In this document: piece after piece, positions 1-50,007 of the stretch | How positions within the stretch are numbered: the first letter of the stretch is position 1 | Layout: every line of letters begins with the position of its first letter | Origin: Gammaproteobacteria bacterium | Lineage (GTDB): Bacteria; Pseudomonadota; Gammaproteobacteria; S012-40 | Direction of reading: 5' to 3' | Assembly: GCA_029883265.1 (NCBI GenBank) | Contig: JAOUJM010000008.1 | Coordinates: 1 to 50,007 of the forward strand | DNA length: 50,007 bases | The notes under the pieces: generated by a model | What the model was told of the DNA's origin: nothing | Database searches by the model: none | Seen by the model: the letters and a program-made list of their open reading frames with translations, nothing else | Position numbers and translations under genes: made by a program

Positions 1-1
1 T

Positions 2-268
2 AATGCTGACATGGAGGTTTTTTTTCAGCATATGGAAACGAGTCTATTGGATATCGGGTTTTTTAAACCACCGAATTACGAAAAATTACAACGCCGTTTG
101 CGCAAATTATTTTTCCGTGCACGGCCGGATAAAACCGAGTTGGATATTTTACATGGTGTTTTAAGTGCGGCCCAAGGTCGTAAGTATCAGTGGATGGCAC
201 AACAGGGGCTATTGAAAAACGACCCCGACGCACCTACATCAACTAAACATAAAAACAATCAAGGCTAA
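2..268 (+). CDS. trmJ: tRNA (cytidine/uridine-32-2'-O)-methyltransferase TrmJ, C-terminal part
   Basis: The last 88 codons of TrmJ, cut by the window start; the frame is open back to base 2, so the ATG at 11 is internal. TrmJ methylates the ribose of residue 32 in the anticodon loop of several tRNAs. The visible piece is the C-terminal helical region: an [14 protein letters not shown] segment followed by a basic LRRLFxRARP-type segment, both typical of gammaproteobacterial TrmJ. The SPOUT catalytic domain lies outside the window. cysE starts two bases after the stop, and trmJ-cysE-iscR is a common gammaproteobacterial gene order, which supports the call. Confidence 0.85.
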
Positions 269-270
269 TC

Positions 271-1056
271 ATGTTTAAAACCTTACGCGAAGACATTGCC
301 TGTGTATTTGAGCGTGACCCTGCAGCGCGAAATTGGTTTGAAGTATTAACCACCTATCCTGGTTTGCATGCGTTACAAGCCCATCGCTTGGCGCATGGAT
401 TGTGGCGGCGCAATCTTAAATGGCCAGCGCGTTTTGTTTCCACTATCGCCCGTTTTTTGACTGGTGTGGAGATACATCCTGGTGCGCAGATCGGTCGACG
501 TTTTTTTATTGATCATGGTATGGGCGTCGTTATTGGGGAGACAGCGGAAATTGGTGATGACTGCACGCTTTATCATGGTGTGACTTTGGGCGGCACCAGT
601 TGGGAAAAAGGCAAACGTCATCCGACTTTGGAAAATGATGTGGTTGTGGGGGCTGGCGCAAAAGTATTGGGACCGATTACTCTGCAAACCGGCGCTAGAG
701 TAGGATCGAATGCGGTTGTTGTGAAAAATGTGCCTGAGGGGGCGACGGTAGTTGGTGTTCCCGGTCGCACGGTAATGCGGGAAAAAGTGGAAACTGACGT
801 TAGTAAGCGCCGCGAAGCCATCGCTAAGAAAATGGGTTTTGATTCTTATGGTACTACTCAAGATATGCCTGACCCGGTAGCCCGTGCGGTCAATGGTATG
901 CTTGACCACATACACGCCATGGACCAGCGCTTGGAATCCATGTGTAAAGCGATTAAAGCACTAGGTGCGGAAATCGATGATTCCAAGCTACCCGATTTGG
1001 AAAACTGCGAAATTAGTAGTTCGGAAAGTGATACTAAAGACGAAAAACTAAGCTAG
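271..1056 (+). CDS. cysE: Serine O-acetyltransferase CysE
   Basis: Transfers acetyl from acetyl-CoA to L-serine, giving O-acetylserine for cysteine synthesis in the cytoplasm. The 261-residue protein has a helical N-terminal domain (about residues 1-65) and then left-handed beta-helix hexapeptide repeats (about 66-170) containing HPGAQIG, the [15 protein letters not shown] segment with the catalytic Asp/His region, YHGVTLGGT, and VVGVPGRTV. The N-terminal domain is shorter than in E. coli CysE (273 residues), while the C-terminus carries an acidic extension of about 70 residues of unknown role. Its position before iscR and two cysteine desulfurases places cysteine supply next to cysteine-derived sulfur use. 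It probably shares a transcript with trmJ, as only two bases separate them. Confidence 0.93.
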
Positions 1057-1210
1057 TATTGTTGTACAAAAATAATTCAAGCTTTTCCAATCATTGACTT
1101 GATAATTAAGTGGTATTTTGTCATCCTAGGAATATCTGAGGATAGTGCATGGGTTTTAGAATAAATCTGAAAATCTCCCAATTTTGCCCAGGGTTTAAGC
1201 GGTTATAAAG

Positions 1211-1238
1211 TTGACAGCTTTACTCAGTTACGTAAAAT
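1211..1238 (+). promoter_or_regulatory. Predicted sigma-70 promoter of iscR
   Basis: TTGACA at 1211-1216 and TAAAAT at 1233-1238 are separated by 16 bases, about 50 bases upstream of the iscR ATG. The 230-base gap between cysE and iscR holds no gene. An imperfect dyad ATCCT...AGGAT lies at 1123-1143. IscR commonly represses its own promoter, but I could not align a convincing IscR box here. Confidence 0.6.
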
Positions 1239-1286
1239 TAGCCTATGCATTTGGGTAGGGGTTAAAAACAAACAAGTGAGTGTATT

Positions 1287-1805
1287 ATGAGACTAACAAC
1301 AAAAGGCCGTTATGCGGTAACAGCAATGCTAGACTTAGCAATTAATTACGTCGACGGACCAATCACTTTGTCCGACATTTCGAAACGCCAAGGTATTTCC
1401 TTATCTTATTTGGAACAATTGTTTTCTAAGCTACGTAAACGTGGTTTGGTAGATAGTGCTCGTGGTCCAGGTGGTGGCTATCGTTTGAGCCGTGATGCCG
1501 GAGAAATCGCTGTTTCTGACGTTATTGCTGCGGTTGACGAAAGCATTGATGTAACCCGTTGTGGTGGTCAAGGAAATTGCCAAGACGATGGACGTTGCCT
1601 GACCCATGAATTATGGCAGGATTTAAGTCAGCGTATTTACAGCTTCCTAGATGGTATTACGCTTGGACAGCTGGTCGCTAATCGTGAAATTCAAATCGTT
1701 GCGATTAAGCAAAAAGAACGTGTTGCTCAGGAAGACGCTCAGCAAAAAGAAGCGGCGATGGCTTCTGAGTCTGCTGCAAATGAATCTGCGGTTGCTAGCG
1801 TTTAA
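1287..1805 (+). CDS. iscR: Iron-sulfur cluster regulator IscR (Rrf2 family)
   Basis: Transcription factor that senses Fe-S status with its own [2Fe-2S] cluster and controls isc genes. The 172-residue protein has the N-terminal winged helix-turn-helix of Rrf2 proteins ([18 protein letters not shown]; SxxYLEQLFxKLRKxGLV; GPGGGYRL) and the cluster loop with Cys92, Cys98, Cys104 and His107, exactly the ligand positions of E. coli IscR. The C-terminal tail after about residue 140 is rich in Glu, Ala and Gln and probably disordered. It has its own promoter upstream and, unusually, is followed by a good intrinsic terminator before the rest of the isc operon, so the downstream genes may receive only read-through or have their own promoter. 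Confidence 0.95.
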
Positions 1806-1816
1806 ATAGTATTCAG

Positions 1817-1842
1817 CCCCAGAATTGATTCTGGGGTTTTTT
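1817..1842 (+). terminator. Intrinsic terminator between iscR and the isc structural genes
   Basis: A perfect 8-bp stem, CCCCAGAA (1817-1824) with TTCTGGGG (1829-1836), closes a four-base TTGA loop and is followed by six T residues (1837-1842). It lies 11 bases after the iscR stop and only 16 bases before the likely GTG start of the next gene, so it could limit or regulate read-through from iscR. Confidence 0.8.
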
Positions 1843-1858
1843 GCAATTGGAGTTGAGG

Positions 1859-3004
1859 GTGATTTACCTAGACCATAACGCCACCACCCCATTGCATGAA
1901 GCCGTTTTATCAACCATGCTGCCTTTCCTAGGCCCGGAATATGGTAATCCTTCGAGTTTACACCGTTTAGGCCGTTATTCCCGCTCAGCTATTGAGACAG
2001 CGCGGGAGCAAGTAGCGGCATTAGTTAATGCTCATCCCTCCCAGGTGATATTTACAAGCGGAGGGACTGAAGCTAATAATTTGGCTTTAAAAGGTGGTTT
2101 GCACAGTTTAGATGTGCATCGATTAGCGGTAAGTGCGGTAGAACATGAGTCGGTTTTAGCCACTGCTCAGCAAATAAACAAAACATCGTGTCAACTTAGT
2201 TACATTCCTGTTGAAAAAAGCGGCTTAGTTGATTTTTCGCTTTATCAAGCTTGTTTACGCCAATTAAGCCCCAATTTAGTGTCCATCATGCTGGCAAACA
2301 ACGAAACCGGAGTGTTGCAGGATATAAAAGCCTTGCGTACGTTGGCAGAATCCAGTGTGTTTCACACGGATGCAGTACAGGCATTGGGTAAAATACCAGT
2401 CGATTTTGTTGAGTTAGGTGTGGATTTAATGAGTTTGTCTGCGCACAAGATCGCTGGCCCTAAAGGTTGTGGCGCGCTCATTGTTAATAAGTCTTTGAAA
2501 TTAAATGCTATTATTGATGGTGGTGGGCAAGAGCAAGGTTTGCGTGGCGGCACTGAAAATGTCGCAGCGATCGTCGGATTTGGCAAAGCTGCAGAGCTGA
2601 CCAAGCAAAATCTGGATAATCGAACTCAAGAATTGAAAATTTTACTCGACTACTTAGAACAAAACTTAGTAAAATTGTCAGGAATAGAACTAGTAGCCGC
2701 TAATACTCCTAGATTGCCTAATACTCTAATGTTCACAGTAGCAGGTATGGAAGGTGAAACCTTGTTATTAGCCTTGGATCAGGCGGGTATTGCGGTTGGA
2801 AGTGGCTCCGCTTGTGCAAGTCATAAACAACGCGCTTCCCATGTGTTACAAGCCATGGGAATGACAGAATTACAAGCGCAATCGGCCATCCGCATCAGTT
2901 TGGGGCCGGAGAATAGTCGAGCCGATATTGATCAGTTGATCAGCAGCTTGAGGCAACAATTACAGTTTAAAGCCAGTATGGGGGCTTTATTAAACGCAAA
3001 ATGA
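1859..3004 (+). CDS. Second cysteine desulfurase, NifS/IscS-like
   Basis: A PLP-dependent class V aminotransferase-fold enzyme that should release sulfur from L-cysteine as an enzyme-bound persulfide. I chose the GTG at 1859 because GGAG lies six bases upstream and the product (381 residues) then begins [11 protein letters not shown], as NifS proteins do; in-frame TTG codons further up overlap the terminator. Visible are the cofactor-binding [14 protein letters not shown] and SAVEHES segments, the Schiff-base lysine in [12 protein letters not shown], and the mobile-loop cysteine in [11 protein letters not shown]. It is clearly different from the classical IscS encoded next, so this operon carries two desulfurases. 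It may serve a separate acceptor such as tRNA thiolation or a specialised cluster target; that is inference. Confidence 0.88.
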
Positions 3005-3026
3005 ATTTGACTTGGGATGGAATAAT

Positions 3027-4244
3027 ATGAAATTACCGATTTATCTCGATTACTCTGCAACGACACCGGTTGACGCACGGGTGGCAGACAAAATGTGTGA
3101 ATATTTAACCATAGACGGTGGTTTTGGTAACCCGGCTTCTCGTTCACATGCATTTGGTTGGGAAGCGGATAAGGCTATACAAACCGCTCGTGAACAAGTC
3201 GCTGCTTTAATCAATGCAGATCCCCGTGAAATTATCTGGACCTCGGGCGCAACTGAATCCAATAATTTGGCTATTAAGGGTGTGGCGCATTTTAATAAGA
3301 AAAAAGGCAACCACATCATTACCTGTAAAACGGAACACAAAGCAGTTTTAGATACTTGTCGTCAACTTGAGCGTGAGGGCTTTGAAGTAACCTATTTAGA
3401 CCCCGAGACTAACGGACTAGTCGATTTGAAAAAACTTGAAGCAGCGATGACTGAGCAAACCGTGCTTGTAAGTATTATGCATGTGAATAACGAAATCGGC
3501 GTGATTCAAGATATTGATGCTATTGGTGAACTATGTCGTTCACGTAAAATTGTTTTTCACGTAGATGCCGCGCAAAGCGCGGGCAAAGTGCCGATCGATA
3601 TGCAAAATAATAAAGTCGACTTAATGTCATTTTCTGCGCATAAAATTTATGGACCTAAAGGTGTAGGCGCTTTATTTGTGCGACGCAAACCCCGAGTACG
3701 TTTGGAAGCACAAACCCACGGTGGCGGTCATGAACGCGGCTTGCGTTCTGGTACTTTGGCAACGCATCAAATCGTTGGTATGGGTGAAGCTTTTCGCATC
3801 GCCAAAGAAGAAATGGCAGACGATAATGCGCGCATTCATGCTTTGCGCGAGCGTTTGTGGAATGGCATTAAAGATATGGAAGAGATTTATGTGAACGGTG
3901 ATATGGATCGCCGGATTGCGGGTAATCTTAATGTTAGTTTTAATTTTGTTGAGGGCGAGTCCTTAATCATGGCCTTAAAAGATATCGCCGTGTCATCAGG
4001 ATCTGCATGCACTTCGGCAAGTTTGGAACCATCTTATGTATTACGCGCCCTGGGCCGTAGTGATGAGTTAGCGCATAGCTCGATTCGTTTTACCATGGGT
4101 CGATTCACCACCGAAGAAGACATTGATTACACCATTGGCTTAATACGCGATAAAGTGGACAAGTTGCGTGAATTGTCACCACTTTGGGAAATGTATAAAG
4201 ACGGTATTGATTTAAATTCGATTCAATGGGCGGCTCATCATTAG
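3027..4244 (+). CDS. iscS: Cysteine desulfurase IscS
   Basis: Main sulfur donor for housekeeping Fe-S assembly and many thiolation pathways. The ATG at 3027 follows a GGGATGGA ribosome binding site and gives a 405-residue protein colinear with E. coli IscS (404): [16 protein letters not shown] start, [33 protein letters not shown], Schiff-base lysine in [11 protein letters not shown], loop cysteine in [21 protein letters not shown], and the C-terminal [16 protein letters not shown] segment that normally contacts IscU. The IscU-contacting tail is thus kept although no iscU follows: iscA begins 12 bases after the stop. Confidence 0.97.
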
Positions 4245-4256
4245 GGGGTAGAAGTT

Positions 4257-4580
4257 ATGGCTGTTACTATCACTCAACCTGCAGCAGATCGTGTAACCGC
4301 ATTCTTAGAAAAGCGTGGTAAGGGTGAAGGCGTGCGTTTAGGTGTTCGCCCTAGCGGTTGCTCTGGTTTGGCATACGTGTTGGAATTTGTCGATTCTGTT
4401 GACGACACGGATGAAGTATTCGAAGAACTTGGTGTTAAAATTATTATCGACAAAAAAAGTTTGCTCTATCTCGACGGAACGCAGTTGGATTATGGCAAGG
4501 AAGGTTTAAACGAAGGTTTCATTTTTAATAATCCCAATGTCGCGGGCGAATGCGGTTGCGGTGAAAGTTTTACCGTTTAA
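4257..4580 (+). CDS. iscA: Iron-sulfur assembly protein IscA
   Basis: A-type carrier that helps deliver or assemble clusters, especially [4Fe-4S], onto target proteins. The 107-residue protein has the three conserved cysteines at residues 35 ([10 protein letters not shown]), 99 and 101 (GECGCGESF), matching E. coli IscA in position and length. A GGGGGT ribosome binding site lies just before the ATG. It follows iscS directly, in the place iscU would normally occupy. The sequence is A-type throughout and shows none of the features of an IscU scaffold (no LPPVK motif), so it is not a renamed iscU. Confidence 0.95.
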
Positions 4581-4598
4581 CAGCTTAGGACAACGACG

Positions 4599-5123
4599 AT
4601 GGAAAAAGAGGCTGATTATTTCTCGTTCTTTGGTATTGAGCCCAGCTTCGAATTAGATTTGAACCAGCTCTCAGCGCGCTATCGAGAATTGCAAAAAGTT
4701 ATGCATCCCGATCGATTTGCGGCAGCCAGTGAGCGCGAACGTGCCTTATCCATGCAAAAAGCATCTATGATTAATGATGCATTTCAAACACTAAAAAATC
4801 CATTGAGTCGAGCCAAATACTTATTGCAACTTAATGGTCATGCGCTCGATGATGAAAATAATACGGTCATGGCACCAGACTTTTTAATGACTCAAATGGA
4901 TTTGCATGATCAACTGGGCGCGATTAAACAAGCCAATGATCCATGGATGGCGGTTGCTGATTTTCAATCCAGTATTTCACAACACGAACAAGCGTTATAT
5001 GTGCAGTTTCAACAACAGATTGGAACGCAGCAATGGAGTGATGCGGCTGATAGCGTGCGTCGACTTCAATTTTATAACAAATTATTACACGAAGCAGAAG
5101 CAATCGAAGCTCAGCTTGATTAA
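4599..5123 (+). CDS. hscB: Fe-S co-chaperone HscB (J-domain protein)
   Basis: DnaJ-type co-chaperone that brings IscU to HscA and stimulates its ATPase. The 174-residue protein starts with a J domain (about residues 5-75) with the essential HPD triad in VMHPDRF, followed by the C-terminal three-helix domain that binds IscU (about 90-174). Length matches E. coli HscB (171). It sits between iscA and hscA as usual. Its known client, IscU, is not encoded in this operon. Confidence 0.94.
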   Translation: MEKEADYFSFFGIEPSFELDLNQLSARYRELQKVMHPDRFAAASERERALSMQKASMINDAFQTLKNPLSRAKYLLQLNGHALDDENNTVMAPDFLMTQMDLHDQLGAIKQANDPWMAVADFQSSISQHEQALYVQFQQQIGTQQWSDAADSVRRLQFYNKLLHEAEAIEAQLD

Positions 5124-5153
5124 TTCAAGTGAAAGCCAAAAGGTATTGAGGGT

Positions 5154-7028
5154 ATGGCTTTATTACAAATTTCAGAACCGGGTGAATCCACCGCTCCGCA
5201 CCAGCATAAATTGGCGGCAGGTATTGATTTAGGTACGACCAATTCGTTAGTCGCCAGTGTGCGCAGTGGGGTGTGTGATACCCTGGTCGATGAGCAAGGC
5301 TCCGCCATGCTGCCGTCCGTGGTGCGTTATGGTGTAGATGGCGTGATTGCTGTCGGCGAAGCCGCTAAGCAAATGGCGAGCGAAGATCCAAGAAACACAA
5401 TAGTTTCAGTGAAACGGTTCATGGGACGTGGTTTGCAAGATATTAAAAAATCGGAACACGGCCTGCCTTATGAGTTTGAACAAAGTGATTCAGCCGTACC
5501 GCGTATCAAAACCGATGCGGGTGATTTGAGTCCAGTTGAAGTGTCGGCGGATATTTTAAAAGTACTGCGCAAACGTGCGGAAGATAGTTTAGGCGGTGAA
5601 TTAGTTGGTGTGGTCATTACGGTGCCAGCTTATTTTGATGATGCACAACGTCATGCCACCAAAGATGCGGCGCGTATCGCGGGTCTTAATGTTTTGCGTT
5701 TATTAAATGAGCCCACTGCTGCTGCTGTTGCTTATGGGCTGGATGAAAAAGCCGAAGGCGTTATTGCCGTTTATGATCTTGGTGGCGGTACCTTTGATAT
5801 TTCAATTCTGCGTTTGCATAACGGCGTATTTGAAGTCCTCGCTACGGCGGGTGATACGGCCCTGGGCGGTGACGATTTCGATTATCAAATTGCAACCTGG
5901 ATACGCAAAGAACTAGCGATTGAGTCGGCCGACGCAGGTTATAATCGTTATTTGCTCGATCAGGCTCGACATTTAAAAGAAGGTTTAAGCGACGCGCAAC
6001 AAGTCAGTTGTGAAATTAAATTAGTCCAAGCTGACGCGGCAACGGTCACGCTCAGTCGGGAGCAGTTTAATGAGCTTTGTGATGGTTTAATTGCAAAATC
6101 GCTGGCGCCCTGTCGTCGTGCATTGCGTGATGCAGGCATTGAAAAAGAACAAATCAGTGACGTGATCATGGTCGGAGGCTCCACTCGTGCTTTGCGTGTG
6201 CGTGAAAAAGTTTCAGAGTTTTTTCAGCGCGAGGCCTTAACTACGATTGATGCAGATGAAGTTGTCGCCATTGGAGCTGGCATTCAAGCGAATACATTAG
6301 CAGGTAATAAAAGTGATGACGATATGTTATTGCTTGATGTTATTCCGCTTTCGTTAGGCTTGGAAACTATGGGTGGTTTGGTTGAAAAAATTGTCCCTCG
6401 TAACACCACATTGCCGGTCGCACGTGCACAAGATTTTACTACGTTCAAAGACGGTCAAACCGCATTGGCTTTACATGTGGTGCAAGGTGAGCGCGAACTC
6501 GTCGATGATTGTCGTTCCTTGGCTAAGTTTGAATTGCGAGGGATACCTCCTATGGTTGCCGGTGCTGCGCGAATTCGAGTAACCTTTCAGGTAGATGCCG
6601 ATGGTTTGTTAAATGTGAATGCGCAGGAACAAATTAGTGGCGTTGAGTCGGAAATTACGGTTAAGCCATCGTTCGGTTTATCGGATAATGAAATCGAAAC
6701 CATGTTGCGTGCTTCATTTGATTACGCACAAGAAGATATTGTGTTGCGCAAGCTGCGTGAACAGCAAGTCGAAGCCGATCGAGAGATTGAAGCATTAATT
6801 GCCGCCTTGGCTGAAGACGGTGATGTATTATTGGATCAAGACGAGCGTGCAGCGATTGATCAAGCACTCGCACAGTTAATAGATCTGCGCAAAGGCGATG
6901 ATGCTGATGAAATTAAACAAGCGATTGAAAATGTAGAATCGGTTTGTGCGGACTATGTAGCACGGCGCATGGATAGTAATATTCAGAAAGCCTTGTCCGG
7001 CCATCGTCTAGATGAATTTAATGAATAA
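5154..7028 (+). CDS. hscA: Fe-S assembly chaperone HscA (Hsp70 family)
   Basis: Specialised Hsp70 that drives cluster release from IscU. The 624-residue product begins [17 protein letters not shown], nearly as in E. coli HscA (616 residues), followed by the Hsp70 ATPase domain with [14 protein letters not shown] (about residues 22-35), [42 protein letters not shown] and [12 protein letters not shown], then the beta-sandwich substrate domain (about 395-510) and helical lid. A GAGGGT ribosome binding site precedes the ATG. Part of the hscB-hscA-fdx-iscX run. Confidence 0.96.
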
Positions 7029-7042
7029 GTTGTAGGAAAATT

Positions 7043-7381
7043 ATGGCCCAAATAATTGTTTTACCCCACGAAGAACTGTGTCCGGAAGGCGCTGTTATTG
7101 AGTCAGAACCCGGCGTAACAATTTGTGATGCGTTGTTAAAAAATCATATTCATATTGAACATGCCTGCGAAAAATCCTGCGCATGCACTACGTGTCATGT
7201 GTATATTCGTGAAGGCGGCGACTCCTTGAATGAAAATAGTGAAGATGAAGATGATATGCTGGACAAAGCCTGGGGATTAGATCCAGATTCGCGTTTAAGT
7301 TGTCAAACATTTATTGCGGATGAGGATTTAGTGGTAGAGATTCCCAAATATACGATTAACATGGTGTCAGAAAATCATTAA
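7043..7381 (+). CDS. fdx: ISC-type [2Fe-2S] ferredoxin Fdx
   Basis: Electron donor for Fe-S cluster assembly. The 112-residue protein has the adrenodoxin-type cluster motif with Cys42, Cys48 and Cys51 (EHACEKSCACTTCHVYI) and the fourth ligand Cys87 (SRLSCQTFI), the same positions as in E. coli Fdx. The acidic stretch at about residues 66-72 (NSEDEDD) is the expected partner-docking face. It lies 14 bases after hscA and 12 before iscX, in one operon. Confidence 0.95.
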   Translation: MAQIIVLPHEELCPEGAVIESEPGVTICDALLKNHIHIEHACEKSCACTTCHVYIREGGDSLNENSEDEDDMLDKAWGLDPDSRLSCQTFIADEDLVVEIPKYTINMVSENH

Positions 7382-7393
7382 GGAGTTGCAGCC

Positions 7394-7588
7394 ATGAAAT
7401 GGACCGATACTTTAGATATTGCAATTGCTTTAGATGAGACGCACCCTGACGTCGATCCGCTCACAATCCGTTTTACGGATTTGCATACATGGGTTTGTGA
7501 GCTTGATGAGTTCGATGACGATCCGGAGCGGTCTGGTGAAAAAATTCTTGAAGCGATTCAAATGGCATGGATAGAAGAAAAAGACTAG
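7394..7588 (+). CDS. iscX: Fe-S assembly accessory protein IscX
   Basis: Small acidic protein (64 residues) that binds IscS and modulates cysteine desulfurase activity in E. coli. The IscX pattern is clear: MKWTDTLDIAIALDETHPDVDPLTIRF, LHTWVxELDEFDDDP and a C-terminal EAIQMAWIEE segment. An AGGAG site lies upstream. The gene closes the isc operon; its TAG stop (7586-7588) overlaps the stop of the convergent methyltransferase gene inside a single CTAG, leaving no room for a terminator between them. Confidence 0.93.
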   Translation: MKWTDTLDIAIALDETHPDVDPLTIRFTDLHTWVCELDEFDDDPERSGEKILEAIQMAWIEEKD

Positions 7589-8274
7589 TCAGTTTCTAAT
7601 TTGTCATAAATACTGCCGCTGAAAATAACTGATAGCAAGGCTTGAGAGTTTGGGTGTTTAATATTGCTTATCTCAAGTTGCTTAAACCCGGCTTGTTTAA
7701 ATAACGTTTCCCATGAGTCCATGCTTCGTGCATACCAGGGAATCGCTTGTGGCGAATTATTATCTAAAATATCCCAAGTTTCTATTTGCCACGAGTCTTG
7801 ATTGTTTGCAATGCTTTGAATGGTGGCTGGGTGAATGGTCTGCACAATAAGCCATCCTGATGGAGATAAAAGCCTTTTTGCATTAGCAAAAACATTCTCC
7901 ACCGATTGTTTGCCCAGTAATGAAAAATTACAAACCAATACATCAAATTGTTCGTTAAAATTAAATTGGTCTAGCGCTTCGTAGCTGATGATTTGGTAGC
8001 GGCCTTCTTGTTGTGAGGCGTGTTGGATCAGTTCAGCAATCGCATCTATGCCCAGGCAGTCGATGCCCTGTTGGGTTAATGCGCGGCTTAGCCAACCTTC
8101 ACCGCAACCAATATCTAAAAGTGTTTTGGGTTGTTTGCTTAAAACCGCATCAATGATAGCCTGATTGGTTGCAATCGCTCGACTTTCGATTTGCTGAGAT
8201 TGAATGATTTGCGTCCATGCCGATGCAATACGCTTCCATGATTCGATGACGTGTTGGTCCTTATAAACTGGCAT
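7585..8274 (-). CDS. Class I SAM-dependent methyltransferase, substrate unknown
   Basis: A 229-residue cytoplasmic methyltransferase with the Rossmann fold of the UbiG/UbiE superfamily. Motif I is LLDIGCGEGWLSRAL (about residues 53-67), an acidic residue follows in CLGIDAIAELI, and motif II/III resembles FDVLVCNFSLL and LLSPSGWLIVQTIHP. The substrate cannot be told from sequence. It lies 16 bases downstream of the P-type ATPase gene on the same strand and is probably cotranscribed with it. It is not normally part of the isc-ndk block and so marks the left border of inserted material. Confidence 0.75.
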   Translation of the reverse strand: MPVYKDQHVIESWKRIASAWTQIIQSQQIESRAIATNQAIIDAVLSKQPKTLLDIGCGEGWLSRALTQQGIDCLGIDAIAELIQHASQQEGRYQIISYEALDQFNFNEQFDVLVCNFSLLGKQSVENVFANAKRLLSPSGWLIVQTIHPATIQSIANNQDSWQIETWDILDNNSPQAIPWYARSMDSWETLFKQAGFKQLEISNIKHPNSQALLSVIFSGSIYDKLETD

Positions 8275-8290
8275 GGTTGTTTTGGTCCTT

Positions 8291-10984
8291 TCATTTGCTT
8301 GTCTTAAACTGCTGAATCCATTTGTGAAGTTCCATTATTACCAGCAATACCAATGCTAAGCCAAATAAATAAAACCATTGTTCAAAACTCACAGGTTGAG
8401 TATCTAATATAATTTGTAAGCCTGGAATATATAATGCTGCGATGTGAAATAGCTGCGCACCTAATGTGCCAAACATTAAAATTGGGTTGCTGAAAATGGG
8501 AATGGTAAATACCGAACGGTGTTCTGAGCGGGCATTGAATACTTGTACGTTTTCGAACAAAACCATAAGTAATAATGTTAGGTTGCGTGCAGATTCAAGT
8601 TGATAGCCTTGGCTGAGAAGAAATTGAAAAACGGCAAAAGCGAGTATGCCAACGCTTAGTGCTGAAATAACACAGCGTTCGATCATTAAGCGATTAAAAA
8701 TAGTTTCCTTCGGTGAGCGCGGTGGTTTCTTCATTTCATCACCTTCGCCTGGTTCGAATGCAAGGCCAACATCCTGAATACCCTGGGTGACTAAGTTTAG
8801 CCACAACAATTGAGCGGTGGTAAAAGGCATGGGCGAGTTTGTAGCGATTGCCAATAAAAAGAAAAAAACTTCCGCAATACCTGTGGAGATCAATAAAAAA
8901 ATTACCTTGCGTACATTGCTATAGGCGATTCGACCCTGTTTGATACCTTCCACCAAGGATGCAAAGTTATCATCGGTTAGAACTAAATCTGCAGATTCTC
9001 GCGCAACATCGGTGCCCTTAACGCCCATGGCAACACCTACGTGAGCTTTTCGTAGGGCAGGAGCATCATTTGCGCCATCGCCAGTGACGGCAACAAATTC
9101 ACCCGTTTCACTGAGCACATTAACGATTTGCAATTTCTGCGTGGGTTCAACGCGTGCAAAAACACTAGCTTTAATGATTGCATCCTTGAGCTGCGGTGAG
9201 TTACTTTCCGTGAGTTGACGTAATTGTTTTCCAGTAACGACCTGTGTATTTTTGTCACATATACCAAGATCGCTGGCAATTGCGACCGCTGTGATTGGGT
9301 GGTCGCCCGTTAACATAGCAACACGAATTCCAGCTGCTTGGCACTGCTGTATGGCTTGTCGCGCATTTTGGCGCGGCGGATCAATCATGCCAACCAAACC
9401 TAAAAATGTGAAATTATTTAGGTCGTTCTCGTTTAATTGTTTGAATTCGCCGGTGTGGTAAGCGATAGCTAAAACCCTATAGCCTTGTTCTGCCATTTTA
9501 ATCGCAGCATTCTCGATTTGAAGCGGATTAATTGCTTGGGTATGGTGGCCGCTAGTCATATTGCTACACATAGCCAGAATTTTTTCAGGTGCACCCTTAA
9601 CGGAAATTTGTTGTTTATGTTTTAATTGATGTAGCGTCGCTGCGAATTGGCGCTCTGGTTCAAACGCAATTTGGTCAATTAACGCAAAATCCTGATTAAC
9701 TTCTTTTGCAACTAGTCCGATTTTCTGTGCCATGACGAGTAAAGCTACATCAACTGCATCACCACTATGATGAATTTGATGCTTGTCAAAATAAAAACTG
9801 CCTTCATTGCAGAATATCGATGTGCGTGCCAAATTAATTAATAAGTCACCGGTTTCTATAGGTGCTTGTGCAGGAATGTGAATTTCACCCTGGGTATTAA
9901 TGCCTTGTCCGTGTACCTCCAAAAGTTGATTCGGTGGCAACCATATTTTTTTAACCGTGAGCTCATTGACGGTCAAGGTGCCGGTTTTATCTGAAGCGAT
10001 GTAAGTGCAGGAACCAAGGGTTTCGGCAGCGACAAGGCGTCTGACAATAACATTGTTTGTTGCCATGTGACGCATGCCAACTGCGAGCGCAATGGTTATC
10101 GCTACCGGCAAGCCTTCAGGGATTGCAGCGACCGCAAGTGCAATCGCAACCAGAATTACGCCAAATAGTTCCTGGCCATGCCAAGTGGCCACTAAAACAA
10201 TAATCACGCTAATCGCAAGAAAACCGATGGCAATTCTTTTTGTAAAGCGCTCCATGCGTTGAATTAGTGGAGGCACTTCTTTTTTACCTAAGGTAACCGC
10301 TTTAGCGATTTCTCCTAAAGCGGTATGTAAACCTGTCGTGATCACAACTGCAATGGCGCGTCCACGAATGAGCAAGGTGCCTGCGAATAGCATATTCTTT
10401 CGGCCTGCCAAATCGGTGTCGACGCTAATAATCTTTTCCGCTTGTTTTAACTGCGAAAAAGATTCGCCGGTTAACAACGATTGGTCAACTTCAAGTTTGT
10501 CGGCTTGTAGCAAACGTAAATCCGCGGGCACTTTGTCACCCGATTCAAGTATGACGATATCGCCCGGTACTAGTTGAGTCGCAGGGATTTCACTAATTTC
10601 ATTATTTCGTTTAACACGAACCTGATGCGCCACCATTTTTTGTAAAGCAGCCGCACTTTTTTCGGCGTGATATTCCTGGATAGCGCCTATGCTGGCATTC
10701 AAACACAAGACAAAAATGATAAATCCGGCGTCTATCCATTCTTGAACAACGAGTGATAACAATGCAGCGGCTAAAAGAATATAAATCAGTGGGCTTTTAA
10801 ACTGACTGAAAACAATAAAGCCAATGCTTTTACGCTTGGCTTGGGGAAGTTCATTGGTGCCAAATTGTTGTAAGCGTTCAGCGGCTTTTTCTATGCTTAA
10901 ACCGGACGGACTGGTTTCTAAAATTGCCAGGATTTGTGCTTGCTGCAAGTGATGACAATTAGAAAGTGCCTTGGTATCGATCAT
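8291..10984 (-). CDS. Cation-transporting P-type ATPase (type II, calcium-pump-like)
   Basis: An 897-residue inner-membrane ion pump. N-terminal cation-ATPase domain, actuator motif LTGES (about residues 171-175), M4 motif AAIPEGLPVAITIALAVG (about 286-303), phosphorylation site SDKTGTLT (Asp332), hinge TGDGANDAPALRKA, and C-terminal transmembrane helices with LLWLNLVTQGIQDVGLAFEPGE (M6). Order and length fit the calcium/SPCA-like group. The M6 position that is Asp in SERCA (NLVTDG) is Gln here (NLVTQG), so the ion could be other than calcium. Start ATG at 10984 gives MIDTKALSNCHHL. No metal-responsive regulator adjoins it. Confidence 0.88.
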   Translation of the reverse strand: MIDTKALSNCHHLQQAQILAILETSPSGLSIEKAAERLQQFGTNELPQAKRKSIGFIVFSQFKSPLIYILLAAALLSLVVQEWIDAGFIIFVLCLNASIGAIQEYHAEKSAAALQKMVAHQVRVKRNNEISEIPATQLVPGDIVILESGDKVPADLRLLQADKLEVDQSLLTGESFSQLKQAEKIISVDTDLAGRKNMLFAGTLLIRGRAIAVVITTGLHTALGEIAKAVTLGKKEVPPLIQRMERFTKRIAIGFLAISVIIVLVATWHGQELFGVILVAIALAVAAIPEGLPVAITIALAVGMRHMATNNVIVRRLVAAETLGSCTYIASDKTGTLTVNELTVKKIWLPPNQLLEVHGQGINTQGEIHIPAQAPIETGDLLINLARTSIFCNEGSFYFDKHQIHHSGDAVDVALLVMAQKIGLVAKEVNQDFALIDQIAFEPERQFAATLHQLKHKQQISVKGAPEKILAMCSNMTSGHHTQAINPLQIENAAIKMAEQGYRVLAIAYHTGEFKQLNENDLNNFTFLGLVGMIDPPRQNARQAIQQCQAAGIRVAMLTGDHPITAVAIASDLGICDKNTQVVTGKQLRQLTESNSPQLKDAIIKASVFARVEPTQKLQIVNVLSETGEFVAVTGDGANDAPALRKAHVGVAMGVKGTDVARESADLVLTDDNFASLVEGIKQGRIAYSNVRKVIFLLISTGIAEVFFFLLAIATNSPMPFTTAQLLWLNLVTQGIQDVGLAFEPGEGDEMKKPPRSPKETIFNRLMIERCVISALSVGILAFAVFQFLLSQGYQLESARNLTLLLMVLFENVQVFNARSEHRSVFTIPIFSNPILMFGTLGAQLFHIAALYIPGLQIILDTQPVSFEQWFYLFGLALVLLVIMELHKWIQQFKTSK

Positions 10985-11082
10985 TTTCTGAAGCGTTCTA
11001 TCGCGGATGTCAACTCTATTAAATCAGAGTTGGTCATTGTGTCAATGGGATTGTTGACGGGATACTCAAATTAGTGGCAGGC

Positions 11083-11111
11083 AAAAAAAGGCGTTTTGAT
11101 TAAACGCCTTT
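11083..11111 (-). terminator. Intrinsic terminator of the surface-protein genes
   Basis: On the minus strand, a 10-bp stem (AAAGGCGTTT with AAACGCCTTT, 11087-11096 and 11102-11111 in + coordinates) has a five-base loop and runs into seven T residues (11083-11089, the first three of them part of the stem). It lies just downstream of the lipoprotein gene ending at 11136. Confidence 0.85.
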
Positions 11112-11135
11112 CATTCATCCATTGGGTTTGCCTTT

Positions 11136-12992
11136 TTAAGGACTGATAGTACCGATAGTGTTAGTCGTGCCATTATTAATAATTTCGTTGGCACTGTTGT
11201 TCAGCAAGTTAATATTGTCTAAGTAGTTGTTATTAGCATCTATAACGATGGCGTAGCCGTTATTATTGCTAATATTTATTGCCTGGTAGTTGCTACCTTG
11301 ATTGCCAAGATTATTGCTATAAATATTCAGGCCATTGCCACCATTATTTTCGATGCGACTATTACGAAACTGGCTGAATATCATATCCAACAAGTCAACC
11401 CCCGTGCCTGCCGCTCCAGCGAAACGTGAATTGTCAATAATGGCATAATAAACATGATTAACACTGAGTACGGGTTGTGCACTTAAATTGGGATCAGCGA
11501 CCTCACATTTTTGATCAACTGTCGTGCTTACACAGTCGTGCAATTCAAAATTACCTTCTAACCAAACGAAAGCTTGAATATGGCTAAAGTCGCCGTCATC
11601 AATTATGACACGGGTCTTGTTCAATTTTAAATGTGGGTCGGCAACAAGCGCAATATTGTTCTGGCCAATAGTAATGCTGTCCGCGTAATTTGCTTCGGTT
11701 TCACCGTTATTATATAGCGTATAAATTTTCTTACTGTCTTTTAGGGATTTTCCAGGAGCACTGAAATAGTCCTGAATGCTGTTTTTCCACCAGGGTGCGG
11801 CATCGCTGCGAAACACTTCGCTATTATCGTTAATGTCGTTGACGAATAAACGATTATATTTCCAAGATGCATTTTCAAAATCAATGAGGTCCGACAATTT
11901 GCTCTCGGCTTTTAACTGATCTGACGTCACCAGGATTTCATCGCCGGTTTTGCTGCAGTTCCAGTCAAAGGCATTAAGTTCGTCTTGAATCTGCAAGTCA
12001 TCGCAAGTTCGAGTACTATCGCTGAAACTTACTCGGCGTTTTTCGCCACCGTGTAGGCATTGGTTGTAATTATTTGCAATACAGGACAGAGGGACATTTA
12101 ATTCAGGAAAATAGTAGTCATTCCATTCGGCAGCGGTTTCCACTTGTGGCAAAACCTGTGTGCAATAAATATGAAACTCAGTATCTACTATAGGCTTAAT
12201 TTTATGAATAATCATGACATGCGGATCAGACACGGTTAGCAATTGACCTTGTTGTAAACTGCAGCGGTGTTGACTGTTTTTATCGCTGACCTTGATCGAA
12301 AATTCGTAATTTTTGGGGACTCGGCCCACATTGACGCTAATCAAGTCAGAATCTGCCTGTCCATTAACAATTTGTGTTTCTCGATTGTCGAAAACCACTC
12401 GCGTGTCAATTGCGATACTATTTGCACGCAAACCATGAATATGCGCCGTCATTTGCACTGTTTTGGGTGCGGAAATATCGGTGACAAAAATATTTTGAAT
12501 AGTATTGCCTGCTAAATCGGTAATGCCTTTGCCGATGCTTAGGCTGAGACTGGTGTCATGAGGAACATCGATTGGCGCATGTCCCAAAAAAATATTTTCT
12601 TCACCATGGAGTGATCGGCCTTGAATCGTGATGCTATTGTCGCTGGCATCAAAACTCCATTCCAATTCAGGCAGCTCAGTTTTGCTTTTTGAGTTGATGC
12701 TGACCGTTTGCATTAAATCGGCAATTTTAATTTTTTCGTTAAAAGCAATTTTGATGCGTTCAAATTGGGTGGCCGGTAACAAGGTGTTACCGTTGAAAGT
12801 CAAATTGAGGGAGCGCTCATTGTTATTGACTTTATAGAACAATGTCGCAGTAACAAAATAAGGCTGGATAGTATCGCCTTTGTCTTCGACTTGGGTATTG
12901 GGATTCACATCCCCGACGCCGCAGGCTGAAAGCGCCGAAATCAGGCTTAAACCCAGTGCAAATTTAATCCAGTTTTTGAATAAATAAACCAT
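11136..12992 (-). CDS. Predicted surface lipoprotein with Ig-like and right-handed beta-helix regions
   Basis: About 618 residues from the ATG at 12992; a TTG at 13016 would add eight residues but makes a poorer signal. MVYLFKNWIKFALGLSLISALSAC is a lipoprotein signal with lipobox LSAC; the following residue is Gly, which does not signal inner-membrane retention. Residues about 45-180 look like a bacterial Ig-like domain (FNEKIKIADLMQTVSI; ITDLAGNTIQNIFV). The C-terminal third has Asn-rich parallel beta-helix repeats (NSRIENNGGNGLNIYSNN; NISNNNGYAIVIDANN). Eight or more non-lipobox cysteines suggest disulfides. No family name recognised. Third gene of a minus-strand set with two predicted outer-membrane barrels, 223 bases after the second. 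Confidence 0.6.
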   Translation of the reverse strand: MVYLFKNWIKFALGLSLISALSACGVGDVNPNTQVEDKGDTIQPYFVTATLFYKVNNNERSLNLTFNGNTLLPATQFERIKIAFNEKIKIADLMQTVSINSKSKTELPELEWSFDASDNSITIQGRSLHGEENIFLGHAPIDVPHDTSLSLSIGKGITDLAGNTIQNIFVTDISAPKTVQMTAHIHGLRANSIAIDTRVVFDNRETQIVNGQADSDLISVNVGRVPKNYEFSIKVSDKNSQHRCSLQQGQLLTVSDPHVMIIHKIKPIVDTEFHIYCTQVLPQVETAAEWNDYYFPELNVPLSCIANNYNQCLHGGEKRRVSFSDSTRTCDDLQIQDELNAFDWNCSKTGDEILVTSDQLKAESKLSDLIDFENASWKYNRLFVNDINDNSEVFRSDAAPWWKNSIQDYFSAPGKSLKDSKKIYTLYNNGETEANYADSITIGQNNIALVADPHLKLNKTRVIIDDGDFSHIQAFVWLEGNFELHDCVSTTVDQKCEVADPNLSAQPVLSVNHVYYAIIDNSRFAGAAGTGVDLLDMIFSQFRNSRIENNGGNGLNIYSNNLGNQGSNYQAINISNNNGYAIVIDANNNYLDNINLLNNSANEIINNGTTNTIGTISP

Positions 12993-13215
12993 TATTGCCG
13001 CCACACTATTCCCCAAAAAAGTTTCATTATGGTAGATGAAATTGCTTGATTTTGCAAGGTTTTTTGCCTTAATCCCGGTTTAAGCCAGGGGCTCTTTCTT
13101 GAGAAATTACAGAGAGTTAAAGACTTAATCCAGGGTTAATTTTTAAACCGTTTCCAAATCCTTGCATAGACCGAATTCACACTTTAAGCGATTATTAATT
13201 TTGGATGCAAGTGAA

Positions 13216-15009
13216 TTAAAAATTCGCCTGCCAATCGATACTAAGCGCTGAATCGCGCCGATGGAAACCGTATTCGCTTGTCAACACGCCGGTGAATAGA
13301 TGAGCGCTAATACCGATGTCAAGTAGTTGATTGCCGATATATTCAAAGCGCAGTAGAGCATAGGCCTCGGCTGTGTCCAGTCCTATACTGGTCAAACCAT
13401 GAAATCGCCAGTGACGGCTACGGCTAATATGCTCGACTTCGCCGCGAGCACGAAGAATCGTGCGCCGGTCAAGAATGGCTTTTTCGGTGCCTAATTGTCG
13501 TGCATAAAACCCGAAAAAATACACGGTGCGGTAACCGGTGGCGCGATAACGATAACGCCCCTGACCTTCGATGCCTAGGGTGGTGTACATTTTAAAATTT
13601 GTATCTGTAATCGGAACATCGCGCACAAACGCAAATTCGAACTGCCAATCTTCACTGCCTTCTTCAATACTGGCAACTAAACTTGCGGGGTGTTCGGCCT
13701 GCAAGCCAAATCCATTGGCGTTAGTCAATGCCGTTGTTACACTTTGCCCGGCAGCAATGTTTTGACGTACGGCATCGCTGAGTCGAAAATATGGCTCCGA
13801 TTGACGTGAGTATTGCAGTGTGAATGCTTGATAAAGCTTTTCATATTTACGCCGTGCCTGGAAACCAAACCCACCGTAGGTTTGTGCAATACTTTGAATT
13901 TTTGATTCTTTAACCACCGCACCTAAGGTATTTGGTGTTTTAAGTCCACGGATTAAACCTTGCTGCTGGTCTAGTGGGTGCCAAACTTGACCCAGGCTCG
14001 GCAAGGTTGCTGGTCGCAACACAGGGACAAAGCTCGCATCGATTATGTAATCATTTTGTTTATACTCCCAGCGCAAAGCCGGTGTTGCGAGTCGTCGTTG
14101 TTCGGTTTTTTTATCCAGCAAATAAAATCGCATGTCTTTTACACTAAGTCGATCACCTAATGCATCCCAAGGACCGTGGCTCCAGCCAATATATTGAGTA
14201 CCGGCGACGAGGCGGTGTCCTTGTTCTTCATAGGCAAGATAGCTAGGAAGATAATCATACTCAGTGGTCTGGCCGGTGTAGTCACCTGTATGCTGAAATG
14301 TATCCAGGCGCGCACCAATTGCTGCTGTCCAGCCGGGTGTAAAAAACTCATTGAAGCGTTTAAATGCAGCTACATGAATTTGATTGGTGCTACTTATATT
14401 TGAGTTGCCACGCCAACTAATCAGCCGTCCAATGACTTCACCACCATGGGGAATTAATTTCTGTTGTTCACGTATGGCCACCGGGTCGACTCTTGGGGGG
14501 TGTTGTAGGACGACATAGTAGGGGGTGGTATGTGGTGTAAGCGCGGTATCGATTTCTTTGTAACCCAGGCGGCGCAATAATTCGTAACGACTCCAGAAAA
14601 AGATTTCATCTTCCATAGCACCGGCATGAACACCATAACGTCCGGAGGCTAATCGCACGGCCCATGCGTCTTTGATGCCTTGTTTTTTTAATTGAGCCAC
14701 GTTTTGTTCTGCTAATTCCCGATTGCTGAAATCCCCAACCGTAAGGGTTTTTAAAGTGGTTTGTTGTAAACGCTTACGCACTTCCACATCTTGATCAAGT
14801 GCGCGTAAACTTTTTTGTAGGCGTTTGGCTTCGTGAAAATCATTGAAGCGTGCAATAACATTCGGCTCTAAGTGAGCAGGCAAAGGTGGGCCGATTAGTT
14901 CAGCAGATTGAGAAATATGCATCAATGAAAAAAGTAAAAGTATGTGGCTTATTTGCAGACTTAGTGCAAAGATATTTTTTCGAATGTGTAGTTTCGCGAA
15001 CGACTGCAT
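13216..15009 (-). CDS. Predicted outer-membrane beta-barrel protein with SPOR-like N-terminal domain
   Basis: 597 residues. An N-terminal signal sequence ends near SLMHISQSAELIG. Residues about 85-140 (TLKTLTVGDFSNRELAEQNVAQL) resemble a SPOR/peptidoglycan-binding repeat, though weakly. The rest alternates polar and hydrophobic/aromatic residues as in transmembrane strands, and the chain ends in phenylalanine (WQANF), the usual recognition signal for barrel insertion. I do not recognise the family; capsule-assembly Wzi-like barrels are one possibility. The start codon is four bases beyond the stop of the cytochrome-porin gene, so the two are almost certainly cotranscribed and may work together. 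Confidence 0.55.
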   Translation of the reverse strand: MQSFAKLHIRKNIFALSLQISHILLLFSLMHISQSAELIGPPLPAHLEPNVIARFNDFHEAKRLQKSLRALDQDVEVRKRLQQTTLKTLTVGDFSNRELAEQNVAQLKKQGIKDAWAVRLASGRYGVHAGAMEDEIFFWSRYELLRRLGYKEIDTALTPHTTPYYVVLQHPPRVDPVAIREQQKLIPHGGEVIGRLISWRGNSNISSTNQIHVAAFKRFNEFFTPGWTAAIGARLDTFQHTGDYTGQTTEYDYLPSYLAYEEQGHRLVAGTQYIGWSHGPWDALGDRLSVKDMRFYLLDKKTEQRRLATPALRWEYKQNDYIIDASFVPVLRPATLPSLGQVWHPLDQQQGLIRGLKTPNTLGAVVKESKIQSIAQTYGGFGFQARRKYEKLYQAFTLQYSRQSEPYFRLSDAVRQNIAAGQSVTTALTNANGFGLQAEHPASLVASIEEGSEDWQFEFAFVRDVPITDTNFKMYTTLGIEGQGRYRYRATGYRTVYFFGFYARQLGTEKAILDRRTILRARGEVEHISRSRHWRFHGLTSIGLDTAEAYALLRFEYIGNQLLDIGISAHLFTGVLTSEYGFHRRDSALSIDWQANF

Positions 15010-15013
15010 CGGT

Positions 15014-16333
15014 TTAATAGCTCAAGTCGACGCCAAACAGGAAATAATCCTCTTTGGCCTGATGGCCCACGTAACTGTTTTCAAGCTCATCCAGGGGCAG
15101 AAAGTCCATATTCAATTCGACAATAAGTCGTAAATTGTGCATTAAAAAATAAGAAGCAGTGGTGGTGAGGCTGTGTAAATTGAGACCACGATAAATGGTG
15201 TTGCTATTGGTGAAGCTGCCGGCTTTATTGACACTATATAACAGTGATAAAACAAAAGCGTCACGACTGATATAGTCCACGCCAAAAAAACCACCCACCC
15301 AGCGGTAGGCATGGTTCGCGTTGATAAAATTATCCCATTGACTGACCAGCACTTGGCCATACCAATATGCCCGATGCATACTGTTTCCTGAAAAATCCAA
15401 GCCTGCCATATACATGGCCGAATGTTGTGTGCTGTTTAATTCTGCAAAGTTGCCACTGGCGCGGGCTTGCTCACCATAAAGTGCAAATATGCCCATTTTG
15501 TTTTGATCTTGGCTTAGGCGAAAATGAGTGAATACAGACTTCATGCTATCGTTATCAAATAGAGCGTGGTTTCGCCCCAGGCCTACAGCGTTGTTTTGAT
15601 AAATTTGACCCGCGCCATTACCATTAATCAATCCGATACTGAGTGTGCTGAACTCTACGGCGAGGTCAAGTTTGATGCCTCGCGAGCGATCCAGTTTGGC
15701 CATAGGATAAAGCCAAAAGTCTTGTACTGTAAGCCGAGTATCACGATCATGCATCATATCGGATAAATTAAGTTGGCCAAGTGTGACCCGTAATATACGG
15801 TCGTGGCCAAAACGCACCCAAGCATCCTGCAAGCGCCATTGGCTGATATCCATCGATTGGTTTAAATCCATACTGAAAAAATATCCGGCACGTTCAGATA
15901 AAGGCGCGCTTGATATTAGCTTGAGTAAATAAGGCGTTTGAAAATCGAGGCTAGAATGCGCCCCACGAGTATCAGAACTGTAATCAAGTAGCTCAAAACT
16001 GCGTCGTGCGGTGGCGTATCCCTGGGTACGAAGACTCAAGGGAAATTGTTTTAAAACCGCAGCGCGTTCATCACCGGTATCCACGGTGGCTGCTTCTCGC
16101 CAGTTATCTAGTCGATTATTTTCCCGAAAGCGTTGTCCGAGTTCGTTTAAAACAGGAGGAGCAGAATGGCAAGCTAGACAGCTCATTTGGTATTGGCGGC
16201 TATACAAAGGGCTGGCGTTGATTGGATTTATGAGGGGAATAAGGTAAATAACCAGCAGGCACAGCAGCGCACTGCTGGGTCGCAGCAGAACAAAAAAATC
16301 GGTTTTGAACTGATATGAGCTTGGGTAAAGCAT
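15014..16333 (-). CDS. Predicted fused monoheme cytochrome c / outer-membrane porin (Cyc2-like architecture)
   Basis: 439 residues. A long hydrophobic signal (LLCLLVIYLIPLINPINA) is followed immediately by one heme motif in QYQMSCLACHSAPPVLNELGQRF. The remaining 380 residues look like beta-strands of an outer-membrane barrel and end in the aromatic residue expected (FGVDLSY). A heme peptide with PPxLNExGxxFR followed by a barrel resembles fused porin-cytochromes such as Cyc2 of iron oxidisers and related families; I did not align it, so iron oxidation is not claimed. Such proteins pass electrons across the outer membrane through the heme plug. First gene of the set 16333-11136; no ordinary cytochrome partner is adjacent. 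Confidence 0.6.
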   Translation of the reverse strand: MLYPSSYQFKTDFFVLLRPSSALLCLLVIYLIPLINPINASPLYSRQYQMSCLACHSAPPVLNELGQRFRENNRLDNWREAATVDTGDERAAVLKQFPLSLRTQGYATARRSFELLDYSSDTRGAHSSLDFQTPYLLKLISSAPLSERAGYFFSMDLNQSMDISQWRLQDAWVRFGHDRILRVTLGQLNLSDMMHDRDTRLTVQDFWLYPMAKLDRSRGIKLDLAVEFSTLSIGLINGNGAGQIYQNNAVGLGRNHALFDNDSMKSVFTHFRLSQDQNKMGIFALYGEQARASGNFAELNSTQHSAMYMAGLDFSGNSMHRAYWYGQVLVSQWDNFINANHAYRWVGGFFGVDYISRDAFVLSLLYSVNKAGSFTNSNTIYRGLNLHSLTTTASYFLMHNLRLIVELNMDFLPLDELENSYVGHQAKEDYFLFGVDLSY

Positions 16334-16423
16334 CCTTGCTTTGTTTAAGCCTTTGTTTCTAGTGAATAAAACTATAGCGGTTGGACGGCTAGCGACTTTA
16401 ATCTTTGGCTAATCCGTTTTCGT

Positions 16424-16429
16424 TATAAT
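16424..16429 (+). promoter_or_regulatory. Possible -10 element upstream of ndk
   Basis: A perfect TATAAT hexamer within the 286-base gap between the divergent cytochrome-porin gene and ndk. No good -35 hexamer sits at the usual distance, so this is only a candidate. The rest of the gap shows a T-rich tract (16490-16497) and no gene. Confidence 0.3.
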
Positions 16430-16619
16430 GGCATTCAATGTCGGATTATTTTTTGCTTTAAGATCAATCACCTAGGCCAGGGGCGGGTTTTTTTTTGAAT
16501 TATTACTGTATTTAATGGTTATCCCCTGGGCAAACACACGATTTAGGATTCCTGTTTAGCCTATCATGCTGTAAAATTGGCCGTTTTCTTTAACGCACAA
16601 CAACTATGGAGAATGAGGA

Positions 16620-17051
16620 ATGGCGGTAGAACGCACATTGTCAATTATTAAGCCCGATGCCGTGGCCAAAAATGTCATCGGTGAGATTTATGCTCGCTTT
16701 GAAAAAGCTGGTCTACGCATTGTCGCCTCACGCATGATGCACCTCACACGCGAACAAGCGGGTGGTTTTTATGAAGTTCATAAAGAGCGCCCATTTTACG
16801 AAGATTTAGTTAGTTTCATGATTTCCGGCCCTGTTGTGGTTCAAGTATTGGAAGGCGAAAATGCCATTGCCAAAAACCGTGAAGTCATGGGTGCCACTAA
16901 TCCTGCTGAAGCTGCTGCCGGAACTATTCGTGCGGATTTTGCCTCTAGTATTGATGAAAATGCGGTGCATGGATCAGATGGTCCAGATACGGCCAAAGTG
17001 GAAATCGGATTTTTCTTCGACGAAAACGAAATTTGTCCACGCACCCGATAA
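16620..17051 (+). CDS. ndk: Nucleoside diphosphate kinase
   Basis: Transfers the terminal phosphate from ATP to nucleoside diphosphates through a phosphohistidine. The 143-residue protein matches the family length exactly and shows [18 protein letters not shown], the RPFYxxLVSFMxSGPVV segment, [12 protein letters not shown], and the active-site His in [25 protein letters not shown]-type site precedes the ATG. It opens the ndk-rlmN-pilF-rodZ run and is transcribed away from the inserted block. Confidence 0.97.
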
Positions 17052-17061
17052 GAGAATCAAT

Positions 17062-18171
17062 ATGCAGACGCAGGGCAAAATCAATTTATTTAATTTCGGA
17101 CCGGCTCAATTGGCTGACTTTTTTGTCTCCATTGGTGAGAAGCCGTTTCGTGCCACTCAAGTGATGAAGTGGATTTATCAACTCGGAGTGGATGATTTTG
17201 CGCAAATGACAAATTTGTCCAAGGCCCTGCGTCAACGTTTAAGTGAAACCGCTGAAGTTCGTGTGCCACAAATGATCACCGAGCAACGTTCCAGCGATGG
17301 CACAATTAAAATGCTACTTCGTTTGCATGATGGTAATGCCATTGAAACGGTTTTTATTCCCGAGAGTACTCGCGGTACGTTATGCGTGTCTTCGCAAGTG
17401 GGTTGTGTTTTGAATTGTTCCTTTTGTTCCACTGCTCGCCAGGGATTTAATCGTAATCTTAACACGGCCGAAATTCTTGGGCAGGTGTGGTGGGCAGCAA
17501 AAACCTTAGGGCAGTTCGAATTAGAACAGAGCCAGCGCATTGTGAGTAATGTGGTAATGATGGGTATGGGTGAACCCTTATTGAATTTATCCAATGTTGC
17601 CCCGGCATTACAAATGATGCTTGCGGATAATGGTTTTGGTTTGTCGCGTCGTCGCGTGACAGTGAGTACGGCTGGTGTGGTGCCAGCGATTGCTGAATTG
17701 AAACAACAAGCCGATGTGGCGCTTGCAGTGTCTTTACACGCAGTGCGCGATGATTTGCGTGATGAATTGGTGCCGATAAATAAAAAATATCCAATTAAAG
17801 AATTATTAGATGCGTGTAAGTCATATGTGAAAGACACAGCACGTGGACGTATTACTTTTGAGTATGTCATGCTCGATGGCGTGAATGATTCGATTGCAGA
17901 GGCCAAAGCCTTGGTGAAATTGCTCAAAGGGATTCCTTCAAAAATAAATTTAATTCCGTTTAATCCTTTTCCTAATAGCCCCTATTTGTGTTCATCGGCG
18001 TCAACGATTTTGCAATTTCAAAATATTCTGGTGAATAGTGGTTTAACCACCATGGTGCGTAAAACACGTGGTGATGATATTGATGCTGCTTGTGGTCAAT
18101 TGGCAGGCCGGGTACAGGATCGTACCCGTCGTAGTGAACGCTTATTGCAACGCGTTAGTGGAGCGGTTTGA
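17062..18171 (+). CDS. rlmN: Dual-specificity 23S rRNA/tRNA adenine-C2 methyltransferase RlmN
   Basis: Radical-SAM enzyme that methylates A2503 of 23S rRNA and A37 of some tRNAs. The ATG at 17062 (10 bases after ndk) gives 369 residues; the frame extends upstream into ndk but those codons are spurious. Visible are the radical-SAM cluster motif GCVLNCSFCSTARQGF, MGMGEPLLN, VSTAGVVPAI, SLHAVRDDLRDELVPINKK and the C-terminal RGDDIDAACGQLAGR with the methyl-carrying cysteine. Synteny with ndk and pilF is typical of gammaproteobacteria. Confidence 0.96.
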   Translation: MQTQGKINLFNFGPAQLADFFVSIGEKPFRATQVMKWIYQLGVDDFAQMTNLSKALRQRLSETAEVRVPQMITEQRSSDGTIKMLLRLHDGNAIETVFIPESTRGTLCVSSQVGCVLNCSFCSTARQGFNRNLNTAEILGQVWWAAKTLGQFELEQSQRIVSNVVMMGMGEPLLNLSNVAPALQMMLADNGFGLSRRRVTVSTAGVVPAIAELKQQADVALAVSLHAVRDDLRDELVPINKKYPIKELLDACKSYVKDTARGRITFEYVMLDGVNDSIAEAKALVKLLKGIPSKINLIPFNPFPNSPYLCSSASTILQFQNILVNSGLTTMVRKTRGDDIDAACGQLAGRVQDRTRRSERLLQRVSGAV

Positions 18172-18944
18172 TGCGCCTTATTGCTTTGTTATTAATGCTT
18201 GTTTTTGCAGTGGCCTGTGTTAGCTCACAAAATAAAAACCATGCGTCGCCGCAAGAAATAGCGGATATTAATACGCGTTTGGCGATTGAATATATGAAAC
18301 AGAATCGAACTCAGGATGCGCTGGTGAGATTACAAAAAGCTTTACATGCGGCGCCTGAATATATTGCTGCAAATAATATGATTGCATTAGTTTATGCGCG
18401 TATGGATAAGATGGATTTGGCAAAAAAACATTTTGATATTGCCTTAGGTTTAGTGCGAGTTGATTCGCCCGATTTTGGCGAAGTGCATAATAATTATGGT
18501 GTGTTTCTATGCAGTCAGGAAGATAAAAAAAGCGATGCGTTTGTTGAGTTTATGAAAGCTGCGGAGAATCGTATTTATACGACACCAGAGCATGCATTTG
18601 AAAATGCAGGCGCTTGTGCATTTAGACAAGGTGAATTGGTAAAGGCCAAAGACTATTTTCAGCAAGCATTGAAACGAAATTCGGATTTGCCTCTGGCTTT
18701 ATTAACAATGGCGCAAATTCAACTAAAAACTGAACAATATTTATCAGCGAATAATTACATTAATCGATATCATAAAGCCGCACATGAGAATGCCCAAAGC
18801 TTATGGGTGGCCTATCAAGTGAACCAGGCACTAAAAAATAATGACAAAGCATTGTCTTTTGCGCAAAAACTGGAGTCTGGATTTCCAGATGCGGATGAGA
18901 CACATCAATTATTAAAACAGCGGCAAGCGGTTCTGGGTATGTAA
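18171..18944 (+). CDS. pilF: Type IV pilus assembly lipoprotein PilF/PilW
   Basis: TPR lipoprotein (pilotin) that helps the secretin PilQ insert and multimerise in the outer membrane. The 257-residue product starts at ATG 18171, overlapping the rlmN stop in a TGATG junction. Signal and lipobox: MRLIALLLMLVFAVACVSS. Then come consecutive tetratricopeptide repeats (TRLAIEYMKQNRTQDALVRLQKAL; NNYGVFLC; ACAFRQGELVKAKDYFQQAL). Length and TPR number agree with PilF. It implies the organism makes, or once made, type IV pili, though no other pilus gene is in the window. Confidence 0.88.
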   Translation: MRLIALLLMLVFAVACVSSQNKNHASPQEIADINTRLAIEYMKQNRTQDALVRLQKALHAAPEYIAANNMIALVYARMDKMDLAKKHFDIALGLVRVDSPDFGEVHNNYGVFLCSQEDKKSDAFVEFMKAAENRIYTTPEHAFENAGACAFRQGELVKAKDYFQQALKRNSDLPLALLTMAQIQLKTEQYLSANNYINRYHKAAHENAQSLWVAYQVNQALKNNDKALSFAQKLESGFPDADETHQLLKQRQAVLGM

Positions 18945-18998
18945 GCCAAGACCTTTGGTGGGGTAGATAAAAGCGAAGACGCATTTGGAGTAAGTAAA

Positions 18999-19556
18999 AT
19001 GGAAAGCACGATTTCACGAAATACTGTGGATCAGCATGAATTGGCACCAGCGCTGCGCGAGATCGTTGAAGATATGTTACGCGCAGTTGACGAAGGCCCG
19101 GGCGATTATTTGCGGCGTGCCCGCGAAACCTTAGGTCTGAGCATTTATGAGGTAGCGGCTCAATTGAGTGTGCCTAACCCGCAAGTCAAACTGTTAGAAG
19201 GTAATGATTTTGAGAATTTACCGGCGCCCATTTTTGTACGCAATTACATTCGGCGTTATGCAGATTTATTAGGCATGCCAGCTGATGAGGTGGTGGCTTG
19301 TTACGAGCGTGTGGGCGTGGAGGAAATGCCGTCACTGGCCCGAGTCTCCTTGCGGCAGCGATTAAATGATCGTCATCAGTCTATGCGTTGGGCAAGCTTT
19401 TCAGCCGTTGCTCTGATTATGTTGTTATTGTTTTTCTGGTGGCAGTCCATGCCGAATGAATCACGCAATGACATCGAGATGCCAGCCGAAACTGCTGGGG
19501 GCGAGATTATTTTGCAATTGCCAGAAATTAAATCAGAACAAAACACGGATCAGTAA
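18999..19556 (+). CDS. rodZ: RodZ-like cytoskeletal/HTH membrane protein, short form
   Basis: 185 residues. Cytoplasmic helix-turn-helix domain (about residues 37-105: YLRRARETLGLSIYEVAAQLSV and IFVRNYIRRYADLLG), a basic linker, one transmembrane helix (about 130-146) and only about 37 periplasmic residues. RodZ links MreB to the cell-wall elongation complex. E. coli RodZ has 337 residues with a periplasmic beta domain; that domain is missing here. The stop codon abuts the hisS GTG start with no spacer, and ispG, which usually separates the two genes, is absent. The HTH part and synteny make the identity sure; full function is less sure. Confidence 0.85.
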   Translation: MESTISRNTVDQHELAPALREIVEDMLRAVDEGPGDYLRRARETLGLSIYEVAAQLSVPNPQVKLLEGNDFENLPAPIFVRNYIRRYADLLGMPADEVVACYERVGVEEMPSLARVSLRQRLNDRHQSMRWASFSAVALIMLLLFFWWQSMPNESRNDIEMPAETAGGEIILQLPEIKSEQNTDQ

Positions 19557-20837
19557 GTGGCTAAAGGAATTCAAGCAATACGCGGAATGCGTGATTTATT
19601 GCCTGCGGACATGGCCGCTTGGCAATTCGTCGACAAAGTCGTTAGTGAAACACTCGGTGCTTATGGCTATGAAGAAATTCGCTTGCCGATATTGGAAAAA
19701 ACCGAATTATTCAAACGATCGATTGGTGAAGTAACCGATATCGTCGAAAAAGAAATGTATACCTTTGATGATCGTAATGGTGACAGCTTAAGTCTGCGCC
19801 CAGAAGGCACCGCTTGTTGCGTTCGTGCGGGTATTGAACATGGTTTGTTGCATAACCAGCAGCGACGCTTATGGTATCAAGGCCCTATGTTTCGTCATGA
19901 GCGGCCGCAAAAAGGGCGTTACCGTCAGTTTTATCAATATGGCGTCGAAACCTTTGGTATTGCCAGTGCTGATATTGATATCGAATTGATTGTGATGGTT
20001 CGACGAATGTTGCATAAACTCGGTTTGTTACCATTTGTGCGTTTAGAAATTAATAGTCTCGGTGATTTAGCATCTAGGGAAAAACATAAAGCGGATTTGC
20101 TCGCATATTTTCATCAACATAAAGAACAACTTGACGAAGATAGTCAGCGCCGACTACAAAGCAATCCATTGCGTATATTGGATAGTAAGAATCCAGCCAT
20201 GCAGGGTTTGAATAATAATGCACCACAGCTTGTTGACTATTTGGATGAAGCATCGGCCGAACATTTTGCGCAAGTGAAATCTGGTTTAGAGCAATTGGGA
20301 GTTGAATATCAACTCAATCCACGTTTAGTACGGGGACTAGATTATTACTCTCGCACGGTGTTTGAATGGATTACTGAAGACTTAGGTGCCCAAGGCACGG
20401 TCACTGCCGGTGGTCGTTTTGATAGTTTGGTCGAGTATTTGGGCGGACGAGCGACGCCAGCCATGGGTTTTGCAATGGGTGTGGATCGTTTAGTCGCATT
20501 GCTACAAGAAAAAAATCTTCATATCCCGAGCAATAGCCCCGACTTTTTTGCTTGCGCGCTAGGCGATGCCGCGCAAACTAAAATGACCGACATAGTCGAG
20601 CAAATTCGTGATCGTTTGCCACGAGCCAAACTGTTGATGAATGCAGGTGGCGGCAATTTTAAAGCTCAAATGAAACGCGCAGATAAAAGTGGCGCGCGCT
20701 GGGCCATATTAATGGGTGATGACGAGCTGAGTCAGGAAAAAATTATTGTAAAACCGCTAAGAGAGCAACAAGAGCAACAAATCGTAGCGTTGGCGGATGT
20801 TTTTAATGTTTGTGATCAACTATTGCAAACCAATTGA
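19557..20837 (+). CDS. hisS: Histidyl-tRNA synthetase
   Basis: Class II aminoacyl-tRNA synthetase charging tRNA-His. GTG start immediately after the rodZ stop gives a 426-residue protein beginning MAKGIQAIRGMRDLLP, aligned with E. coli HisS (424). Motif 2 region RPEGTACCVRAGIEHG and FRHERPQKGRYRQFYQYGVE, histidine-specific LVRGLDYYSRTVFEW, motif 3 GFAMGVDRLVALL, and a C-terminal anticodon-binding domain (about 330-426). No upstream ribosome binding site is free of rodZ coding sequence, so translation is likely coupled. Confidence 0.96.
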   Translation: MAKGIQAIRGMRDLLPADMAAWQFVDKVVSETLGAYGYEEIRLPILEKTELFKRSIGEVTDIVEKEMYTFDDRNGDSLSLRPEGTACCVRAGIEHGLLHNQQRRLWYQGPMFRHERPQKGRYRQFYQYGVETFGIASADIDIELIVMVRRMLHKLGLLPFVRLEINSLGDLASREKHKADLLAYFHQHKEQLDEDSQRRLQSNPLRILDSKNPAMQGLNNNAPQLVDYLDEASAEHFAQVKSGLEQLGVEYQLNPRLVRGLDYYSRTVFEWITEDLGAQGTVTAGGRFDSLVEYLGGRATPAMGFAMGVDRLVALLQEKNLHIPSNSPDFFACALGDAAQTKMTDIVEQIRDRLPRAKLLMNAGGGNFKAQMKRADKSGARWAILMGDDELSQEKIIVKPLREQQEQQIVALADVFNVCDQLLQTN

Positions 20838-20859
20838 TTCTATTTTAAACAAGAGGACG

Positions 20860-21525
20860 ATGACTGTGTCAAAAACGGAAGAAGAACAAATTGAGGACTT
20901 AAAAAGATGGTGGGAGAAAAATGGCAAATTTGTCATTATTGCGCTCATTGTTGTAGTCGCGGCAACGGTTGGTGGTCGCACCTGGCAGGATTATCGTGAA
21001 ACAAAAATGTTAAATGCATCCAATGAATATGCAGCCATGATGAATGCGGTAGAAGCAGGGCAAGGTGAAGAAGCTTTACAAAAAGGTTCACGATTAATCG
21101 AGCAATATGCGCAAACTCAATATGCTGTACTTGCTGCTCTAGTGATGGCCAAAGCGGATGTGGAAAAAAACGATTTAGCCGCCGCCGAAAAACATTTGTC
21201 ATGGGTTTTGGATAATAGCCAGGACGAAAATTTCAAACATATCGCACGCACCCGTTTAGCTCGAGTGTTAATTGCTGTGGGTAAAATTGATGCTGCGATT
21301 TCACAAGCTGAGGTGGCGGATAAAGGTGCCTATGCTGACACATATTCAATGATCAAAGGTGATGCGTATGTCGCTAAAGGTGATTTGGCGATGGCACGCA
21401 ATGCCTATGAAACCGCATTGGCCGGCAAAGATTTAACGCCACAAATGCGTCAACTTTTGCAAATGAAACTGGATGATGTGTCTTCTGGTGCAAACAAGGT
21501 CGCGGCGGAAGGAATGGACTCTTGA
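20860..21525 (+). CDS. yfgM: YfgM-type periplasmic chaperone / ancillary SecYEG partner
   Basis: A 221-residue inner-membrane protein starting at ATG 20860 after a strong AAGAGGA site; the frame running further upstream into hisS is not used. Short cytoplasmic N-terminus (TEEEQIEDLKRWWEKNGK), one transmembrane helix (about residues 26-43), then a periplasmic TPR-like helical domain (YAAMMNAVEAGQGEEAL; AEKHLSWVLDNSQDENF; DAYVAKGDLAMARNAYETAL). E. coli YfgM binds PpiD and SecYEG. The hisS-yfgM-bamB-der order is standard. Confidence 0.88.
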   Translation: MTVSKTEEEQIEDLKRWWEKNGKFVIIALIVVVAATVGGRTWQDYRETKMLNASNEYAAMMNAVEAGQGEEALQKGSRLIEQYAQTQYAVLAALVMAKADVEKNDLAAAEKHLSWVLDNSQDENFKHIARTRLARVLIAVGKIDAAISQAEVADKGAYADTYSMIKGDAYVAKGDLAMARNAYETALAGKDLTPQMRQLLQMKLDDVSSGANKVAAEGMDS

Positions 21526-22736
21526 TGCGTCTAATTTTTATTATCTTTGTTTTCGCGCTGGTCGCTTGTGCGGCAACGCCAAAAGATATTAAACCCGCGC
21601 CTGAATCGCCTATGCGTGCAGTTGATGTGATTTGGGGCAAAAGTTTTGTTGAAAACGGCACTAGTCAATTTCTAAAAAACTCACCAGTGGTAGATGCTGA
21701 TGTAGTTTATTTGGCTGATGAAAATGGCCGGCTCAGCTGTTTGCGCTTGCTTGATGGTAGTGTGGTTTGGCAAAAACAATTTGATGCTGCTTGGACGGGT
21801 GGTCCAACCCTCGATGGAGATGTGATCGCAGCCGCGAATATTAATGCGCAGGTAATGCTGCTTTCAAAAAAAACCGGTCAATTGATTTGGCAGGCTGAGG
21901 TGAGTAGTGAAGTTTTGGCGCCACCTAAGCTTTCCCAAAATGTAGTGGTGGTGCAAACCAACGATGGCAAGCTTATAGGCTTGCGCCGTAGTAATGGAAA
22001 AGTATTGTGGTCGTTTTCACGTTCGGTGCCATTATTAACGTTACGTGGTACCGGCGAACCAATGATTGTTGGTGATAAAGTACTAGCTGGGTTTTCCAAA
22101 GGTCAAATGGTCGCAGTGTCGATTAATGATGGTAAATTACTCTGGGAAACTGTAATCGCTATGCCCAAAGGTCGCTCCGAATTAGAGCGCATGGTGGACT
22201 TGGATGGTTTCATGGCTTATCAAGATGGAACCTTGTATGTCGCCAGTTACCAAGGTCGTATTGCGGCAATTACTGAAGAGTCAGGACGGATTTTGTGGGC
22301 ACGTGATATGTCGACCTATACCGGATTGAGCCTATTTGGGGATTTACTTTTTGTGTCTGACACCGAAGGTCTTGTTTGGGCGATGGACAAAAACAGCGGT
22401 GCAACGCTTTGGAAACAGCAAGCATTGAGTGGCCTCGAATTGACCCGTCCGATAATATTTTCTGACCAAATCTTAGTTGGCGATGCAGATAGTCGTTTGT
22501 ATTGGCTGTCGAAAGCTGATGGTAAGTTATTAGGGCGGAGTGAGTATTTCGATATTTCATTAGACGCGGGTGTCAACAGTTATACTGATTTAATTGATCC
22601 CGACGATGAATATGAACAAGGTTTGTTTATGGAGAAACGCGGCTTTAGTCATGCGCCCGTTGTTACCGATGAGAATCTATTGATTTCCTATCGTAATGGC
22701 GTGTTAGCTCTCATTGCCAATGCGACCAAGCCATGA
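21525..22736 (+). CDS. bamB: Outer-membrane protein assembly factor BamB
   Basis: Lipoprotein of the BAM complex, which inserts beta-barrel proteins into the outer membrane. 403 residues from ATG 21525, overlapping the yfgM stop in TGATG. Lipoprotein signal MRLIFIIFVFALVACAAT, then an eight-bladed PQQ-type propeller with repeated patterns such as VVYLADENGRLSCLRLLDGSVVWQ, VMLLSKKTGQLIWQAEV, LIGLRRSNGKVLWSF and IAAITEESGRILWARD. Length is close to E. coli BamB (392). The many predicted outer-membrane barrels in the window are presumably clients. Confidence 0.95.
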   Translation: MRLIFIIFVFALVACAATPKDIKPAPESPMRAVDVIWGKSFVENGTSQFLKNSPVVDADVVYLADENGRLSCLRLLDGSVVWQKQFDAAWTGGPTLDGDVIAAANINAQVMLLSKKTGQLIWQAEVSSEVLAPPKLSQNVVVVQTNDGKLIGLRRSNGKVLWSFSRSVPLLTLRGTGEPMIVGDKVLAGFSKGQMVAVSINDGKLLWETVIAMPKGRSELERMVDLDGFMAYQDGTLYVASYQGRIAAITEESGRILWARDMSTYTGLSLFGDLLFVSDTEGLVWAMDKNSGATLWKQQALSGLELTRPIIFSDQILVGDADSRLYWLSKADGKLLGRSEYFDISLDAGVNSYTDLIDPDDEYEQGLFMEKRGFSHAPVVTDENLLISYRNGVLALIANATKP

Positions 22737-24136
22737 AAAAAACGATTGCTCTGGTTGGGCGTCCCAATGTTGGAAAATCCACACTTTATAATCGACTCAC
22801 CCGTACGCGTGACGCCTTGGTTGCCGATGAGCCAGGGCTCACGCGAGATCGTCGTTATGGCCGTGCAACTTATCAGGACCAAGAATATATAGTTGTTGAT
22901 ACCGGTGGCCTAAGCAGCAAGGAAGAAGGTTTGGACAGCTATATTGGTGATCAAGCCATGATGGCTGTTGAGGAAGCCGATGTTGTATTTTTTCTGGTAG
23001 ATGGTCGTGCCGGAATGGTTCCAGATGATGAGATTATCGCCAGGCAACTGCGTAATAAAGCACGAGAAATTTATTTGCTCGTCAACAAAACTGAACGCAC
23101 AGAAAAAGGTGTGCTGACGGCGGAATTCTTTGCCTTAGGATTGGGCGATCCCTACGCGGTTTCATCGGCTCATGGTGAAGGCTTGGATGAGTTGCTCTCG
23201 CATATCGATTTAAGCGATGACTCAGCCGATGAAGAAGCACAAACCGATGATGGCGCTAAGGTTGCAATCATTGGTCGACCGAATGTTGGGAAATCAACTT
23301 TAGTTAACCGCTTATTGGGTGAAGAGCGAGTTTTGGCATTTGATATGCCAGGCACAACTCGTGACAGTATTTTTATTCCTTTTGAACATGACGGTGAGGC
23401 GTATACCTTAATCGATACTGCTGGCGTACGCCGTCGTTCCAAAGTCAGTGACAAGATCGAAAAGTTTAGTGTTATAAAAACCTTGCAAGCAATTGAAGCC
23501 GCGAACGCAGTGATTTTGGTTTTGGATGCCCACCAAGGCATTAGTAATCAAGATGCAACCCTGTTGGGCTATATCGAAGATGCGGGCAAACCGTTATTGA
23601 TTGCGATTAATAAATGGGATGGCTTGCCTAAGGAAGAAAAAGAATTTATCAAAAAAGAATTGGATCGCAAGCTTACATTTATTGACTATGCCTCTGTTCA
23701 TTTTATTTCTGCTTTGCATGGTACCGGCGTTGGTTTACTTATGCAGACGGTTTCTAAAGCTTATCAGGCTTCGCGTAAACAATTTCAAACCAATTTATTA
23801 ACTCGGATTTTGGAAGATGCAATTGCGAGTCATCAGCCGCCAATGGTGCGTGGACGGCGTATCAAGCTACGCTATGCTCATCAAGGTGGACAAAATCCAC
23901 CGATTATTGTTATTCATGGCACACAGGCTGAATCCGTGCCTGATAGCTATCGCCGTTATTTGTCAAATATTTATCGTAAAGTTTTAAAATTGGAAGGCAC
24001 GCCGGTGCGAGTAGAATTTCGTGGCACGGATAATCCTTATAAGGATCGACGCAATACATTAACGCCGCGCCAAATGCAAAAGAAAAAACGCCTCATGAAA
24101 CATGTGAAAAAAAATGATAAGCGTAAGAAAAAGTAG
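22733..24136 (+). CDS. der: Ribosome-assembly GTPase Der (EngA)
   Basis: Essential double-GTPase acting in 50S subunit maturation. 467 residues, start ATG overlapping the bamB stop by four bases (ATGA). First G domain: GRPNVGKSTLYNRLT (residues 8-22), DTGGL. Second G domain: GRPNVGKSTLVNRLLG, DTAGVRRRSK, and AINKWDGL, followed by the KH-like C-terminal domain and a very basic tail. The first-domain G4 motif reads NKTE where NKxD is usual (E. coli NKTD), a conservative change at the guanine-reading aspartate. Confidence 0.95.
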   Translation: MKKTIALVGRPNVGKSTLYNRLTRTRDALVADEPGLTRDRRYGRATYQDQEYIVVDTGGLSSKEEGLDSYIGDQAMMAVEEADVVFFLVDGRAGMVPDDEIIARQLRNKAREIYLLVNKTERTEKGVLTAEFFALGLGDPYAVSSAHGEGLDELLSHIDLSDDSADEEAQTDDGAKVAIIGRPNVGKSTLVNRLLGEERVLAFDMPGTTRDSIFIPFEHDGEAYTLIDTAGVRRRSKVSDKIEKFSVIKTLQAIEAANAVILVLDAHQGISNQDATLLGYIEDAGKPLLIAINKWDGLPKEEKEFIKKELDRKLTFIDYASVHFISALHGTGVGLLMQTVSKAYQASRKQFQTNLLTRILEDAIASHQPPMVRGRRIKLRYAHQGGQNPPIIVIHGTQAESVPDSYRRYLSNIYRKVLKLEGTPVRVEFRGTDNPYKDRRNTLTPRQMQKKKRLMKHVKKNDKRKKK

Positions 24137-24749
24137 TCTTGTTATAGGCATTCTTACGTTTGCATTAATCGCATGTACTCCACGTATGGTGGTTTTTGCC
24201 CCTGAAAAAATTGATAAACTAAACCAAGCACAGCAAGTCTATTTGCAAGTGCCTATTGCTGTAGATTTAATGTTTTTTGATGGTCGCAAACAAAATACTT
24301 TACCCTATGCGCTGCATTACCGAGAATTGCATTTTAAGCCTGGGGCACATCAACTGATTTTTCAGTATCATCAATTATGGGAAGATGATATGCAAAATCA
24401 TGAAGTCATCCGTTCACAAGCCTTGAGTGTGGAAATGCAGTTCACCGCAGGGCAACGCTATGCATTGAGTTATCCGCCAGTGGAAAATATTGAACAAGCC
24501 CGGCTAATGCGCAAGCAGTTCGAATTTAAAATTCTCGATGAGTCTGGTCAGGTGCTAGCACAAGGCCAGCCAGTGGCCATAATGGATATTTCCAAAAACG
24601 AACTATCGAGTAAAAATGATTCTTGTTGTGATTGGGATAACAGTTCTAATAATTATTCAAGCGAAGCGCTTCCGCAGTTAAAGCAATGGTGGGATAAAGC
24701 CAGTGCCCAAGATAAAAAAGCGTTCAAGGATTATATTGATTTGCCTTAG
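24114..24749 (+). CDS. DUF2057-family (YccT-like) lipoprotein
   Basis: A 211-residue protein overlapping the end of der by 23 bases. N-terminal lipoprotein-type signal MISVRKSSLVIGILTFALIAC. The body resembles the DUF2057 family (YccT of enterobacteria, reported to restrain curli assembly): an early region after KIDKLNQAQ, YRELHFKPGAHQLIFQYHQLW, and the C-terminal LKQWWDKASAQDKKAFKDYI segment typical of the family. A CCxW stretch near residue 165 is lineage-specific. Role here unknown; no curli genes are nearby. Confidence 0.6.
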   Translation: MISVRKSSLVIGILTFALIACTPRMVVFAPEKIDKLNQAQQVYLQVPIAVDLMFFDGRKQNTLPYALHYRELHFKPGAHQLIFQYHQLWEDDMQNHEVIRSQALSVEMQFTAGQRYALSYPPVENIEQARLMRKQFEFKILDESGQVLAQGQPVAIMDISKNELSSKNDSCCDWDNSSNNYSSEALPQLKQWWDKASAQDKKAFKDYIDLP

Positions 24750-24819
24750 TGCGAGCGCTTGTAATTAAGCCTTGTGATCCCTATATTCACTCAATCTAAC
24801 AACTAAAAGGAAAACAATT

Positions 24820-25839
24820 ATGATGGCGTTTTTAGCCGAATACGGCATGTTCTTTTTGAAGACCATCACCATAGTGGTCGCGATTATTATGGTCGCTCTT
24901 GGTTTGTTTTCCGTGGGCGCGCGCGGCAGAGATGAGCGTTCCAGTCGTATTCAATTGAAGAAATTAAATCAATACTACGACGATATGACCTTTGAAATTC
25001 AGCAGGAATTAGCGCCAAGAAAACAACAGAAGAAATTATTAAAAGCACAAAAAAACAAGCTTAAGCACGAAGGTAAGGTAGAAAAAAACGAATCACGAGT
25101 ATTTGTGATTGAGTTTCACGGTGACCTTCGTGCTAGTGCTGTAAGCCATTTACGGGAAGAAATAACAGCAATCCTATTAGTGGCGAATGAAAATGATGAA
25201 GTATTTGTCAAAGTTGAAAGTCCGGGTGGTGTAGTCTTTGGGTATGGTTTGGCAGCCTCTCAGTTGCAACGGATTCGTGATAAGAATATTCGTTTGACGA
25301 TTTCTGTGGATAAGGTGGCGGCCAGTGGTGGTTACATGATGGCCTGTGTGGCGGATCATATTATTGCAGCGCCATTTGCCATTGTCGGTTCCATTGGTGT
25401 GGTCGCAGAAATGCCCAATATTAATCGTTTTCTGAAAAAACATGATGTTGATATCGAATTGCATACTGCGGGTGAATATAAACGAACCTTGACTGTCTTG
25501 GGTGAAAATACAGACAAAGCAAGGGAAAAATTTCGTCAGGATTTGCAAGACGTGCATGACTCATTTAAGGAGTTCATTCAGCATAACCGACCTAATCTTG
25601 ATGTAGAAAAAGTAGCGACAGGCGAGCATTGGTTGGCAAGCCGTGCCTTGGATTTGGGTTTGGTTGATGAGCTTAAAACTAGCGACGATTATTTATTAGC
25701 GAAAAAAGATGAAGCGGAAATTATTCAAATCAAACACAGCAAAAAACGTCGTCTCGCAGAAATAATTAATGATCAAGCGGCCAAACTTTTTTCGGCAAAA
25801 AAAATGCTTGATGATAACCCATATAATTATTTGCGTTGA
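24820..25839 (+). CDS. sohB: SohB-type inner-membrane protease (peptidase S49)
   Basis: 339 residues. N-terminal transmembrane helix (about residues 8-30), basic cytoplasmic linker (RKQQKKLLKAQKNKLKHEGK), then an S49 protease domain of the signal-peptide-peptidase/SohB type: VFVIEFHGDL, VESPGGVVFGYGLAASQLQRI, nucleophilic serine in KVAASGGYMMACVADHI, and the general-base lysine region HTAGEYKRTLTVLGENT. C-terminal SohB tail present. AAAGGAAAAC precedes the paired ATG codons. E. coli SohB has 349 residues, so the protein is full length. Confidence 0.92.
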   Translation: MMAFLAEYGMFFLKTITIVVAIIMVALGLFSVGARGRDERSSRIQLKKLNQYYDDMTFEIQQELAPRKQQKKLLKAQKNKLKHEGKVEKNESRVFVIEFHGDLRASAVSHLREEITAILLVANENDEVFVKVESPGGVVFGYGLAASQLQRIRDKNIRLTISVDKVAASGGYMMACVADHIIAAPFAIVGSIGVVAEMPNINRFLKKHDVDIELHTAGEYKRTLTVLGENTDKAREKFRQDLQDVHDSFKEFIQHNRPNLDVEKVATGEHWLASRALDLGLVDELKTSDDYLLAKKDEAEIIQIKHSKKRRLAEIINDQAAKLFSAKKMLDDNPYNYLR

Positions 25840-25875
25840 ACACCGGTTTTGTTTTTCTAAACAGTTAGGTAAGTT

Positions 25876-26478
25876 ATGAAAGATTTCTGGAATGAACGTT
25901 ATAGCGAAGATGGTTTGGCTTATGGTGAAACACCGAATGAATATTTAAAGCAAGAACTGGCACGTTTTAGCAATCTAAAAAACGTATTAGTCGTCGGTGA
26001 CGGCGAAGGCCGCAATGGCGTTTGGCTGGCTGAGCAGGGTTTAGATGTCACTACTGTGGATTATTCACAGGCTGGAGTTGATCGAGCTCAAGCCCTGGCG
26101 AAAAAAAGACAAGTGAAAATGGCTTCACTCTGTGAGGATATGAGCCAATGGCAATGGCCACAAAATCAATTCGATGCGGTAGTTTCAATTTATGTACACT
26201 TCCCGCCCGATTTAAGGGCGCAAATACATCATTACATGTTGCAGGCATTGAAACCCGGTGGGTTTATTTTCATGGAAGCATTTAACAAAAACCAGCTCAA
26301 TTACAAGAGTGGTGGCCCTCCGGTCGAGCCTATGTTGTTTTCCGAGGCAATATTACGTCAGGATTTTGCCGAGGCCGATATTGAATTCATTGAGGAATCT
26401 GTGCAAAAGCTTGATGAAGGTAAATACCATGTGGGTGATGGAGCAGTTGTGCGCATGATCGCACGCCGCAGATTTTAA
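25876..26478 (+). CDS. Small class I SAM-dependent methyltransferase (TehB-like)
   Basis: 200 residues beginning MKDFWNERYSEDGLAYGETPNEYL, a start shared by TehB-like/thiopurine-type small methyltransferases. Motif I is VLVVGDGEGRNGVWLAEQG, the acidic motif is VTTVDYSQAGVDRAQ, and later motifs are FDAVVSIYVHFPPDLR and ALKPGGFIFMEAFNKNQ. Members detoxify tellurite or other chalcogen compounds or methylate small molecules; the substrate cannot be assigned here. Starts 36 bases after sohB, probably in the same transcript. Confidence 0.75.
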   Translation: MKDFWNERYSEDGLAYGETPNEYLKQELARFSNLKNVLVVGDGEGRNGVWLAEQGLDVTTVDYSQAGVDRAQALAKKRQVKMASLCEDMSQWQWPQNQFDAVVSIYVHFPPDLRAQIHHYMLQALKPGGFIFMEAFNKNQLNYKSGGPPVEPMLFSEAILRQDFAEADIEFIEESVQKLDEGKYHVGDGAVVRMIARRRF

Positions 26479-26892
26479 TTCAGTTTTATTCAATCGAAAA
26501 AATAATTGTGAACTTGTTGTACCCTAGACACTCATAGGTTTAGCGTCAAGTTGATGGTTTATTGTACATGCATCTTTTGCCATGATTATTGTTAGCACAT
26601 GGCAGCGCCTGAAAATCTCTGCTAAAATTGTCAACTATATAAGAAAATAAATTACGTGGTGAGGGTAAAACAGGGACGGTGGTCCATATAATGATAAGTA
26701 TATGCATTGTTGCACGCGCATATAAAGGATTCCCCGTACAGTCTTAAGTATTCAATTCCTCTGCTGTTCCACGTCGCTTGTTGTATTTTGTTCAAACCTG
26801 GATGGGACTTTGTTTCGTCAGTTCATAACAAGCAATGACACAAGTTGGATCGTGTCAATAAATCGCCGCTATCGGCGTAACGTGGGGAAAAT
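26479..26892 (+). other. 414-base non-coding leader upstream of the giant cytochrome
   Basis: No credible gene. Contents: an inverted repeat TGCCATG/CATGGCA (26578-26584 and 26598-26604, 13-base loop); a TATAAT hexamer at 26687-26692 without a clear -35; and a hairpin CGCCG-ctat-CGGCG (26864-26877) ending about 15 bases before the ATG, close to the GTGGGGA ribosome binding site, where it could affect translation. I looked for a c-di-GMP (GEMM) riboswitch core and did not find one. Confidence 0.4.
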
Positions 26893-29800
26893 ATGTTTCA
26901 AGGACGAACCGGGGGTAGTCGTTGGCAAATTTGTGTGCGTAATACAAAGTTATTAGTAGCTTTGTTATTATGCTGCGCGTTTTTGCTTGGTGCGACAAAC
27001 ACCTTGGCCGCAACTAGCGATCTTCGCCAAGCATTGAGTGAGCATAATGCAAATATGCTTACGGGCGCGCATGCGGAATTGGCCTGTGAAGCCTGTCATC
27101 AACAATTACCCGCGACAAAATTGAATCCCGCTTGCGAAACCTGTCATCAAGCTTCGCAAAAACATTTGGCCTTAAAAACACAAGTCTGTGCGGATTGTCA
27201 TGCCCCCTCAGGATGGGGTCTGGCGCAAATTGATCACAGTTTATTAAAGCAGACCTGTGTAAGTTGCCATGATAATGCTCAACTCGGTGCTAAACCCATT
27301 ATTCATATTCCTAGCAGTGATGCATGTGAACAATGCCATGTTACGTCTACCTGGGCGAGTGTATTACCATTCGAACACAGCCAAACGGCACAAGTTTGTG
27401 TGAGTTGTCATGATGGTCAGTTGCTAAACGCAAAACCAGCTAAACATATTGCCAGCAATAATGATTGTAATAGCTGCCATTACACCGATAATTGGTCTGT
27501 ACTAGCGCGCATGGATCACCAAGCGGTTAAGGGCGCATGTAATACTTGTCATAATGGCAGTCCCTATACCGGTTTGCCTGCGCTACACATTAATGTTTCG
27601 GGGCAAGATTGCGAACAATGTCATTTAACCCAAGCCTGGTCCCCTGCACAACTGGGTATTGCGCAACTTAATGTTAGTGATTTGCAACTATTAAAAAGTA
27701 CCGGTGTTAGTGCGCGTTTATTTGATCACGGTACAATCGTGAATAACTGTACCCAGTGTCACGGCGTTACGGCTATTGGCAAGCCCAATGGGCACGTGGC
27801 ATCAACCGATAATTGTGAATTTTGTCATTCAGTACGTACCTGGCTACCCGTTCGTCGAGTCGATCATTCGCAAGTTATCGGTATTTGCACTGATTGTCAT
27901 AATGGTACGTTGGCGGCCATTGCGGTGGGTAAACCGCCAGGGCATATTCCGAGTACGGACAATTGCAATGCTTGTCACTCGCCTACGTCGTGGTTACCTG
28001 TGCAAACCGTGGATCATAGTGAGGTGATTGGTGGTTGTTATGATTGTCATAATGGCGTCATCAGTCGAGGCAAAAAACAAGGGCATATAGCAACAACCAA
28101 TAGTTGCAGCGCTTGTCATGTGGTGTTGGCATTTTTACCCGTTAGAGTTGTGGATCACGCTCAAGTGATTGGTAGTTGTGTGAGTTGTCATGATGGAATT
28201 ATTGCTGTGGGCAAATCACAAACACATATTCCTAGTTCTGATTTATGTGGTTCTTGTCACTTAACCATATCCTGGCGTGCAGGTATTGCTTTTGATCATA
28301 GTAATGCGATTGGTAGCTGCGTCAGCTGCCACGATGGTTTGACTTCTACGGGAAAACATCGCACTCATATTGCCAGTTCTGATGAATGCCAGTTCTGTCA
28401 TAATAATCTAGTATGGCGCGATATTATTGCTGTCGATCATCAACATGTGATTGGTGAATGTATTAGCTGCCACAATGGCATCGTGGCGATTGGTAAAAAC
28501 AAAGGCCATGTTCCCACCTCAGATAAATGTGATGCTTGTCATATTACTGCGATTTGGAAACCCGTGACGAATGTTGATCATAATGAAGTGTTCGGTGTAT
28601 GTAGCGCTTGTCATAATAACCGTCTAGCCGTAGGTAAAAGTATTGATCATATCGCAACGAATTTGGAATGTGATTTATGTCATACCGTGCGAACCTGGAT
28701 AGGTGTATCGATCGCACAAATTCATGAAGGTGTGAGTGGTGATTGTTTCAGCTGTCATAACGGCGTTTCAGCCACCGGTAAAAATCGTACGCATATTGTC
28801 AGTAGTGATGTCTGTGAGGCGTGTCATATTGTTTCTAATTGGTTATTGGTCTCGGTTGATCATAGCCAAGTCGGTGATATATGTTTTGAATGCCACAATG
28901 GTTTAGTTGCCGGAGGAAAAAACTTCGGTCATATCCCCAGTACTAACGTCTGTGAAGCCTGCCATACAAATGTAACCTGGAAACCTGTGACCGGTGTTGA
29001 CCACGCGCAAGTAACCGGTGCTTGCTTTGGTTGTCATGATGGTTCGATTGCGCGCGCGAAAAATCCGGATGTGCATATTCCCACAAGCAATGAATGCGAA
29101 GCCTGTCATTCAACCGTAGTTTGGATTCCTGCGCGTTTTGTTGATCACACAGAAGTCATCGGTGAGTGTATTGCTTGTCATGATGGTGGATTTGCTCGTG
29201 GTGTGAATTTAACGCATATTAATTCGAGCAATTTGTGTGGTAGTTGTCATACCACATTTGCGTGGACACCAGTCATGCGGGTTGATCATTCACAAGTTCC
29301 GACTGATTGTGTGTCCTGTCATAACGGTTCCATCGCTTCAGGTAAAAGTGCGAATCATATTCCTACCTCGGATTTGTGTGGTGATTGTCATAGCACAAAA
29401 GCCTGGACGGCATCGATTCAATTTGATCATAGTCAGGTCACTTCTTCCTGTGTGGTGTGTCATAACGGTGTATCCGCTTCAGCGATTCCGCCTTATCATA
29501 TTCCAGTAACCGAAGAGTGCGGTGCTTGTCATGCGACCAGTGCTTGGCGACCTGTATTGCAAGTGGATCACAATCAAGTAGTAGGCGCCTGTGAAGTTTG
29601 TCATAACGGTACTCGTGCCGTGGGCAAAAGCCAAAAACATATAGCTACACTGGATCAATGTGGTGCTTGTCACGAAGCGTTTCCTGTGCCTTGGACGTCG
29701 CCACTTGCTGTGGATCACACCTTGGTTTTGGGTAAATGTTTTTCCTGTCACGACGGCGTAGTCGCTATGACAAAATCATCATCACATATTCCCACCTCAA

Positions 29801-31914
29801 ATGATTGCGAGGCTTGCCATGTCGCGTCCCCCGTTCCTTGGACAACTGTTGCAGCAGTGGATCATAGTCAAGTGCAAGGTGTATGCGTGACCTGTCATAA
29901 TAATAATCCTTGGATTGGTAAAACCCCTGATCATATTAATACCAGCGATGTGTGTGAAGCTTGTCATTCGACCGTGGTTTGGGCGCCCGCTATTGTGGTG
30001 GATCATGTAGAAGTGAATGGTGCTTGTAATACTTGTCATAATGGCAATCCTTGGATAGGGAAGAATCCTGAGCATATTCTTTCAAGTGACGCATGCGAAA
30101 CCTGTCACTCGACAAACACATTTGCACCTGCGATTAAAGTCGATCACACACAAGTGCAAGGTGTGTGTGTGAGTTGCCACAATAACAATCCATGGGTAGG
30201 AAAACACGCCACACATATTAATAGTTCGGATGAATGTCAGGCCTGCCACTCCCAGGGAAATAATTGGGTACCGATTTACGTGGACCATACTGAGGTCATT
30301 GGATTGGATAATTGTGGCGCGAATTGTCATAACGGCGTTATTGCACAAGGCAAAAACGCTGGCCATATTTTAAGTTCTGAACAATGCGGGGCTTGTCATT
30401 CCACTGAAACCTGGGCACCGCATGTGTTAGTCGATCATGATCATGTGCAAGGCTTATGCATTAGCTGCCATAACAATAATCCTTGGATAGGAAAAAGTGG
30501 GCAACACATTAATACCACTGATGATTGTGAGAAGTGTCATTCCACCGTGCGCTGGATGCCGGCGATTTTAGTTGATCATGATTTTGTTGTCGGTGAATGC
30601 GTGAGTTGTCACAATAGCAAAATTGCCAATGGTAAATCATCGAATCATCCACCTACCTCTGATGTCTGTCAGGCCTGTCATACCCCCGCCGGCTGGGTGC
30701 CTGTAGTGGTGGTTGATCATGCCGAGGTTATTGGTAATTGCGCCGGTTGTCATGGCGGTGGTTTTGCACAATCAGATAAGGGTCCCTTGCACATAAATAG
30801 TTCTGAATTGTGCGATAACTGTCATTCAACCAATGCTTGGACGCCAGCGATCACTGTTGATCATACTCAAGTGATTGGTGTGTGCGTGAGCTGTCATGAT
30901 GGAACTACTTGGGTTGGAAAATCCAGTACGCATATTGCGAGTTCGGAAATATGTGAGCTTTGTCATTCGACGAATACCTTTGTGCCAGCGATTAAAGTTG
31001 ATCACAGTCAAGTGCAAGGTGTGTGTGTGAGCTGTCATGATGGTTCGCCTGCCACACCTAAACACGCGACTCATATATCGAGTTCAGATGAATGTGATGC
31101 CTGTCATTCGACTAATTCATGGGTACCCGTGGTGGTGGTTGATCATTTGTTTGTGATTGGTGAATGTATTCAATGTCATGCAGCGGGTTCACCAAATAGG
31201 GGTAAAAGTAGTGCGCACGTCAACACAACCGACGACTGTAAATTCTGTCATTCAACAACGTTTTGGGAACCAACAATACGGGTAGACCATAATTATGTTT
31301 TAGGTGCGTGTTTTGACTGTCATAACAATAGTTTGGTCTCGGGTAAAAGTCCGAGTCATTTGAATACCACGAATTTTTGCGAGGCTTGCCATGCGCCATT
31401 ATCGTGGTTCCAGGTCATCTTTATGGATCATAACGAAGTCAATGGTACCTGCGTTTCATGTCACAATAATCAGTTGGTGCCGGGTAAAACCCAAACTCAT
31501 ATACCAACCACCGATAGTTGCGAAACCTGTCATGCAACAACGTTCTGGGCTCCGGTTATTCGTATGGATCACAACCAAGTGACCGCAAGTTGTATTACTT
31601 GTCATAATAATCAAATTACTACGGGTAAGCACACACAACATATAAGGACTAGTGATATTTGTGACGCCTGTCATGTGACGACAACTTGGGTGCCGTTTAT
31701 TGTGGATCATAATGAAGTCGTTGGTATTTGCGAAAGTTGTCACTTACCTCCACCTCCTTCACACTCGGCGCTGAATATTACTGGTGGTTGTGATGGCTGT
31801 CATACCACCACCACCTGGATACCGGCTATCCGGCCGCTGCCAACTACCCCATTAGGCGTGACTCCATTGGATGTCATTAATCCAAGCGGAGTGGATTTAT
31901 TTATTCGCCATTAA
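26893..31914 (+). CDS. Giant secreted multiheme c-type cytochrome (66 CXXCH plus one CX3CH)
   Basis: 1673 residues. Sec signal peptide with core LLVALLLCCAFLLGATNTLA (mature start near residue 40). My hand count gives 66 CXXCH motifs from Cys65 to the motif starting at Cys1633, plus CGANCH (CX3CH) at residues 1141-1146: 67 possible covalent hemes, about one per 24 residues. Most lie in a two-heme repeat of about 50 residues: HIxSSDxCxxCHxTxxW, then PxxxVDHxxVxGxC, then xxCHNGxxAxGK. The His of HI and of VDH could be the distal ligands, giving bis-His hemes. No membrane anchor, porin domain or lipobox is visible, so the product is probably periplasmic or secreted. Such chains work as electron wires or stores. 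The C-terminal 35 residues lack hemes. Not recognised as a named cytochrome; c-type maturation genes are not in the window. Confidence 0.9.
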   Translation: MFQGRTGGSRWQICVRNTKLLVALLLCCAFLLGATNTLAATSDLRQALSEHNANMLTGAHAELACEACHQQLPATKLNPACETCHQASQKHLALKTQVCADCHAPSGWGLAQIDHSLLKQTCVSCHDNAQLGAKPIIHIPSSDACEQCHVTSTWASVLPFEHSQTAQVCVSCHDGQLLNAKPAKHIASNNDCNSCHYTDNWSVLARMDHQAVKGACNTCHNGSPYTGLPALHINVSGQDCEQCHLTQAWSPAQLGIAQLNVSDLQLLKSTGVSARLFDHGTIVNNCTQCHGVTAIGKPNGHVASTDNCEFCHSVRTWLPVRRVDHSQVIGICTDCHNGTLAAIAVGKPPGHIPSTDNCNACHSPTSWLPVQTVDHSEVIGGCYDCHNGVISRGKKQGHIATTNSCSACHVVLAFLPVRVVDHAQVIGSCVSCHDGIIAVGKSQTHIPSSDLCGSCHLTISWRAGIAFDHSNAIGSCVSCHDGLTSTGKHRTHIASSDECQFCHNNLVWRDIIAVDHQHVIGECISCHNGIVAIGKNKGHVPTSDKCDACHITAIWKPVTNVDHNEVFGVCSACHNNRLAVGKSIDHIATNLECDLCHTVRTWIGVSIAQIHEGVSGDCFSCHNGVSATGKNRTHIVSSDVCEACHIVSNWLLVSVDHSQVGDICFECHNGLVAGGKNFGHIPSTNVCEACHTNVTWKPVTGVDHAQVTGACFGCHDGSIARAKNPDVHIPTSNECEACHSTVVWIPARFVDHTEVIGECIACHDGGFARGVNLTHINSSNLCGSCHTTFAWTPVMRVDHSQVPTDCVSCHNGSIASGKSANHIPTSDLCGDCHSTKAWTASIQFDHSQVTSSCVVCHNGVSASAIPPYHIPVTEECGACHATSAWRPVLQVDHNQVVGACEVCHNGTRAVGKSQKHIATLDQCGACHEAFPVPWTSPLAVDHTLVLGKCFSCHDGVVAMTKSSSHIPTSNDCEACHVASPVPWTTVAAVDHSQVQGVCVTCHNNNPWIGKTPDHINTSDVCEACHSTVVWAPAIVVDHVEVNGACNTCHNGNPWIGKNPEHILSSDACETCHSTNTFAPAIKVDHTQVQGVCVSCHNNNPWVGKHATHINSSDECQACHSQGNNWVPIYVDHTEVIGLDNCGANCHNGVIAQGKNAGHILSSEQCGACHSTETWAPHVLVDHDHVQGLCISCHNNNPWIGKSGQHINTTDDCEKCHSTVRWMPAILVDHDFVVGECVSCHNSKIANGKSSNHPPTSDVCQACHTPAGWVPVVVVDHAEVIGNCAGCHGGGFAQSDKGPLHINSSELCDNCHSTNAWTPAITVDHTQVIGVCVSCHDGTTWVGKSSTHIASSEICELCHSTNTFVPAIKVDHSQVQGVCVSCHDGSPATPKHATHISSSDECDACHSTNSWVPVVVVDHLFVIGECIQCHAAGSPNRGKSSAHVNTTDDCKFCHSTTFWEPTIRVDHNYVLGACFDCHNNSLVSGKSPSHLNTTNFCEACHAPLSWFQVIFMDHNEVNGTCVSCHNNQLVPGKTQTHIPTTDSCETCHATTFWAPVIRMDHNQVTASCITCHNNQITTGKHTQHIRTSDICDACHVTTTWVPFIVDHNEVVGICESCHLPPPPSHSALNITGGCDGCHTTTTWIPAIRPLPTTPLGVTPLDVINPSGVDLFIRH
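27085..31803 (+). repeat. Tandem coding repeats of the two-heme unit
   Basis: From the first to the last heme motif the DNA is a degenerate tandem array with a period of about 150 bases (one two-heme unit), some 33 units. Most copies have drifted, but two stretches, 30094-30249 and 30952-31107, are equally long (156 bases) and encode almost the same protein (STNTFxPAIKVDHxQVQGV core), suggesting internal duplication. Units near 29890-30510 share an unusual NNNPWIGK or NGNPWIGK linker in place of the common NGxxAxGK. Confidence 0.85.
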
Positions 31915-31975
31915 AGTAAGCTTTTTGCTTCAAAAAGAAGCACAAGTGGACTAGACTAAAAAGCGGTTTACTCGG

Positions 31976-34834
31976 TTGAGTCAGTTCTACACTAAATTCA
32001 AAACAATCAAGGTTTTGTTTCCCCGTGGGAGAAGGATTTTGTTACGTGGGCTTATCGGCATCGGATGCTTGATTATCTGTTCATTTGCGGTACAAGCAAG
32101 TGACCCGCTTATTAAAATTGGCGTGCTAGCACATCGAGGCAAAGAAAATGTCAGCGATCGCTGGACTCAGACCGCAAAATATCTCAGTGAGAAAATACCT
32201 GGGTTCCAATTTCAAATATTCCCTCTCGATTTACAAGAGATGAATACCGCCGTGGCATTAAGCCAAGTGGATTTTGTTTTAACCAATCCTAGTCATTATG
32301 TGAGTCTAGAAGTGCGAAACGGTATTAGCCGTATTGCGACGCTTAAGCGTAACGAAGAAATGAATTTGCATAATCTTTTTACCGCCGTCATTTTTACACG
32401 AGCCGATCATCCAAAAATTGAAACTTTAGAAGATGCGAAAGGTAAACATTTTATTGCGGTTAATGATCAGGCATTTGGTGGCTATCAAATGGCTTGGCTT
32501 GAATTTAAACGCAGAAATATTGATATCAAGCAGGATTTTAGTCGAGTGACATTTAGTGGTTACCCGCAGGATAAAGTCGTATATGCGATCAAGAACGGAT
32601 TGGCGGATGTCGGTACGGTGCGTGCTCGAACCTTGGCGCAAATGATTAAAGAAGGTTTGGTTAAAGCAAGTGATTTTCGCATTCTGGGTAGTCGCCATGT
32701 GGCTGGTTTTCCGTTTGTGCATAGCACAGACTTATATCCCGAATGGCCTTTAAGCAAATTAAGCCACACTAAAACCGGTTTGGCCGAACAAGTCGCTGCC
32801 GCATTAATGAATATGCCCTTCGATCATCCAGCCGCACGTTCCGCTGGTTTAGCCGGCTGGACTGTACCCATGGACTATAAACCAGTGCATGAAATGTTGC
32901 GTGAATTAGGCGTCGGTCCTTATGCCTATAAACGGGAAATCAGTTTGGTGCAGGTTTGGCGCAAATATAAAGTTTGGGTCTTATTGGGGCTGACAGTTTT
33001 AATCGCTTTAAGTGTTATTGCGCTTCTATTGAAGAATATGAATAAACGTCTTGCGACCGCCAAGATAAGTTTAGAAGCAGAAATCGAACATCGTAAACAA
33101 GCCGAGCAGGAATTATTTGAAACAAATGAAAAAGCATTGGTGGTTTTGTCTTCAATTAGTAATGCGGTCATTAGTACCAACCCACAGGGTTTAGTAACCT
33201 ATGTCAATCCTGTTGCGCAAAAATTCATTGGTGATCATGTTCGAGCGTTGGTAGCCCTCAGTTTGTCAGACCTATTCACATTTGTTGATAGTCGCACGGA
33301 AGAAGAAATCAATGACCCTGTTGCCGAATGTATTGGCGCGAATTCCACCTTGCATTATGAAAACTGGTTAGTTGCAATCAATCGACAAGGCAGGGAAATT
33401 GAAGTTGAACTTAGTGTGTCGCCCATGCGCGATCAAGTCGGTAAAATTGTGGGTACGGTTTTGGTGATGCAAGACGTTACCGAAATGAAAAAATTACAAC
33501 AACAAATGCAATACCAAGCGCACCATGACTTTCTCACGGGTTTATTAAATCGACATGCGTTTGAACAATACTTAGCAAGTGCTTTGGTTAACGCACATGA
33601 GTTGCGTCAGGATCATGCCTTGCTTTATATGGACTTGGATCGTTTTAAACTAGTCAATGATAGTTGTGGGCATGCGGCAGGTGATGCGTTGTTAAAAGAA
33701 ATTACCGCCGAAATGCAAACCGTGATTTCAAAAGATGACGTATTTGCGCGCCTGGGCGGTGATGAGTTTGCGGTTCTATTATGTGATTGTGATTTAGATA
33801 ATGCCAGTCAGGTTGCAGAGCGCATTCGTTATGTCGTGGAGTCATTTCGTTTTGTTTGGGAACAAAATACGTTTGATCTTGGCGTGAGCATTGGAGTGAT
33901 GGCGCTTACCCGGGAAAACGACACGATAAACGAAGTGCTAAGTACGGCTGATAATGCGTGTTATATTGCCAAAGAACGTGGGCGCAATAAAGTTTATGTG
34001 TATTCACCGGGCGACCGAGTAATTGCGCGTCGTTATGGTGAAGTGCAGTGGATGCATCAAATACGTGATGCCTTGTTGAATAATCGTTTCTATTTATATG
34101 CGCAACCCATTCAAGCACTCAATTCAGATGCAGCACCCCAGGTGCATTGGGAGTTGCTGGTGCGTTTACGTCACGAAAACGGGAGCTTGATTGCACCAAA
34201 AGAGTTTATTCCTGCGGCAGAGCGTTACCATCAAATGCCCGCATTGGATCGTTGGGTGACTGAACACGCAATTCAACTATTAAGCGAGCATGATGTTGCG
34301 CAGTCAAATAAATTGCGTTGTTTTATTAATCTCTCAGGGCAGACGTTGAGTGACGGTCAGTTTTTACGCTTTGCTATTGATACTATTTTGCGTTATGGCG
34401 TGGAACCCGGTTCGTTGGTATTTGAAGTTACAGAAACGGCAGCAATTGCTAATTTCCAAAAAGCGGCGCGTTTGATTTCAGTGCTGCGGGAAATGGGTTG
34501 TCGTTTTGCGCTGGATGATTTTGGTACCGGCTTGAGTTCGTTTGCCTACCTAAAACAATTGCCAGTGGATTATATAAAAATAGATGGTTCGTTTATCCAA
34601 CACTTGGTGGAAGATGAGGTCGCTTGTGCAATAGCGCAATCGATTTCTGATATTAGTCACACCATGGGTGTACTTTGTATTGCAGAAACCGTAGAAAATG
34701 AAGCCGTGTTACAAAAAGTTCGGCAGATTGGGTTGGATTACGCACAAGGTTTTTGCATTGCGCAACCCGTACCGCTAGAGGTTGCAGTTAGTGAGCTGGC
34801 CCAAGCTGAGCATGATATGGCGGAAGAGGCCTGA
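31976..34834 (+). CDS. Membrane cyclic-di-GMP protein: PhnD-like sensor, PAS, GGDEF and EAL domains
   Basis: 952 residues. A TTG at 31976 is the only practical start because a stop lies eight codons upstream; a later TTG near 32009 is an alternative. Order: signal/anchor (about residues 20-41), periplasmic PhnD-type solute-binding domain (about 45-310; IKIGVLAHRGKE, DFVLTNPSHYVSL), transmembrane helix (about 330-352), coiled segment, PAS domain (about 380-500), GGDEF (RLGGDEFAVL, near 592) and EAL (WELLVRLR near 724, DDFGTG near 846, KIDGSF, ETVENE). GGDEF is intact; EAL reads ELL but the metal-binding Glu is kept, so both synthesis and hydrolysis of c-di-GMP are possible. PhnD-like domains also sense oxyanions, as in TtrS. 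It lies 61 bases after the giant cytochrome and may share its transcript. Confidence 0.88.
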   Translation: MSQFYTKFKTIKVLFPRGRRILLRGLIGIGCLIICSFAVQASDPLIKIGVLAHRGKENVSDRWTQTAKYLSEKIPGFQFQIFPLDLQEMNTAVALSQVDFVLTNPSHYVSLEVRNGISRIATLKRNEEMNLHNLFTAVIFTRADHPKIETLEDAKGKHFIAVNDQAFGGYQMAWLEFKRRNIDIKQDFSRVTFSGYPQDKVVYAIKNGLADVGTVRARTLAQMIKEGLVKASDFRILGSRHVAGFPFVHSTDLYPEWPLSKLSHTKTGLAEQVAAALMNMPFDHPAARSAGLAGWTVPMDYKPVHEMLRELGVGPYAYKREISLVQVWRKYKVWVLLGLTVLIALSVIALLLKNMNKRLATAKISLEAEIEHRKQAEQELFETNEKALVVLSSISNAVISTNPQGLVTYVNPVAQKFIGDHVRALVALSLSDLFTFVDSRTEEEINDPVAECIGANSTLHYENWLVAINRQGREIEVELSVSPMRDQVGKIVGTVLVMQDVTEMKKLQQQMQYQAHHDFLTGLLNRHAFEQYLASALVNAHELRQDHALLYMDLDRFKLVNDSCGHAAGDALLKEITAEMQTVISKDDVFARLGGDEFAVLLCDCDLDNASQVAERIRYVVESFRFVWEQNTFDLGVSIGVMALTRENDTINEVLSTADNACYIAKERGRNKVYVYSPGDRVIARRYGEVQWMHQIRDALLNNRFYLYAQPIQALNSDAAPQVHWELLVRLRHENGSLIAPKEFIPAAERYHQMPALDRWVTEHAIQLLSEHDVAQSNKLRCFINLSGQTLSDGQFLRFAIDTILRYGVEPGSLVFEVTETAAIANFQKAARLISVLREMGCRFALDDFGTGLSSFAYLKQLPVDYIKIDGSFIQHLVEDEVACAIAQSISDISHTMGVLCIAETVENEAVLQKVRQIGLDYAQGFCIAQPVPLEVAVSELAQAEHDMAEEA

Positions 34835-34971
34835 GTTTTATAATTCCCTCACAATTTTAATTTTCATTGATAATGTATTTAGACTTTTAAAAATCAAACA
34901 TAAATAAAGTTTTGATTAAAGCTGTCGACACCTTTTTTGCGTGCTGTTTGAATTCAAAAAAGGAAGTGGAG

Positions 34972-35658
34972 ATGGCAACACAAACCAACTTGATTCTTAA
35001 TGCCAAAGGCGGCTCGGGAAAAAGCACCTTAGCAACTAATTTGGCAAGTTTTTATGCGTGTTGGGGCTATTCAGTGGCCATTGCGGATTTTGATCCTCAA
35101 GCATCAAGCAATACTTGGCTGAAAATGCGACCCGAGACAAAACCTCATGTGAGTCAAGTCTATGTGGATTTACAAAACCCTTCTTTAAATGTATTTCAAG
35201 ATTATTTAATTCTCGATGTGCCTTCGGGTTTGCGTGGCGAAGCACTAATCAATATGATGGCCCGTGCCGATCGAGTTTTGATTCCTGTGTTGCCTTCCCC
35301 CATGGATATTCGCGCCTGTGGTTATTTTATTCATGAAATTTTAAAGTCAGAACAATATCAAAAAAATCCGGTTGCCTTTGCCGTAGTGGCGAATCGTGTT
35401 AAACAACACACCTTGGCTTATCGCAGTTTGGAGAAATTTTTAGGCCAATTGGATATTCCTTTTATAACCACATTACGTGACACACAAAACTATATTCGTG
35501 CGGCGGCCTTAGGCTTGGGAATTTTTGACATGCCGATTTATTCTGTGGCTGAGGATTTGGAGCAGTGGGAGCCCATTCTCACTTGGTTAAATAATGGTGA
35601 AGGCATTTTGCCGCCGAAGGCTGATTCACCTGCGGCGGACTTGTTGAGTTTTGTTTAG
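34972..35658 (+). CDS. Orphan ParA/MinD-family ATPase
   Basis: 228 residues from ATG 34972, preceded by AAAGGAAGTGGAG; a TTG at 34912 would add 20 unlikely residues. Deviant Walker A NAKGGSGKST (residues 10-19), Walker A' region ADFDPQASSNTWLKM, Walker B YLILDVPSG. Members position DNA, chemoreceptor arrays, carboxysomes or other cargo along membranes or nucleoid. No ParB-like partner or centromere-like repeat is adjacent, so chromosome or plasmid segregation is unlikely. The neighbours are a c-di-GMP protein and cytochromes, which would fit placement of an envelope complex, but this is speculation. Confidence 0.85.
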   Translation: MATQTNLILNAKGGSGKSTLATNLASFYACWGYSVAIADFDPQASSNTWLKMRPETKPHVSQVYVDLQNPSLNVFQDYLILDVPSGLRGEALINMMARADRVLIPVLPSPMDIRACGYFIHEILKSEQYQKNPVAFAVVANRVKQHTLAYRSLEKFLGQLDIPFITTLRDTQNYIRAAALGLGIFDMPIYSVAEDLEQWEPILTWLNNGEGILPPKADSPAADLLSFV

Positions 35659-37500
35659 CTAAGGCGTCGGTGTAATTAAGGAATCTATAATCGATTGGGA
35701 AATTGTTCGTGCAGGATACCAACTGCTAACACTGTGGCAGTGACTGCATTGAGTGGTGTCTTCATTGTGCTTTTGCTGATACCACGCATCGCTTGAAACA
35801 CTTCGATCGTCCACATGGCAATCCATACATGTTTGGCATGCGCTGCCACCACAGTCATTGCTTGCGCTATAGCGCGCGTTTTCTACATGCGTTAGGGTCT
35901 CAATCGGTTCTTGTTTGACAATAAAAAAGAAAGCATTTGCATCATTATCGGCGATCGAAACGATACTTCTGCTACTGCCATTAATTGCTAATATTTTGGT
36001 ATTGGTTTTGTCAGGCGTCGCACTCATGAGATTTTTTCCAGCGATGTTGGTAAAAATGCTGGTATTAATAATTTGATCACTGGCGCAACTGGCATCAATC
36101 AGTGTCACCAGTTCTTTGATATTGGGCAGTCGCCATTCTGTATAACTACTCGCTAGTTCCGTTGAGATAGTGGCCAAGCCTGTGGTGGCGCTGCCTGTTG
36201 AACAGCTTGCGTCAGACAAACCTAAGGGGCATTTGCGCCAGACAAGCTGAGTATGCAGATCAGTAATCTCGCCAGTGCTTGTGTCCACACTATAACGCGA
36301 ATCACTGATCAAAGCGCTGCTACTGCAGTTGCTACTAAGCGCGTCAACCGCACTGAAACTATGTCCACGAACCAAGCGTAAACCGTTAGTCGTTGCACCA
36401 TCAACGCGTGAATGGTCAGGATCATTTCCACTAAAGTCGATAATCCCACGGTCACTGTTTTCATTATTGGTTTGTTTGTAATCACCGCTATCGGCATACC
36501 AGAAACTGGTGTTTGCATCCGCATTGGGAAAGAAATATCGGCTTAAACCATTAAGCGAGTCAGTTGTTGATTGAAAATATAAGCTCATCCATTCACTCAA
36601 GGTGGGCATGCGCCAATCGCTAAAACCACAAAGTCGTTTCTGATTCAGTTCATTAATATGTGCTTGGATCTCGCTCCAGGTATAAGTGCTGTTGTCGACT
36701 GGTTCATCTGTTTCAAAATGTTTGACCAGCCGTTCCCAAGTTAAACCCGTATGATTATCGCTCACGCAATTCCAAATCTCAGTATTGCTTTTCGGGTCTA
36801 TGATCGCAATGGATAAACCGTTGGCATTAATGCGCGAAAAATCAAACGAGGCTGGACCACGTCCGCTTTTTTGCAAGCGTGCTTGAACTGCTAGGGCGTC
36901 GCGTCCGTATTTGGAATCCTGGTAAGCAAGTCCAGTGCTATCGCTAGCGTCACAAAAGTCTAGTGCGTCTTCGGCACAGTTAAAAACACTGCTATCATTT
37001 AAATGCGTTGTGTAATCGTTATCACGTATGGCAATGCGTAAAATATTTTGAGCGCTGGGTAATACATCGCTTGGGGTTAAATGAATCTCCAAGTCTTCAT
37101 CGCTTTCACCAATTTCCGCATCGTCAATCAAGCTTAGTAGTAAGGTCTGTGTTTGTTCACCGATCGCAAAATCAATGGTTTCGTTTTCAGTAATCGGTGT
37201 GGTTCCATCACTGTGGGTCAACTTAAAGTCAACATCGACAGTGGCGCTGGATAAGACATATTGCCACTGGATTTGGGTTGCGGCTTCTGCTGGTTTGTTC
37301 AAGGCGATGGTAATGCTGACTCGTTGGCCTTCTTTGAGCAGGGTGAACGCTGCTCGACTGCTGTTGATGGCAGAGGCGCTGGCGTCGTGACTTAGGCCAA
37401 CTCGGATAGGGCCGTCCGATGATTTTGGTTCGTGGAAGCAGGCGCTAAAAAAAAGGGCGACAATGAGCCCGCTAATAATATGCCCAAACTGTTTCGCCAT
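35659..37500 (-). CDS. Lipoprotein with Calx-beta and DUF1566 domains and a diheme C-terminal tail
   Basis: 613 residues from ATG 37500, chosen for the GAGG site eight bases upstream; a TTG at 37518 is less likely. Signal MAKQFGHIISGLIVALFFSAC with lipobox FSAC, then a Calx-beta-like domain (about residues 40-160; LLSLIDDAEIGESDEDLEIHL), two DUF1566/Lcl-type regions marked by DWRMPTLSEW and EWRLPNIKEL, and a C-terminal tail with CMDCH and CQCSHCH-type heme sites: CQTCMDCHVDD and CSHCHSVSSWYPA. The last motif resembles the unit CxxCHSTxxWxPA of the giant cytochrome. It is convergent with parA; the stop codons abut. Likely an outer-membrane surface lipoprotein that docks or exchanges electrons with a multiheme partner; inferred. 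Confidence 0.75.
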   Translation of the reverse strand: MAKQFGHIISGLIVALFFSACFHEPKSSDGPIRVGLSHDASASAINSSRAAFTLLKEGQRVSITIALNKPAEAATQIQWQYVLSSATVDVDFKLTHSDGTTPITENETIDFAIGEQTQTLLLSLIDDAEIGESDEDLEIHLTPSDVLPSAQNILRIAIRDNDYTTHLNDSSVFNCAEDALDFCDASDSTGLAYQDSKYGRDALAVQARLQKSGRGPASFDFSRINANGLSIAIIDPKSNTEIWNCVSDNHTGLTWERLVKHFETDEPVDNSTYTWSEIQAHINELNQKRLCGFSDWRMPTLSEWMSLYFQSTTDSLNGLSRYFFPNADANTSFWYADSGDYKQTNNENSDRGIIDFSGNDPDHSRVDGATTNGLRLVRGHSFSAVDALSSNCSSSALISDSRYSVDTSTGEITDLHTQLVWRKCPLGLSDASCSTGSATTGLATISTELASSYTEWRLPNIKELVTLIDASCASDQIINTSIFTNIAGKNLMSATPDKTNTKILAINGSSRSIVSIADNDANAFFFIVKQEPIETLTHVENARYSASNDCGGSACQTCMDCHVDDRSVSSDAWYQQKHNEDTTQCSHCHSVSSWYPARTISQSIIDSLITPTP

Positions 37501-37876
37501 ATTGCCTGCCTCATTCAAAATTATTAATTAAATTCAACCAGATAGACTGGGGTATTTGTATCAGGCTGCAAGTATATCATGACCACGGTTTTGGATAAAT
37601 TTCCTTGATTGGTAGGGGTTTGGGTTCGAGCACGAACTTTGCTAATATTATTTGGGTATGGATAAAAATTGTCACTAACTGACAAACATTCAGCTATGTT
37701 TAAGTTTAATTACATAAACTGTTGAATGTAAAGTGGTATTAGGTAGTGCCGTACAGGCTCTTAATGACCAACTTTGTCAGCTAGGCATTTGATGTCTATG
37801 CTGTATTCATGCCTCACATGAGGCGCTCTTTGCTCGCTTGCGAGCCTTGACTACTTATCCATGAAAGGAGACTAAC
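37501..37876. other. Non-coding region upstream of the Gly/Met ORF, with hairpins
   Basis: No gene seen on either strand. It must hold the promoter of the minus-strand diheme lipoprotein and probably one for the plus-strand Gly/Met unit, but no convincing -35/-10 pair was found. A dyad TTGTCA-ctaac-TGACAA lies at 37669-37685. Two small hairpins, GCCTC-acat-GAGGC (37811-37824) and GCTCG-cttg-CGAGC (37832-37845), precede the ribosome binding site. Confidence 0.4.
37669..37685. promoter_or_regulatory. Perfect dyad, possible operator
   Basis: TTGTCA and TGACAA form a perfect 6-bp inverted repeat with a five-base centre, in the gap between the divergent diheme lipoprotein and the Gly/Met ORF. It could bind a dimeric regulator; no regulator gene is adjacent and short dyads arise by chance. 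Confidence 0.25.
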
Positions 37877-37972
37877 ATGGGCATGGGTGGAATGGGTGGC
37901 GGCGGCATGGGCGGCGGAATGGGCGGTATGGGTGGTGGTGGCATGGGAGGCGGAATGGGCGGTGGCATGTAA
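37877..37972 (+). CDS. 31-residue microprotein made only of glycine and methionine
   Basis: A complete small ORF: 22 Gly and 9 Met and no other residue, arranged as runs of two to four Gly separated by single Met. AAAGGAG (37864-37870) lies six bases before the ATG, one of the strongest ribosome binding sites in the window, and the stop is TAA. Codon choice is mixed (GGC, GGT, GGA), so it is not a simple nucleotide repeat. Two hairpins precede it and an intrinsic terminator follows about 175 bases downstream. Methionine-rich peptides can bind Cu(I) or heme iron through thioethers, and GGM repeats end GroEL, but no function is assigned. It may instead be a leader peptide or chance ORF in an RNA gene. 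Confidence 0.6.
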   Translation: MGMGGMGGGGMGGGMGGMGGGGMGGGMGGGM

Positions 37973-38044
37973 GCCAACGCACATGAAACTTCTGGTCACA
38001 AAGCCATTTAACCCCAAACCTTGAGAACACATTAAATGTGGGCG

Positions 38045-38061
38045 TACTTGGTTTCCAAGTA
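38045..38061 (+). other. Hairpin in the 3' part of the Gly/Met transcript
   Basis: TACTTGG-ttt-CCAAGTA forms a 7-bp stem with a three-base loop. It lies between the Gly/Met ORF and the terminator, in a stretch of about 175 bases with only tiny ORFs: 13 codons at 37983-38024, 13 at 38036-38077 and 22 at 38061-38129, the last one basic (MKGKGKKR start). None has a good ribosome binding site. The segment may be a structured 3' region or a small RNA. Confidence 0.4.
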
Positions 38062-38146
38062 TGAAGGGAAAAGGTAAAAAAAGGACAGGGTTATCCATAC
38101 TGGTCATGCAAGCTGTTTATTGCCGGTGATACACCGAAACGACCAG

Positions 38147-38175
38147 GGGGTACGAGGTTTCTCGTACCCCTTTTT
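38147..38175 (+). terminator. Strong intrinsic terminator of the Gly/Met unit
   Basis: A perfect 10-bp stem, GGGGTACGAG (38147-38156) with CTCGTACCCC (38161-38170), closes a four-base loop and is followed by five T residues. It separates the Gly/Met unit from the ABC exporter. Confidence 0.9.
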
Positions 38176-38189
38176 AATTTGTCATCCGC

Positions 38190-38208
38190 TATACTAGAAC
38201 ACTAGTGT
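38190..38208 (+). promoter_or_regulatory. Promoter-like -10 overlapping a CTAG-N4-CTAG dyad before the ABC exporter
   Basis: TATACT (38190-38195) is a -10-like hexamer about 35 bases upstream of the exporter ATG. It overlaps TACTAGAACACTAGTG, two CTAG cores four bases apart, the same spacing as in the E. coli Trp operator (CTAGTTAACTAG). The second core is part of a 10-base palindrome ACACTAGTGT. No matching -35 was found and trpR is not in the window. Confidence 0.3.
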
Positions 38209-38231
38209 ATTCATAGGATTGACGCTCCCAC

Positions 38232-39974
38232 ATGAGTTTATTTCATAGTAATTTCGCAGCACTGCGTTATTTTTTCCCTCATTTAGGATGTGATCGCAAA
38301 TGGGTGTTATTGCTGAGTGTATTAATATTTCTATTAGCACTGAGCAATACCGTCTTATTGTGGTGGTTAGGTAAGCCATTTGATGCATTAAGTCGTGAAG
38401 CCTTCGACGAATTACCTCATTTGATTCTAGTTTTAGTGCTGATTGTTTGTATTAATCAGGCCCTGCATTTTTGTTGCACTTTTTTTGCAAATTGGATGGG
38501 CTTGCGTTTTGTCGGCCGCTTGCGCAATCGAGTAATGGCTTATTTGCTAGAGCTTGGCTCAGCACAAGCTCACGGTTTTTCAAAAGGTGACGTGCTTGCA
38601 CGCTTAAGCCATGATGTGGATAAGGTGCAAAACCTAGTCGTGGAAATTCCTTCGTTTTTGATTTCACATGCAGCCACTTCGGTGCTGTATATTTTCATGT
38701 TGTTTTGGATTGACTGGCGCTTGGCTTTGATCGCATTAGCCATGCTTCCTGTTCTATTTTTACACCAACGTCTATTTGCAACACCGAAACGCAAAGCCGC
38801 TGAAGGCTTCTTGGCTAAAAATGGAGATCTATTGGCTCATGAAGAAGAAGTGCTAAACAATATTACCGAAGTTAATGCCTTTAATGCGGAGGATCGTGTA
38901 GGCAGGCATCATCAAGAAAAATTTGCAGGTGCATTTACTTGGGCAATCAAGGAGCGTTGGTTAGATGTGAGTTTTAGTGCCAGTTTTTCTTTACTCACGT
39001 ATTTCAGTGCGTTTCTAATTGTATACATGGGAATAAAAAGCATCGAGCAAGGGTTTATTGGTTTAGGTGAGTTATTAAGCTTCATTTTGTATTTGGGATA
39101 TTTGGCTATGCCCGTGCGAGGATTTGCGCAATTGCCTTTTCAAGCGCAAGCTGATCGTGCAGCAGCGCAGCGAGTTGCGGAGATCTTGGTGCTAGAAAAA
39201 ATTTGTTCTCGACCCGCAAACGCGCCAGAATTACTATTAAAACAAGGTGCAATCCGAAGCGAGGCGATGGTGTTTGCTTATCCAGGGCAGAAAAAATTGT
39301 TTGATGCGGTTTCATTCGAGATTCAAGCTGGCGAAACCATTGCGGTTGTAGGGCCGAGTGGTTCGGGTAAAACGACATTGATTAAATTGCTAGCCGGTTT
39401 TTTTGTGCCGCAACACGGTCGAATTTTAATTGATGAACAGGATATTTCGCAGGTCGGTTTGAAAAGTTTGCGTGCGGCTTTATCAATTGTGTGGCAGCAA
39501 CCGTTGTTTTTCAGTGATAGTATTCGAAACAATTTATTGCTAGCAGATGCGAATGCAAATGAAACACAAATGATCGAAGCATGCAAAGCGGCGAATGCCT
39601 GGGAATTTATTCAAAGCTTACCGCAACAACTCGATAGTGTGATTGGTGCGAATGGTGTTGAGCTATCAGTGGGGCAGCGTCAACGTTTAGCTTTGGCACA
39701 AGCCTTTTTGCGCGATACTCCCTTGTTAGTGTTAGATGAAGCCAGTTCTGCGCTGGATAGTCACAATGAGCAATTAATTGTTAATTCAATTGAACGTCTA
39801 CGGAAAAATCGCACCACCTTGTTGATTGCGCATCGTTTCAGTTCATTGCGTTCCGCCGATCGAGTGTTATATTTCTGTGGTGATGCAAAAGTTTATAGTG
39901 GTACCCATGAAGCACTATTGGCCAGTCAGTCGCAATATAAGGAGGCGGTTACATGGCAACTCGGCGAGCCTTAG
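38232..39974 (+). CDS. ABC exporter, fused permease and ATPase (MsbA-like)
   Basis: 580 residues. Six-helix exporter domain (about residues 20-310; helices such as VLLLSVLIFLLALSNTVLLWW and LPHLILVLVLIVCINQAL), with the cytoplasmic loop motif SKGDVLARLSHDVDKV, and a C-terminal nucleotide-binding domain: Walker A VVGPSGSGKTTLIKLLAG, signature ELSVGQRQRLALAQAFL (Val in place of the first Gly of LSGGQ), Walker B LLVLDEASSALD, and H-loop IAHRFSS. A half-transporter that should work as a homodimer exporting a lipid, peptide or drug; substrate unknown. It overlaps the next gene by 22 bases, so the two are translationally linked. Confidence 0.88.
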   Translation: MSLFHSNFAALRYFFPHLGCDRKWVLLLSVLIFLLALSNTVLLWWLGKPFDALSREAFDELPHLILVLVLIVCINQALHFCCTFFANWMGLRFVGRLRNRVMAYLLELGSAQAHGFSKGDVLARLSHDVDKVQNLVVEIPSFLISHAATSVLYIFMLFWIDWRLALIALAMLPVLFLHQRLFATPKRKAAEGFLAKNGDLLAHEEEVLNNITEVNAFNAEDRVGRHHQEKFAGAFTWAIKERWLDVSFSASFSLLTYFSAFLIVYMGIKSIEQGFIGLGELLSFILYLGYLAMPVRGFAQLPFQAQADRAAAQRVAEILVLEKICSRPANAPELLLKQGAIRSEAMVFAYPGQKKLFDAVSFEIQAGETIAVVGPSGSGKTTLIKLLAGFFVPQHGRILIDEQDISQVGLKSLRAALSIVWQQPLFFSDSIRNNLLLADANANETQMIEACKAANAWEFIQSLPQQLDSVIGANGVELSVGQRQRLALAQAFLRDTPLLVLDEASSALDSHNEQLIVNSIERLRKNRTTLLIAHRFSSLRSADRVLYFCGDAKVYSGTHEALLASQSQYKEAVTWQLGEP

Positions 39975-41767
39975 GGCTGATACTATTTTTATTAGCGGCA
40001 CCCGCATGGTCAACTGACAATCAACAGGATTTGAAACAACACATTTCGCCCTATGTGGTTATGCATGCCGATGATAAGGTGCGATGGCATTTGTGGAACG
40101 AGGCGAGTTTTGCATTGGCGAAAAAAAACAATAAACCAGTGCTGGTTTCCTTGGGCTATTTTTCCTGTTATTGGTGTCATGTAATGCAACGGGAAAATTT
40201 TCTTAAAACTGATGTGGCCGACATTATTAATAAAAATTTTATTGCAGTGATTGTTGATCGTGAACTTGAACCGGAATTGGATCGCAAGTTAGCACAATTT
40301 ATGGACGATACCGCAGGGCGCTCAGGTTGGCCTATGCATGTGGTGATTACGCCCGATGGTTATCCGATCATGGGTTCGCTTTATATGCCCAATAATGTGT
40401 TTAAAAATTGGTTATTGCAAGTGGCAGGTTTATGGCAAGAGGCGCCGGATTACGTCGCTACTGAAGCACGGGATCAGTTGCTAAGTCATAAACGTGCATT
40501 GACTCAAGCACCGATAACGCACTCCCTGGTGCAAACGATTCAAAATAAGTTTATGCAGCAAGTATGGTTGCGGGCTGATTCTATGTCCGGTGGATTTGGT
40601 GAGCAAGCCAAGTTTCCTTCTGTGCCAGTATTGACTGAACTAGTGCGTCGCATAAACATTCAAACAGATACTAAGTTAAAAGAGTTTTTGGTTTTGACCT
40701 TGGACAGCATGGCGTCTTTGGCTTTAAATGATGCCTTAAGTGGTGGTTTTTTTCGTTACACTGCCGATCCTCAATGGTCAGAACCGCACTATGAAAAAAT
40801 GTTATACGATAATGCACAACTCGCCAGTCTTTATTTGCACGCGAGTGAGGTGTTGAATAATCCCTATTACAAAAATATAGGTTTGCAAACAATTGAATTC
40901 ATGTTGAACCATATGCGGCGTGTCAATGGTCTATTTATTAGTAGTTTTTCTGCGATGGGTAGTGATGGCGAAGAAGGTAGTTACTATTTGTGGTCAGCGA
41001 AAGAATTAAAGCAAGTGTTGACCGCCAGTGAGTTTGGTTTCGCCAAAAAACACATGGGCTTGAATACGCAAGTTTCTGAGTTGGGTTACTTGCCATTACG
41101 TTTGAATCCCGAAACCGAAAAAAACCAGGAGCGATATAAACAATTTGAAGTTGTGCGTGCTAAATTGCTGGCTGCACGGGATAAACGTGAGTTAGCGAAA
41201 GATCAGAAACCGATTGCGGCGTGGAATGCGTTGGTATTAACCGCGTTACTTGATGCGTATCGCTTTACTAAGGAAGAGCGCTATAAACATCAAGCATCGG
41301 AGTTTGCTGATCAATTGGTTGCGCGCTATTGGCATCGAAAAAATCTTTATCGATTTCCCTGGCGCAAAAATCAGACGCCCGTGCCAGCAGTATTATCTGA
41401 TTATGTTTTTGTCGCGCAAGCTTTATGGCAAACAGAGCAAACCCTGGGTGGGCAAAAATATCATCGCTTAATCGAAAAGCTTATTCAGCAGGCCTGGATA
41501 CGCTTTTACGACGAGCGTGGCTGGCGTTCGCAGCAAAACAGTTTACTGCGTTATGCGGAATATGAGGCGGTGATTATGGATGATGTATTATTTTCACAAT
41601 CATCGAGTTTGATTTTATTGACTCAGGCATGGCAAAAACAATCAAAGAAAAAATCCCTAAGCCTTTTTGTACCACAAGCCTTGGCTATTGGTCACGATCT
41701 ATTAAATCAGTATTCGTTTTGGTATCCCAAGCAAACCCTAGCCCTAGATAATTATTTGCGCGAATAA
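39953..41767 (+). CDS. Exported DUF255/YyaL-like thioredoxin-fold protein
   Basis: 604 residues; the ATG follows a near-perfect AAGGAGG. An N-terminal hydrophobic signal (MATRRALGLILFLLAAPAWS) suggests export, unusual for this family. Residues about 25-170 form the DUF255 thioredoxin-like domain, with SPYVVMHADDKVRWHLWNE, the CXXC of YFSCYWCHVMQRENF and RSGWPMHVVITPDG. The rest resembles the alpha/alpha-barrel part of the YyaL/SSP411 family (SGGFGEQAKFPSVP; EPHYEKMLYDNAQLA; WNALVLTALLDAYR). Members are about 650-750 residues, so this one is somewhat short. Possible roles are thiol exchange or sugar-related catalysis in the periplasm. The CYWCH string is a thioredoxin site, not a heme site. 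Confidence 0.8.
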   Translation: MATRRALGLILFLLAAPAWSTDNQQDLKQHISPYVVMHADDKVRWHLWNEASFALAKKNNKPVLVSLGYFSCYWCHVMQRENFLKTDVADIINKNFIAVIVDRELEPELDRKLAQFMDDTAGRSGWPMHVVITPDGYPIMGSLYMPNNVFKNWLLQVAGLWQEAPDYVATEARDQLLSHKRALTQAPITHSLVQTIQNKFMQQVWLRADSMSGGFGEQAKFPSVPVLTELVRRINIQTDTKLKEFLVLTLDSMASLALNDALSGGFFRYTADPQWSEPHYEKMLYDNAQLASLYLHASEVLNNPYYKNIGLQTIEFMLNHMRRVNGLFISSFSAMGSDGEEGSYYLWSAKELKQVLTASEFGFAKKHMGLNTQVSELGYLPLRLNPETEKNQERYKQFEVVRAKLLAARDKRELAKDQKPIAAWNALVLTALLDAYRFTKEERYKHQASEFADQLVARYWHRKNLYRFPWRKNQTPVPAVLSDYVFVAQALWQTEQTLGGQKYHRLIEKLIQQAWIRFYDERGWRSQQNSLLRYAEYEAVIMDDVLFSQSSSLILLTQAWQKQSKKKSLSLFVPQALAIGHDLLNQYSFWYPKQTLALDNYLRE

Positions 41768-41797
41768 ACCCAGATTGTGGAGAAACAACCTGGGTTT
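41766..41797. terminator. Probable bidirectional terminator between convergent genes
   Basis: AAACCCAG (41766-41773) pairs with CTGGGTTT (41790-41797) around a 16-base loop, followed by T-rich sequence on the plus strand. It overlaps the stop region of the DUF255 gene and faces the end of the minus-strand Calx-beta lipoprotein gene at 41807. Confidence 0.6.
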
Positions 41798-41806
41798 TGA
41801 CTTTTA

Positions 41807-43789
41807 CTATTTTAAATAAATCGGATCATGATTGACAGCGCCAGTAGTGGCGCGTGCTAAGCTGCCAGCAGTGTTGGCGTCAACAAATAAAATATCAGTG
41901 CCGGTTGCAGGCCAACCACGCCCCACATAAATGTGATTATTTCCAGTTAGAGTCAATTTCCAAATATCAGAAGCTAAAGTGCCGAGATTGGCTATGATAC
42001 TATGTTCGCTAGGATTGTAACTAGTGAGCGGTCGTGATGCTGAACTGGCATCGGCTGCATTAAGACCATCGACTAAAATCAAGGAATTAACAGGAATACT
42101 ATTATAAACAAACGGAACCAGACTTCGTTGCGAATACAGGTTAAACTGATTGCTATAACTAACCCCAGCCCAATACGCCAGATTGGTTTCTTGCGTGTCA
42201 CTGCCATCAACCAATGCAACACCGGCAATTGCTGTATTTGAACCAGAGTTTTTAATATTGTAATACATTCGTCCTGCTGCTGTGACGGTTTGCATCTCAA
42301 TCAATCCCAAGCTGGTATCAACTATCGTTGTGGCGTTGGCCTCCGTTTGATTACTAGCGCTATTGCTGATGCTGCGTAGAAATTTTTGATCGGTGGCTGA
42401 TGGGTTATAACCATCATAGACAATATGGCTACTCGAAGCATAGACATTGTTAATGCGCATGTTGTTGTCGGTAATGACGACTTCTGCTGTGCCAAGACTT
42501 GGGGTCATTGCGACACGATAGATAATATTGTCATCGCTAAAATACAAATTACTTCCATCGGCACTGACTACACCTTGAGTGTTATAGGCACTAAGCGCTT
42601 GAACTTCCGAGATGGTGTTATTTGTCAAATCATAGGCAACTAAGCGATAAGCGCCGGACAGAGTATCAATGGCAAGTAAAAATACATGGCTTGCCGTGAC
42701 ATGACGCAGCAATGCAATTTCGTTCGTCGCTAGACTGGCAGAACTACTAGGGTTCTGAAAGCTTGAATCAGTTTGGTATAGGGTAATGCCATCGGCAACC
42801 AAATAGGCTTTTATGCTGGCATCCGTTTCATCATAAATGGCAGTTAGGGGTTTAACGGCGATACTGACTGGGTCGCTGAGATTGTCCATGCCCAGGGTAA
42901 TATATTTAAAATTACTTGCATCCGGTTCATTGCAATCGCCAAAACTTTGCTGACCATAGATTATTTTAGTGTTGGCCAGGTTTGCATAATCACTAATAAC
43001 ATCGAGATAACATTGATCGGCTGCGATCGCGCTTTCCGATGAAATTTGTTGAAGACTGATATCACTATTTGTTTTTGCATTTAGTTTATAAAGTTTGTTG
43101 TCCGTGCCTACAATAATTAAGCTGTCTAAATGACGCTGGCTGACTTGTTGTGTGCTGCTGTTGTAAATACCGCCCTCGACATTGATTGCATGTTTCATTT
43201 TAACATTGCTATTTGAATCAATGATGGCTGTGACACTGGTAGGTGCGACTGGGTCAAATGAATATAAAAAATAAGCCGTGTCTGAAACTGACCATTCGCT
43301 ATGAAATTGCAGACTGGAAGTAAGAACAGGTTCATCATCATCCGTAATTGTAATCAGTGCGGTACTAATGCCGAGCGAAGCACCCCCGGTAACATTGTTC
43401 AATAACAAAGTGAAAGTCTCATCGCTTTCATCGCTTGTATCATCAATAATCGGGATGGAAACCACTTGTGTTTCTCGGCTGCCATCACTCCAGGTTAAAG
43501 TGCCACTGACAACGTTATAATCACTGTCGGCAGTTGCACTACCTGCCACGATCGAGTAATCGAGGCTTACGCTTTTATTGTCGAGTTTGTCGCTATTATC
43601 ATCCGCATTACCGGCTGTGCGAATGACATTGAGATTGATGCTGGTGGCCGATTCCGCCACAGTAAATGCTGAACCTTCAAGCGATAAAAAGCCGTACTTA
43701 GGTGCTTCCAGATCCGCTTTTTTGCAGGCGATTAATAAAACCGCTAAGCTAATAATAAAAGTTAGTTTTGATAAGTGAATGTGCTGCAT
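41807..43789 (-). CDS. Calx-beta lipoprotein with a propeller-like body
   Basis: 660 residues from ATG 43789, chosen because AAAGG lies seven bases upstream; an ATG at 43804 adds five residues. Signal MQHIHLSKLTFIISLAVLLIAC with lipobox LIAC followed by two lysines. Residues about 20-130 are a Calx-beta domain (SFTLLLNNVTGGASLG analog; IPIIDDTSDESDETFTLLL). The remaining 500 residues show repeated short strands such as HLDSLIIVGTDNKLYKLNA, HVFLLAIDTLSGAYRLVAYDLTNN and GSNLYFSDDNIIYRVAM, suggesting a six- to eight-bladed propeller of the DUF5050/TolB sort. No heme motif. Resembles the diheme lipoprotein at 35659 in its N-terminal design. Function unknown; probably surface display or adhesion. 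Confidence 0.65.
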   Translation of the reverse strand: MQHIHLSKLTFIISLAVLLIACKKADLEAPKYGFLSLEGSAFTVAESATSINLNVIRTAGNADDNSDKLDNKSVSLDYSIVAGSATADSDYNVVSGTLTWSDGSRETQVVSIPIIDDTSDESDETFTLLLNNVTGGASLGISTALITITDDDEPVLTSSLQFHSEWSVSDTAYFLYSFDPVAPTSVTAIIDSNSNVKMKHAINVEGGIYNSSTQQVSQRHLDSLIIVGTDNKLYKLNAKTNSDISLQQISSESAIAADQCYLDVISDYANLANTKIIYGQQSFGDCNEPDASNFKYITLGMDNLSDPVSIAVKPLTAIYDETDASIKAYLVADGITLYQTDSSFQNPSSSASLATNEIALLRHVTASHVFLLAIDTLSGAYRLVAYDLTNNTISEVQALSAYNTQGVVSADGSNLYFSDDNIIYRVAMTPSLGTAEVVITDNNMRINNVYASSSHIVYDGYNPSATDQKFLRSISNSASNQTEANATTIVDTSLGLIEMQTVTAAGRMYYNIKNSGSNTAIAGVALVDGSDTQETNLAYWAGVSYSNQFNLYSQRSLVPFVYNSIPVNSLILVDGLNAADASSASRPLTSYNPSEHSIIANLGTLASDIWKLTLTGNNHIYVGRGWPATGTDILFVDANTAGSLARATTGAVNHDPIYLK

Positions 43790-44024
43790 TCTATTACCTT
43801 TCATTTTTGCCTATATTCTTATTGGTTGTGTATATTTTTACTTCGTCCGCTGTTTGGAAAATTAAAAAAAAATTGTTTTGATTGGGTGTATTTTTCCAAT
43901 TAAGCCAAAAATAATTTGATTACTGTAAGTTGGTTGTGGTTAATGTGCAGTGCCAATGCTTGTTTTAGATACGGATCTACACTAAAGTGGCCTCACCATT
44001 GACCTTGCAGGGGGGATAATTAGA

Positions 44025-44591
44025 ATGCTAGGTAAAGTCTTATTTGTTTTAGGGATAATAGCGGCACTACCATTACAAGCGGCCGAATATTACAAAATCG
44101 ACTCCAGCCACACTTATCCACATTTTTCTGTGGCGCATATGCAATTTTCTACGCTCTATGGACGTTTCGATCAAACCACTGGGCGCATTATCATTGATTG
44201 GAACAATAAAAACGGATTTGTTGATGTGAAAATCGCGGCCGTCTCTATCACCACCGGCCACCAAAAACGAGATGACCATTTACGTTCGCCGGACTTTTTG
44301 AATGTTATGGAGTACCCCGACATCACTTATCAATCGAAAAATATAAATTTCGTTGGCAAGGATAAAGCGGTCATTGAAGGTGAGTTGACCTTATTAGGTG
44401 TGAGCAAACCTGTGAGTTTGCAGGTGAATCATTTGTTTTGTGGTCCGAATCCCAGAAGCAAGAAAAAAACCTGCGGATTTGAAGCCACTGGTGAAATTAA
44501 TCGTTCCGATTTTGGTAGTACCTATGGTGCGCCTGGTATCGGTGATAAATTAAAATTATGGTTTCAAGTTGAGGCCATTCAAGAAGACTAA
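44025..44591 (+). CDS. YceI-family periplasmic lipocalin-like protein
   Basis: 188 residues with a Sec signal (MLGKVLFVLGIIAALPLQAAEYY). The mature part is a full YceI domain: YKIDSSHTYPHFSVAHMQFSTLYGRF, KIAAVSITTGHQKRDDHLRSPDFLNVMEYP, GELTLLGVSKPVSLQV, and GEINRSDFGSTYG. YceI proteins bind long isoprenoid chains such as polyprenyl or ubiquinone in a lipocalin-like barrel. Two cysteines at CGPNPRSKKKTC probably form a disulfide. The gene is divergent from the Calx-beta lipoprotein; the 235-base gap shows no clear promoter. Confidence 0.92.
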   Translation: MLGKVLFVLGIIAALPLQAAEYYKIDSSHTYPHFSVAHMQFSTLYGRFDQTTGRIIIDWNNKNGFVDVKIAAVSITTGHQKRDDHLRSPDFLNVMEYPDITYQSKNINFVGKDKAVIEGELTLLGVSKPVSLQVNHLFCGPNPRSKKKTCGFEATGEINRSDFGSTYGAPGIGDKLKLWFQVEAIQED

Positions 44592-44596
44592 TTGTT

Positions 44597-45301
44597 TTGC
44601 AGTTTAACACTTATTTTGTTTTTATCATCGTCGCCGCGTTTGTTTTGCCAATGAACGCGGTTGCTACAAGTCCTGAAAAAAATTTAAAAATAAGCATCGA
44701 TAGTCGGTTCATGAATGTGTTCGCAAAAGAAAGCGATCCGGCTTATTTAGGTTTGGCCAATGTCGATAGTGAAACCGTAAGTAGTGAAGCGGCTTATATT
44801 CTTGTTGGGCCACGCCTGGGTTTGCAAACGGTGTTTCCAGTGGAAACTGTGCCGGGTTTAAACTTGGCTTATGAATATTCATTAAACCTGTATCCGTGGT
44901 TATATTATTCTTACTCGATGGGTCCATTTTCTGGACGACTCAGTGGTGGCCAGGCATTCAATATAAATGCACTTGCGCAAGTCGAGTACGAATTTAAAAC
45001 CAACTGGTATTTTAATATTGCCTCGGGTTTGCTTTATCAATTTATGTTTGTCAAAGGTGATAATCAAACTTTGGCGCCGTACACGGCCTATACTAGGGAA
45101 TATAGTGTGCACAGTGTTGATGGCGTCATTGATTTAGGTTTGCGCCATCATCATTCACCACAACTGGATATTTTTACCAATTTTCAGATGGCTTTGTGGT
45201 TGCCCTATACCAAAGTAGATTTTCAACTCATTGATGGTCGACCTAAGCTTGAGCGTAAACTAAGTCTGGGGCTAGTTCTAGGCGTGGCGTTTACTTATTG
45301 A
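44597..45301 (+). CDS. Small predicted outer-membrane beta-barrel protein
   Basis: 234 residues, TTG start six bases after the yceI stop, with no visible ribosome binding site, so it probably depends on read-through from yceI; the exact start is uncertain. A signal-like N-terminus (YFVFIIVAAFVLPMNAVA) precedes alternating strands such as AYILVGPRLGLQTVFPV, LNLAYEYSLNLYPWLYYSYSM and WYFNIASGLLYQFMFV, and the chain ends with aromatic Tyr (GVAFTY), as outer-membrane barrels do. Size fits eight strands. The family is not recognised. Its stop overlaps the end of convergent rsmA by seven bases. Confidence 0.6.
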   Translation: MQFNTYFVFIIVAAFVLPMNAVATSPEKNLKISIDSRFMNVFAKESDPAYLGLANVDSETVSSEAAYILVGPRLGLQTVFPVETVPGLNLAYEYSLNLYPWLYYSYSMGPFSGRLSGGQAFNINALAQVEYEFKTNWYFNIASGLLYQFMFVKGDNQTLAPYTAYTREYSVHSVDGVIDLGLRHHHSPQLDIFTNFQMALWLPYTKVDFQLIDGRPKLERKLSLGLVLGVAFTY

Positions 45302-46080
45302 GTTTCACTAAAGCGATTCGCTAAACAAACAAAATCATTAACGCTTAATGTTTCTGCGCGGTTGGCGGGGTCGATTGTGCAATGTTGATAATCGGATTCA
45401 TTCAATAGATGTTTAAGATTATTGCGCAAGGTTTTGCGGCGATGCGCAAAAGCGGCCGTAACGATTTTTGCAAATTGTTGGGTGTCGATTGCCGCGGGTT
45501 CAATGGTTTTGCGTGGTTGCAAATAAACAATCGCAGAGTCGACTTTAGGGGCTGGTTTAAACGCACCGGGACCAATCGTGAATAATTTTTCAACATCGCA
45601 ATAATATTGAACCATGACACTTAAGCGACCGTATTCTTTGCTGCCAGGTTTAGCAACCAAACGCTCAACGACTTCTTTTTGCAACATGAAACACATGTCC
45701 TGAACCAGTTCAAGCGAATCAATTAAATGAAAAATTAAAGGAGTGGAGATATTGTAGGGTAAATTACCGATGACACGCAGACTATTTTTGTTTACGCCCA
45801 GTGATGAAAAATCAAATTTCAAAACGTCGCAATTGTGTATGCGCAAATCCCCAAGTGGTGCGACATGAGTTTCTAAATGTTCGATTAAATCTCGGTCGAG
45901 CTCAATTACATCCAAACTTTTGCAAGATAACAATAAAAGACGGGTCATAGCGCCCAGGCCTGGACCAATTTCGACGACGTGTTCGCCCGGTGCAGGATGA
46001 AAGGTGTTGACGATATTGTCAATCACACTTGGGTCATGGAGAAAATTTTGGCCGAAGCGTTTACGCGCTTTGTGTTGCAT
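45295..46080 (-). CDS. rsmA: 16S rRNA dimethyladenosine transferase RsmA (KsgA)
   Basis: Dimethylates A1518 and A1519 of 16S rRNA, a late 30S-assembly checkpoint. 261 residues with RKRFGQNFLHDPSVIDNIV, SAM motif VEIGPGLGAMTRLLL, acidic ELDRDLIEHL, catalytic NLPYNISTPLIFHL, and C-terminal AFAHRRKTLRNNLKHLL. The start codon overlaps the end of pdxA by 20 bases, as often seen. apaG/apaH, which usually follow in enterobacteria, are absent; the convergent barrel gene takes that place. Confidence 0.97.
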   Translation of the reverse strand: MQHKARKRFGQNFLHDPSVIDNIVNTFHPAPGEHVVEIGPGLGAMTRLLLLSCKSLDVIELDRDLIEHLETHVAPLGDLRIHNCDVLKFDFSSLGVNKNSLRVIGNLPYNISTPLIFHLIDSLELVQDMCFMLQKEVVERLVAKPGSKEYGRLSVMVQYYCDVEKLFTIGPGAFKPAPKVDSAIVYLQPRKTIEPAAIDTQQFAKIVTAAFAHRRKTLRNNLKHLLNESDYQHCTIDPANRAETLSVNDFVCLANRFSETQ

Positions 46081-47068
46081 GATGTTTCTGGTGTTGACTC
46101 ATCTGAATAGCCGTGTTGATGGCGCGTTGTAAACTATCGGCCTTGGCTTGTCCGCTACCGGCAAGTTGCAAAGCAGTGCCATGATCCACCGAGGTACGAA
46201 TAATAGGTAAACCTAGTGTGATATTGATGGCATCACCAAAACCGATATGTTTCAACACGGGTAAGCCTTGATCATGATACATAGTGAGCATCACATCAGC
46301 GCGTGCTATTTTATCTGGCGTGAACATGGTGTCAGCGGAATAAGGACCATAAATCTGTTGTCCTTCTGCCTGTAATTGTTGGATGATGGGCGAAATAATA
46401 GTTTGCTCTTCATCACCCAAATGACCGTCTTCACCCGCGTGTGGATTTAATCCTGCAACATAAATTATCGGCGCGGCATTGGTGAAAAACTTTTGTGTGT
46501 CGGCAATAGTCACGTCCAGCACTTGGCGTAGACGTTCAGGAGTGATTTGCTCAGACACATCTTTAAGTGGTAAATGAGTAGTGACTAACGCCACGCGCAG
46601 TGCATCGCAAGCCAGCATCATCACTGGCTGTTGTGCTTCACATTGCTGCGCAATAAATTCCGTGTGGCCACTGAACTTGATGCCGGCCTGGTTGATGACA
46701 CCTTTGTGTATGGGGGCAGTGACCATGGCGTCCGCTTTGCCGGCCAAACACATTTCTGTTGCAGCGGAAATGCTAAATAAAACCGCTTTGCTGTTTTGTG
46801 GGTTCAGTTGTCCTGCCAGCACTTCAGTGGCCGTTGGCATGTCTAATAAAGTCATACTGCCGGCTTGATGGGGTTGGATTTGTTGGCGGTTCCAAGTCTC
46901 AAAGTTGATGCTTTGCTTAAGCTGTTGTGCACGATTTTGTAGTACCTGCTGACTACCGACAAAAATGAGTTCCGCGTCCCAGGCTTGTTGGCACACAGCT
47001 AAACAAATATCCGGACCGATACCACTAGGCTCGCCGGTGGTGATGACTATTCGTGGAAGATTGGTCAT
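46061..47068 (-). CDS. pdxA: 4-hydroxythreonine-4-phosphate dehydrogenase PdxA
   Basis: NAD-dependent enzyme of pyridoxal 5'-phosphate synthesis. I prefer ATG 47068 (MTNLPRIVITTGEPSGIGPD, 335 residues, aligned with E. coli PdxA at 329) over a GTG at 47083 that overlaps the surA stop. Metal and substrate motifs are present: APIHKGVINQAGIKFSGHTEF, TTHLPLKDV, GLNPHAGEDGHLG, MYHDQGLPVLKHIGFG and RTSVDHGTALQLAG. Its PLP product is the cofactor of both cysteine desulfurases in this window. Order surA-pdxA-rsmA is classical. Confidence 0.96.
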   Translation of the reverse strand: MTNLPRIVITTGEPSGIGPDICLAVCQQAWDAELIFVGSQQVLQNRAQQLKQSINFETWNRQQIQPHQAGSMTLLDMPTATEVLAGQLNPQNSKAVLFSISAATEMCLAGKADAMVTAPIHKGVINQAGIKFSGHTEFIAQQCEAQQPVMMLACDALRVALVTTHLPLKDVSEQITPERLRQVLDVTIADTQKFFTNAAPIIYVAGLNPHAGEDGHLGDEEQTIISPIIQQLQAEGQQIYGPYSADTMFTPDKIARADVMLTMYHDQGLPVLKHIGFGDAINITLGLPIIRTSVDHGTALQLAGSGQAKADSLQRAINTAIQMSQHQKHHATQSA

Positions 47069-47082
47069 GGGACTAAAACTCA

Positions 47083-48399
47083 CTACAACTTCAATTTATA
47101 TTCGACATAAGCCTCGTCGCGGCGTTGACGTAACCAGCTTTCTAATTGTTCTTCAATTTTGCGTTGGCGCAAGGTGTTGCGTGCCTGGTTGCGTGAGAAC
47201 TCATCACTTTGATCTTGTTGACGACGTTCAATCACCTGGGCGATATGCCAACCAAATTGAGTTTGAAATGGTTCGCTGATTTGATTGGCTTTAAGTTGAT
47301 CCATTGCTTGTTCAAACTGTGGCACCATGTCGCCGGGATTAATCCAACCTAAGTCACCACCACGAATTGCGCTACCACGATCTTCAGAGTGTGACTTCGC
47401 TAGTTCCTCAAATGAATCACCGCCTTCGATACGTGATTTAAGCTGACGCAGGCGTGCAATCACATCGATTTTTGTCGCAAGCTCATTGGGTTTTAGCAAA
47501 ATATGGCGTGCCTTGGTTTGGGTGATAATGTGTTTTTTTCCCGCGCGCTTATTTAAAAGTTTAATCACATGGAAACCACTGGGGCTGCGAATGGAGTCAC
47601 TAATGTCGCCAACTTTCATATGCACCACTTCACTGGCGAACAAGGTGGGTAGTTGACCTGCTTTACGCCAACCAAGATTGCCGCCTTGCAAGGCTTGTTG
47701 ACCGTCAGAAATTTTAATCGCAAGTTGATTAAACTCAGCTCCTTGTTTTAATTGTTTAATAACGTCTTGCGCTTTTTGTTTGGCTTTTGCAATATTGTCT
47801 GCCGAGGCGGCTTCGGGAACAGAAATTAAAATATGGCCTAGTTCAAACTCATCATCAATGTCACCTTGTGCTGACTGGGTGGCAATAAAATTACTAATTT
47901 CCTGATCTGTGACAGTGACTCGACTATTGATATCACGGTTATGCAAAATCGCAATGATTTGTTGACTGCGAATATCTTCACGGTATGCAGCGAAATCCAA
48001 TCCTTGTTGTTCGACTAACTGGCGAAATTCACGCACGGTTTTGTTATTGCTACTGGCAATATTATTAATGGTTTCATCAAGCATATTGTCGTTGACAATA
48101 ATGCCGGTGTTGCGAGCAATTTGTAATTGCAATTGTTTACGGATTTCATTTTCCAATACTTGGCGGCGTAAGATGTCTTCAGGTGGCGGCGGTGTGCCTT
48201 GTTCGCGTATCAGTGCCTTAATGGTTTGCACTTGAGTATTTAATTCATTAACGGTGATGATATCTTCATTGACGATGGCAGCGATACCATCGAGTGGCCG
48301 CAGACTCGGGGATTCAATGGCAAGCACGCTGAGAGGAAGGCAGGCGCATGCCAATAAAAAGCCATATGCGGATTTTAAATATTTTTCACTAATTCTCAT
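47083..48399 (-). CDS. surA: Periplasmic peptidyl-prolyl isomerase/chaperone SurA
   Basis: Escorts unfolded outer-membrane proteins to the BAM complex. 438 residues (E. coli 428): signal peptide (YGFLLACACLPLSVLA), N-terminal SurA chaperone domain (LDGIAAIVNEDIITVNEL; about 35-165), and two parvulin-type isomerase domains (about 185-285 and 300-395), marked by FELGHILISVPE... GGNLGWRKAGQLP and ARHILLKPNE... GGDLGWINPGDMVP, then the C-terminal helix. The start overlaps the lptD stop by 11 bases. Confidence 0.97.
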   Translation of the reverse strand: MRISEKYLKSAYGFLLACACLPLSVLAIESPSLRPLDGIAAIVNEDIITVNELNTQVQTIKALIREQGTPPPPEDILRRQVLENEIRKQLQLQIARNTGIIVNDNMLDETINNIASSNNKTVREFRQLVEQQGLDFAAYREDIRSQQIIAILHNRDINSRVTVTDQEISNFIATQSAQGDIDDEFELGHILISVPEAASADNIAKAKQKAQDVIKQLKQGAEFNQLAIKISDGQQALQGGNLGWRKAGQLPTLFASEVVHMKVGDISDSIRSPSGFHVIKLLNKRAGKKHIITQTKARHILLKPNELATKIDVIARLRQLKSRIEGGDSFEELAKSHSEDRGSAIRGGDLGWINPGDMVPQFEQAMDQLKANQISEPFQTQFGWHIAQVIERRQQDQSDEFSRNQARNTLRQRKIEEQLESWLRQRRDEAYVEYKLKL

Positions 48400-50007
48400 C
48401 TTGATAACCTAATATTTCACTGCCGAAGCGTTTCTGTAAATTCTGTCCCACACTGGTCAAGCCCTTGAATTCAAATTGCAGGCCGATATGGCGCTGAATG
48501 GGCGCATTTGGGTCGCTGCGGAACATCCTACCTAAAACACGGATACTCCAGCAGCAGTTATTATACTCTAGACCCACTACGGATTCTGGAGAAAATTGTG
48601 TGTCTAGGGCATATCGACTGCTGGCGACCAGGGACCAATCGGCGCCAAGGCGAATACTGGCAGCAGAATCGACTTGTTGGTAACTTTCTTTTTGTTCACG
48701 GTAGTTGAGAAAAAACACTTGCGATTTACCCGTGTATTCAAAAGAAGAGCTAAAGTGGCTGGGTTGTTTTTCCTGGGGATCGACAAACCATTGCAACCGA
48801 TATTTTAAGCTACGTCGTGGTGTGGCCAGTAGGTCGAAACCGAGCAATTGGTGTCCACGTTTATAAATGCTTTCGCCAGGAAAAGTAACCTTCTGATTTT
48901 CTAGATAAAAAGCGCTACTAATTGAGGCGAGTAATAGTTGCTGGCCGGAGTTTTTATTAAGCAAGCGCGAACTCAAATCTAAGCTAAGACGATTCACATG
49001 GGTGTTAAAATCATTACCATTGAGTAAATAACGGCGAAATAGCCATGCTTTGTCGGCACGAACCAGGCCACTATCCATATTGGGAATTGTGCTTTGGTTC
49101 ACCCAGGGGCTGTACAGATAATAGGCTCTTGGCTCCAGGGTTTGTACAAAGCGTCGGCCAAAACGTTCAAAATACAAACCGGTGTCGAGCGAAGCAGAAT
49201 AGGCGCGATAATGCGGCCGATCTGGGCGAGCCTCGATTTGGTAATATAATTGCCGCGCAGAAAAGTCGAGTTTGATAAAACCCCAGGGCTTTAACCAGGG
49301 ATAGCGCACAAACGGTTCCAGCAACAAACGACGGGTATCGGCTAAATCATCATGTTGATAATAACTGACTTGGCTTTTTAAACCGTATTGGAAACCCAAG
49401 ATTGATGCTTGTGAAATTAATTGCACTTGTGGTAACAGGCGATAGGGCTGAGTTTGTTGGCTGAGCAATCGGTAATCCTGTAGGCGGGCACTCAATTGCC
49501 AATGTTCGCCATAACTGGAAAACAGTGTTTGTCGAGACATTTGGGTACGGCTAGTGCTCAATAAGTTGGTGCCTAAATCGCGGAAATAATCGTTGTCGTC
49601 GACATGTTCGAGGTGAGTGTCCCATTGACTATGAAGCAACAACGAATGTCGATGTTGGAATTTGCTGTAACTGCGTTTTTGTCCGGTGATGCGATCATGG
49701 GCTAAATATTCACTGAGTAGAATGCCATTACTACGAGGATAAAGGTAACGCAATTCGCCGGCGAGTTGTAGTCCGCGTTTGCTTATAAAGCGCGGTGCCA
49801 GGGTCATGTCCCGTTGCGGTGCAAGATTTAAATAATAAGGTAAACTCATATCAAAGCCATTACGATCTGAGTTATCGATGTTGGGTGATAAAAAGCCCGA
49901 CTTGCGACCGGCTAGGGGAAAGCTGATCCAGGGAAAATAAAATACCGGTAGCCGCGCCATTTCCAAACGAACATGTTTGGCCACGCCCTCATTTTTCGCC
50001 TCGTCTA
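48389..50007 (-). CDS. lptD: LPS-assembly outer-membrane protein LptD, C-terminal part
   Basis: Barrel subunit that inserts lipopolysaccharide into the outer leaflet. The reading frame is open to the window edge, so the N-terminal signal and jellyroll domain lie beyond it; an internal GTG at 49984 is not the start. About 538 residues are visible: the LptD hallmark ARLPVFYFPWISFPLAGRKSGFL, PYYLNLAPQRDMTL, RGLQLAGELRYLYP, then barrel strands to SVVGLEYNNCCWSIRV, which holds the paired cysteines used for the inter-domain disulfides. The C-terminus ends GYQDEN. Gene order lptD-surA-pdxA-rsmA supports the call. Confidence 0.95.
   Translation of the reverse strand, partial: DEAKNEGVAKHVRLEMARLPVFYFPWISFPLAGRKSGFLSPNIDNSDRNGFDMSLPYYLNLAPQRDMTLAPRFISKRGLQLAGELRYLYPRSNGILLSEYLAHDRITGQKRSYSKFQHRHSLLLHSQWDTHLEHVDDNDYFRDLGTNLLSTSRTQMSRQTLFSSYGEHWQLSARLQDYRLLSQQTQPYRLLPQVQLISQASILGFQYGLKSQVSYYQHDDLADTRRLLLEPFVRYPWLKPWGFIKLDFSARQLYYQIEARPDRPHYRAYSASLDTGLYFERFGRRFVQTLEPRAYYLYSPWVNQSTIPNMDSGLVRADKAWLFRRYLLNGNDFNTHVNRLSLDLSSRLLNKNSGQQLLLASISSAFYLENQKVTFPGESIYKRGHQLLGFDLLATPRRSLKYRLQWFVDPQEKQPSHFSSSFEYTGKSQVFFLNYREQKESYQQVDSAASIRLGADWSLVASSRYALDTQFSPESVVGLEYNNCCWSIRVLGRMFRSDPNAPIQRHIGLQFEFKGLTSVGQNLQKRFGSEILGYQDEN

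Follow-up and report, generated by a model that had tools for sequence, protein, structure and literature searches.

The window, by which we mean the whole stretch of 50,007 nucleotides that was analysed (on contig C199 of its genome), contains a giant gene for a multiheme cytochrome, with the following features and neighbours.

24820 to 25839, + strand: sohB protease gene, the upstream neighbour, also present in genome G008 (57% identity).
26893 to 31914, + strand: giant multiheme c-type cytochrome gene, 1673 amino acids, putatively a paralogue of PCC3-type extracellular multiheme cytochromes, no porin adjoining.
26893 to 27012, + strand: predicted Sec-type export signal, residues 1 to about 40, from hydropathy and reading by eye, cleavage site approximate.
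27046 to 27159, + strand: N-terminal signature LTGAHAELACEACH..CETCH, by alignment a reduced form of FDHxxTGFPLxGxHxxxxCxxCH.
27085 to 31803, + strand: array of 67 heme motifs, mostly with alternating spacing of 23 and 24 residues, about 33 two-heme units.
30313 to 30330, + strand: the sole CX3CH site, CGANCH, residues 1141-1146, kept in the G008 homologue.
31729 to 31914, + strand: C-terminal cap CESCH...HSALNITGGCDGCHTTTTW...PLP, common to PCC3 multiheme cytochromes of the same family.
31976 to 34834, + strand: PhnD-PAS-GGDEF-EAL signalling protein, 62 bp downstream, not adjoining the G008 homologue.

The open reading frame of the cytochrome begins with ATG, with GGGGA a few bases 5' of it. 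Promoter and terminator scans near the gene did no better than shuffled sequences, and the 415-bp leader gave no Rfam match to a riboswitch. On recount the 1673-residue chain holds exactly 66 CXXCH motifs and one CX3CH motif, the very figures of an earlier note on this DNA. Shuffling its own residues yielded 1.05 CXXCH motifs on average and 5 at most, and the other frames in the window have no more than two each. Only three cysteines lie outside the heme motifs, all within the first 28 residues. An AXA-type cleavage site comes after a hydrophobic stretch at about residues 13-42 (hydropathy and reading by eye), and an equivalent export signal is found in the G008 homologue. The hydropathy scan listed no further hydrophobic stretch. 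The view, also taken in that note, that this is an exported giant c-type cytochrome is supported. Reading the N-terminus by eye, we saw no canonical lipobox.

The heme motifs are densely packed (25.0 residues per heme). A histidine lies in the spacer ahead of 66 of the 67 sites, in 61 cases exactly seven residues before the first cysteine, and the H-X6-CXXCH pattern is invariant across 69 aligned 8-heme segments from relatives. Since such histidines precede nearly all sites and the pattern does not vary among relatives, bis-His ligation of nearly every heme is likely. Given this dense and regular row of predicted bis-His hemes, a heme wire or electron reservoir, as had been proposed, is the natural reading.

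A frameshift or a collapse of the repeats in a short-read assembly, an artefact that had been raised as a concern, was ruled out by the low identity between repeats and by an independently assembled homologue. Collapse is implausible because the longest exact direct repeat within the gene is 23 bp and the two-heme units are at most about 71% identical in DNA (mean 0.55). The homologue (L048, on contig C13 of G008, another genus of the same family) has 1686 codons from stop to stop, 49-54% identity to the window protein and again 66 CXXCH motifs and one CX3CH motif. It is syntenic, lying downstream of the same sohB, which we use as a synteny marker with no functional link implied; the housekeeping gene order and sohB also fit a gammaproteobacterial origin, although no 16S gene was detected in the metagenome-assembled genome.

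The two proteins also share their irregular spacers, namely the ninth (46/40 residues), the tenth (22), the 23rd (25), the 37th and 45th (26) and the last two (23 and 20/19). A homologue in a third genus (L051 of G002) has 67 CXXCH motifs and keeps three of these spacers, the ninth (long), the tenth (22 residues) and the 23rd (25); its orthology is less certain because identity is 43-44% and the locus is not syntenic. The first motif is differently placed in the three homologues, so that the register is clear for 66 sites and approximate for the first. When units were compared one by one, the best match fell on the main diagonal for 17 of 65 units with G008 and for 12 of 65 with G002, with about 2 expected at random if best matches are spread over same-phase units; with a 50-heme paralogue 9 of 65 best matches lined up, at a different offset. 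We consider the shared irregular spacers to be better evidence of register than this best-match test. As judged from these alignments, heme number and spacer pattern are conserved across three genera, which is a new observation. With three sequences only, the fixed number could be due either to selection on length or simply to repeats being gained and lost slowly. The gene could in principle be a paralogue that drifts and is dispensable, maintained or lengthened by duplication of repeats and with a heme number of no specific role, as repeat proteins easily change length and PCC3 cytochromes span 10 to 85 hemes (PMC5566968, PMC10734462). We hold this to be very improbable, since all ligand motifs are intact and both the number and the irregular spacers are kept at 43-54% identity.

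In profile searches, Pfam Cytochrome_C7 (PF14522) was matched over nine stretches with 240.3 bits, above its gathering cut-off of 24.8. The decaheme profile TIGR03508 (DmsE/MtrA) reached 216.1 bits against a curated cut-off of 192.2, but only as a sum over 11 partial stretches of the 1673-residue chain; the NCBIfam label DmsE was rejected, as this is not a decaheme protein, in which one domain of some 260 residues would be expected. The OmcA/MtrC profile TIGR03507 gave 31.5 bits, below its curated cut-off of 209.3. A profile search with the repeat unit, a kind of check which the earlier note had suggested, matched among PDB chains, with others, the solved structures of MtrC (E ~1e-10), MtrA (6r2q_A, 4e-10) and MtrF. 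We take 6r2q_A to be MtrA of the MtrCAB complex and its source label, 'cystathionine beta-synthase', to be an error. The filament chains of OmcS, OmcZ and OmcE were matched neither by phmmer nor by profile searches of PDB chains, and OmcS, on which the note had based its estimate of length, is thus the wrong yardstick. These filaments are comparable in their long extracellular heme chain, which is the hypothesised function of the window protein too; however, they are polymers of small subunits with 4-8 hemes, whereas here there is a single giant chain. Shewanella MtrA and MtrC match the repeat profile and have bis-His hemes in a row and electron transfer across the envelope, features that are predicted for the window protein too. 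They differ in having 10 hemes and an operon with the porin MtrB, no homologue of MtrB or PioB being found in the genome of the window; moreover, MtrC has beta domains, and Pfam detects none in the window protein.

The best whole-protein matches outside the own family are two multiheme cytochromes encoded beside PCC3 porins (L091 and L092), which are 41-42% identical to the window protein over about 1650 residues. A PCC3 cluster encodes a porin, an extracellular multiheme cytochrome, a periplasmic one (median 21 hemes) and an inner-membrane protein of 300 residues with WX3HX13H motifs (He et al. 2017, PMC5566968), and the function of PCC3 is itself still unverified in the literature (PMC12442390). 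The extracellular cytochromes have 22-39 residues per heme (PMC5566968), a range that includes the 25.0 found here, and their N-terminal signature is FDHxxTGFPLxGxHxxxxCxxCH. By sequence, the window protein is a member of this extracellular-cytochrome family, because repeat type, heme density and both N- and C-terminal signatures match, a membership that the earlier note had overlooked. It shares with PCC3 extracellular cytochromes the same two-heme repeat type, few residues per heme, a Sec signal, both terminal signatures and comparable heme numbers; it differs in that its gene has no adjacent porin, 21-heme periplasmic cytochrome or inner-membrane protein.

As to size, the note had placed the protein in the extreme tail, above all for a gammaproteobacterium, a claim that the comparison with other cytochromes does not support. 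PCC3 cytochromes with 63 hemes in the gammaproteobacterium Amphritea atlantica (PMC5566968) and 85 in the alphaproteobacterium Agromonas oligotrophica (PMC5566968; 85-86 when PMC7096707 is included) have been published. In our survey of the class, 12 of 369 genomes had a match at E < 1e-100. Among the loci examined, L091, from a finished genome (G046), lies within a complete PCC3 cluster and has 69+1 motifs in a frame of 1721 codons, and L092 (G048) is a frame of 1833 codons that has 73 motifs and lies near a porin homologue. Sixty-seven hemes is thus a large number but not a record, either generally or within the class. DSOUD_0664 of Desulfuromonas soudanensis (69 hemes, PMC4914508) and a cytochrome of ANME-2c (86 hemes, PMC9012536) have a similar or larger number in a single chain; both belong to other lineages, and S-layer and pectin-lyase-like domains are present in the protein of ANME-2c. 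The 24- and 49-heme cytochromes of Burkholderiales, for which a wire or capacitor has been proposed, are likewise densely packed (22-23 residues per heme), but they lie in a porin cluster, have fewer hemes and vary in number between close relatives (PMC7399161), whereas the type described here has 67 in three genera.

The 50-kb window contains no porin-like match, no periplasmic cytochrome of about 21 hemes and no other multiheme reading frame, and the profile of the inner-membrane protein matches only contigs C506 and C154 of the genome, not C199. Porin, periplasmic cytochrome and inner-membrane protein are also absent from the stretches examined around the two homologues. The gene therefore stands alone, detached from conduit genes, which had not been recognised before. 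Downstream, the gene at 31976-34834 (+) encodes a periplasmic domain of phosphonate-binding type fused to PAS, GGDEF and EAL domains; it is probably not part of the cytochrome system, because it is not conserved beside the G008 homologue.

The conduit genes are found elsewhere in the genome. C506 carries a full PCC3 set: an inner-membrane protein with both WX3HX13H motifs, a 21-heme cytochrome, a protein of 781 residues that has a TPR-like part and whose C-terminus is a barrel-type ending in phenylalanine, a protein of 151 residues, a 43-heme cytochrome and a lipoprotein-like frame that the contig end cuts off and that has at least 32 hemes. A second, truncated set lies on C154, and further members of both the family and the class show the same arrangement of PCC3 genes. 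The terminal signatures of the window protein are those of the PCC3 cytochromes of its genome, while the 21-heme periplasmic subunit is only about 22-24% identical to it. Some further observations concern the C506 locus (L012). The second giant cytochrome beside the 43-heme gene (2-3184, - strand) has repeats closely resembling those of this neighbour and, with an LFSC lipobox read by eye, is apparently a lipoprotein. The frame at 7610-9955 (-) and its relatives appear to be the PCC3 porin of this lineage, with a TPR-like N-terminal part ahead of the barrel, and the small 151-residue protein beside it resembles the N-terminal domain of the porin; neither matched a Pfam porin family.

MtrA is a rod-like wire, and the heme spacing in OmcS or MtrA is 0.8-1.0 nm per heme; the chain described here would measure roughly 50-65 nm if straight. 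The rod-like form of MtrA is documented (PMC5566968), and AlphaFold models of smaller PCC3 cytochromes are long and mostly linear (PMC10734462). Our AlphaFold2 model of a 16-heme segment had a mean pLDDT of 57.5, a low confidence that makes it unusable for shape. An 8-heme segment reached a pLDDT of 83.5, and neither Foldseek nor VIA matched this model to a fold in the PDB, a weak test for proteins with little secondary structure. The length bears on the main rival, a periplasmic reading, in which the protein would be a reservoir or lateral wire running parallel to the membranes. It would buffer electrons, such as those released by sulfur oxidation, that are exchanged between the inner membrane and either PCC3 porins or terminal oxidases. 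A Sec-type signal with no lipobox and a gene with no porin partner would agree with this, and a capacitor role has already been proposed for such cytochromes (PMC7399161, PMC10734462). However, the termini resemble those of the extracellular class, unlike the 21-heme periplasmic subunit, and a straight rod of 50-65 nm is too long to fit across the periplasm; we regard a periplasmic location as unlikely.

We favour, with a probability of roughly 0.6, the reading that the protein is a detached PCC3-type paralogue, a rod that both conducts and stores electrons and is located at the outer membrane or outside it, where it would extend PCC3 conduits. The chain would be exported by Sec and loaded by Ccm (system I) with up to 67 c-type hemes. 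It would fold as a repeated two-heme unit, each heme being held by CXXCH and by the histidine seven residues before it. In one continuous row the hemes would form a wire and, with a capacity of up to 67 electrons, also a reservoir. The site at or beyond the outer membrane, suggested by the relatives, might be reached by type II secretion. There the rod, presumably straight, may dock on or extend the conduits encoded elsewhere in the genome, its putative partners, made of an inner-membrane b-type protein, the 21-heme periplasmic cytochrome, the TPR-barrel porin and the 43-heme cytochrome. This explanation is supported by the PCC3-like repeat, density and termini, the whole-protein matches beside PCC3 porins, the invariant H-X6-CXXCH pattern, the profile matches to MtrC and MtrA, the two PCC3 loci, the mostly linear published models, the register of the 67 motifs in three genera, and CcmF and GspD, both of which are encoded in the genome; it is weakened because no conduit genes adjoin, the 16-heme model is of low confidence and the 8-heme model has no fold match.

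The several giant paralogues in this genome and in dsr-bearing relatives, the presence of gspD and the detachment of the gene from a conduit operon would also be compatible with a self-standing extracellular cable, released and assembling with itself or with the 50- and 43-heme cytochromes into a conductive matrix or intercellular link. This seems improbable, as there is no sign of polymerisation, no relation by sequence to OmcS, OmcZ or OmcE, and no assembly genes beside the cytochrome gene.

As for the physiological setting of the extracellular rod that we prefer, the genome encodes RuBisCO and a dsr operon with dsrEFH, dsrC and a dsrL-like gene, a set that points to sulfur oxidation. Within the family, dsrA exceeds the cut-off only in G000, G001, G002 and G008, and cytochromes with more than 40 motifs are found in exactly those four. 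This tally covers 13 genomes, two of the four positives coming from one genus, and the co-occurrence is a correlation, not a conclusion. The stand-alone homologue group with one heme number in three genera, in genomes that have both PCC3 conduits and oxidative dsr genes, hints at a possible coupling of sulfur oxidation to extracellular electron exchange in this lineage. Going further, one could imagine in autotrophic sulfur oxidisers a stand-alone 67-heme cable, its length fixed by selection, that docks on PCC3 or links cells. Taken as a whole this is a speculative and rather unlikely proposal; if true, it would mean an extracellular cable of defined length in bacteria whose electrons are exchanged with solids or with partner cells or organisms. 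The literature (PMC7096707) still asks whether single chains with over 60 hemes are produced, receive all their hemes and are put to use, and for this question the homologue group offers a clean target.

Other multiheme proteins were also noted. On C102 (L014, 6001-9858, - strand) a 1285-residue protein has an unusual fusion of an RCC1-like beta-propeller with a multiheme region of 20 motifs; a protein on C91 (L017, 5107-6792, - strand) combines a PKD domain with 16 motifs, and a 1338-residue protein on C147 (L015, 2380-6396, - strand) has 14 motifs.

Follow-up and report, generated by a model that had tools for sequence, protein, structure and literature searches.

The minus-strand gene at 35659–37500 of the window (the whole 50,007-nucleotide stretch of gammaproteobacterial DNA analysed here) encodes a predicted lipoprotein in which a Calx-beta-like domain is followed by two Lcl_C/DUF1566 domains—of types that elsewhere in the host's family usually belong to two adjacent genes—and then by a short C-terminal tail, which carries two CxxCH motifs and resembles the units of giant multiheme cytochromes. 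Fusions of DUF1566 to heme modules recur in other genomes. We tentatively interpret the protein as an outer-membrane redox adhesin; a ‘long’ and a ‘short’ partner fused together, with a c-type diheme module that would link them to electron transfer. The features of the region, with lipoprotein residues numbered on the 619-amino-acid reading (TTG at 37518), are:

26893–31914, plus strand: giant cytochrome of 1673 amino acids with 66 CxxCH motifs, part of the lipoprotein's context
34912–35658, plus strand: ParA/CbiA-like ATPase, convergent with the lipoprotein gene, the two stops abutting with no gap
35659–37500, minus strand: lipoprotein gene; 613 amino acids from the ATG at 37500, or 619 from an in-frame TTG at 37518; stop at 35659
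35734–35748, minus strand: heme motif 2, CSHCH (residues 591–595), with H-x6 upstream and x4-W-x-P-A downstream
35815–35829, minus strand: heme motif 1, CMDCH (residues 564–568), with no H-x6 upstream
35965–36270, minus strand: Lcl_C/DUF1566 domain 2 (PF07603; residues ~417–518), of the type found in ‘short’ partner proteins
36367–36768, minus strand: Lcl_C/DUF1566 domain 1 (PF07603; residues ~251–384), of the type found in ‘long’ partner proteins
37015–37281, minus strand: Calx-beta-like domain (residues 80–168), a profile match of 27.2 bits spanning residues 82–168
37438–37500, minus strand: signal peptide and lipobox LFFSAC, identified by eye, with predicted acylated Cys27 (codon 37438–37440) and Phe at +2

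Of the two candidate start codons we prefer the ATG at 37500, which is preceded by GAGGCAGG, a good ribosome site. The lipobox has Phe at –3, an unusual residue at that position, whilst the Phe at +2 predicts sorting to the outer membrane on the basis of the Lol rule known from E. coli. The gene put forward in the initial annotation is confirmed, and its product, read there as a lipid-anchored protein with adhesive-type modules, is supported as a predicted one. On the other strand, an ORF of 31 codons, rich in Gly and Met and with an AAGGAG site, is seen at 37877–37972, with a strong terminator-like hairpin downstream of it at 38145–38172.

The lipoprotein matches PF07603 in two stretches, with 120.1 bits against a gathering cut-off of 34.9 (E = 8e-35). 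The Calx-beta-like domain was detected with a profile built from a different Calx-beta protein encoded in the window; a Pfam scan at E ≤ 0.01 gave no Calx-beta match in the lipoprotein itself, and PF03160 (Calx-beta) is matched by 14 of its 28 aligned relatives. Besides Lcl_C, searches of Pfam, NCBIfam, PHROGs and the PDB returned only sub-cut-off matches and a very weak cytochrome c3, and a single-sequence AlphaFold model was uninformative (mean pLDDT 34).

Lcl_C is present in all 13 genomes of the host's family that were searched, and DUF1566 genes there usually come as adjacent heme-free pairs, one long (often with Calx-beta) and one short. At the loci examined we counted 37 adjacent same-strand pairs, having excluded any with an ORF below 140 amino acids; in a few of these the long/short assignment is not clear-cut, and in some the order is reversed. 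In a tree of DUF1566 domains (those below 60 amino acids removed, and duplicate or contained ORFs likewise removed from the ORF counts), domain 1 of the lipoprotein clusters with all 28 long domains, nine short domains and three from two-domain proteins (support 0.978), and domain 2 belongs to a clade with 38 members, 35 of them short (support 0.745); a larger tree likewise places them with the long and short kinds. With one domain of each kind in that order, the lipoprotein is therefore a fused pair plus a tail. The heme tail itself appears, from sequence comparison, to have been added rather than to be ancestral. In our first set, assembled before sampling was widened, CxxCH was absent from 104 of the 105 distinct DUF1566 sequences (whole ORFs or fragments), the window lipoprotein being the sole exception, and a heme-free two-domain DUF1566 protein of 624 amino acids is encoded in another genome (G033). 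Scans of genome contigs and of viral contigs with the lipoprotein as query gave no match.

The two heme motifs of the tail start 27 residues apart, rather than the 33 first claimed. The background frequency of CxxCH is about 1.4e-4 per residue (13 motifs, including the lipoprotein's two, in 243 ORFs of its own genome with fewer than three motifs), and two within the last 60 residues of the lipoprotein therefore exceed it. Two CxxCH motifs in a predicted exported protein mark this as a putative c-type cytochrome, and His 544, 568, 584, 593 and 595 are compatible, in sequence, with two bis-His hemes. Two extra cysteines, Cys556 and Cys561, lie just upstream of CMDCH, making an alternative metal or disulfide role for the tail possible. 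The nanowire_3heme model (TIGR04257) finds no match in the lipoprotein, which has the motifs for two hemes and not three. Among the genomes searched, this diheme form occurs in one only: with the tail as query, a second copy was absent from 274 and from 398 genomes, and the matches inspected were multiheme cytochromes or a few frames free of heme motifs.

The tail had also been said to follow the pattern of the giant cytochrome's units closely, and this proves correct in part. Motif 2 has all four features of H-x6-CxxCH-x4-W-x-P-A, as do six of the 66 motifs of the neighbouring giant (W or F accepted); motif 1, on the other hand, lacks the H-x6, and a step of 27 residues is found at none of the giant's 65 motif steps, 55 of which are 23 or 24 residues long, such that the regular 23/24 spacing with H-x6 at each motif is not seen in the tail. 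When the tail was shuffled 1000 times with CxxCH kept fixed, and the best scores against sets of units compared, its similarity was reached by 37 shuffles for the neighbouring giant, by one for 280 units of its own genome, and by four for all 2106 units (the last set including L040–L045, which were found by searching with the tail; the own-genome set is free of them). The score of the tail with an HMM of regular giant half-units was matched by 28 of 2000 shuffles, and the same HMM gave the whole lipoprotein 8.5 bits, about that of an ordinary 21-heme cytochrome. Ranking 2210 diheme segments against the tail placed giant-type units at the top: first a 26-spaced unit in the giant of another genome (G046; score 91), then one in a 43-heme protein on contig C506 of the host genome (score 90). 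The idea that the tail is exclusively a c554/DmsE-type diheme, which first came from the spacing of 27 and a W-x4-H, was dropped after this ranking; c554-type units also beat the shuffles, but that set is biased, its members having been chosen through BLAST searches with the tail. The tail thus shares the general unit style of the host genome's cytochromes, resembling giant units strongly within the own-genome set and weakly in the neighbour.

To widen the sample, we took the Lcl_C loci that scored best across 369 genomes of the class, and added 20 stretches chosen mostly for long frames. In this selected sample, whose counts are not a rate, CxxCH occurs in 6 of 172 distinct DUF1566 ORFs, from six genomes in five families: four have triheme tails (three other families), one has a different diheme tail, and the sixth is the window lipoprotein. 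In each of the six, the domain that precedes the heme module lies on the short side of a split in the tree (support 0.803), the other side holding 39 of 41 long and 14 of 96 short domains. The triheme proteins (G098 and G221, of one genus, G072 and G165) are mutual nearest neighbours in the tree, and three motifs are kept in all four. Their tails exceed the nanowire_3heme NCBIfam cut-off in L236 and L234, the two scanned, and that of L229 exceeds the Pfam cut-off for Cytochrome_C7. With the G165 protein (L236) as query, 83 of 369 genomes matched at E ≤ 1e-12, most of the matches listed covering the heme part or the DUF1566 part only; matches over the full length came from G165 itself, G098 and G221, whilst G072 matched in two segments of a single frame. 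By sequence, then, the triheme tails resemble a widespread stand-alone triheme protein. The remaining diheme tail belongs to a short DUF1566 protein of G154 whose gene adjoins a long DUF1566 gene, and was covered by no other match in 369 genomes at E ≤ 1e-25; G741, of the same genus, matched over the DUF1566 part only. Measured by distance in the tree, the heme-free protein closest to the triheme group is a short DUF1566 of G002. Its gene lies beside genes for a SoxA/TsdA-type monoheme cytochrome and a Tat-type metallophosphoesterase-like protein (L172), and short DUF1566 genes have the same neighbours in G004 (L169) and G010 (L170), and partly in G048 (L171).

Our best reading of these comparisons is that DUF1566–cytochrome fusions probably arose at least three times independently, the window lipoprotein being one instance; the wider idea of a DUF1566 surface module combined with a cytochrome gains support from the independent fusions in other genomes, which suggest that this adhesion module is in some cases linked to electron-transfer chains. 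A bolder generalisation, that DUF1566 repeatedly serves as an adhesion module tied to redox chains, its short form being joined, by fusion or neighbourhood, to at least three kinds of c-type cytochrome in several lineages so as to link the electron-transfer chain to an adhesion target, we regard as doubtful, if worth stating.

In its own lineage, the window lipoprotein is the smallest case of a habit of equipping surface modules with heme tails. The host genome encodes RCC1-propeller proteins with 4 and 20 CxxCH (C102, locus L049), a lipoprotein-like protein with 14 (C147, L050) and another with 32 and a DUF7282 domain (C506), and contig C5 of G003 (L113) carries a tandem run of three similar surface-module/heme proteins, each with between 10 and 14. 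At L049, L050 and L113, RCC1-propeller or other non-heme regions are joined to giant-type heme units placed C-terminally or mid-protein. Large multiheme proteins are found on at least seven other contigs of the host genome, and three nanowire_3heme-type triheme genes lie close together on C148 (L099). We also observed a recurring cluster of a giant cytochrome, a 21-heme cytochrome of ~530–565 amino acids, large exported proteins and a ~450-amino-acid 4Fe-4S/FAD pyridine-nucleotide oxidoreductase-like protein, at L048 (own C506), L059 (G046), L063 (G029), L116 (Amphritea pacifica) and L118 (a Deltaproteobacteria MAG); domains were scanned for L048 only, the other loci being judged by shared sequence stretches.

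In the mechanism that we propose, a long partner (lipoprotein, Calx-beta, DUF1566) and a short one (secreted, DUF1566) would have become fused and a c-type diheme module added. In this protein, presumably exposed at the cell surface, the Calx-beta part would serve as a stalk, and the two DUF1566 domains together would form a head that binds glycans or surfaces; by analogy with Legionella Lcl, for whose DUF1566 domain the available text of PMC11162425 gives carbohydrate recognition and/or trimer formation as proposed roles, the head may bind glycan, host or matrix. The tail, its hemes presumably attached, could exchange electrons with the multiheme cytochromes of the host genome (the putative partners, with the direction of electron flow likewise presumptive), and the cytochrome chain would thereby be tethered to the target of the head: polysaccharide, matrix, mineral or neighbouring cell. 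Several observations weigh against this mechanism: the host genome gave no match to the MtrB/PioB porin (PF11854) by which an Mtr/Pio-type conduit to the surface would be recognised, the diheme form occurs in one of the genomes searched, the extra Cys556 and Cys561 allow another role for the tail, and no cytochrome gene adjoins the lipoprotein gene on its own strand.

The lipid anchor in the sequence would also suit a periplasm-facing relay on the outer membrane's inner leaflet, which would pass electrons between cytochromes of the periplasm and a complex in that membrane, its DUF1566 domains serving only in assembly (oligomerisation). That DUF1566 may promote trimers (PMC11162425, in the portion available) and that triheme nanowire_3heme cytochromes are present in the host genome both accord with such a relay; we nevertheless consider it unlikely, given the surface-protein modules of some DUF1566 relatives (of 28, four with fn3, two with LapA, one with a cadherin-type and one with a PKD-type module) and given that no conduit gene was seen nearby. 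Another reading is that the fused pair recently acquired a cytochrome fragment and that the tail is a functionless relic, as its occurrence in one genome, the missing H-x6 of its first motif and its modest likeness to giant units might suggest; but both CxxCH motifs, the candidate distal His584 and the open frame are intact, and comparable fusions exist in other families with their motifs retained in every triheme member, so that we think this improbable.

The initial annotation had instead assigned the lipoprotein to the heme chain of the neighbouring giant. The orthologue of that giant in G003 (50–54% identity, exactly 66 motifs, SohB-like neighbour kept) has no DUF1566 gene in its 20-kb stretch. 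Giant matches at E ≤ 1e-20 were found in 15 of 56 genomes, and in 7 of 13 of the host's family; at E ≤ 1e-10 there were none in the six remaining family genomes or the five others with heme-tailed DUF1566 (0 of 11, with the same query in the 56-genome search as positive control). A scan of genome contigs with the giant gave 14 loci, none with an ORF having both CxxCH and the DUF1566-like W[RK]xP. Frequent occurrence of such lipoproteins without a multiheme partner or without heme motifs had been named as contrary to the assignment, and this is largely what the heme-free majority of DUF1566 ORFs and the giant-free genomes present. Immediately past the giant gene, by 61 bases and on the same strand, a PhnD-like binding domain is fused to PAS-GGDEF-EAL (31976–34834). 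That the lipoprotein is devoted to the 66-heme cytochrome, anchoring it and giving or taking electrons at the end of its chain, is the least probable of these readings: the two genes share an 11-kb neighbourhood and the motif 2 pattern, with the similarity noted above, but they lie on opposite strands, the lipoprotein gene converging on the ParA-like one, the G003 stretch has the giant and no DUF1566 gene, five genomes have heme-tailed DUF1566 and no giant match, the spacing differs, and the closest matches to the tail are in the G046 and own C506 giants.

Research on extracellular electron transfer has yet to settle how cytochrome chains are kept in contact with minerals, matrix or partner cells. 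Were the redox-adhesin reading true, a binding domain with a built-in heme tail would be a direct and testable answer to cytochrome tethering, and would suggest a function for the common DUF1566 domain, the general role of which is called unclear in the available text of PMC11162425.

In the open-licence literature we found no description of a DUF1566–cytochrome fusion, the DUF1566 papers that mention cytochrome concerning, by their titles and the starts of their abstracts, Leptospira and ice-binding; nor did we find anything there on RCC1 together with multiheme proteins. The likeness to known Lcl_C/DUF1566 proteins (the C-terminal domain of Legionella Lcl, the Lsa25-like proteins of Leptospira) lies in the two PF07603 stretches over the cut-off, whereas Lcl is trimeric and has a collagen-like stalk, heme going unmentioned in the portion of PMC11162425 available, and the window lipoprotein has a Calx-beta-like domain and a diheme tail. 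The triheme fusions of G098, G221, G072 and G165 are alike in placing a C-terminal c-heme module after a short-type DUF1566, but have three hemes in a different, c(7)-type module, one DUF1566 and no Calx-beta. In G154 a diheme module again follows the short type, with the long partner adjacent; there, however, the two genes are unfused, and the tail is different and longer, with a spacing of 34. The giant units of the lineage (the 66-heme neighbour, own C506, G046) share H-x6-CxxCH-x4-W-x-P-A with the tail, which differs in having only two hemes, a spacing of 27 and no upstream His at motif 1. The available part of PMC9012536 describes multiheme cytochromes of ANME that contain S-layer or pectin-lyase-like domains; these resemble the window lipoprotein in that c-type hemes are combined with a module related to surfaces or sugars, whilst being archaeal, with many hemes and other modules. 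The combination of a surface module with a heme module is of a known kind, and its DUF1566/Calx-beta version appears to be new.
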